Below are positions 1 through 33,128 of a DNA stretch of 33,128 nucleotides, one piece after another. This stretch comes from Rhodoferax sp. (GTDB lineage Bacteria > Pseudomonadota > Gammaproteobacteria > Burkholderiales > Burkholderiaceae_C): contig NZ_JAMPXE010000023.1 in assembly GCF_023701345.1 (NCBI RefSeq), positions 1 to 33,128 of the forward strand. The letters run 5' to 3'. The position numbers were made by a program, and so were the translations under genes. Position 1 is the first letter of the stretch. Each line of letters starts with the position of its first letter. Below the pieces are notes generated by a model. The model worked only from the letters and a program-made list of their open reading frames with translations. It was not told the origin of the DNA and made no database searches.

Positions 1-222
1 AGCTAGGCCTTTGATGGTACGCCGATTACAGGGCCAACAAACAAAACCTAAACGACGCTTGTTTCTGACTTCAAACCACAGCTACGGGTGACAGAAAGTT
101 GCAATTGGATTGCCCTGAAGCGGGCAATGGCGGTTGTCAGGTTACGCTGCAGAACGGCCAACAAAGCTGGCACGAATTTCCAAAGTTCTTGTTTTCTTGC
201 TCAACCACTAACCACGCTCACC
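1..222. other. Upstream region with no recognised gene
   Basis: I see no convincing coding region here. A GTG-initiated 87-codon frame runs from 88 to 351, but it passes straight through the large inverted repeat at 223-301, has no clear ribosome binding site and resembles no family I know. The left window edge may cut the end of an upstream unit. No promoter is strong enough to call. Confidence 0.4.
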
Positions 223-301
223 GGCAGGATAAGGGCTGGGGTGGCGGCCGATTTCTGGGCGTTTGACAGTATGAGGCCGCCGCCCCAGCCCTTATCCTGC
301 C
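223..301. repeat. Large 27-bp inverted repeat (stem-loop)
   Basis: The arms are 223-249 and 275-301, separated by a 25-nt loop. They match at 26 of 27 positions, and the single difference (T against G across the stem) becomes a G-U wobble in RNA, so the transcript could fold into an uninterrupted 27-bp stem. The arms are very GC-rich and no T-tract follows, so it is not a typical intrinsic terminator. It may be a MITE- or REP-like element or a structured RNA. No flanking target duplication is obvious. Confidence 0.85.
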
Positions 302-419
302 AGCCCCTCCCGCTGGCAGCAGCCTATTGGCCAGTCATGCGTGTTACCTAAGTTCCTCGCATAAGATGCACCGACGCCACCTTGGCACCCTGCACCATCG
401 CCCACCACGAGAATAAACA

Positions 420-1397
420 ATGATCCCCAACCCCGCCTACGCGCCAGAAGCCTGGCAAACCGTGACCCCGCACATCGCCGCCCTGGGCGAATCGCCGTTT
501 TGGCACCCGCATGAACAGATGCTGTACTGGGTGGACATTTCAGGCAAACAGATTCTGCGGGCCAACATGGACATGGGCACGCTGGAAACCTGGGACCTGC
601 CCAGCGAACCCGGCTGCATCGCCCCGGCGGCCAGCGGCGGGCTGGTGATGGCGCTGCGCCACGGTGTTTTCAGGGCGCAGACCTGGGGCGGCCCGCTGCA
701 GCTTTTGACCACGCTTGGCTATGACCCCACGCACATGCGCGCCAACGACGGCAAGTGCGACGCGCTGGGGCGCTTCTGGGTGGGCACCATTGACGAAACG
801 CGGACCTTGCACAATGCCGCCCTGTTTTGCATTGACGCCCGAAACTCAGGCAGCACCGGCGTCGCGCAAGTGCGCTGCATGATCAACCCGACGGATCGGC
901 CCGCCACCACCGCCAACGGTCTGGCCTGGAGCCCGGACGGCAGCACCCTGTATTGGGCCGACACGCCCAGCCACGCCGTGTGGGCCTGGGACCATGACCA
1001 AAGCACCAACCGCCTGAGTGGCCAACGCGTCTTTGCCGACTTCAGGGCCAAACCCGAGGGCTGGTCAGCCGCTGCTTTGGATGCCAACAACGGCGGTTAC
1101 CGGGGTCGCCCGGACGGCGCCGCGGTCGATGTGCAGGGCAACTACTGGGTCGCCATGTTCGAGGGCCGCCGGGTGTGCCAGTTTGCACCCGATGGCAGCC
1201 TGCTGGCCGAGTTTGCCGTGCCGCTGCAATGCCCCACCATGCCGTGTTTTGGCGGCGCAGACCGCAAAACCCTGTACCTGACCAGCGCCCGCCACCACCG
1301 CAGCGCAGCTGAACTGGCGGCGTATCCGTTGTCCGGTTCGGTGTTGTCGATGCGGGTTGAGGTGGCGGGTATGCCGGTCAACTTTTTCCAGGATTGA
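420..1397 (+). CDS. SMP-30/gluconolactonase family protein
   Basis: This 325-residue protein matches the six-bladed beta-propeller SMP-30/gluconolactonase/LRE family, whose members hydrolyse sugar lactones or related esters using one divalent metal. The expected ligands can be placed: E24 in LGESPFWH, N166 in TANGLAW and D232 in RPDGAAVD, with N109/D110 in RANDGKCD as the usual substrate-side residues. Blade repeats such as SPDGSTLYWADT are clear. No signal peptide is seen, so it is probably cytoplasmic. The ATG at 420 is preceded only by a weak purine-rich stretch. It stands alone, 111 bp before the next gene. The lactone substrate cannot be told from sequence. Confidence 0.9.
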   Translation: MIPNPAYAPEAWQTVTPHIAALGESPFWHPHEQMLYWVDISGKQILRANMDMGTLETWDLPSEPGCIAPAASGGLVMALRHGVFRAQTWGGPLQLLTTLGYDPTHMRANDGKCDALGRFWVGTIDETRTLHNAALFCIDARNSGSTGVAQVRCMINPTDRPATTANGLAWSPDGSTLYWADTPSHAVWAWDHDQSTNRLSGQRVFADFRAKPEGWSAAALDANNGGYRGRPDGAAVDVQGNYWVAMFEGRRVCQFAPDGSLLAEFAVPLQCPTMPCFGGADRKTLYLTSARHHRSAAELAAYPLSGSVLSMRVEVAGMPVNFFQD

Positions 1398-1399
1398 TC

Positions 1400-1419
1400 A
1401 GCATGATATTTCTCATGCT
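1400..1419 (+). terminator. Weak hairpin after the SMP-30 gene
   Basis: AGCATGA (1400-1406) and TCATGCT (1413-1419) form a perfect 7-bp stem with a 6-nt loop three bases after the SMP-30 stop codon. No proper T-tract follows, so termination here would be inefficient or rho-assisted. Confidence 0.3.
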
Positions 1420-1508
1420 TGTTACAACTAATCGTCTAAAAACGTGCATTCAGTCCTGACCGGGATTAAACTGAAAATTCCAGTTTTCAACCTCACAGGA
1501 GATTCATC

Positions 1509-1820
1509 ATGTCAGACGCCCTGCAAAACAGCAAAGAAAAACTCATGGACGATCTGCACCAGGGCATTGCCGATGCAGAGGAGTTGCTGAAACTCACGGC
1601 CAACCAGGCCGGCGAAAGTGCCGTCCAATTGCGTGAGCGCGTCCGTGCTCGCATGAGCAAAGCCAAGGTCGAATTGCTCCATCTGCAACAGGCCACGGTA
1701 GAAAAGGCCAAGGCAGCCGGTCACGCCACCGACGTGTTTGTCCATGAAAATCCGTGGAAATCCATCGGCATCGCAGCCGGCGTGGGTCTGGTGGTCGGTC
1801 TGTTGATCAGTCGCCGCTAG
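1509..1820 (+). CDS. DUF883 (YqjD/ElaB-type) membrane-anchored protein
   Basis: The 103-residue protein has the DUF883 layout: a long amphipathic, charged helix over residues 1-75 and a C-terminal hydrophobic glycine-rich segment (GIAAGVGLVVGLLISRR) ending in two arginines. E. coli YqjD and ElaB of this family are tail-anchored inner-membrane proteins that bind ribosomes in stationary phase; that role here is by homology only. The start has a good ribosome binding site (AGGAG about 9 nt upstream). It is followed after 5 bp by the YqjE-type gene, then a YqjK-type gene, the same order as yqjD-yqjE-yqjK in enterobacteria. A short inverted repeat, TGAAAA (1472-1477) and TTTTCA (1484-1489), lies in its leader. 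Confidence 0.85.
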   Translation: MSDALQNSKEKLMDDLHQGIADAEELLKLTANQAGESAVQLRERVRARMSKAKVELLHLQQATVEKAKAAGHATDVFVHENPWKSIGIAAGVGLVVGLLISRR

Positions 1821-1825
1821 CGCCC

Positions 1826-2221
1826 ATGCCAGGCGACAACACCGGTCTGTTCGGCCAGTTGCAGCAGTCCTTGGGCACCGTCATTGAACTCTTGCGGGTT
1901 CGACTGGCCCTGCTGGGCACCGAGCTTGGGCTGGAAAAACAGCGCCTGGGCGCCGGGCTGTTTTGGGGTGCCACTGCTTTCATGTGTTTGACGGTGGCGG
2001 CGGTGCTGTTTTGCGGCTTTGTGATTTTGCTATTGTGGGACAGCTACCGCCTGGCCGCCGTGGGCGTTCTGGCCCTGCTCTTTTTGGCAGGCGGGCTGCT
2101 GTTGCTGCAAGCGGCCCAGCGCAGGCTCGGCGCCGAGTCCAACCTGTTCAGCACCAGCCTGGCAGAGCTGGAACGCGATCGCGCCAGCGTCACCTCAAGC
2201 GCGCCGCATGAGCCCCAATGA
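1826..2221 (+). CDS. YqjE-type phage-holin-family membrane protein
   Basis: This 131-residue protein has two adjacent hydrophobic segments at about residues 46-70 and 76-97, preceded by a short charged helix, as in the Phage_holin_3_6 (YqjE) family. Despite the family name these chromosomal proteins are not known lysis holins, and their function is unknown. I chose the ATG at 1826, 5 bp after the DUF883 stop, rather than an upstream in-frame ATG at 1754 that would overlap the previous gene by 67 bp. The stop lies inside the next gene, a 14-bp overlap that suggests translational coupling. Confidence 0.8.
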   Translation: MPGDNTGLFGQLQQSLGTVIELLRVRLALLGTELGLEKQRLGAGLFWGATAFMCLTVAAVLFCGFVILLLWDSYRLAAVGVLALLFLAGGLLLLQAAQRRLGAESNLFSTSLAELERDRASVTSSAPHEPQ

Positions 2222-2513
2222 ACTCCAGTTGCGCCAGCAGCGCCTGCTGATTCGCAGCACCGAGCTGCGCCTGCAGCTGCATGGCCAGTTGCACAGCCTG
2301 CAACGCCCGGCCGCCATGGCCGACCAGGTCAAGACCAGCCTGCTCTGGCTTTACCAGCATCCGCAATGGCCCGCCGCTGTGCTGGCGTTGTTGTTGATCC
2401 TCAAACCCCGCCGGGCGCTGGTGTGGACGGGCAAACTCTGGTGGTTCTGGAAATCTGCCCGTCTGTTGCGTCATTGGCGCGAAAACCTGCTGGCATATTT
2501 GGCGCAGCGCTAA
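2208..2513 (+). CDS. YqjK-like small protein
   Basis: A 101-residue basic protein. The N-terminal half is a Gln/Arg/Leu-rich amphipathic helix (RQQRLLIRSTELRLQLHGQL). It is followed by one short hydrophobic stretch around residues 57-66 (AVLALLLILK) and a Trp/Arg-rich C-terminus. Size, composition and position after yqjD- and yqjE-like genes fit the poorly characterised YqjK-like family. The start overlaps the preceding gene by 14 bp. Function is unknown; the trio is probably an envelope-stress or stationary-phase operon. Confidence 0.7.
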   Translation: MSPNELQLRQQRLLIRSTELRLQLHGQLHSLQRPAAMADQVKTSLLWLYQHPQWPAAVLALLLILKPRRALVWTGKLWWFWKSARLLRHWRENLLAYLAQR

Positions 2514-2537
2514 AGAAAACAAGCTCGCCAGCGGCGC

Positions 2538-2568
2538 AATTTTTCGAACACAGGGTGTTCAAAAAATT
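2538..2568. promoter_or_regulatory. 14-bp near-perfect inverted repeat upstream of glcE
   Basis: Arms 2538-2551 and 2555-2568 are complementary at 13 of 14 positions around a 3-nt centre, with core GAACAC-AGG-GTGTTC. A-tracts follow and T-tracts precede the stem on the plus strand, so it does not look like a terminator for yqjK. It sits 61 bp before the glcE start and could be an operator for glycolate-responsive control or an mRNA stem. The regulator is not identified. Confidence 0.5.
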
Positions 2569-2629
2569 CAATCAGTTTCCCATGACTTGTGTTCTACCAT
2601 CGGGTTCGTCGCCTCACCTGTGAACACCC

Positions 2630-3766
2630 ATGGACACCGCCCTGCAACACCTCACTGACCAAATTAACACCGCTGCGGCGCAGCGCACCCCCTTGCGCAT
2701 TCGCGGTGGCGGCAGCAAAGACTTCTACGGCGAAACGTTGCAAGGCGTACTGCTCGACACCACGGCTTACCGTGGCATTGTGAGTTACGAGCCCAGCGAA
2801 CTGGTGGTCACGGTGCGCGCCGGCACCCCGCTGGCCGAACTCGAAGGCGCCTTGGCTGAAAAAGGCCAGTGCCTGGCGTTCGAGCCGCCCCGCTTTGGCA
2901 GGGCCAACGGCACCTGCGGCGGCATGGTGGCGGCGGGCTTGAGCGGCCCGGCGCGGGCCAGCATGGGCGGCGTGCGTGACTATGTGCTGGGCGTGCAGTT
3001 CGTCAATGGCCGTGGCGAACACCTCACCTTTGGCGGCCAGGTCATGAAAAACGTGGCCGGTTATGACGTGTCACGGCTGATGGTGGGGGCCATGGGCACG
3101 CTGGGTCTGCTCACCGAGATCTCGCTCAAGGTGCTGCCGGTGGCACCGGCCGAGGCCACGCTGGTGTTTGAGCTCGACCAGGTCAACGCCCTGGCGCAAC
3201 TGCACCGCTGGGGTGCACAGCCGCTGCCGCTCAATGCCAGTTGCTGGGTGCGCGACGACACCGCCCCCAACACCCCCGAATTGTTGTTTGTGCGCTTGCG
3301 TGGTGCCGTGGCGGCAGTGGAGTCGGCCTGCACCAGGATGCTGGCCGACGTGCCCGGCAACCGCATGGACAACGCCCAGGCCGGGCCCGACTGGACCGCC
3401 TGCCGCGACCTGAAACTGCCTTTCTTTACGGCACCTGTCGCGCCCGCCGAGCCGCTGGCGCTGTGGCGCTTGAGCGTGCCGCAAACTGCGCCGGTGCTGG
3501 ACCTGCCCTGGCCCCAGTTGGTGGAGTGGCATGGCGGCCAGCGCTGGCTCTGGGCCCCGGCATCGGCGCGGGAACAGTTGCGCCAAGCCGTCGCCGCGGC
3601 AGGCGGTTCCGCCAGCGTCTTCATAGCTGCCAGCGACACCACAACGGGCGCTAAAAACTGCTTCAGTCCCTTGAGCCCCGCCATCGCGCAAATCCACCGC
3701 CGCCTCAAGGCCGAATTTGACCCGGCAGGCATCTTTAATCCGGGTCGCGTGTACGCCGGCATGTAA
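2630..3766 (+). CDS. glcE: Glycolate oxidase FAD-binding subunit GlcE
   Basis: The 378-residue protein fits GlcE, the second FAD-binding subunit of glycolate oxidase (GlcDEF), which oxidises glycolate to glyoxylate at the inner membrane. The FAD_binding_4 region is visible: RIRGGGSKDFYG near the N-terminus, EPSELVVTVRAGTPLAELE in the middle of the domain and NVAGYDVSRLMVGAMGTLG before the C-terminal half. It ends in the family-typical IFNPGRVYAGM. The ATG at 2630 begins a protein of normal GlcE length, and the next gene follows 12 bp after the stop. The partner GlcD is not adjacent: the upstream neighbour is the yqjK-like gene. Confidence 0.93.
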   Translation: MDTALQHLTDQINTAAAQRTPLRIRGGGSKDFYGETLQGVLLDTTAYRGIVSYEPSELVVTVRAGTPLAELEGALAEKGQCLAFEPPRFGRANGTCGGMVAAGLSGPARASMGGVRDYVLGVQFVNGRGEHLTFGGQVMKNVAGYDVSRLMVGAMGTLGLLTEISLKVLPVAPAEATLVFELDQVNALAQLHRWGAQPLPLNASCWVRDDTAPNTPELLFVRLRGAVAAVESACTRMLADVPGNRMDNAQAGPDWTACRDLKLPFFTAPVAPAEPLALWRLSVPQTAPVLDLPWPQLVEWHGGQRWLWAPASAREQLRQAVAAAGGSASVFIAASDTTTGAKNCFSPLSPAIAQIHRRLKAEFDPAGIFNPGRVYAGM

Positions 3767-3778
3767 AAACAAAAGCCT

Positions 3779-5014
3779 ATGCAAACTCAACTCAGCGCCC
3801 AATACCAGGGCACGCCCGATGGCCTGGCGGCCGAAGCCATTCTGCGCAAATGCGTGCACTGCGGTTTTTGCACCGCCACCTGCCCCACCTACCAGTTGCT
3901 CGGCGACGAGCTGGATGGCCCGCGCGGGCGCATTTACCTGATGAAACAGGTGCTCGAAGGCGCGGTGCCAACCCGCAAGACCCAAATGCACCTGGACCGC
4001 TGCCTGACCTGTCGCAACTGTGAAACCACCTGCCCCAGCGGTGTCCAATACGGCCATTTGCTTGACATTGGCCGCAAGCTGGTCGACGCCCAGGTACCGC
4101 GCCCGGCGGGCGAGCGCGCGCTGCGCTGGGCGCTCAAGGAAGGCCTGCCGTCACCCGCTTTTGGCCCGGCCATGGCCGTGGGCCAACTGGTGCGGTCGCT
4201 GCTGCCCAAGACGCTACAGAACAAGGTGCCGGCCAAACAGCACGCCGGCCTCACGCCCACACGCACGCTCAGCCGCAAGGTACTGGTGCTGGCCGGTTGC
4301 GTGCAACCCGCCATGAGCCCCAACATCAACAGCGCCACGGCCCGGGTCTTTGATGCCGCCGGCATCCAGTGCGTGGTGGCGCCCAAGGCGGGTTGTTGCG
4401 GCGCCGTCAAGTTTCATCTCAACGACCAGGAGGGTGGCATGGCGCAGATGCGCGCCAACATCGACGCCTGGTGGCCATCGATTGAAGCCGGCGTGGAGGG
4501 CATCGTCATCAACGCGTCGGGCTGCGGCGTCACCGTCAAGGACTACGGCCACATCCTGCGGGATGACCCCGCTTACGCCGCCAAGGCGCGGCGCGTGAGC
4601 GAACTCACCCAGGACGTCAGCGAATGGCTGCCCGAGCTGGTGGACAAACTCAAAAATCGGGTGGCAGGCAGCGCCAGCCGCATCGCCTTTCATCCACCCT
4701 GCTCGATGCAACACGGCATGCAATTGCGCGGCGGCGTCGAGAAATACATGGGCGAGTTGGGTTTCAACGTCAAGACCACCGGCTGCGAGGCCCACCTGTG
4801 CTGCGGCTCGGCGGGCACCTACAGCGTGCTCAACCCGACACTGTCTTACCAGCTAAGAGACCGCAAACTGGGCAAACTGGCCACCACCTTTGGCGACCAG
4901 GCGCCCGAGCAAATCGTGTCAGCCAACATCGGCTGCATCACGCACCTGCAAAGCGGCACCGACACGCCGGTGCGGCACTGGATTGAAGTGCTCGACGAAG
5001 CACTGCAAAAATAA
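3779..5014 (+). CDS. glcF: Glycolate oxidase iron-sulfur subunit GlcF
   Basis: The 411-residue protein has two N-terminal 4Fe-4S motifs, CVHCGFCTATCPTY and CLTCRNCETTCPSG, and two C-terminal CCG-type domains containing AGCCGAVKFH and HLCCGSAGTY. This is the architecture of GlcF, which passes electrons from the flavin subunits to the respiratory chain. Length is normal for the family. It lies 12 bp after glcE and is surely cotranscribed. The gene ends 8 bp from the stop codon of the convergent minus-strand gene with no obvious terminator between them. Confidence 0.95.
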   Translation: MQTQLSAQYQGTPDGLAAEAILRKCVHCGFCTATCPTYQLLGDELDGPRGRIYLMKQVLEGAVPTRKTQMHLDRCLTCRNCETTCPSGVQYGHLLDIGRKLVDAQVPRPAGERALRWALKEGLPSPAFGPAMAVGQLVRSLLPKTLQNKVPAKQHAGLTPTRTLSRKVLVLAGCVQPAMSPNINSATARVFDAAGIQCVVAPKAGCCGAVKFHLNDQEGGMAQMRANIDAWWPSIEAGVEGIVINASGCGVTVKDYGHILRDDPAYAAKARRVSELTQDVSEWLPELVDKLKNRVAGSASRIAFHPPCSMQHGMQLRGGVEKYMGELGFNVKTTGCEAHLCCGSAGTYSVLNPTLSYQLRDRKLGKLATTFGDQAPEQIVSANIGCITHLQSGTDTPVRHWIEVLDEALQK

Positions 5015-5021
5015 GCTGCAA

Positions 5022-5666
5022 TCACGCCCCGAGGCGCTGGCGCAACACGCGCACGGCACTGGCGGGTGTGCTCAGCACTGGCAGATCCAGCGCCTGGCGC
5101 ACCGCTGCTTCGGCCCGCGCCATGCTGAACTGGGCCAGTGCAATCACCTCACAGCCCTGTTGCTGCAGCCAGCGCGCGGCGTCGACCACCAAGGCATCGT
5201 GACCAGCGGTGTCGCCCTGGTTGAGTGCTTCCAGGGCGCCTTCGGCCAAGCGGGTCCGCAGCGCCATGCCAGGCGGGAACTCGGCCGGCATCGAGACCAA
5301 TGTCGGCGCAAATGAGGCAATCAGCCCGACGCGTTTGCCCGTTGCCACAGCCTCGGCCACCATGGCCTCGTTGGGCTTGAGTACCGGCATGTGCGGGCGC
5401 CGCGCGGCCACGACGTCAATACACGGCCCAAAGGCCGAGCAGGTGAACAGAACGGCCTGGGCGCCGGTGCCCTCGGCATAGGCTGCCAGCGCCTCGAAGC
5501 GCTGGTGCATGGCCGCATCGAGCCCGCGGCCACTGCGCGCCAGGTCGCTTGAGAGGCTGTCGTCAATCAGGTTCATGCGTTCACAGGCTGGCCAGGCGCG
5601 CGCCATCTCGGCGTTGATCGGCGCCACCGAGTGCGCCAGCGCATGGATCAGCGCGACACGGGTCAT
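5022..5666 (-). CDS. Asp/Glu racemase-fold protein with only one catalytic-type cysteine
   Basis: The 214-residue protein resembles the aspartate/glutamate/hydantoin racemase and arylmalonate decarboxylase superfamily. The N-terminal lobe has the nucleophile-type cysteine C76 in LFTCSAFGPC. In the C-terminal lobe, where two-base racemases carry the second cysteine (GCTxM-like), this protein reads ALAQFSMA, with Q179 in its place. It may therefore not be a conventional two-cysteine racemase. The start is the ATG at 5666, which overlaps the stop of the upstream permease gene (ATGA), indicating translational coupling to the TAXI transporter. Isomerase, decarboxylase or lyase activity on the transported substrate are all possible. 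Confidence 0.75.
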   Translation of the reverse strand: MTRVALIHALAHSVAPINAEMARAWPACERMNLIDDSLSSDLARSGRGLDAAMHQRFEALAAYAEGTGAQAVLFTCSAFGPCIDVVAARRPHMPVLKPNEAMVAEAVATGKRVGLIASFAPTLVSMPAEFPPGMALRTRLAEGALEALNQGDTAGHDALVVDAARWLQQQGCEVIALAQFSMARAEAAVRQALDLPVLSTPASAVRVLRQRLGA

Positions 5667-8245
5667 GGCTTGGTTTTGCGGGCACGGGCGCGCTGCAAGG
5701 CAATGACCAGCAGCAGCAAGGCCATGGCGGGCGGGAACATCCATTCCTTGGCGGGTCGATCGGCCGGTATTTCCGCCGAGACGATACGGAAGCCCTGCTC
5801 CATGCCGAGTTTTTCAGCGCGACTGCCAAAACGCACCTGCGTGATCAACAAGTCATCGCCCTGTGCCATCACATTGACACCGGCACTGGCAAAGCGCTCG
5901 CGCGCCGTGCCTTGGGGGCCCAGCGGCAGCAGCACCCCCTTGCGGATGTCCTTGGCGTCGATATTGGTGCCTTCAATCCAGATGCGCTTGCTGGCATTGG
6001 CAGGTTGCGCTTCAATCAACTGGCTGATTTGCGACGCCGGCACCTCGGTGTAGGGCGGATAAACCATGTCCCACCAGTAACCCGGACGGAACAGCGTGAA
6101 CGTGATCAACAGCAAGGCGATGGTTTCATACCAACGCGACTTGATCAAGAAATGGCCCTGTGTCGCCGCCGCAAACACCAGCATGGCCACGGTGGCGCTG
6201 AGCACCGTCAAAATCAGGTGGAACGGCCCGTCCACACCGATCATCAGCAACTGGGTATTGAAAATGAACAAAAAGGGCAGGATGGCGGTGCGCATGCTGT
6301 AGAAAAATGCCGTGATGCCGGCCTTGATCGGGTCGCAGCGCGCAATGGCTGCCGCAGCAAATGAGGCCAGACCCACCGGCGGCGTGACGTCGGCCATCAA
6401 GCCAAAGTAGAAGACGAACAGGTGCACCGCAATCAGCGGCACGATCAGGCCGCTTTGTGCACCCAGCTCGACCACCACCGGCGCCATCAGCGTGGACACC
6501 ACGATGTAGTTGGCCGTGGTCGGCAGGCCCATGCCCAAAATCAGGCTGATGACAGCCACCAGCACCAGCATCAGCATCAGGTTGCCGCCCGACAGCAGCT
6601 CGACAATCTCGGTCATGACCAGGCCAATGCCGGTCAACGACACCGTGCCGACAATGATGCCGGCCGCCGCCGTGGCCACACCAATGCCGATCATGTTGCG
6701 GGCCCCGATAGCCAGGCCGTCGATCAGGTCAAGCACCCCCTGGCGTGCCGCTTGGCCAAAATCGCTCCGGCCACGAAACCAGGAGATGATGGGTTTTTGC
6801 GTCAGCATGACAAAAATCATGAACATCGTGGCCCAGAAGGCCGACAGGCCCGGTGACATCTGCTCGACCATCAGGCACCAGATCAGCACCACCACGGCCA
6901 GCAGGTAATGCAGGCCCGATTTGACGGTGGGACCGGTTTCTGGCAGTTCGAACACGGGTGCATTCGGGTCATCGAGTTCCAGTTCGGGCTGCCGGGCGCC
7001 AAACCACAGCAAGCCGACATAGGCCGCCAGCAGTCCCACGCCGATTACCCAGACGGCCGAGTCACCCATCAGTGTCTTGATCCAGCCAATGCCCCAGTAG
7101 ACTGCGCCCGACAGCACGACAAAACCAGCCAGGGTCAGGCCCAATGACAGCAGGCGCGAGCCGGCCGAGCCGGTATTGCGCCGCGGCAATCCCACCATGT
7201 TGTTTTTAAGGGCCTCAATGTGGACGATGTAGAGCAAGGCAATGTAGGAAATGATGGCCGGCAAAAAGGCATGCTTCATCACCTCGATATATGGAATACC
7301 CACATATTCCACCATCAGGAAAGCAGCAGCGCCCATCACCGGCGGCATCAATTGGCCGTTGACCGAGCTCGACACCTCGACGGCCGCCGCCTGGTCAGGG
7401 CGGTAACCCACGCGCTTCATGAGCGGAATGGTGAAGGTGCCGGTGGTCACCACATTGGCAATCGACGAGCCCGAAATGATGCCGGTGGCCGCTGACGACA
7501 GCACCGCCGCCTTGGCCGGGCCACCCCGCATGTGGCCGAGCAGCGCAAAGGCCGACTTGATGAAATAGTTGCCGGCACCGGCCTTGTCCAGCAAGGAGCC
7601 AAACAGCACAAACAAGAAGATGAAGCTACTGGAAACACCCAGCGCCACGCCAAACACGCCCTCTGTGGTGAGCCACTGGTGGCTCATGGCTCGGCTCAGC
7701 GAAAAACCGCGGTGGGCAATCATGTCGGGCATGAAGGGGCCGCCAAAGGTATAACCCAGAAAAACCAGCGCCACAATCACCATCGGCAGGCCCAGCACCC
7801 GGCGCGTGGCCTCCAGCAGCAGCGCGATACCGACCAAACCGGTGTAAACGTCCATCGAGGTCGGTTGCCCCGGACGGGTCGCCAACTCACGGTAAAACAG
7901 GAACAGGTAGGCGGCACAAAAAGTGCCCACGATGGCAAAGATCCAGTCTGTCACCGGCACGCGGTCGCTTTGTGAGCGCTTGAAAGCCGGGTAAGACATG
8001 AAAGACAGGAACACCGCAAAGGACAGGTGGATGGCCCGCGTTTCGGTGTCGTTGAAGACCAGCACACCGGTACTGAACGGCAGCGGCGATGCGATCCATA
8101 ATTGAAACAAGGACCAGGCCAGCGCCACATAGAGTAAGAAACGCTTCATTGCCGGGCCGGGGTTGCGCGCACCGGTGTCGTTGTCGGCGACGAACTTCTG
8201 GACGTCAATCTCAGGCACCTTGTCCGTTGCGGTTGCTGTTGTCAT
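5663..8245 (-). CDS. TAXI-type TRAP transporter permease, fused 4TM/12TM
   Basis: This 860-residue protein is the fused small and large membrane subunit of a TAXI-subfamily TRAP transporter, importing organic or amino acids with a Na+ or H+ gradient. It has an N-terminal block of membrane helices (QM-like), then a DctM-like core with the signature GMGLPTTANYIVV. A C-terminal part with further helices and a soluble tail (after YPPYTEVPASQI) corresponds to DUF3394, common in TAXI permeases. The ATG at 8245 is preferred over an upstream in-frame TTG at 8284 because AGAGAG lies just upstream and the TTG falls beside the hairpin at 8283-8312. It is coupled by ATGA overlap to the racemase-fold gene. 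Confidence 0.93.
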   Translation of the reverse strand: MTTATATDKVPEIDVQKFVADNDTGARNPGPAMKRFLLYVALAWSLFQLWIASPLPFSTGVLVFNDTETRAIHLSFAVFLSFMSYPAFKRSQSDRVPVTDWIFAIVGTFCAAYLFLFYRELATRPGQPTSMDVYTGLVGIALLLEATRRVLGLPMVIVALVFLGYTFGGPFMPDMIAHRGFSLSRAMSHQWLTTEGVFGVALGVSSSFIFLFVLFGSLLDKAGAGNYFIKSAFALLGHMRGGPAKAAVLSSAATGIISGSSIANVVTTGTFTIPLMKRVGYRPDQAAAVEVSSSVNGQLMPPVMGAAAFLMVEYVGIPYIEVMKHAFLPAIISYIALLYIVHIEALKNNMVGLPRRNTGSAGSRLLSLGLTLAGFVVLSGAVYWGIGWIKTLMGDSAVWVIGVGLLAAYVGLLWFGARQPELELDDPNAPVFELPETGPTVKSGLHYLLAVVVLIWCLMVEQMSPGLSAFWATMFMIFVMLTQKPIISWFRGRSDFGQAARQGVLDLIDGLAIGARNMIGIGVATAAAGIIVGTVSLTGIGLVMTEIVELLSGGNLMLMLVLVAVISLILGMGLPTTANYIVVSTLMAPVVVELGAQSGLIVPLIAVHLFVFYFGLMADVTPPVGLASFAAAAIARCDPIKAGITAFFYSMRTAILPFLFIFNTQLLMIGVDGPFHLILTVLSATVAMLVFAAATQGHFLIKSRWYETIALLLITFTLFRPGYWWDMVYPPYTEVPASQISQLIEAQPANASKRIWIEGTNIDAKDIRKGVLLPLGPQGTARERFASAGVNVMAQGDDLLITQVRFGSRAEKLGMEQGFRIVSAEIPADRPAKEWMFPPAMALLLLVIALQRARARKTKP

Positions 8246-8282
8246 ACGGATCTCTCTAATAATTAGTGATGTTTTTGTCAAC

Positions 8283-8312
8283 AAAAAAGCTCTGACGCGT
8301 CAGAGCTTTTTT
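8283..8312 (-). terminator. Perfect hairpin between TAXI binding-protein and permease genes
   Basis: A perfect 30-bp palindrome with A6 on one side and T6 on the other (core AGCTCTGACG-CGTCAGAGCT). On the minus strand it begins 37 nt after the binding-protein stop and ends 38 nt before the permease start. It has the form of a bidirectional intrinsic terminator. In this position it would act as a partial terminator or RNA-stabilising stem, giving more binding protein than permease. Confidence 0.8.
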
Positions 8313-8348
8313 TGCGGTTTCAGCCTGTGGCAGCTGGACGTGATCAGA

Positions 8349-9323
8349 TTACATCCAGCCTTTTTCCTTGTAGTACTTGACAGCGCCGGGGTGCAGCGGT
8401 GCCGACAGGCCATCCTTGATCATGTTCTTGGGATTCAGGCCGATGAAGGCGGGGTGCAATTTCTTGAACTCGTCAAAATTCTCGAACACCGCCTTGACCA
8501 ACTCGTACACGGTGGCATCAGGTACCTTGGCCGAGCTCACAAACGAGGCCAGCACACCATAGGTGCGGGTCGGGTTCGGATGGCCCGCATACAAGCCGCC
8601 AGGAATGTCCACCGCAGCGTAATAGCTGTTGGCCTTGACCAGTTTGTCCACGGCCGGGCCGGTGATCGGCACCAGCTTGGCGCCGCAGGTGGTGATCGGG
8701 TCCTGAATGTTGGCGCTCGGGTGACCCACGCCGTAGAAGAAGGCATCGATCTTGTTGTCACACAGGGCTGCACCGTGCTCGTCGGCCTTGAGTTCGGCAG
8801 CCAGACCAAAGTCTGAAGTCTTCCAGTTCATACCAGTCAACAATTCGTCCATGGCGGCGCGGCTGCCCGAGCCGGGGTTACCGACGTTCATGCGTTTGCC
8901 CTTGAGGTCTTCAAACTTGGCCACGTTGGCTTCCTTGCGGGCCAGCACCGTGAAAGGCTCGGGGTGAATCGAGAACACGGCACGCAAGTCGGTGTGCTTG
9001 CCGTCTTTCTCGAACTGCTTGGCGCCGTTGAAGGCGTTGTACTGCACATCGGACTGGGACACGCCAAAGTCAAGCTCGCCCGCCTTGATGGTGTTGATGT
9101 TCACCACTGAACCACCGGTGGACTCCACCGAGCAACGGTAGCCATGCTTGGCGCGGTCCTTGTTGACCAGGCGGCAAATGGCGCCACCAGCCGCGTAGTA
9201 CACACCCGTGACACCCCCGGTGCCAATGGTCATGAATTTTTGCTGCGCCTGCACGCTGCTCACGGGGGCCAGCATGGCGGCAGCAGCGGCAACGGCGCTG
9301 ACATAGAAGGACAATTTCTTCAT
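8349..9323 (-). CDS. TAXI family TRAP transporter solute-binding protein
   Basis: A 324-residue periplasmic binding protein of the TAXI (TRAP-associated extracytoplasmic immunogenic) family. It has a Sec signal peptide of about 27 residues ([20 protein letters not shown]..., cleavage near VQA). The family start [18 protein letters not shown] and the conserved [13 protein letters not shown] follow. The ATG at 9323 has a GGAG box 6 nt upstream and gives the normal length. Related proteins bind glutamate, glutamine or other carboxylates; the ligand here is not certain. A 12-bp palindrome (TCTGTTTACAGA, 9366-9377) sits 42 bp upstream. The permease follows after an intergenic hairpin. Confidence 0.93.
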
Positions 9324-9365
9324 GGGATCTCCAGTATTAAAAATTTCGACTGACTTAAAAAACGA

Positions 9366-9377
9366 TCTGTTTACAGA
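9366..9377. promoter_or_regulatory. Short palindrome upstream of the TAXI binding-protein gene
   Basis: TCTGTTTACAGA is a perfect 12-bp palindrome in the AT-rich 146-bp gap between the aminotransferase stop and the binding-protein start. It may be an operator for an internal promoter. It is unlike the inverted repeat upstream of the rpiR gene, so the same regulator need not act here. Confidence 0.3.
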
Positions 9378-9469
9378 ATGTGGCATCTTAGATCAAAGAT
9401 AGACCCCCCTTCGGTTGAATAAGTAAATAGTTACCCTGTTTTTTTATGCAATTTGCGCATATTGCCGCA

Positions 9470-10843
9470 TCAGGCCGGCATAGCGGCATCGACGGCCCGG
9501 GCCAGGCGCTCCACAATCTGCACCAGTTCGTCTTCGCTGGCAATGAAGGGCGGGGCCAGCAAAATGTGGTCGCCGCAACGCCCGTCCACCGTGCCGCCCA
9601 TCGGGTAAACCATCAGGCCCAGCGCCATCGCCTCACGCTTGATGCGGGCATGTAATTTAAGCGCCGGGTCAAACCACTGGCGCGACGCCCGGTCCGCCAC
9701 CAGCTCCAGCCCCCAGAACAAGCCGCGGCCGCGGATGTCGCCCACATGGGGGTGATCGGCAAACGTCTGTTTGAGCAAGCCAAGCAGGGTCTGGCCCCGT
9801 GCCCGCACCTGTGCCACCAGGCCGTCGCGCTGAATCACCCGCTGCACCGCGAGGGCGGCAGCACATGCCACTGCATGGCCGAGGTAGGTATGGCCGTGCT
9901 GGAACATGCCGCTGCCTGCCCTGAATACTTCCACCAGCTTCTTCTGCGCCAGCACCGCGCCAATCGGCTGGTAGCCGCCACCCAGGCCCTTGGCGATGGC
10001 CAGCAGGTCAGGCACCACGCCCTCCTGCTCGCAGGCGTGCAGCGAGCCGGTGCGGCCCATGCCGCACATCACCTCGTCCAGAATCAGCAAAATGCCGTGG
10101 CGGTCGCAGAGCTCCCGGATGGCCTTGAAATAGCCCGGCACGGCGGTCAGCACGCCGGCCGTGGCGCCACCCACGGTTTCGGCCACAAAGGCCATGACGT
10201 TTTCCGGCCCAAGGCGCTCAAAGGTCTGCTCAAGCTCAGCCACCAGCCGCTGGCCATAGGCTTCTGGCGTTTCATCGGGCGCGCGGTCGCGGTATTCGTA
10301 GCAGGGCGCCACATGGGCGACGTCGATCAGCAGCGGCTGAAACTGGGCGCGCCGCCATGCGTTGCCCCCCACGGCCAGCGCGCCCAGGGTGTTGCCATGG
10401 TAGCTTTGACGACGCGCGACAAAATGGCGCCGTTGCGGCTGGCCGATCTCGACGAAATACTGCCGCGCCATTTTGAGCGCGGCCTCCATCGCTTCCGAGC
10501 CGCCACTGACAAAGTAGGCATGGCTCATGCCGGCCGGTGCCGACGCGATCAGCACGTCGGCCAGTTCCTCGGCCACTTCGGTGGTGAAAAAGCTGGTGTG
10601 GGCATAGGCCAGCCGGTCAATCTGGGCGTGCATGGCCGCCAGCACCTCGGGGTGACCATGGCCCAGGCAGGACACGGCGGCACCGCCGCAGGCATCCAGG
10701 TAAGTTTTGCCGCTCGCATCAAGCAGGGTGATGCCCCGGCCTGACACCGCCAGCGGCAATTCGTGCTGCAACTGGCGGTGGAACACATGGGTGCCCTCCG
10801 GGCTGATCACGGTTGACTGGGGTGCGGGGTGGGATGGCTGCAT
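9470..10843 (-). CDS. Class III PLP-dependent aminotransferase
   Basis: The 457-residue protein is a class III (omega-amino acid/ornithine-type) aminotransferase. Visible landmarks are the cofactor-phosphate-binding SGGSEAMEAALKMAR (113-127), the pyridine-N aspartate D256 in LILDEVMCGMGRTG, and the Schiff-base lysine K285 in AIAKGLGGGYQPIGA. It transfers an amino group from an amine, omega-amino acid or beta-amino acid to a keto acid; the substrate cannot be read from sequence. The ATG at 10843 has AGGA 9 nt upstream. It lies 41 bp after the rpiR gene and upstream of the TAXI transporter on the same strand, so it probably acts on the transported compound. Confidence 0.92.
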   Translation of the reverse strand: MQPSHPAPQSTVISPEGTHVFHRQLQHELPLAVSGRGITLLDASGKTYLDACGGAAVSCLGHGHPEVLAAMHAQIDRLAYAHTSFFTTEVAEELADVLIASAPAGMSHAYFVSGGSEAMEAALKMARQYFVEIGQPQRRHFVARRQSYHGNTLGALAVGGNAWRRAQFQPLLIDVAHVAPCYEYRDRAPDETPEAYGQRLVAELEQTFERLGPENVMAFVAETVGGATAGVLTAVPGYFKAIRELCDRHGILLILDEVMCGMGRTGSLHACEQEGVVPDLLAIAKGLGGGYQPIGAVLAQKKLVEVFRAGSGMFQHGHTYLGHAVACAAALAVQRVIQRDGLVAQVRARGQTLLGLLKQTFADHPHVGDIRGRGLFWGLELVADRASRQWFDPALKLHARIKREAMALGLMVYPMGGTVDGRCGDHILLAPPFIASEDELVQIVERLARAVDAAMPA

Positions 10844-10884
10844 GGTGAATTCCTTCGCAAAAAGATCAATAAAAGTTGATGTTG

Positions 10885-11778
10885 TCACTCTTGCCGTGGT
10901 GGTTTTTTGTCCCAGTACGCTTTGGCTTTCTGCAGACCCTGCTGGCGCTGCGTCAGCCGTTGCAGCACGGCAGCACCGCCCTGCTCGGCTACACATTCCA
11001 CCAGCGCTTCTGCCAGTGCCAGGGCCCCGGTCATCGAGTGAAAAAACGAGGGCGATGCGGTATCAAACAACAGGGCGTGCTGCGCCAGTCGCGCCAGTGG
11101 CGACAAGCTGCTGTCGGTCAGCGCCAGCACCGGCACACCGCGACCATGGGCTTGCTGCGCTGCCTCGACGGTCTGTCGCGTGTAAGGGGCCTGGCTGACC
11201 ACCACCAGCAGGTCGCTGGCGCGCAAGGCCAGCAACTGGTCGGCCCAGGCACCACCCGCATCGGTGGCCAGCCGGGTGTTGGCGCGCAGCCAGTCACAGG
11301 TGTAGTACAGGTGATAGGCAATACTGAAGCTGGCGCGCAAGCCGAGAAACAGCACCTCGTGTGCCGCCAGCATGGCCTGCGCCGCCGCCTGCAACTGCTC
11401 AGTGCTGTTGCGGCTGCGCACGGACTGAAGGTTCGCCACCTGCGCCTGCGCCAGGCGGTCTACGTTTTCAGTCAGCGGGTGGCTCGCCAGGGCGCTGGCG
11501 GCCGGGTTGGCCTGCCCCACCGATGCGGCAAAAGCCTGCATCGACGGCCGCCGCATGGCCTCAAAGCCATCCAGCCCCAAGGCCCGGGCCAGCCGCGTCA
11601 TGGTGGCGGGCGCCACACCCGCCGCCAGCGCCGACTGCCGCATGGATTGCAACCCCAACTCGGCCGGATGCGCCTGCACCCAGCGCGCCGCGCGCTGCAG
11701 TTCAGGGCTCAGACGCTCAAAACGACTGTCCAGCAATTGGGTCAGATGGGAATAAGGCAAAATCCGGAATTGAAACAA
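10885..11778 (-). CDS. MurR/RpiR family transcriptional regulator
   Basis: The 297-residue protein has an N-terminal HTH_6 domain (about residues 15-90, with SALAAGVAPATMTRLARALG as the helix-turn-helix) and a C-terminal SIS domain (about 130-265), the RpiR layout. SIS domains usually sense phosphosugars. The start is uncertain: the longest frame opens with TTG at 11778, inside the left arm of the inverted repeat at 11770-11815, and no in-frame ATG lies upstream. A second TTG at 11760 is an alternative. It is first in a minus-strand block with the aminotransferase and TAXI transporter, and faces the D-amino-acid aminotransferase gene, so it probably controls both directions. Confidence 0.88.
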   Translation of the reverse strand: MFQFRILPYSHLTQLLDSRFERLSPELQRAARWVQAHPAELGLQSMRQSALAAGVAPATMTRLARALGLDGFEAMRRPSMQAFAASVGQANPAASALASHPLTENVDRLAQAQVANLQSVRSRNSTEQLQAAAQAMLAAHEVLFLGLRASFSIAYHLYYTCDWLRANTRLATDAGGAWADQLLALRASDLLVVVSQAPYTRQTVEAAQQAHGRGVPVLALTDSSLSPLARLAQHALLFDTASPSFFHSMTGALALAEALVECVAEQGGAAVLQRLTQRQQGLQKAKAYWDKKPPRQE

Positions 11779-11815
11779 ATGAATTATTTGGATAATATAG
11801 AAACATTTGTTTCAA
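11770..11815. promoter_or_regulatory. Putative RpiR operator in divergent promoter
   Basis: TTGAAACAAATG (11770-11781) and CATTTGTTTCAA (11804-11815) are perfect 12-bp inverted repeats separated by 22 bp. The AT-rich spacer contains -10-like hexamers in both orientations (GATAAT at 11791-11796 on plus; TATATT/TATTAT on minus). The arrangement fits a regulator dimer or tetramer covering the start sites of both the rpiR block and the divergent aminotransferase gene. The RpiR protein is the obvious candidate binder. Confidence 0.7.
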
Positions 11816-11863
11816 GTCCAGCAAATGTATTGCCCAGAATGTCAGCCCACGCATAATTCAGAC

Positions 11864-12754
11864 ATGAATACCTTACCCTCCCTGCCTTGCTACCTCAACG
11901 GTGAGTTCACCACCCTGCCCGATGCCAAAATCAGCGTCATGGACCGCGGCTTCATTTTTGGCGACGGTGTCTATGAAGTGGTGCCGGCCTATGGCGGCCA
12001 GTTGTTCCGTTTTGAACAACACATGGCGCGACTGGACCGCAGTCTGGCCGAGTTGCGCATGGCCAACCCGCTGACGCGCGGCCAGTGGGCCGACCTGGCG
12101 CTGCAATTGATGACCAGTTACGCCACCTCACAAGGCGCTGGCGTCAAGGATCTTGACCAGTTGATCTACATCCAGGTCACCCGCGGCGTGGCCATGCGCG
12201 ACCATGTCATGCCCACCGACATCACCCCCACCGTGTTTGTCCTGACCAACGCCATGAAGCTGCCCACCGAGGCGCAGCGCAGCCAGGGCGTGGCCTGTGT
12301 CACGGCCGACGACTTCCGCTGGGAAAAAGCCCACATCAAGAGCACCAGTCTGCTGGGTGCGGTGTTTGCACGCCAGATCAGCTTTGATGCCGGCGCCATC
12401 GAAACCGTGATGTTCCGCGATGGTTTCTTGAGCGAGGCCGCCGCCAGCAACGTCTGGGTCGTCAAGGACGGCCAGGTGCTGGGTACACCCAAAGACCACC
12501 TGGTGCTCGAAGGCATCCGTTACGGCCTGATTGAAGAAATCTGCCGCGCCCGCGGCATCCCTTTTGAGCTGCGCCGCATCAGCCGCGAGGAAGTACGGCA
12601 CGCCGATGAACTGCTGTTGTCGTCCGCGACCAAAGAAGTGCTGCCGGTGACCCTATTGGACGACCAGGCGATCGGCAACGGCAAGCCCGGCCCGGTGTAT
12701 GCCCAGTTGTTCGCTGGCTACAGCGAGGCCAAAGCGCAGTCCAGACCACAATGA
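11864..12754 (+). CDS. D-amino-acid aminotransferase-like protein (class IV PLP)
   Basis: The 296-residue protein is a fold-type IV aminotransferase close to D-alanine aminotransferase (Dat). Landmarks include ISVMDRGFIFGDGVYEVVPA (24-43), VTRGVAMRDH, the catalytic lysine K159 in AHIKSTSLLGAV and E191 in FLSEAAASNVWVV. Dat enzymes interconvert D-amino acids and 2-keto acids; the branched-chain (IlvE) or aminodeoxychorismate lyase relatives are less likely because of the motifs around RGV. The ATG at 11864 gives the normal N-terminus (LPCYLNGEF); the upstream TTG at 11807 lies in the operator. Its last bases overlap the next start (ATGA), so it is coupled to the MurU-like gene. Confidence 0.88.
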   Translation: MNTLPSLPCYLNGEFTTLPDAKISVMDRGFIFGDGVYEVVPAYGGQLFRFEQHMARLDRSLAELRMANPLTRGQWADLALQLMTSYATSQGAGVKDLDQLIYIQVTRGVAMRDHVMPTDITPTVFVLTNAMKLPTEAQRSQGVACVTADDFRWEKAHIKSTSLLGAVFARQISFDAGAIETVMFRDGFLSEAAASNVWVVKDGQVLGTPKDHLVLEGIRYGLIEEICRARGIPFELRRISREEVRHADELLLSSATKEVLPVTLLDDQAIGNGKPGPVYAQLFAGYSEAKAQSRPQ

Positions 12755-13494
12755 GCAGCCCGGCCACCGCCATGCTGCTGGCCGCCGGCCGGGGCGAACG
12801 CATGCGTCCGCTCACCGACCGCTGCCCCAAACCGCTGCTGAAAGTGCAGGGCAAGCCGCTGCTGCAATGGCACCTGGAAGCACTGCAACGGGACGGCTGC
12901 GAGCGGGTGCTGGTCAATACCGATTGGCTGGGCGAGCAGATCCTGCGGGCAGAGCACCCCCCCGGTCTGACCATGCACTACTCGCACGAAGGTCGCGACT
13001 TTGGCGGCGCGCTGGAAACCGCCGGTGGCATTGCGCGTGCCCTGCCGCTGCTCGACGAGGTGTTCTGGGTGCTGGCGGCCGATGTGTTCACGCCCGGCTT
13101 TGCATTCACCCAGTCGGCCGTTGAACGCTTTGCCGCCAGCGGTCTGCTGGCGCACCTGTGGCTGGTACCCAACCCGGCGCACAACCCGGGCGGCGACTTT
13201 GGCCTGCAAGCGGTATCACAAGGCCCGGCGCTGGCGCTCAACCTGGCCAAAGACGACCCGCGCCCGCGCCACACCTTTTCCACCATCGGCCTGTACCGGC
13301 GCGCGCTGTTCGAGGCGCCCTGGTGCGACATCGCTGCCGGCAACCCGCAGGGCATCAAGGCCGCGCTGGCACCGCTGTTGCGCCGTGCCATGGATCAGGG
13401 CCGGGTGTCTGCCGAGTTGTACCACGGTCCCTGGACCGACGTGGGCACGCCACAACGGCTGGCCGAACTCAATGCATTTGTTGAACATCCATGA
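12751..13494 (+). CDS. murU: MurU-like nucleotidyltransferase
   Basis: The 247-residue protein is a GT-A-fold sugar-1-phosphate nucleotidyltransferase. The signature AMLLAAGRGERMRPLTDRCP (7-26) is followed by KPLLKVQGKPLLQW; D111 in VLAADVF is the likely metal ligand, and TDVGTPQRLAELN is the typical C-terminus. It is closest to MurU (MurNAc-1-phosphate uridylyltransferase) of the peptidoglycan-recycling bypass known in Pseudomonas. Its usual partner, the sugar kinase AmgK, is not adjacent. Instead it overlaps the D-amino-acid aminotransferase gene by 4 bp. A mannose-1-phosphate or glucose-1-phosphate nucleotidyltransferase role is possible. Confidence 0.78.
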   Translation: MSSPATAMLLAAGRGERMRPLTDRCPKPLLKVQGKPLLQWHLEALQRDGCERVLVNTDWLGEQILRAEHPPGLTMHYSHEGRDFGGALETAGGIARALPLLDEVFWVLAADVFTPGFAFTQSAVERFAASGLLAHLWLVPNPAHNPGGDFGLQAVSQGPALALNLAKDDPRPRHTFSTIGLYRRALFEAPWCDIAAGNPQGIKAALAPLLRRAMDQGRVSAELYHGPWTDVGTPQRLAELNAFVEHP

Positions 13495-13510
13495 GATGCG
13501 TCTTCAAAAT

Positions 13511-13549
13511 ACCTTGAAAATCCAAAGTAAACGTTTCGATTTTCAAGGT
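13511..13549. promoter_or_regulatory. 12-bp inverted repeat in the ATPase promoter region
   Basis: ACCTTGAAAATC (13511-13522) and GATTTTCAAGGT (13538-13549) are perfect inverted repeats with a 15-bp spacer. The right arm ends 14 bp before the ATG of the AAA/DUF4143 gene. A TTAATA hexamer (13551-13556) follows directly, so any start site would lie almost at the ATG. It looks like an operator, perhaps for autoregulation; it could also fold as a hairpin. Confidence 0.6.
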
Positions 13550-13563
13550 GTTAATATCGCATC

Positions 13564-14778
13564 ATGATTGATCGAAGCCTGCTTTTTGAAGTGCTCACAC
13601 AGCGGCTGACCGAGTCGCGTGCGCTGGCCCTGCTTGGTGCCAGGCAAGTTGGCAAGACCACACTGGCACAGCTGTACGCCACGCATCACAACTGCGTTTA
13701 CTTTGATCTGGAGGACCCGCAGTCGCTTGAGCACCTGAGCCAGCCCATGGTGACCCTGGATGCGGCCCTGAGCGCTGGACGCACCATCGTGATCGATGAG
13801 GTGCAACGGCGGGCAGAACTGTTTCCGGTACTGCGCACACTGATCGACCGGCACGCCCGCAACAGTCAGTTTTTATTGTTGGGAAGCGCATCACCGCTGC
13901 TGTTGCAACAGTCTGGCGAGTCGCTGGCGGGGCGTCTGGGCTTGTTGTACATGAGCGGCGTGGCACTTTCGGAGTGGGCAAATACCGACAACAACAGCGG
14001 CGCCAAAGGCTTGTCTCCCGTTCGCATGAACCAACTCTGGCTACGCGGCGGGTTCCCACGGGCGCTGCTGGCGCCCTCTGCCCGAGCTGCCATGCGCTGG
14101 TTGCGCGACTACCTGTCACTGGTCATTGAGCGCGACATGCCCCAAATGGGTTTGAACGTACCGGCGCCGACCATGCAGCGATTCTGGCGTCTGCTGGCGC
14201 ACTACCATGGCCAGACCTGGAATGCGGCTGAGCCGGCTCGCAGCCTGGGCGTGAGCGAGCCGACGGTGCGCAAATACCTGGACTTTTTGGTCGGCCTGCA
14301 ACTCGTGCGTCAACTGCCACCGTGGCACGAAAATTTGGCCAAACGCCAGGTCAAGGCGCCCAAAATTTATGTCCGCGACAGCGGCTTGCTGCATTATTTG
14401 TGGGGAGTGGAGGAGGATGACGCGCTCTGGCTTCACCCCAAGAGCGGTGCCAGCTGGGAGGGTTTTGCCCTGGAACAGGTGCTGCACGTAGCACAACCTG
14501 ATGAAGCTTATTTCTGGGCCACCCATTCGGGCGCAGAACTCGATCTGTTGATGTTCAAGCGGGGGCTGCGCGTGGGGGTGGAGTTCAAGCGCGTGGATGC
14601 CCCAAAAATCACGCCTTCCATGCTGATCGCCATCCAGGACCTGCACCTGGATGCCCTCTACGTGGTGTACCCCGGCCAGCGCCGTTATCACTTGCACCCG
14701 ACAAGCGCCGCCATCAATGCCCCCATTGAAGCCATCCCGTTGAACGATCTGGCTACCCTACCTGCTGACTGGAACTAA
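13564..14778 (+). CDS. AAA_14/DUF4143 ATPase
   Basis: The 404-residue protein has an N-terminal AAA_14 ATPase domain with Walker A GARQVGKT (25-32), Walker B IVIDEVQR (75-82) and a sensor-like LLLGSASP. It is followed by a short HTH-like segment (PARSLGVSEPTVRKYLDFL) and a C-terminal DUF4143 domain. The C-terminus contains AELDLLMF and GVEFKR, resembling the D...ExK pattern of PD-(D/E)XK nuclease folds. This family is widespread in mobile and accessory DNA, and its function is not established. It has its own promoter-like inverted repeat, while pepP starts 3 bp after its stop codon. Confidence 0.88.
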   Translation: MIDRSLLFEVLTQRLTESRALALLGARQVGKTTLAQLYATHHNCVYFDLEDPQSLEHLSQPMVTLDAALSAGRTIVIDEVQRRAELFPVLRTLIDRHARNSQFLLLGSASPLLLQQSGESLAGRLGLLYMSGVALSEWANTDNNSGAKGLSPVRMNQLWLRGGFPRALLAPSARAAMRWLRDYLSLVIERDMPQMGLNVPAPTMQRFWRLLAHYHGQTWNAAEPARSLGVSEPTVRKYLDFLVGLQLVRQLPPWHENLAKRQVKAPKIYVRDSGLLHYLWGVEEDDALWLHPKSGASWEGFALEQVLHVAQPDEAYFWATHSGAELDLLMFKRGLRVGVEFKRVDAPKITPSMLIAIQDLHLDALYVVYPGQRRYHLHPTSAAINAPIEAIPLNDLATLPADWN

Positions 14779-14781
14779 ACC

Positions 14782-16182
14782 ATGCCCACCTCTCACATCA
14801 ACACCCAGCCACACGCCCAGCGCCGCGCCATTCTGGCTCAGAAAATCGGCACCAATGGCATTGCCATCATCCCGACCGCGCCCGAGCAGCAACGCAACCG
14901 CGACAGCGACTTTCCGTACCGCGCTGACAGCTATTTTTATTACCTGACGGGGTTTACCGAACCCAAGGCCTGGTTGGTGCTGACCGGTGACGGCCGCAGC
15001 ACGCTGTTTTGCCAGCCCAAGGACATGGAACGCGAAATTTGGGATGGCTACCGGCTCGGCCCCACGGCCGCCCCGGTCCAGCTGGCGCTGGATGCAGCTT
15101 ATTCAGTGGCCGAACTGGATACCCAGTTGCCCGCCCTGATCGACGGCCGCGATGCCGTCTGGTACCCGTTTGCCACCCACAAGGGGCTGGAGACGCGCAT
15201 TGACGGCTGGCTCGGCGGTCTGCGCGCGCGTGTGCGTTATGGCACGCTGTGCCCGCAAACCCAGCGCGACCTGTGCGGCGTGCTCGATGAAATGCGCCTG
15301 CTGAAAGATGCGCATGAGCAGGCCACCATGCAGCGCGCCGGGCGGATCAGTGCCAGCGCCCATATTCGCGCCATGCAAGTGTCCGCCAACATGCTGCGCG
15401 CCGGGCAGGAGGTGCGTGAATACCACCTGGAGGCCGAACTGCTGCACGAGTTTCGCCGCCACGGCTCCCAGTTCCCGGCCTACGGCTCGATCGTGGCCGC
15501 TGGCGCCAACGCCTGCGTGCTGCACTACCGCGCCGACCGCGGCCTGGTTCGCAACGGCGAGCTGGTGCTGATCGATGCCGCCTGCGAACTCGACGGTTAC
15601 GCCAGCGACATCACGCGCACCTTCCCGGCCAATGGCAGATTCACCGGCCCGCAACGCACGCTCTACGAGCTGGTGCTGGCCGCGCAGGACGCAGCGGTAG
15701 CCGCCACCCGGGCGGGGGCGCGCTTTACCGACCCGCACGACGCGGCGGTCAAAGTGCTGGCGCAAGGCATGCTCGATGTGGGCCTGCTCGACGGCAACAA
15801 GGTCGGCAGTCTGGACGACGTGATCGAGAAACGGGCCTACTTCCAGTTTTACATGCACCGCACCGGCCACTGGATCGGCATGGACGTGCACGACTGCGGC
15901 GACTACACCGAGCCCGGCGAAATTGGCCAGGTCAGCACACGCAAGGACGCGCTCACCGGCGACACCATCAAGGACCGCCCGGCGCGCATTTTGCGCAGCG
16001 GCATGGCGCTCACCATCGAGCCCGGCATTTACGTGCGAGCGGCCGAGGGCGTGCCCGAGCACTTTCACAACATCGGCATCCGCATTGAAGACGACGCCAT
16101 CGTCACGGACACCGGCTGCGAGCTGCTCACCCGCGACGTGCCAGTGCGGGTGGCCGAGATTGAGGCGCTGATGCGGGGGTGA
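14782..16182 (+). CDS. pepP: Xaa-Pro aminopeptidase (aminopeptidase P)
   Basis: The 466-residue protein is a full-length M24B aminopeptidase P, which removes N-terminal residues preceding proline. The N-terminal creatinase-like domain includes FPYRADSYFYYLTGF. The C-terminal pita-bread domain keeps all five dinuclear metal ligands: D265 and D276 (LIDAACELDGYASDITRTF), H363 (RTGHWIGMDVHD), E413 (LTIEPGIYV) and E436 (GIRIED). The ATG at 14782 is 3 bp after the ATPase stop codon. The gene is probably a core gene into whose operon the ATPase was inserted. Confidence 0.96.
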   Translation: MPTSHINTQPHAQRRAILAQKIGTNGIAIIPTAPEQQRNRDSDFPYRADSYFYYLTGFTEPKAWLVLTGDGRSTLFCQPKDMEREIWDGYRLGPTAAPVQLALDAAYSVAELDTQLPALIDGRDAVWYPFATHKGLETRIDGWLGGLRARVRYGTLCPQTQRDLCGVLDEMRLLKDAHEQATMQRAGRISASAHIRAMQVSANMLRAGQEVREYHLEAELLHEFRRHGSQFPAYGSIVAAGANACVLHYRADRGLVRNGELVLIDAACELDGYASDITRTFPANGRFTGPQRTLYELVLAAQDAAVAATRAGARFTDPHDAAVKVLAQGMLDVGLLDGNKVGSLDDVIEKRAYFQFYMHRTGHWIGMDVHDCGDYTEPGEIGQVSTRKDALTGDTIKDRPARILRSGMALTIEPGIYVRAAEGVPEHFHNIGIRIEDDAIVTDTGCELLTRDVPVRVAEIEALMRG

Positions 16183-16273
16183 CACGGCTATCAAAAGGGA
16201 GGAAAATCAAATCGCCTCTTAATGATTAACGTTTTACGTCATCACGTTAGTCAATTCACAGAAAGGACACCTC

Positions 16274-16729
16274 ATGGAAGACTCGACAAACAAAGCTGCC
16301 ATCAATGCCCTGAATTGCATTATGGAACTCGAACTTGCGGGCGTAGTGAAATACACCCACTACTCACTTATGGTTTACGGGTACAACCGCATCCCGATCG
16401 TGTCCTGGATGAAGGGCAACGCCGACGAAAGCCTGACCCATGCCCACAAGGCAGGTGAACTGGTGACACTGCTCGGCGGGCACCCCTCCCTGAAAATCGG
16501 CTCTCTGCTGGAAACCGAAAAGCACGACATTGGCGACATCCTGCGTGAGAGCCTGGAGCATGAAAAAAATGCCTTGACCGCCTACTATGACTTGCTGAAG
16601 ATCGTTGAAGGGCAATCCGTGCTCTTGGAAGAGTACGCCCGCGAGATGATCGTCAACGAGGAAATGCATTTGGACGAGGTCAACAAGATGATGCGTCGTC
16701 CCGGTGATACCGCCGCATTCAAGGGGTGA
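16274..16729 (+). CDS. Ferritin-like (bacterioferritin-related) protein
   Basis: A 151-residue four-helix ferritin-like protein. Putative di-iron ligands are E20 (ELELAGVVKYTHY), E52 and H56 (DESLTHAHKAGEL), a glutamate around 92-98 (RESLEHEKNAL), and E129/H132 (NEEMHLDEV). The first pair is spaced ExxxH rather than the ExxH of classical bacterioferritin. It probably stores or oxidises iron or protects against peroxide; haem binding is not evident. The ATG at 16274 is preceded by GAAAGGA at good spacing. It appears monocistronic, with a 91-bp gap after pepP and a decayed region downstream. Confidence 0.82.
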   Translation: MEDSTNKAAINALNCIMELELAGVVKYTHYSLMVYGYNRIPIVSWMKGNADESLTHAHKAGELVTLLGGHPSLKIGSLLETEKHDIGDILRESLEHEKNALTAYYDLLKIVEGQSVLLEEYAREMIVNEEMHLDEVNKMMRRPGDTAAFKG

Positions 16730-16739
16730 GCAACAAGGG

Positions 16740-16906
16740 TGACGTGGCGACTCCGGCCACGGCCCCAAATTAACGAGGCCAGATCGTGGCGGTCATCTCG
16801 CAGACCGCAAGCCGAGGGCTACGAAAAGAAGGGCGGCGACGGGTTCGGCCGTGGCCGATCTGCGCAGCGTCATGGTGGTCCGTCAGTCAAAACCGGAAGG
16901 TATCGC
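16740..16906 (+). pseudogene. Decayed sequence, probable 3' end of a gene upstream of the maoC fragment
   Basis: A small hairpin (GTGGC 16744-16748, GCCAC 16756-16760) follows the ferritin gene. From about 16830 one plus-strand frame reads ...SAVADLRSVMVVRQSKPEGIA and stops at 16910, overlapping the ATG of the maoC fragment by ATGA. This looks like the last codons of an otherwise lost gene once translationally coupled to maoC. I cannot name its family. Confidence 0.35.
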
Positions 16907-17101
16907 ATGAAAGTCGCGAATTTCACTGACATCCAGCTGGGCGACGCCTTGCCAGGCCTGGTAGCGGGCCCTATCACACGACTTACCCTGGGTGTGTATG
17001 CCGGTACCTCCGGGGACTACAACCCGCTGCACATCGATTCGGACTTTGCCCGCCAGGCCGGCATGCCGGACATCTTTGCACACGGCATTCTTTCCTGCTG
17101 A
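16907..17101 (+). pseudogene. Truncated MaoC-like hydratase, N-terminal fragment
   Basis: The frame from ATG 16907 encodes the first part of a MaoC/R-specific enoyl-CoA hydratase hot-dog domain. It includes the active-site region SGDYNPLHIDSDFARQAGMP and continues to FAHGILS, where intact homologues run on for at least 60 more residues. Here the frame stops two codons later. The break coincides with the end of the integrase remnant on the opposite strand, so the gene was cut by a recombination or deletion at about 17095-17105. The remaining 64 residues cannot form a complete hydratase. Confidence 0.8.
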
Positions 17102-17102
17102 A

Positions 17103-17858
17103 GATGTAGTGGTGCCCAATGCAGCCTTTTGGCTTGCTCTTGCAGCCTCAACGCGCTCTGGTTCGAGTACCGCAGCAAGTGAGCGGCGTAGCGCCTCCAT
17201 TTCGCGGGCGCTGACTTCGATGCTGGCCAGTGCTAGCTTCACAGGTTCGTCTGGCACAAAACCTAAGGCGTTGTCCCCATCTGGGGCTGCAAACATTGTC
17301 ATTACCGCCTCTCCAGTCACCAACAAGCTGGCTGCGATAGCCACGACACTGTTCTTGGGCACTGCCAAAACACCATTGGCGACGAAGGCACAGGCGCTGC
17401 TCGGCATTTTTCGGAACGATCATAGTTCCCAGCTCCCTGTCGTCCGGTACCAAGTCCGAAAACGGTAAAAGATAACCTATTGTTCCGGCAAATTTATGAA
17501 AAATACCCAAGCGTCCTTCTGACACGCTGCGAAGAATGTCATTCACAGCAAGACCCAACACCGAAGCCGCCTGCTCTATGGGCAAAAAGCTGCCTCCGGC
17601 AATGAGGGGGTGACCGTCTGCAATCTTGATGACGCTGTCGTGGTGCATATCGTTGTTGCCAAGAGCGAGCCGCTCAAGGTCCATGAGTTGTTGTCGCCAG
17701 CGGACCAACATGGTTGCCGCCACAATCTTGGCTATTGGCAAATGCTGAGTGCCCGTAGTTGCAACGAATTCTCGCTTACATACGATTCCACGCAGGCGAG
17801 CTGGAACCGTCAGACGCACAAAATAGATGCCGCTTGCGCGGCGCTGCAAATTCTCCAT
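17103..17858 (-). pseudogene. Frameshifted, truncated site-specific integrase remnant
   Basis: From ATG 17858 the minus strand reads MENLQRRASGIYFVRLTVPA..., the N-terminus of a phage/island tyrosine integrase of the type with a DUF6538 start. The frame is good to about residue 150 (VPKNAEQ). Beyond it the plausible protein continues in another minus-strand frame (SSACAFVANGVLAVPKNSVV...ALRRSLAAVLEPERVEAAR). The switch falls at a five-base A-run on the minus strand (17407-17411), consistent with a one-base indel. The sequence ends abruptly at the truncated maoC gene, so the catalytic C-terminal domain is missing. It begins 83 bp from the 3' end of tRNA-Arg and reads away from it, the classic position for a tRNA-integrated element. 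Confidence 0.8.
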
Positions 17859-17940
17859 CGAGACACCCTTTGTATGAGGGTGCTGTAGAGGGCGCCGAAA
17901 TGCTGATTTTTATTAATTAAATCAATACGTTATCGAGACA
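17859..17940. other. AT-rich gap between integrase start and tRNA-Arg, possible attachment-site flank
   Basis: The gap contains two small inverted repeats: CACCCT/AGGGTG (17864-17869, 17877-17882) and TGATTT/AAATCA (17904-17909, 17919-17924), the latter around an AT-rich TTAATTAA core. In intact elements such sites bind integrase or excisionase near the attachment site. No second copy of the tRNA 3' end was found in the window, so att borders cannot be fixed. Confidence 0.35.
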
Positions 17941-18016
17941 TGGTGCGGCTGGCGGGGATCGAACCCACGACCCTCGGCTTCGGAGGCCGATACTCTATCC
18001 ACTGAGCTACAGCCGC
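17941..18016 (-). tRNA. tRNA-Arg (anticodon CCG)
   Basis: The minus strand folds as a complete cloverleaf of 76 nt including the encoded CCA: acceptor GCGGCTG/CAGCCGC, D-stem GCTC/GAGT, anticodon stem TCGGC/GCCGA with loop CTCCGAA, and T-arm GTGGG-TTCGATC-CCCGC. The anticodon CCG reads arginine codon CGG. Its 3' end abuts the integrase remnant, suggesting it served as an integration target. Confidence 0.95.
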
Positions 18017-18437
18017 ATTTTTCTGAAAAACTGCAAGAGAGCTATTCTCGCACATGAGCAGATTGGCATGAAATTCAAACCAAAGCTTGGCGTGTTATCC
18101 GCCGACGATACCGGGCTGGTTTGGCACGGATGGTCGTCTGGCAGCGGAATCAGGCGCATGCGGCTGTTGGAGCCAAAACTTAAGTTGGTCATCAATTCGC
18201 CGTATTCCACGATCGATTGCGAGACCGTCAGGCTCTCGGCCGGGTTGCCGTACGCAACGCCATCGCGACCGTTCCGCCGATATAGCCTGTAGCTCCCGTC
18301 AATAAAACTCTCATCCTCTGTCCCTTCCATGCTGACTGCGTGATGCAAATTCAGCAAACAGTCATTCGGAATGATACTGAGTCGGCTGCCGAAGCAAGTC
18401 AAAATGGTATTTTCACAGTGTGATCAAAGGACACGAC
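18017..18437. other. Decayed intergenic region upstream of the Gfo/Idh/MocA gene
   Basis: No intact gene is supported. A minus-strand open frame (18402-18007) runs through most of it, even into the tRNA, but has no recognisable domain as a whole. Its interior includes the start of a lost dehydrogenase (18228-18314). The last 20 bp carry the ribosome binding site for the plus-strand oxidoreductase. Confidence 0.5.
18228..18314 (-). pseudogene. N-terminal remnant of an NAD(P)-binding epimerase/dehydratase-like gene
   Basis: From ATG 18314 the minus strand reads MRVLLTGATGYIGGTVAMAL, an unmistakable Rossmann N-terminus with TGATGYIG, then stops after 28 residues. Downstream in another frame comes VEYGELMTNLSFGSNSRMRL, which could be an internal piece of the same protein after deletion, but this is unproven. 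It points to a decayed gene between the tRNA and the catabolic cluster. Confidence 0.65.
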
Positions 18438-19478
18438 ATGAATCGAACCATCAAGTGGGGCGTTCTTGGCGCCGCCGCGATTGCGACCGAGCGCACGATG
18501 CCGGCAATGAACGAAGCCCAAAGCGCAACGTTGTTTGCCCTCGCCTCCCGCGATGAGTCGAAAGGCCGCGCCATGGCACAGTTGCATAAGGTACCACGCG
18601 TCTACACAAGTTATGCGGAATTGCTGGCAGACCCGGACATTGATGCGGTCTACATTCCGCTGCCAAACCAATTGCATTTTGAGTGGTCGGTGCGGGCGCT
18701 CGAAGCGGGCAAGCATGTGCTGTGCGAAAAGCCCCTTTGCCTGACTGCAGAGCAGGTCGCGCAGCTCTGCGCGGTGCGCGATCGCACCGGCAGACACATT
18801 GAAGAGGGTTTTGGATTTCGCAATCATCCACAATGGGAAAAACTGGACACGCTGCTCGCTGACCATAGCATCGGGCCTGTTCGCACGGTACATGCCGTGC
18901 TGGCCAAACAGTTTCTTGATCCGGCTGACATCCGCAACAACCCGGCAGCGGGTGGTGGTGCGCTTTTCGATCTGGGGTCTTATGCGATCAGCGCCTGCAA
19001 CCTGATTTTCAAGCGCCCGCCAACGCATGTCGTTGCGGCGCTCGACTACGACCCGGCCTTCGGCATTGACCGGCTTTCCAGCGCCATGCTCGACTACGGC
19101 GGCCGCCATGCGATGTTCACCGTCGCCACCCAGTCCGGGCCTTCTGCTTGGGGTACCCACCAACAACTGTCCGTGTTAGGTGCCAAGGGCTGGCTGCGTC
19201 TGGATTTTCCGTTCGCACATGCACGGCCGAGTACTTGCCATATCGAACTTGGCAACGAGTCGAGCGTTGGCTCTTTCCCAACTACGACTTATACATTTGA
19301 TCCGGTCAATCAGTACACCCTTCAGGTAGAACGCTTTTCGCGCTTCCTCCTCGGCGATGATGTCCCCAATTGGCCGATTGAGGATGCACTGGGGACGCTC
19401 CGCACGATTGAAGCACTGTTTGAATCGGCTGCTTGCCGTTCCTGGTGTGCGCTTTCATCAAACGCAGATGGAAAGTGA
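18438..19478 (+). CDS. Gfo/Idh/MocA family oxidoreductase
   Basis: The 346-residue protein has an N-terminal Rossmann fold (IKWGVLGAAAIATERTMPA, residues 5-23) and the family signature CEKPL (E97-K98-P99). The C-terminal substrate domain includes NNPAAGGGALFDLGSYAIS. Members oxidise or reduce sugars, inositols or other hydroxyl compounds with NAD(P). The start at 18438 is chosen over an in-frame upstream codon at 18420 because AAAGGA lies 7-12 nt upstream of it. The IclR gene follows after 60 bp on the same strand. It probably belongs to the neighbouring catabolic cluster; the substrate is unknown. Confidence 0.92.
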   Translation: MNRTIKWGVLGAAAIATERTMPAMNEAQSATLFALASRDESKGRAMAQLHKVPRVYTSYAELLADPDIDAVYIPLPNQLHFEWSVRALEAGKHVLCEKPLCLTAEQVAQLCAVRDRTGRHIEEGFGFRNHPQWEKLDTLLADHSIGPVRTVHAVLAKQFLDPADIRNNPAAGGGALFDLGSYAISACNLIFKRPPTHVVAALDYDPAFGIDRLSSAMLDYGGRHAMFTVATQSGPSAWGTHQQLSVLGAKGWLRLDFPFAHARPSTCHIELGNESSVGSFPTTTYTFDPVNQYTLQVERFSRFLLGDDVPNWPIEDALGTLRTIEALFESAACRSWCALSSNADGK

Positions 19479-19538
19479 AACAATAGCGGCCTATTTCACG
19501 ATGCCAGATTATTCAAGCAATTGGCCAGAAACGCAGCC

Positions 19539-20405
19539 ATGACACAACGTCCGATTGAGCCAACCGGTCATAGCAGGGTAGCGGGGGGGCCAGCCATTTT
19601 TCCCGACCCCAATACCTTGCCGATTGCAAAGATCGACGAGTTTTGTGATGATCCGGATTTTGTGACTTCCTTGGCGCGTGGACTCGCGGTGTTGCTCGCG
19701 CTCTCTGACAAAAAACGGCACCTGTCGATTGCGCAAGTCAGTTACTGCACCGGTATCCCGCGCGCTGCCGTGCGAAGAAGCCTGCTTACTTTGGCCAAGC
19801 TCGGTTTTGCCGCCTGCGATGACACACACCAATTTTATTTGCGCCCGAGGGTGTTGTCATTCAGCCATGCCTACCTATCGGCGTCGCCGATTTCAATGCT
19901 GGCGCAACCGGTGCTGGATCGCCTCAGCGAATCCATTGGCGAGGCGTGTTCGCTGGCGGTGATGGATGGCGACGATATCGTTTACCTGTGCCGATCCACC
20001 TCCTCTCGCATCATGTCCCCGATCTTGAACGTCGGCCGACGCCAGCCGGCCTATTGCACGTCGCTTGGGAACATTTTGCTGTCTTTGTTGCCGCAGCAGG
20101 AATTGGACGCTTACCTGAACCGGGTGCACATTCTTCCGTTCACACCTTACGCCATAGACACGGTTGCGAAACTGCGCGTGCTGCTGGATAAAGTGCGCGA
20201 AGTTGGCTATTCGTTCATGAGTCAACAAACCGTACTGCTGCTGTGCTCCCTGGCGGTCCCGGTGTCTGACACCAGCGGCAACCATGTTGCGGCAATCAAC
20301 GTGATTCGGCAAGGCCAGTTGTTGGAGGTCGATGAAATGACTGCGCGTTTTCTCGTGCCCTTGCAGAATGCCGCGAGGGAACTGGGTGCCTTGTTGACCC
20401 CTTGA
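19539..20405 (+). CDS. IclR family transcriptional regulator
   Basis: The 288-residue protein has an N-terminal winged helix (about 35-100, with FVTSLARGLAVLLALSDKKR and LSIAQVSYCTGIPRAAVRRS). A C-terminal effector domain contains LGNILLS and VREVGYSFMSQQ. The sequence resembles the PcaR/PobR/CatR branch that controls aromatic or hydroaromatic catabolism, where the N-terminal extension before the HTH is usual. The ATG at 19539 is used; a TTG at 19521 is possible. It converges on the GntR-type gene, 36 bp away. It is probably a second regulator of the cluster. Confidence 0.9.
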   Translation: MTQRPIEPTGHSRVAGGPAIFPDPNTLPIAKIDEFCDDPDFVTSLARGLAVLLALSDKKRHLSIAQVSYCTGIPRAAVRRSLLTLAKLGFAACDDTHQFYLRPRVLSFSHAYLSASPISMLAQPVLDRLSESIGEACSLAVMDGDDIVYLCRSTSSRIMSPILNVGRRQPAYCTSLGNILLSLLPQQELDAYLNRVHILPFTPYAIDTVAKLRVLLDKVREVGYSFMSQQTVLLLCSLAVPVSDTSGNHVAAINVIRQGQLLEVDEMTARFLVPLQNAARELGALLTP

Positions 20406-20441
20406 GTCGTTGCACACAAGAACTGACTTCACCCCATCATT

Positions 20442-21155
20442 TCAGCTGATGGATTTCTTCTGGTGGCGATTTGCTGCGCGATAACCAACGCCCATGCGGG
20501 AGATATGCTCGTCGAGAATGGTTTCGGCGCGATCCAGCTTTCCCGCGGACAAGGCGGCGATGATCAGGCGATGTTCTGAAATGGATTTGTTGAGCAGGGT
20601 GTCCAGGCCAACCAGGTTATGCGTTCGCAGTGTCGCCACGCGCCCTGAAACAAGTTTGTAGGCCTCAATCAAGTACGGGTTGTTGCAGTGGTTCATGATG
20701 GCCTGATGGAAATCGGTATCGGCATGGGAGATGGCGAGACGGTCGCCGGTTTGCCTCGCTAGTTCCATGGCATCACTTGCCACGCGCATTTGCTGCAGCG
20801 CGTCCTCACGCCGGTACTCAAAACACAAACGCAGCGCGGTCACCTCCATGACCCGGCGAAATTCGCACAAGGCACCCACGTTTTCCTCTGTCGGCATGAA
20901 GACAAAGCTGCCAGACTGGGGCCGGATATCTATCAAGCCCTGAAGTTGCAATGCATTGAAGGCTTCGCGCACAGGCGTCCGGCTGACACCCAGCGCAGCC
21001 GCCAGCTTGAGCTCCGACAGCCCTTCGCCGAGCTTGAATTCGCCATTCTGGATGGCCTCGCGAATTTGCTCGGTGACACGCGCGGTGAGGGACGTCGCCA
21101 CGCCAGTAGCTTGCGCTGGCGTTTTCTTCACGGTTTTGGCAGGACTTGCAATCAT
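20442..21155 (-). CDS. GntR family regulator, FadR/FCD subfamily
   Basis: The 237-residue protein has an N-terminal winged helix (about 23-88, with LKLAAALGVSRTPVREAFNAL). A C-terminal FCD domain has the metal-site pattern D146xxxH150 (HADTDFHQAI), H195 (SEHRLIIAAL) and H217 (DEHISR), so it likely binds a metal-coordinated organic acid. The ATG at 21155 has GGAG 9 nt upstream and is preferred to a TTG at 21173. It lies 53 bp downstream of the flavoenzyme gene on the same strand and is probably cotranscribed. The GGTACC boxes in the divergent region 23147-23564 are candidate operators. Confidence 0.92.
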   Translation of the reverse strand: MIASPAKTVKKTPAQATGVATSLTARVTEQIREAIQNGEFKLGEGLSELKLAAALGVSRTPVREAFNALQLQGLIDIRPQSGSFVFMPTEENVGALCEFRRVMEVTALRLCFEYRREDALQQMRVASDAMELARQTGDRLAISHADTDFHQAIMNHCNNPYLIEAYKLVSGRVATLRTHNLVGLDTLLNKSISEHRLIIAALSAGKLDRAETILDEHISRMGVGYRAANRHQKKSIS

Positions 21156-21208
21156 TTCGACTCCGTTTGGCAACCTCTCGCGTGCACGAACAATTCCAGC
21201 GAAGGATA

Positions 21209-23146
21209 CTAGAGTCTGTGGCCCAACGCCGCCGCGTCATGGATGGCCTCAAGCGCCGTTCTGGGCTGCACGCAATCACCAAGCAGGAAAATCTCCGGCA
21301 TACCGTCGCGACTGTAAAGCTCGTCCGCAACCTTGGTCACAGGCAACAGTGTGCGCGTCGGAACCACGATATCGATCGCTGTAAGTGTCGTGAGCTCCTG
21401 ACCGTTCCACAACACGGCTTCGCGCTCCCCCAGCGCTTCGACTGTCGTCCCCAGATGCACTGTCACATTGGCGCGTTCGCGCAGCGCAGCGACCTGGAAG
21501 CGACGCGAGCGGCTGGCAATGTCTGTCGCAAGTTCCCTGGCCACATCGACCAAGACGACTTCGATTCCTTTTTCAGCAAGGACGCGCGCAACACCCACGC
21601 CCCGTATGCCGCCGCCGATGACCAGCGCGCGACCGATGCCACCGACCGGACGCCGCAGAATCTCGTAGGGATCGACCACCGGGCTGTCCATGATGCCGGG
21701 AATGGCCGGCAGGCCCGGCGCCGAACCGGTGGCGACGATGATGAGATCGGGACGTTCCGCCAAAGCAATCTCTGCTGTCGCATCAACCCCGAGTTCAAGG
21801 CGCACACCGGCTCGCATGGCTTCGTTGACCAGCCACGGAAGGTGTCCTGCCAGTTCTTCGCGTCCCGGCACCAGGCGGCTCAGCAGCAGCTGCCCGCCAG
21901 GCTCATGGTCGCGCTCGAAGACGGTCACCTGGTGCCCGCGCAGCGCGAGCACGCGCGCGCTCTCCAGCCCGGCGGGACCGCCACCAATGACAACGATCCG
22001 TTTCTTGGCCGCTGCCGGCCTGATCGCATATTCGCGCTCCCGCCCGGTGGTGGTGTTGACCAGGCAGACGATGGGCAAACCGCGCGCATGCATGTCGCTG
22101 CAACCCTGATTGCACGCGATGCAGGTGCAGATATCCGCCAGGCGGCCGGCGCGCGCCTTGTTCGGAAACTCGGGGTCGGCGTGCAGGGCGCGGCCCAGCG
22201 TCACAAAGTCGGAGACACCCGACTCCAACAGGTGTTCGGCTACGCTGGGATCGGTGATGCGCCCGGAAACGCTCACCGGCACATCGACATGCTTGCGTAC
22301 TTCTTCAGCCAGCGGCGCAAGGACGCCCTGCTTCATTTCCATCGGCTGGGTGATCCACCAGTTGGTTTCGTACATGCCTGCTGAAACGTCAATCAGGTTC
22401 ACACCCGCTGCCACCAGATGCGGCGCAATGGCACAGACATCGGCCAGCGTCAGGCCATTGTTCTGATGCTCGTCGCCACTGATGCGGAAGACCACCGGCA
22501 TGTCTTTGTCGATCGAGCGGCGGATCGCGGCGATGACTTCCAGCGGAAACCGCATCCGGCCTGCCAGGTCGCCGCCATACCCGTCGTCCCGCTTGTTGCA
22601 GTAAGGTGACATGAACTGACTGAGCAGGTAGCCATGGGCGCCATGAATGCCGATGAAATCGCAACCCGCCTCCGCGGCCCGGCGCGCCGCCGAACCAAAA
22701 CGTTCAACGAGTTCGGCGATCGATGCGTGATCCAGCGGACGCGGCGACCAGCCGCCGGCGCCCTCGTAGGGAACTGCCGAGGGCGCGCGCGATTCCAGGC
22801 CGCTGACCTCCGGATGCACGACCCGCCCGCCAAAGTTGAGCTCAGGACCGACCCGGCCGCCGTGCTTGTGCACCGCAGCGACCAAGCGCTCCAGCTGCGG
22901 GATCAGGTCATCGTCGTACAGGCCCATCTGGAATTCACGCCCCTTGCCGCGCGGATCGACATAGGTTGCCTCGGTGTACATCATGCCGACACCACCGCGT
23001 GCCCGGGCTTCCATATAGTCAATGTAGCGCTGCGTGATGCGCCCCTCGGCGGTGCAGTAGTTACGCTCCATCGGCGAACCGATGATCCGGTTTCTGACTT
23101 CCATCGAACCGACTAGTCCTGGCTGGAAGAGTTTCGGGAATCTCAT
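21209..23146 (-). CDS. OYE-family FMN/4Fe-4S/FAD oxidoreductase (2,4-dienoyl-CoA reductase-like)
   Basis: The 645-residue protein has the architecture of FadH, trimethylamine dehydrogenase and 2-enoate reductase. An N-terminal Old Yellow Enzyme TIM barrel (1-335) carries FIGIHGAHGYLLSQFMSP with Y173 and GYGGDLAGRMRF. A 4Fe-4S motif follows (C342, C345, C349 and C361 in CTCIACNQGC...C). Then come an FAD-binding Rossmann fold (VIGGGPAGLESARVLALRG, from 387) and an NAD(P) fold with IGGGIRGVGVARVLAEKG. It reduces or oxidises an activated double bond or C-N/C-O bond of an unknown substrate. The ATG at 23146 has AGGAG at ideal spacing. It diverges from the TRAP operon and probably acts on the same compound. 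Confidence 0.92.
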   Translation of the reverse strand: MRFPKLFQPGLVGSMEVRNRIIGSPMERNYCTAEGRITQRYIDYMEARARGGVGMMYTEATYVDPRGKGREFQMGLYDDDLIPQLERLVAAVHKHGGRVGPELNFGGRVVHPEVSGLESRAPSAVPYEGAGGWSPRPLDHASIAELVERFGSAARRAAEAGCDFIGIHGAHGYLLSQFMSPYCNKRDDGYGGDLAGRMRFPLEVIAAIRRSIDKDMPVVFRISGDEHQNNGLTLADVCAIAPHLVAAGVNLIDVSAGMYETNWWITQPMEMKQGVLAPLAEEVRKHVDVPVSVSGRITDPSVAEHLLESGVSDFVTLGRALHADPEFPNKARAGRLADICTCIACNQGCSDMHARGLPIVCLVNTTTGREREYAIRPAAAKKRIVVIGGGPAGLESARVLALRGHQVTVFERDHEPGGQLLLSRLVPGREELAGHLPWLVNEAMRAGVRLELGVDATAEIALAERPDLIIVATGSAPGLPAIPGIMDSPVVDPYEILRRPVGGIGRALVIGGGIRGVGVARVLAEKGIEVVLVDVARELATDIASRSRRFQVAALRERANVTVHLGTTVEALGEREAVLWNGQELTTLTAIDIVVPTRTLLPVTKVADELYSRDGMPEIFLLGDCVQPRTALEAIHDAAALGHRL

Positions 23147-23166
23147 CTTGACTTTCTCCTTCGGTA

Positions 23167-23184
23167 CCTGCGAACCAGCGCAGG
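23167..23184 (-). promoter_or_regulatory. Leader hairpin before the flavoenzyme gene
   Basis: On the minus strand CCTGCG-CTGGTT-CGCAGG forms a perfect 6-bp stem that begins 38 nt before the ATG and ends 7 nt before AGGAG. The near-identical hairpin stands at the same distance before the TRAP binding-protein gene (23527-23544), suggesting conserved RNA-level control or shared ancestry. Confidence 0.55.
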
Positions 23185-23248
23185 AAATAAAGCCACATGA
23201 CGTCAATGCCATCTGGTGTGAATCAAACAATCTTTGTTTTGTGCAGAT

Positions 23249-23260
23249 TGGTACCTCAGT
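23249..23260 (-). promoter_or_regulatory. Putative operator box, leftward copy
   Basis: On the minus strand this reads ACTGAGGTACCA, identical to the rightward copy at 23450-23461, and lies 102 bp before the flavoenzyme ATG. TATAGA overlaps its upstream edge as a possible -10. The GGTACC core also recurs at 23163-23168. The FCD-type GntR protein encoded nearby or the IclR protein may bind here. Confidence 0.5.
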
Positions 23261-23294
23261 CTATAAGATCAACCCCTGTCTGCGACTCGTTAAC

Positions 23295-23315
23295 GGGCGC
23301 CTGTCGCCCCTTTTT
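23295..23315. repeat. GC-rich hairpin with T-tract, left copy of inner repeat
   Basis: GGGCGCCTGTCGCCC (23295-23309) is nearly the reverse complement of the right copy at 23401-23415 (one mismatch). Each copy also folds on itself (GGGCG/CGCCC), and on the inward-facing strand a T-tract follows, as in a weak terminator. Role unclear. Confidence 0.5.
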
Positions 23316-23400
23316 ACCCGCGCCATTGGGCTTCGATAAAGAGGCAAAAATATCAATAAAAATAAGGGTTTACCCGAACAAAACCAGTTTTTGCAAAACG

Positions 23401-23415
23401 GGGCGGCAGGCGCCC
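23401..23415. repeat. GC-rich repeat, right copy of inner repeat
   Basis: GGGCGGCAGGCGCCC pairs with the left copy at 23295-23309 with one mismatch. Both lie at equal distance from the axis near 23355, within the larger inverted duplication. Confidence 0.5.
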
Positions 23416-23449
23416 AGTAATACAGGGCAAGCCGGATGTGCACCGATAC

Positions 23450-23461
23450 ACTGAGGTACCA
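23450..23461 (+). promoter_or_regulatory. Putative operator box, rightward copy
   Basis: ACTGAGGTACCA on the plus strand, an exact inverted copy of 23249-23260, 103 bp before the TRAP binding-protein ATG. GATACA overlaps its upstream edge where the leftward copy has TATAGA. Confidence 0.5.
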
Positions 23462-23526
23462 GACGCGCCATACGAGACCCTCAGCGGGCGAACGGCGCGG
23501 TCCCGGTGTTGTCCCGTTTTTTAACA

Positions 23527-23544
23527 CCTGCGCTGGATTGCAGG
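23527..23544 (+). promoter_or_regulatory. Leader hairpin before the TRAP binding-protein gene
   Basis: CCTGC-GCTGGATT-GCAGG forms a 5-bp stem 38 nt before the ATG and 6 nt before AGGAG. It matches 16 of 18 positions of the leader hairpin of the divergent flavoenzyme gene. Confidence 0.55.
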
Positions 23545-23564
23545 ACCTGAAGGAGAAACTCGCA

Positions 23565-24554
23565 ATGATGAACCTTAACCGTCGCTCGGTACTCAAGGGC
23601 GCTGCCTCAATCGCAGTCGCCGCAGCAAGCACCATGAGCCTGGCCCAATCAAAAATTCAACTGATTTACTCGGATACGATTCCGGAGCAGGATCGCCGCG
23701 CCAAGCTGCTGATGCAGGAGTTTGGACCGGGCATTGGTCCTGAGTTTGATCTCAAGGCCTATTGGAGCGCGAGCCTGTTCAAACAAGGCACCGAGCTTCT
23801 CGCCATGCAGCGCGGCAACCTCGATATGGGAAACCTGTCGGTTGCAGATTTCCAACGCCAGATTCCGGCCTGGGGCATCGTCGGCGCACCTTACATTTTC
23901 CGTGACATCGAACACATGCAAAAAGTGTTCGCGAGCGACGTCGGCCAGCAACTGTTCAAGCTGGCCGAAGACCAGCTTGGTATCAAGGTGCTGAACGTGA
24001 ACTACATCGGCATGCGGCACGTCAACCTCAAACCGAAGAAGAAGGTCATGACGCCGGCCGATCTGGCAGGCATCAAGTTGCGCATGCCTGCAGGCGAGGG
24101 CTGGCAGTTCGTCGGTACCGCGCTTGGCGCAAATCCGACGCCGATCGCCTACACCGAGGTCTACACCGCCCTGCAGACCGGCGCCATCGACGCGCAGGAC
24201 AACCCCCTGCCCAACAACAAGGACATGAAGTTTCACGAGGTGACCACGCAGATTGTGCTGACCGGTCACATGGTGAACTTCAACCTGCTTTCGATCCGCA
24301 AGTCGAAGTGGGACACGCTCACGGCAGCGCAGAAGGAACGGGTGCAGAAAGCAGCGAACGCCTTCGGAACGGGCGTGACCGCAGCGTCGAAAAAAGAAGA
24401 GGAAGATCTCATTGCATTCTTCAAAGGACAGGGGCTTGACGTCTATACGCCCAATGTCAAAGCCTTCCGCGACTACGCGCTGGAGACGACCCGGAAGTCG
24501 AAGTACGTCAACGAATGGATCCCGGGCATGCTGGAGCGCATCAACGCGCTTTAA
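23565..24554 (+). CDS. TRAP transporter solute-binding protein, DctP family
   Basis: The 329-residue protein is a DctP-type periplasmic binding protein. The N-terminus MMNLNRRSVLKGAASIAVAA has a twin-arginine motif followed by a hydrophobic stretch and a likely cleavage after SLAQ, so Tat export is possible. Family features include the region GMRHVNLKPKKKVMTPADLA, GIKLRMPAG, and ALQTGAIDAQDNPLPNNK near the ligand pocket. The ATG at 23565 is 9 nt after AGGAG; the next codon is also ATG. It heads the DctP-Q-M-SDR-SDR-isomerase-EthD operon and probably binds an organic acid, but the ligand is unknown. Confidence 0.94.
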   Translation: MMNLNRRSVLKGAASIAVAAASTMSLAQSKIQLIYSDTIPEQDRRAKLLMQEFGPGIGPEFDLKAYWSASLFKQGTELLAMQRGNLDMGNLSVADFQRQIPAWGIVGAPYIFRDIEHMQKVFASDVGQQLFKLAEDQLGIKVLNVNYIGMRHVNLKPKKKVMTPADLAGIKLRMPAGEGWQFVGTALGANPTPIAYTEVYTALQTGAIDAQDNPLPNNKDMKFHEVTTQIVLTGHMVNFNLLSIRKSKWDTLTAAQKERVQKAANAFGTGVTAASKKEEEDLIAFFKGQGLDVYTPNVKAFRDYALETTRKSKYVNEWIPGMLERINAL

Positions 24555-24578
24555 GACAGGCGCTTGTTTTCGTTGCGT

Positions 24579-24628
24579 TCCGACTGGCATCGCGCCAGTC
24601 GGACGGCGTGCGGGTCACCTGTACCCGC
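24579..24628 (+). promoter_or_regulatory. Two hairpins between TRAP binding-protein and small-permease genes
   Basis: TCCGACTGGC (24579-24588) and GCCAGTCGGA (24594-24603) form a perfect 10-bp stem with a 5-nt loop. A second stem, GCGGGT/ACCCGC (24610-24615, 24623-24628), follows. No T-tract is present, so they more likely protect the upstream mRNA or lower permease expression than terminate completely. Confidence 0.65.
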
Positions 24629-24672
24629 CGCCCATTGACTTCACCAGAATTGACTGACTGAGGAGAACGAAA

Positions 24673-25176
24673 ATGCCAAAAATATGGCGCTGGTTAAACC
24701 GTCGCGCGGAGAACGTGTCGGCACTGCTGATGGCAGTCCTGTTTGTCGCGTTCCTCATCCAGGTCGTCGCACGGTATGTATTCAATAGCCCGGTGAGTTG
24801 GGCACACGAACTCTCCGTCATCGCAGGCATCTGGATCATCCTTTGGGGCACCGGCTTCGTCACCCGCGAATCGGACAATATCCGCTTCGACATGATCTAT
24901 GGCAGCGTCTCGCCAAACACCCGTCGCATTTTCGACATGGTGGCAAGCCTCGCACTGATCATCATCTTCGTCGTCGGCTTTCCATCTGCTTGGAGCTATG
25001 TGCAGTTCATGAAAGTCGAGTCCACGGCCGCCCTGCACATTCGTTACGACCTGGTGTTCTCGGTCTACATCCTGTTTGCCGTCGCGATGATTGTGCGGCA
25101 CCTGTTGATACTCCGGGATGCACTCACCGGCCATGACCAGCCAGCGCCGTCAGAGACCCGGTTGGAGACTGACTGA
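24673..25176 (+). CDS. TRAP transporter small permease, DctQ type
   Basis: A 167-residue protein with four predicted membrane helices (about 15-35, 48-65, 90-110 and 125-145). The DctQ-typical QVVARYVFNSPVSWAHELS spans the end of helix 1 and the loop after it. It forms the membrane complex with the following DctM protein. GAGGAG lies just upstream of the ATG. Its stop overlaps the start of the large permease (ATGA), so the two are translationally coupled. Confidence 0.93.
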   Translation: MPKIWRWLNRRAENVSALLMAVLFVAFLIQVVARYVFNSPVSWAHELSVIAGIWIILWGTGFVTRESDNIRFDMIYGSVSPNTRRIFDMVASLALIIIFVVGFPSAWSYVQFMKVESTAALHIRYDLVFSVYILFAVAMIVRHLLILRDALTGHDQPAPSETRLETD

Positions 25177-26477
25177 TGAACCTCTTTAGCCCCTTCGCCA
25201 TCACGATTTGGCTCATCATTGGGCTGAGCCTCTTTGGCCTGCCGATCGGCCTGTCGATGATTTCCGCCTCGATCGTCTACCTGCTGATCATGAAGCAGGA
25301 CATGGGTATCGCCGCAGAACAGCTCCTGCAGGGACTTTTTGCCAGTTACACGCTGCTCGCGATTCCGTTGTTCATCTTTGCCGCCGAGCTGATGAACGTC
25401 GGCTCGTTGAGCGAGCGCTTGCTCAAGTTCTGCGACGCGCTGGTCGGCCGCTTTCGCGGCGGACTCGGACACGTCAACATCGTGGCCAATGTGATTCTGT
25501 CGGGCATGTCGGGCTCGGCCGTCGCGGACGCGGCGGGCCTGGGCCGGATCATCATCAACATGATGACGCGCGATGGCAAGTACACGCCGAGTTACGCGGC
25601 GGCCATCACCGCGGCCGCCGCGACGATCGGCCCCATCATTCCGCCCTCGATTCCGCTGGTTCTCTATGCGCTGGTGTCCGATGCGTCAGTGGGCTACCTG
25701 TTCCTCGGCGGCATTTTGCCAGGGCTCGTGATGGGCGCCGTGCTGATGGCCATGAACGCGGTCCTCGCCCGCGTGCATAACTTCCCGGTCGAGCAAGCAG
25801 TGCCGGTGCGCGACTTGCCAAAAATCACGCTGAAGGCATTCCCTGCCCTGATGATGCCGGTGGTACTGCTCGGCGGCATCTACGGCGGCGTGATGACGCC
25901 CACCGAGGCGGCCGCGCTTGCCGCGCTCTATGCCTACATCATCTCCCTGGTGGTCTACCGGTCAGTTTCGTTGCGCCAGACCTACGACTGCCTGCTGTCG
26001 AGCGCACGCTCGACTGCCGCGGTCGGGATGCTGATTGCTGGCGCGCTGGTATTCAATTATGTGGTGACGCGCGAGGATCTGCCGAACTCGCTGAGCCTGC
26101 TGCTCGCCAGCTACCACCTCACGGACGTTGGCTTTCTGCTGGCAGTCAATGTCATTTTGCTGATTCTGGGCTGTCTGCTCGATGCCAGCACGGTGTTGCT
26201 GGTGATCGTGCCGATCCTGATTCCTGCCGCCAGGGCGCTGGGCATCGACATGGTTCACTTCGGCTTGGTGGTCGTGGTGAACCTGATGATCGGACTCATC
26301 ACACCGCCTTACGGGCTGCTGCTCTTCGTCGTGTCAAATATCACGAAAGCTCCCTTGCGCCGGATCGTGAGCGACGCTGTGCCGTTCATCATCGCCCTGG
26401 TGATAGCGCTGGCGATCATTACTTTCATTCCGCAAGTGGTGCTCTGGCTGCCGCGCGTATTTGGCTACAAAGGATAA
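25176..26477 (+). CDS. TRAP transporter large permease, DctM type
   Basis: The 433-residue protein is a full-length DctM subunit with about a dozen membrane helices. It contains the family motifs LLAIPLFIFAAELMNVG, SGMSGSAVADAAGLG, AAAATIGPIIPPSIPLVLYA and GGVMTPTEAAALAALYA. It carries out Na+- or H+-coupled transport of the ligand delivered by the DctP-type protein. The ATG overlaps the stop codon of the small permease. The first short-chain dehydrogenase gene starts 21 bp after its stop, consistent with one operon for import and catabolism. Confidence 0.95.
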   Translation: MNLFSPFAITIWLIIGLSLFGLPIGLSMISASIVYLLIMKQDMGIAAEQLLQGLFASYTLLAIPLFIFAAELMNVGSLSERLLKFCDALVGRFRGGLGHVNIVANVILSGMSGSAVADAAGLGRIIINMMTRDGKYTPSYAAAITAAAATIGPIIPPSIPLVLYALVSDASVGYLFLGGILPGLVMGAVLMAMNAVLARVHNFPVEQAVPVRDLPKITLKAFPALMMPVVLLGGIYGGVMTPTEAAALAALYAYIISLVVYRSVSLRQTYDCLLSSARSTAAVGMLIAGALVFNYVVTREDLPNSLSLLLASYHLTDVGFLLAVNVILLILGCLLDASTVLLVIVPILIPAARALGIDMVHFGLVVVVNLMIGLITPPYGLLLFVVSNITKAPLRRIVSDAVPFIIALVIALAIITFIPQVVLWLPRVFGYKG

Positions 26478-26498
26478 CCGCTAAACGCGCGAATCAAA

Positions 26499-27311
26499 AT
26501 GAAGAACCCAGTTTCACTCCGCGCGTTGGTTACCGGCGCCACAGGTGGTATCGGCCGGGCTACCTGCCTGGCCTTGCTGGCATCTGCACGCGCGCACGGC
26601 CAGCAACTGAAGATTGCAGTCGCTGCGTCCAGGCCGGGGCCGACGCTCGATGCACTGGTCGCGGAGCTTCAGGCGGCCGGGGCGCAGGCGACCGGACTGG
26701 CTGCAGATCTGGCGGATGCCGCCGCCTGCGAGCAACTTGCGAACCAGGCCATTGCCGTCTGCGGCGGGCTTGACGTGCTCATTTCGAACGCGGGCGTCGT
26801 CCGGCCTCAAGCACTGGCGACGCTGACCCTCACCGACTGGAACCTCGTTTTCGAGGTCGATACCCGCGCCACCTGGCTGCTCGCGCGATCGGCCTACCAG
26901 GCACTGGCCAAAAGCCGGGGCGTGATTGTGGCGGTGGGGTCCATCTCCGGGTTGTTCCCGTTTCCGGGTCTGGGCGCCTATTCCCCGGCCAAAGCGGCGC
27001 TGATCATGTTGTGCAGGCAACTGGCGCAGGAATGGGCTGGCGACGGCATCCGGGTGAATACCGTCTCGCCGGGCCTGGTTCGCACCCCCCTGACAGAGCC
27101 GGTCTACCGTGATGAGGAAGTCCTGCAGCGCCGCATCGAGGCAGTCCCACTGGGGCGCATTGGCACGCCCGAGGACGTGGCCAGTGCCATCGTTTACCTC
27201 TGCGGACCAGGCTCGGGCTATGTGACCGGCATTGACATGCGACTGGACGGTGGCCTGTGCGATCACAAGCTCGGAAACATACCCGGCAAACCACGCGCTC
27301 GGACCACATGA
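26499..27311 (+). CDS. Short-chain dehydrogenase/reductase (first copy)
   Basis: A 270-residue classical SDR: cofactor motif TGATGGIG (12-19), NAG (97-99), catalytic S148 (VGSISG), Y161 and K165 (YSPAK), and the PGLVRTPLTE region. It probably oxidises an alcohol or reduces a ketone of the imported compound using NAD(P). The SD is weak, which fits coupling to the upstream dctM gene. It shares only the general family pattern with the second SDR, so the two may catalyse different steps. Confidence 0.92.
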   Translation: MKNPVSLRALVTGATGGIGRATCLALLASARAHGQQLKIAVAASRPGPTLDALVAELQAAGAQATGLAADLADAAACEQLANQAIAVCGGLDVLISNAGVVRPQALATLTLTDWNLVFEVDTRATWLLARSAYQALAKSRGVIVAVGSISGLFPFPGLGAYSPAKAALIMLCRQLAQEWAGDGIRVNTVSPGLVRTPLTEPVYRDEEVLQRRIEAVPLGRIGTPEDVASAIVYLCGPGSGYVTGIDMRLDGGLCDHKLGNIPGKPRARTT

Positions 27312-27353
27312 CGAAGCGAACCCCTCGGCATCTTCAGATCACAACAAACATTC

Positions 27354-27370
27354 GCGCATGAATGATGCGC
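27354..27370 (+). promoter_or_regulatory. Small hairpin between the two SDR genes
   Basis: GCGCAT-GAATG-ATGCGC forms a 6-bp stem in the 84-bp gap. It is followed by an AT-rich stretch rather than a T-tract. It may be an mRNA stability element; evidence is slight. Confidence 0.3.
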
Positions 27371-27395
27371 ACATTATTTTCAGAAAGGTTTTCAA

Positions 27396-28145
27396 ATGAA
27401 TAACATGGTTCAACGCGAACGTGGCAAGGTTGCCATCATCACCGGCGGCGCCGGCGGCCTGGGCCTGTCGATTGCCGAACGACTGTCTCGCAACGGCGTG
27501 CGCGTCGCCGTGTGGGACATTGATGCGCAGCGTGCCGAAGCCGCCGCGCGCACTCTGCCGGACGCGCGCAGCTATGCGGTGGACGTGACCGACGCAGCAG
27601 CGGTCGAGCAGGCGACCGCCCAGGTGGTCAGCGACTTTGGCCGGCTCGACATCCTCGTCACCTCGGCCGGCCACAACGGGCCCAACGTGCCGATTGCCGA
27701 CTATCCGCTTGACGGCTGGAGAAAGACCATCGCGCTGAACCTGGACGCGGTTTTCTTCTGCTGCCGCGCGGCGACCAGAGAAATGCTGAAGACTTCAAAA
27801 GGCCGCATCGTGAACATGAGTTCGATTGCCGGCAAGGAAGGCAATCCAAACCTGGGCGCCTATTCGGCGGCCAAGGCCGGCGTCATCGGCCTGACCAAGT
27901 CACTGGGCAAGGAACTCGCGCTCACCGATATCCGGGTCAACTGCGTGACCCCGGCGGCCATCGACACCGACATCCTGAAACAACTCTCGCCCGAATTCCT
28001 GAATTATGTGAAGTCGAAGATTCCCATGGGACGACTCGGTCGCGCCGAAGAAATTGCCGATCTGGTCGCCTGGCTTGCCTCTGAAGAATGCTCGTTCACG
28101 ACGGGCGCGGTATTCGATATCTCGGGCGGCCGCGCAACCTACTGA
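27396..28145 (+). CDS. Short-chain dehydrogenase/reductase (second copy)
   Basis: A 249-residue classical SDR: TGGAGGLG (16-23), D41 after the second strand (VWDID, suggesting NAD preference), TSAG in place of NNAG, S142/S143, Y156 and K160 (YSAAK), and the C-terminal FDISGGRATY typical of FabG-like enzymes. The ATG at 27396 has AAGG 8 nt upstream. The next gene starts 13 bp after its stop. It probably carries out a dehydrogenation in the same pathway as the first SDR. Confidence 0.93.
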   Translation: MNNMVQRERGKVAIITGGAGGLGLSIAERLSRNGVRVAVWDIDAQRAEAAARTLPDARSYAVDVTDAAAVEQATAQVVSDFGRLDILVTSAGHNGPNVPIADYPLDGWRKTIALNLDAVFFCCRAATREMLKTSKGRIVNMSSIAGKEGNPNLGAYSAAKAGVIGLTKSLGKELALTDIRVNCVTPAAIDTDILKQLSPEFLNYVKSKIPMGRLGRAEEIADLVAWLASEECSFTTGAVFDISGGRATY

Positions 28146-28158
28146 AACGGGCAACGTC

Positions 28159-28995
28159 ATGCGCCTCATTTCATTAGACCATCTGACTGTCTTCGAACTC
28201 ACCCCGCCCGAGCTGGTTCGAACGGCAGCACGGGCCGGCTTCACGCACGTCGGCATGCGGCTCCATCCGGCGGCGCCGGCAGAACAGCAACATCCGATGA
28301 CCGGCAACAGCCCGATGCTGCGCGAGACTCTGGCCCTGCTGCAGGACACCGGCGTCAGCGTGTTCGACTTCGGCGTGTTGCGCCTGAAGGGCAACACCCG
28401 GGTTGCGGATTTCGAGCCGGTGCTGGAGGCCGCTGCAACACTGCGTGCCGGGCACGCGGTGGTCAATGGCGACGAGCCCGATCCGCAGCGGCTGGCTGAC
28501 CTGTTCGCCCAGTTGTGCGAACTCGGGCAAGGCTACGGACTGACCCTGAACCTGGAACCCACGCCGTGGACCGGTGTGCAGAACCTGGCGCAAGCGACGC
28601 GGGTCGTGCAGTCGGCCGCGCAGCCCAATGGCCGGGTGATGATTGACACGCTGCATCTTGACCGGGCCGGGGGTTCTGCGGCCGACATCGCTGCCATACC
28701 AACACCGCTCATCGCCTACGCCCAGCTTTGCGACGGCCACGGACCACGTCCGTCAGACTTTGAAACCATGATTTTTCAGGCCCGCAATGAACGCGCTTTC
28801 CCTGGCGAGGGCAACATTGACCTCGCCAGCATGGTCCGCGCCCTGCCGCCCAACACGCCCTTGAGTCTGGAGGCGCCAACCCGCCATGCCGCCGCAGGCA
28901 TGACCGCGCTGGACCGCGCCAAACGTGGTCGGGCAGCGCTTGACGCGCTGCTGGCATCGCTCGGGTCGGATGACCTCAAGCCCGTGGGCGGTTGA
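28159..28995 (+). CDS. Sugar phosphate isomerase/epimerase-fold TIM-barrel protein
   Basis: The 278-residue protein belongs to the AP-endonuclease-2/xylose-isomerase-like TIM-barrel family. Likely metal ligands are E133 (NLEPTPW), D163 and H166 (MIDTLHLDRAGGS), D192 (QLCDG) and E238 (SLEAPT); ERAFPGEGNIDL is a family-typical segment. Relatives act as isomerases, epimerases, dehydratases or C-glycoside lyases on hydroxylated carbon chains or rings. The ATG at 28159 gives the normal start (MRLISLDHLT). The EthD-like gene starts one base after its stop codon, so the two are tightly coupled. Confidence 0.88.
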   Translation: MRLISLDHLTVFELTPPELVRTAARAGFTHVGMRLHPAAPAEQQHPMTGNSPMLRETLALLQDTGVSVFDFGVLRLKGNTRVADFEPVLEAAATLRAGHAVVNGDEPDPQRLADLFAQLCELGQGYGLTLNLEPTPWTGVQNLAQATRVVQSAAQPNGRVMIDTLHLDRAGGSAADIAAIPTPLIAYAQLCDGHGPRPSDFETMIFQARNERAFPGEGNIDLASMVRALPPNTPLSLEAPTRHAAAGMTALDRAKRGRAALDALLASLGSDDLKPVGG

Positions 28996-28996
28996 A

Positions 28997-29785
28997 ATGA
29001 CGGCGTGTGTGCAGCATCCATGGGTGTCGACGAAATCACCAGGGCTGGTCAAAAAAGCTGCCTTGCAGCTAACCAAGTTCTCTTTGCTCAAGCGCCGCGT
29101 CGGCCTGACACGCGAGGCCTTTGTCCAGCACTGGACAACAGTGCATGCCAATGTGCTTGTTAACCAGGCTGGGCACAAACACTACAACCAACGCTATGTG
29201 CAGGACCGCTTCCTGGATGTCGAGGGCTTCAACGACGCCTCCTTCGACGGCGCGGCCCAAATGATTCCCCAATCCGTGCAGGTTCTTCAACATGGTTTCC
29301 AGGAGGACCCGCTTTACCAACAATTTGTTCGACCCGACGAACTGCTGTTTCTTGACGTTCCGTCCTGCCAGGTTCTCTACTGTGAACGTCGCCCCATCCA
29401 GGCGGTGGCCCCGGGCCAGGCCGGACTAAAGGCGCTCATTCTCGTGCGTCGCCAGACTGAAACGAGCCGGGTTAACTTCCTGAAAACGTGGCTGGAACGC
29501 GCCCAAACGCTGGTGTTGAGAGAGCCGTCCTTGTGCGGCGTGGTGCATCACCATGTGATGCAAGATGCAGCCCGTGGCATGGCGGATGGTGTGCCCTGTC
29601 GGCAACCCTTCGACTTGGTGGAAGAATTATTCTTTCATGACCTGAACACCCTGCGCCGCGTGACCACAAGCGCCACCTTTGGCGAGGACTTTGCCAGCCA
29701 TGGGGCGCGGCCCACGGGGCAGGGAAGTCTCGTTTTTGCTGCGCAAGAGCACCTCGTTTATGACGATACCGATGTCACCAACTGA
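28997..29785 (+). CDS. EthD-like protein with two ferredoxin-like halves
   Basis: The 262-residue protein starts with an EthD-type segment (SLLKRRVGLTREAFVQHWTT, then VH) of the dimeric alpha/beta-barrel superfamily. A second, weaker, related half begins near KALILVRRQTETSRVNFLKT and ends with LVEELFFHD. Single EthD domains pair as dimers; a tandem protein could form the barrel within one chain. EthD-like proteins occur in ether, polyketide, lactone and aromatic degradation, with few known reactions. The ATG at 28997 is chosen because it follows the previous stop by one base. Confidence 0.75.
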   Translation: MTACVQHPWVSTKSPGLVKKAALQLTKFSLLKRRVGLTREAFVQHWTTVHANVLVNQAGHKHYNQRYVQDRFLDVEGFNDASFDGAAQMIPQSVQVLQHGFQEDPLYQQFVRPDELLFLDVPSCQVLYCERRPIQAVAPGQAGLKALILVRRQTETSRVNFLKTWLERAQTLVLREPSLCGVVHHHVMQDAARGMADGVPCRQPFDLVEELFFHDLNTLRRVTTSATFGEDFASHGARPTGQGSLVFAAQEHLVYDDTDVTN

Positions 29786-29839
29786 CCACAAGATTTAGCG
29801 ACCTCCAACAGAATTCAACACGCCAGGGAGAATCAGCGC

Positions 29840-30577
29840 ATGGCACTTTGTAGCGACGCGGCTATGGTCTTGTATTACGACATAGCGGGAGACAACGCCG
29901 ATCATGACGATTGGCACACCTACGAGCACCTGCACGAAAGGCTTTCGATTCCGGGCTTCCTGCGTGCAACACGCTGGGTAACGGAAAGTGGCGAGCCGAA
30001 GTACATGGTGATCTACGAGGTGGCTGACACCCATGTGGCCACGTCCTCTGCTTACCTGGAGCGGTTAAACCATCCAACGCCATGGACCGCATCGATGATG
30101 AGCCGTTTTCGCGGCATGGTCCGGGGATTCTGTTCGTGTGTCGCCAGTTCTGGATTCGGCATCGGCAATGCGGCGGTTGCGCTGAAATTTACACCGGTGA
30201 CAGGCCAGGAATCGAATGTGAAAGACTGGTTCGCGCAGGCCGTTCTCCCGGCCATGTCATCCCGACGCGGCATGGCAGGCATCCACCTCATGGCGCCCGT
30301 CGCGCCGCCCCCCATGACCAAAGAGCAGGCACTTCGAGGACTGGATTCACCCATGACCTGGCTCGTGCTGGCCACGGCCTACGACGCAGCAGCCCTGAAC
30401 AGGGCCGTCACCGGGCATCTTGAAGTCCAGACCTTGGTAAAGCATGGCATTTCACCCGAAATTGCAATGGCGACCTATGCCCTGCATTACACGGTGACGT
30501 CCCAAGAGGTGAGCCGGACTGCGCCCAACCCGGTGCTGCGCCTGGACCGACGCCAGATGAATGGCGTGCGCAGCTAA
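29840..30577 (+). CDS. Uncharacterised dimeric alpha/beta-barrel-like protein
   Basis: A 245-residue protein I cannot assign to a named enzyme. The first half (DDWHTYEHLHERLSIPGFLR, ATRW) resembles small ferredoxin-like proteins in which a conserved W-x3-H/EH helix precedes a strand. The second half (VKDWFAQAVLPAM, GIHLMAP) may repeat the fold, as in the EthD-like neighbour. It is the last gene of the TRAP/SDR operon, 54 bp after the EthD-like gene, with GGGAG upstream of the ATG. It may be a lyase, isomerase or monooxygenase-like partner; no function is proposed firmly. Confidence 0.7.
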   Translation: MALCSDAAMVLYYDIAGDNADHDDWHTYEHLHERLSIPGFLRATRWVTESGEPKYMVIYEVADTHVATSSAYLERLNHPTPWTASMMSRFRGMVRGFCSCVASSGFGIGNAAVALKFTPVTGQESNVKDWFAQAVLPAMSSRRGMAGIHLMAPVAPPPMTKEQALRGLDSPMTWLVLATAYDAAALNRAVTGHLEVQTLVKHGISPEIAMATYALHYTVTSQEVSRTAPNPVLRLDRRQMNGVRS

Positions 30578-30601
30578 GGGGGCTGACAACACCCCCAACC
30601 C

Positions 30602-30607
30602 TATAAT
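30602..30607 (+). promoter_or_regulatory. Consensus -10 hexamer upstream of the cytochrome gene
   Basis: A perfect TATAAT lies 31 bp before the cytochrome ATG, in the 61-bp gap after the catabolic operon. No good -35 is found at 16-18 bp. A GGGGG/CCCCC stem (30578-30582, 30592-30596) precedes it and may mark the end of the upstream operon. Confidence 0.45.
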
Positions 30608-30638
30608 TCGGAGTTGCTTTCATCCAATCAAGGCCATC

Positions 30639-31187
30639 ATGAGCGACCACCATCACACTGCAGACCACGATGCACACGCTGCTCCCAGCGCCAGCGGGAT
30701 CAAAAAAACAACAAAGATTCTCATATTGGTGGGTCTACCGCTGCTGGTCATTGGCTCTATGGTGGCTTATTACAAGACCCCAAGCGGTGGCCAGGTGGCG
30801 GCCAGCATGTCTGAAGAAGCCGTCGCCAGGCGCATTCAAAAGGTCGGCATTCTGCGCTTGGGCGAGTCCAAGCGCGAACCCAAAACCGGTGAAGAGGTGT
30901 ACCAGGCCCAATGCACCACCTGCCATGCAGCAGGCCTGGTGGGTGCGCCCAAATTTGGCGATGCGGCTGCCTGGGCACCGCGCATTGGCACTGGCTACAG
31001 CGCGCTGCTGAACTCGGCCCTCAAAGGCAAGGGCAACATGGCAGCCCAGGGCGGCGGCGCTTTTGCCGACTTTGAAGTGGGCCGCGCCGTGGCTTACCTG
31101 GCCAATGCCGCCGGTGCCAAGTTTGAAGCACCCGCCGCGCCCGAGGCCGCCGCTGCACCTGAAGCGGCAGCGTCAGTAGCCAAATAA
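30639..31187 (+). CDS. Membrane-anchored c5-type cytochrome
   Basis: The 182-residue protein has a His-rich N-terminus (MSDHHHTADHDAH), one membrane segment (about 27-45) and a periplasmic class I cytochrome c domain. The domain has the haem motif CTTCH (C92, C95, H96) and a likely methionine ligand in GKGNMAAQGG. The tail is a low-complexity Ala/Glu/Pro stretch. It resembles the c5 family that carries electrons to terminal oxidases. The ATG at 30639 starts right before the His-rich segment; the longer frame from 30561 would overlap the preceding gene and the TATAAT box. Confidence 0.9.
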   Translation: MSDHHHTADHDAHAAPSASGIKKTTKILILVGLPLLVIGSMVAYYKTPSGGQVAASMSEEAVARRIQKVGILRLGESKREPKTGEEVYQAQCTTCHAAGLVGAPKFGDAAAWAPRIGTGYSALLNSALKGKGNMAAQGGGAFADFEVGRAVAYLANAAGAKFEAPAAPEAAAAPEAAASVAK

Positions 31188-31196
31188 ACGCCGGTT

Positions 31197-31736
31197 CTAC
31201 TTTTTTTGCCCGGCCTGCGGGCTTTTGACAAAGCCGAATTGACCGGGCAAGTCGCCTTGCAACAGGGCCTGCGGCTGCCACAGGCCTAATTCCACGGCCT
31301 CGGCAGCCAGGCCCACGTCCTGGGTGTGCACCAGTCCCAGGCCGGCTGTCGATTCCAGGTACAACAAGCCCTGTTCATCCAGCCAGACGCCCTGCACCTC
31401 GGCGGCCCGCCCCATGTGGTCCTTGACACCATGGTCGGGCTGCACGCGCCAGACCAGCGGCGTCGCTTGCAGTTCCACATAAACGCGCTGCGGACCGTTC
31501 TGAAAAAACCATAGGCCTTGCGCATCGGGCAGGTAGTTGCGGGCGATGAAGTCGATCAGCTTCTCGTGCGTCAGCAAGGCGCCCTTGCTGCCCGCCAGGC
31601 CGCTCTGAAATGACCCTGCGGCTTGCGCACGGTCGTCGCGCAGGTACCAGTTGCCGCGCGCATCGAGCCCCAGCCAGCCATAACAGTTGGGCACGTTGGG
31701 CCATTTGGCCATGGCTTGTTTGACAATGTCGTCCAT
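31197..31736 (-). CDS. DUF2946 family protein
   Basis: The 179-residue protein begins MDDIVKQAMAKWPNVPNCYG and continues WLGLDARGNWYLRDD, features of the DUF2946 family found in betaproteobacteria; function unknown. It looks soluble. The ATG at 31736 is 11 bp downstream of the YheT-like gene stop on the same strand, so the two are likely cotranscribed. It converges with the cytochrome gene with a 9-bp gap. Confidence 0.8.
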   Translation of the reverse strand: MDDIVKQAMAKWPNVPNCYGWLGLDARGNWYLRDDRAQAAGSFQSGLAGSKGALLTHEKLIDFIARNYLPDAQGLWFFQNGPQRVYVELQATPLVWRVQPDHGVKDHMGRAAEVQGVWLDEQGLLYLESTAGLGLVHTQDVGLAAEAVELGLWQPQALLQGDLPGQFGFVKSPQAGQKK

Positions 31737-31747
31737 TTTTTCTCCAA

Positions 31748-32710
31748 TCAAGTGTGCGCCATCAACCAGCCGCCCACGGTCTGCGGCAGCGTTTGCAGCT
31801 GGCCCGGCGGCGGCCCTGCCATAAAACCGGCATGGCCACCCTGGTCGGGCTGCCACAAGGTCACCATTGCGCCGACGTCAGCTTGCCGGGGCAGGCTGCT
31901 GGCGGGTACAAAAGGATCATTCAAGGCATTGACGACCAGGGCTGGCAGGCGGATGTCGGCCAGGCGCGGCTTGGCCGAGGCGCGCTGCCAGTAATCACGC
32001 GTGTCTTTGAAGCCGTGCAGCGGTGCGGTGAAGACGTTGTCAAAGTCGTACAAATCCTGCGCGGCGTGCAGCGCCCGGGCATCAAACAGGCCCGGGAACT
32101 GGGCCAGCTTTTGCAGCGCCTTGGGTTTCATGGTTTGCAGGAACAGCCGGGTATAGACCTGCCGGTTCAGGCCCCGGCCCATGGCCTGGCCGCTGGCCGT
32201 CAGGTCAACCGGGGCCGAGATGCTGGCCAGCGCCTGCAGCACCGTGGCCGCCGTACCGCCCGCCTCCTGCGCCCAGCGCAACAAGGCGTTGCCGCCCAGG
32301 GACACGCCCACCGCGTAGAGCGGCCCGGCGTGGCGGGCGCGCAGGCGCGCCAGCATCCAGCCGATTTCTGCAAAATCTCCCGAGTGGTAGGCGCGCGGGG
32401 CGCGGTTGATCTCGCCACTGCAACCGCGAAAATGCGGCACCGCAAAGCCCCAGCCTTGCGGTGCCGCCCATTGGGCAAGCGCCAGCGCATAGTGGCTGCT
32501 GGAGGAGCCTTCCAGCCCATGAAAGAGCACCAGCAAGGGCGCCGTGGCGGGGGCATCCAGCCAGTCCACATCGACAAAATCGTCATCGGGCGTGGGCCAG
32601 CGCTCGCGCCGGTACAGCGACACCGGCATGCGGCCGGTGCAGCAAGGCAAGGCTGGCCAGATGGTTTGGGCATGGCCACCGGGCAGCCACCAGGGTGCCT
32701 GGTAGTGCAT
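31748..32710 (-). CDS. YheT-like alpha/beta hydrolase
   Basis: A 320-residue alpha/beta-hydrolase of the YheT/ABHD1-3 type. The family start is HYQAPWWLPGGHAQTIWPAL; the nucleophile elbow is GVSLGGN, with a catalytic aspartate in NALNDPFVP and histidine in QGGHAGF. These are likely esterases; the E. coli homologue is poorly characterised. The start is uncertain: ATG at 32710 matches homologues, but a TTG at 32752 overlaps the upstream stop codon as TTGA and would add 14 residues. Confidence 0.9.
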   Translation of the reverse strand: MHYQAPWWLPGGHAQTIWPALPCCTGRMPVSLYRRERWPTPDDDFVDVDWLDAPATAPLLVLFHGLEGSSSSHYALALAQWAAPQGWGFAVPHFRGCSGEINRAPRAYHSGDFAEIGWMLARLRARHAGPLYAVGVSLGGNALLRWAQEAGGTAATVLQALASISAPVDLTASGQAMGRGLNRQVYTRLFLQTMKPKALQKLAQFPGLFDARALHAAQDLYDFDNVFTAPLHGFKDTRDYWQRASAKPRLADIRLPALVVNALNDPFVPASSLPRQADVGAMVTLWQPDQGGHAGFMAGPPPGQLQTLPQTVGGWLMAHT

Positions 32711-32748
32711 GGCGGCTGGGGCGGCCCGGCTTGAGCGTGAAGAGGGCT

Positions 32749-33128
32749 TCAATGCAAGACCGGAGATATCTCGGTGACGTCATGGGGCTCACGGGCATTG
32801 CCGGGGCTGGCGTGGTGCGCCACCAGGCGCCAGCCTTGCGCCGTCTTGTGGTACACATTGGTGGTAATCACCACCGCATCCATCGGCCCCTCGGGGGTGA
32901 GCAGCTCAATGCGTTCGCGCACACTGTGCACGGCACTGCCCAGCGCCTCAATCTTGCGCACGCCCTCGGGACGCACACGGATGCTGCCGTTATTGAACAT
33001 GGCCTCAAACGCCGAACGGATCGCGCCCAGGCCAACCATGCGCGGGCCACCGGGATGCACGCACACCACCTCGTCTTCATCTGCCCAGCATGCCATCAAG
33101 CGCTCCAGGTCGGCGTTTTGCAGCGCCT
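32749..33128 (-). CDS. SnoaL/NTF2-like protein, partial at window end
   Basis: The minus-strand frame is open from the right window edge to a stop at 32749. It reads ALQNADLERLMACWADEDEV, then VCVHPGGPRMVG, and ends with NVYHKTAQGWRLVAHHASPG, the pattern of the SnoaL-like/NTF2 superfamily of small cone-shaped proteins. Intact members have about 130-150 residues, so only about 10-20 N-terminal residues are missing beyond the window. Function unknown. It lies directly upstream of the YheT-like gene and is likely in the same operon. Confidence 0.85.
   Translation of the reverse strand, partial: ALQNADLERLMACWADEDEVVCVHPGGPRMVGLGAIRSAFEAMFNNGSIRVRPEGVRKIEALGSAVHSVRERIELLTPEGPMDAVVITTNVYHKTAQGWRLVAHHASPGNAREPHDVTEISPVLH

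Follow-up and report, generated by a model that had tools for sequence, protein, structure and literature searches.

In FadR-subfamily divergons that include the regulator gene, 100 cases with two operator sites and 96 with a single site are counted in the part of PMC4494728 available to us. According to the same excerpt, separate double sites each serve their own operon, the distance between the sites grows with the length of the gap, and the operator consists of TKGT and ACMA half-sites, usually with 2-3 nt between GT and AC. A second set of related systems comprises inverted repeats whose arms become alike through template switching, as described in the accessible sections of PMC7202029 and PMC8604942. 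The first-pass annotation of the DNA analysed here had assumed that divergent operons usually share one operator; by the above counts, limited to that portion of PMC4494728, two sites are about as common as one in GntR-family divergons, and the assumption offers no strong contrast.

The locus under study lies in a Rhodoferax sp. stretch of 33,128 nt (the window), in which a gene for an OYE-type flavoenzyme and the TRAP gene dctP point apart from each other across a gap of 418 nt (23147-23564). The relevant features are as follows.

19521-20405: IclR gene near the gap in the window
20442..21173, minus strand: gene for a GntR-family regulator (FCD domain), next downstream of the OYE gene; start codon uncertain
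21209..23146, minus strand: OYE/FadH-type flavoenzyme gene, 645 aa, with Oxidored_FMN and Pyr_redox_2 domains; below NCBIfam cut-offs
23150..23191, minus strand: OYE-side leader with Shine-Dalgarno, a mirror copy of the dctP leader, 79% complementary
23192..23248, minus strand: OYE-side stretch from leader to box, unmirrored (z -1.6 against its dctP-side counterpart)
23249..23260, minus strand: ACTGAGGTACCA, operator-like box of the OYE side; distance to the OYE start codon 102 nt
23290..23315, minus strand: OYE-side upstream GC-rich block GGGGCGACAGGCGCCC, with a palindromic GGGCG-N5-CGCCC core
23316..23394, no strand: spacer round the axis (about 23355)
23395..23420, plus strand: dctP-side upstream GC-rich block GGGGCGGCAGGCGCCC, from repeat finding and pattern search
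23450..23461, plus strand: ACTGAGGTACCA, operator-like box of the dctP side; distance to the dctP start codon 103 nt
23462..23519, plus strand: dctP-side stretch from box to leader (z 7.1 against relative L036)
23520..23561, plus strand: dctP-side leader with Shine-Dalgarno, similar to the L036 dctP leader
23565..24554, plus strand: dctP, TRAP solute-binding protein gene
24673..26477, plus strand: dctQ and dctM, TRAP permease genes

Mirror symmetry of the gap

The mirror symmetry of the gap is real. Repeat finding recovered three nested inverted repeats with a common axis at 23355-23355.5, namely the leader arms (23150-23191/23520-23561; 42 nt, 79%), the box arms (23249-23264/23446-23461; 16 nt, 94%) and the upstream arms (23290-23315/23395-23420; 26 nt, 85%), together with five more pairs in the gap that are shorter or off-axis. 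The first-pass annotation had placed an exactly inverted box at 23450-23461 (plus) and 23249-23260 (minus), 103 and 102 nt from the two start codons, and had reported 29 identical positions in the last 38 nt before each ATG; both observations are correct. When the two halves were aligned, 121 of 216 columns agreed (59.9% without gaps). The likeness is unevenly spread: the last 45 nt before the ATGs are strongly alike (z 11.5-11.7, the latter from 500 shuffles) and the segments upstream of the box are alike (z 4.1, 500 shuffles), while the 57 and 58 nt between box and leader are not (z -1.6, 500 shuffles). Therefore, the description of the "whole gap" as near-symmetric about 23355 is right for the three co-axial repeats and too strong for the roughly 57 nt on each side that are unmirrored, and the phrase "fully duplicated control region" has to be given up. 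The inner 15-bp repeat does lie on the shared axis at the coordinates reported, but it is itself a palindrome by eye (GGGCG-N5-CGCCC), so that its inverted orientation says little.

The symmetry does not arise by chance. Half-against-half alignment scored 134 locally (shuffles 64.4 +/- 7.0) and 126 globally (42.1 +/- 9.9), and none of 1000 dinucleotide shuffles was as high in either comparison; the shuffled-sequence check proposed with the first-pass annotation thus fails to reproduce the symmetry. After removal of the last 40 nt the score was 85 (52.5 +/- 6.4), with 0/1000 as high locally and globally. With the box dropped, none of 1444 real GC-matched segments reached the score of the halves, nor did any of 247 in the reciprocal comparison. 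When the box and the last 25 nt were both dropped, the facing half did not rank in the top seven among 22,804 sliding windows, so that a good part of the symmetry signal comes from leader and box. Folded as a single strand, the gap reaches z -6.7 against 100 shuffles, as expected of a quasi-palindrome. A recent assembly fold-back was ruled out, the arms differing at about 40% of ungapped columns.

The gap is also exceptional among the divergent gaps examined in its genome. It was the most symmetric of 82 such gaps (120-700 nt, simple ORF rule), with z 10.7 against 2.7 for the runner-up; the sample comprised the window and a further 788,471 bases of the 3.42-Mb genome, in 60 stretches that were not drawn at random. 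Sixteen divergent gaps from the loci of other genomes gave z 1.2 at most. Zero-mismatch patterns of the box, the upstream block and the leader motif had two matches each, genome-wide only in this gap, in a genome about 91% complete. At up to two mismatches the leader pattern had 31 and the upstream pattern 36 genome matches, and the reversed patterns 2 and 6.

Pairs of ACTGGRGTACCAG elsewhere in the genome were considered and set aside, as they look like a dispersed palindromic repeat and not like the box of the gap. A dispersed palindromic repeat round CTCATACTGGRGTACCAGAAATCG occurs at L056 2422-2583, L057 5955-6145, L058 4820-5003, L061 4035-4047 and L063 130-142 (own-genome contigs C17, C136, C218, C36 and C181, respectively), with facing pairs about 150-180 bp apart in three places. 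In appearance it resembles a REP/REPIN-type element; the likeness of its core to the box is probably a coincidence.

Relatives of the locus and the direction of copying

Twelve OYE homologues turned up when one genome per species was scanned. In five of them (L035, L036, L037, L038 and L040) OYE is followed by a gntR homologue and both are divergent from dctP. Identity between the nearest DctP and that of the window is 88% in L036, 82% in L040 and 49-51% in L035, L037 and L038, so that closely related DctP is found in this divergent layout in two relatives. All six divergent OYE-gntR/TRAP loci, window included, have two boxes in the gap at 0-1 mismatch. These are mirrored and face outwards in the window, L036 and L040, and run the same way in L035, L037 and L038. 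The exact pattern ACTRARGTACCA has 10 matches in the six genomes, 9 of them in this gap; the sole exact match outside a divergent gap is G490:C313:1345-1356. The longer the gap, the farther apart the boxes lie (r 0.90, p 0.015, six related loci, with an L035 gap length of 319), and the trend holds without L038, which is closely similar to L037 (r 0.89, p 0.043).

Beyond the boxes, likeness is confined to fewer loci. With the box kept, whole halves are alike in L036 (z 3.2) and L040 (z 3.6) and unlike in L035, L037 and L038 (z -1.5, -1.0 and -0.8). Mirrored leaders occur in one of the six loci, the window; the five relatives give z -1.6 to 1.2, and neither leader nor middle is mirrored in L036 or L040. 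The symmetry that the first-pass annotation had proposed to look for in homologous clusters is therefore found in part: outer parts are unrelated in L036 and L040 and halves are wholly unlike in L035, L037 and L038, so that the full mirror is specific to one lineage. The pair of mirrored boxes probably predates it, because that pair is present in L036 and L040, whose leaders are unmirrored.

In the remaining seven OYE loci (L039, L041-L046) OYE is not divergent from dctP, and they were left out of the arm comparisons; at up to one mismatch they contain one box-like match, at L043 4295-4307, about 3.7 kb from OYE. In L039 a two-mismatch box lies at 7961-7973, about 28 nt before the OYE start, with OYE divergent from an SDR gene; a GntR homologue was not found in the fetched L039 stretch. 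L071 (G542:C9:47277-49211) is an OYE homologue with one in-frame TAG. Searches of the order for further OYE homologues gave 1/399, the window's own, and those round four relatives (8/249, 3/297, 8/299 and 8/299) returned only loci of the 12-homologue set. For dctP, 37 of 89 genomes of the genus match at E 1e-60 (own included); own gene aside, none exceeds 49% identity, and thus there is no clear orthologue among them. DNA-level comparison with 100 near genomes, own included, gave three further matches of 26-34 nt, which were taken as chance, and a plasmid search gave two Rhodococcus proteins at 39%, which were rejected.

The comparison with L036 points to a polarity from dctP to OYE. With the box dropped, the OYE half of the window scores 86 against the dctP half of L036, a value reached by 1 of 4204 GC-matched segments, and 47 against the OYE half of L036, reached by 96% of 2309; the two dctP halves score 99 (0/4204 as high). 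Similarly, the window OYE leader resembles the L036 dctP leader (0/500 shuffles as high), as opposed to the L036 OYE leader (174/500). On the dctP side, window and L036 are alike in the middle (z 7.1) and in the leader (z 4.4). Upstream of the box the dctP sides of window and L036 are unlike (z -1.1), and the window OYE side is weakly like L036 dctP (z between 1.9 and 4.4, according to where the segment is cut). In the scan of 22,804 windows, in which GC content was left unmatched, the seven best partners of the window OYE half did not include L036 dctP. Comparison with L040 gives a marginal signal or none, with 4.9% of segments as high for the two dctP halves, 12.7% for window OYE and L040 dctP, and 28.7% for the two OYE halves. 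From box to ATG the OYE side measures 102 nt in the window, 150 in L036 and 142 in L040, and the dctP side varies likewise (103, 108 and 167). The OYE-side spacing of the window (102) thus fits the dctP side of the window (103) or L036 (108), not the OYE side of L036 or L040.

Taken together, these comparisons give moderate support to a leader mirror that arose in the window lineage, among the six loci, by copying from dctP to OYE; for direction and timing the support is moderate because the relatives are few. The earlier proposal that one promoter plus leader was duplicated in inverted orientation survives as the best reading, given the single axis, the 102/103 spacing and the L036-dctP-like OYE leader, and does not extend to the full region. 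Since the middle is unmirrored despite an L036-like dctP middle, a single full-length copy would require later loss on one side.

The box, its promoters and a candidate regulator

The GntR/FCD protein is the likely binder of both boxes, judging from gene content, the co-occurrence of gntR and box, and the usual mode of the family. The IclR protein is a less likely candidate, because no homologue was found in the fetched stretches of L035, L036, L038 and L040; L037 has a 25% match. The complete FadR-type operator consensus was not found in the box: CTGGTACCTCAG has TGGT, and its second half is TCAG, not ACMA.

In L036 and L040, by eye, TCAACT leads straight into the dctP-side box and is preceded at 17 nt by TTGACA, so that box and transcription start probably overlap. 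A clear TTGACA is missing from the window, and a simple scan passed no sigma-70 promoter in the window, L036 or L040. The upstream GC-rich block may be a regulator site or a weak terminator-like hairpin. On the plus strand, the left inner block (23295-23315) plus CTTTTT scores as a weak intrinsic terminator-like hairpin towards the axis; the terminator scan found two such sites against 0.7 expected by shuffles. The right inner block has a shorter T run and no terminator score. Together, the two inner blocks might shield each promoter from transcription that the other directs upstream.

RNA structure in the leaders received no support (z -0.49/-0.29 for short and -0.81/0.28 for longer leaders). 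Five weak Rfam matches, to three microRNA models of inverted-repeat shape and two sRNAs, were far below gathering scores and were read as chance products of the symmetry. Looping between boxes was also discarded, as the 19.1, 12.5, 19.3, 8.3, 7.4 and 8.5 helical turns between them keep no constant phase. If both boxes are read by one regulator, TRAP import and flavoenzyme would be under identical control and co-expressed.

Origin of the mirror and comparison with known systems

We consider it fairly probable that the gap is a two-operator divergon in which a later, lineage-specific inverted copy of the dctP-side half replaced the OYE-side half, and in which the middle then diverged. Each divergent promoter would have its own box ACTGAGGTACCA at or just after the -10 region, with OYE-gntR transcribed leftwards and dctPQM plus further genes rightwards. 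The GntR/FCD protein would bind both boxes and repress both operons until its ligand is present, a small molecule that is plausibly the TRAP substrate or its product. This two-operator layout would precede the full mirror. In the window lineage, the dctP-side half (upstream block, promoter, box and leader) would have been copied inverted over the OYE-side half, probably by template switching or conversion seeded by boxes that were already inverted; of the copied half, upstream block, box and leader would have been retained, whereas the middle of 57 nt would have drifted or been replaced. In this account the duplication event, its direction and its timing, as well as GntR binding, repression and co-expression, are inferred from sequence comparison.

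Convergence without any duplication is unlikely. Here, one regulator and one upstream factor would need sites at fixed distances, and the leaders would share a translation element. Several observations suit it: the middle is unmirrored, the inner block is palindromic and hence the same in both directions, the leader word has its 31 genome matches at up to two mismatches, and in L036 and L040 most of the mirroring outside the box is due to the core promoter, with z falling from 5.0 and 4.8 to 2.3 and 2.2 without TTGACA and the last 7 nt. However, the leader match (29/38; z 11.7 over 45 nt) extends well past the Shine-Dalgarno. Such a shared element would also have to be reconciled with the absence of the leader mirror from the five other divergent loci (z -1.6 to 1.2) and with leaders that fold no better than shuffles (z -0.49, -0.29), and equal spacing to both ATGs is left unexplained.

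Repeated homogenisation, in which conversion or template switching keeps the arms alike in each lineage rather than by one event, we regard as improbable. Within the window, L036 and L040 the two 60-nt stretches upstream of the boxes match each other (z 5.9, 5.0 and 4.8) and the OYE arms are unlike between loci (z -0.1, 0.3 and 1.3), as concerted evolution would predict, and, according to the introduction of PMC8604942, both long and short inverted repeats are reported to homogenise. On the other hand, removal of TTGACA and the last 7 nt leaves the likeness strong in the window alone (z 5.2) and lowers L036 and L040 to z 2.3 and 2.2, values equalled by 13 and 14 of 500 shuffles; before this removal L036 and L040 resemble each other in their dctP arms (z 5.5), and the cases described in the available part of PMC8604942 have spacers of at most 70 bp, compared with arms 79-328 nt apart here. 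Delivery of both promoters by a mobile element with long terminal inverted repeats would account for long inverted arms round a short spacer, but is very improbable: no second copy was found in the roughly 91% complete genome at E 0.001, the zero-mismatch upstream block was found only here in a search of the genome and of 141 loci, and L036, which lacks the full mirror, shares the dctP half (middle z 7.1, leader z 4.4).

If copying of the dctP-side half is the correct reading, a gene beside a regulated operon would gain the same regulation, translation leader included, in one step. The two halves would also provide an internal footprint, in which the conserved upstream block, box and leader are probably what matters. 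A broader proposition, that inverted operators seed the copying of an entire control half (upstream site through Shine-Dalgarno) onto the facing gene, is rather doubtful, and we offer it tentatively; under it, transport and catabolism would be coupled by homogenisation, and not by a common operator or operon. No description of a copied control half appeared among the literature titles and abstract openings listed, which cover few subscription papers and are weak evidence of absence.

The relative L041 shows another arrangement of the same genes. Its homologues of IclR, TRAP, SDR, OYE and GntR lie in a one-strand row at 3190-10667, apparently as a single operon, and a palindrome TTGGAGGACCAA with two mismatches to the box consensus stands before dctP at about 4007-4018. 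L041 resembles the window in that TRAP, SDR, OYE and GntR homologues occur together, and differs in that the genes are in a same-strand row and no box was found at up to one mismatch. The mirrored promoters of the window would be another route to the coupling seen in the single-operon form of L041.

Among quasi-palindromes, the locus is like the products of template switching and homogenisation in having an imperfect inverted repeat, one arm of which may have been copied from the other (PMC7202029 and PMC8604942, as far as the accessible sections go). The short spacer of a quasi-palindrome template-switch product is lacking here, where 79-328 nt lie between the arms, and, unlike the cases in the available part of PMC8604942 (short arms, spacers of at most 70 bp), the arms span about 200 nt each and include the leader. 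The closest described systems are the GntR-family double-site divergons. As in the excerpt of PMC4494728, there are two sites per gap, each near its own operon, and the inter-site distance rises with gap length here too. Unlike in those divergons, as that excerpt presents them, the upstream block and leader of the window are also mirrored, and the box fits TKGT/ACMA on one half. The old two-operator layout is thus already known for GntR-family divergons, and a copied control half on top of it would be an unusual but understandable variation.
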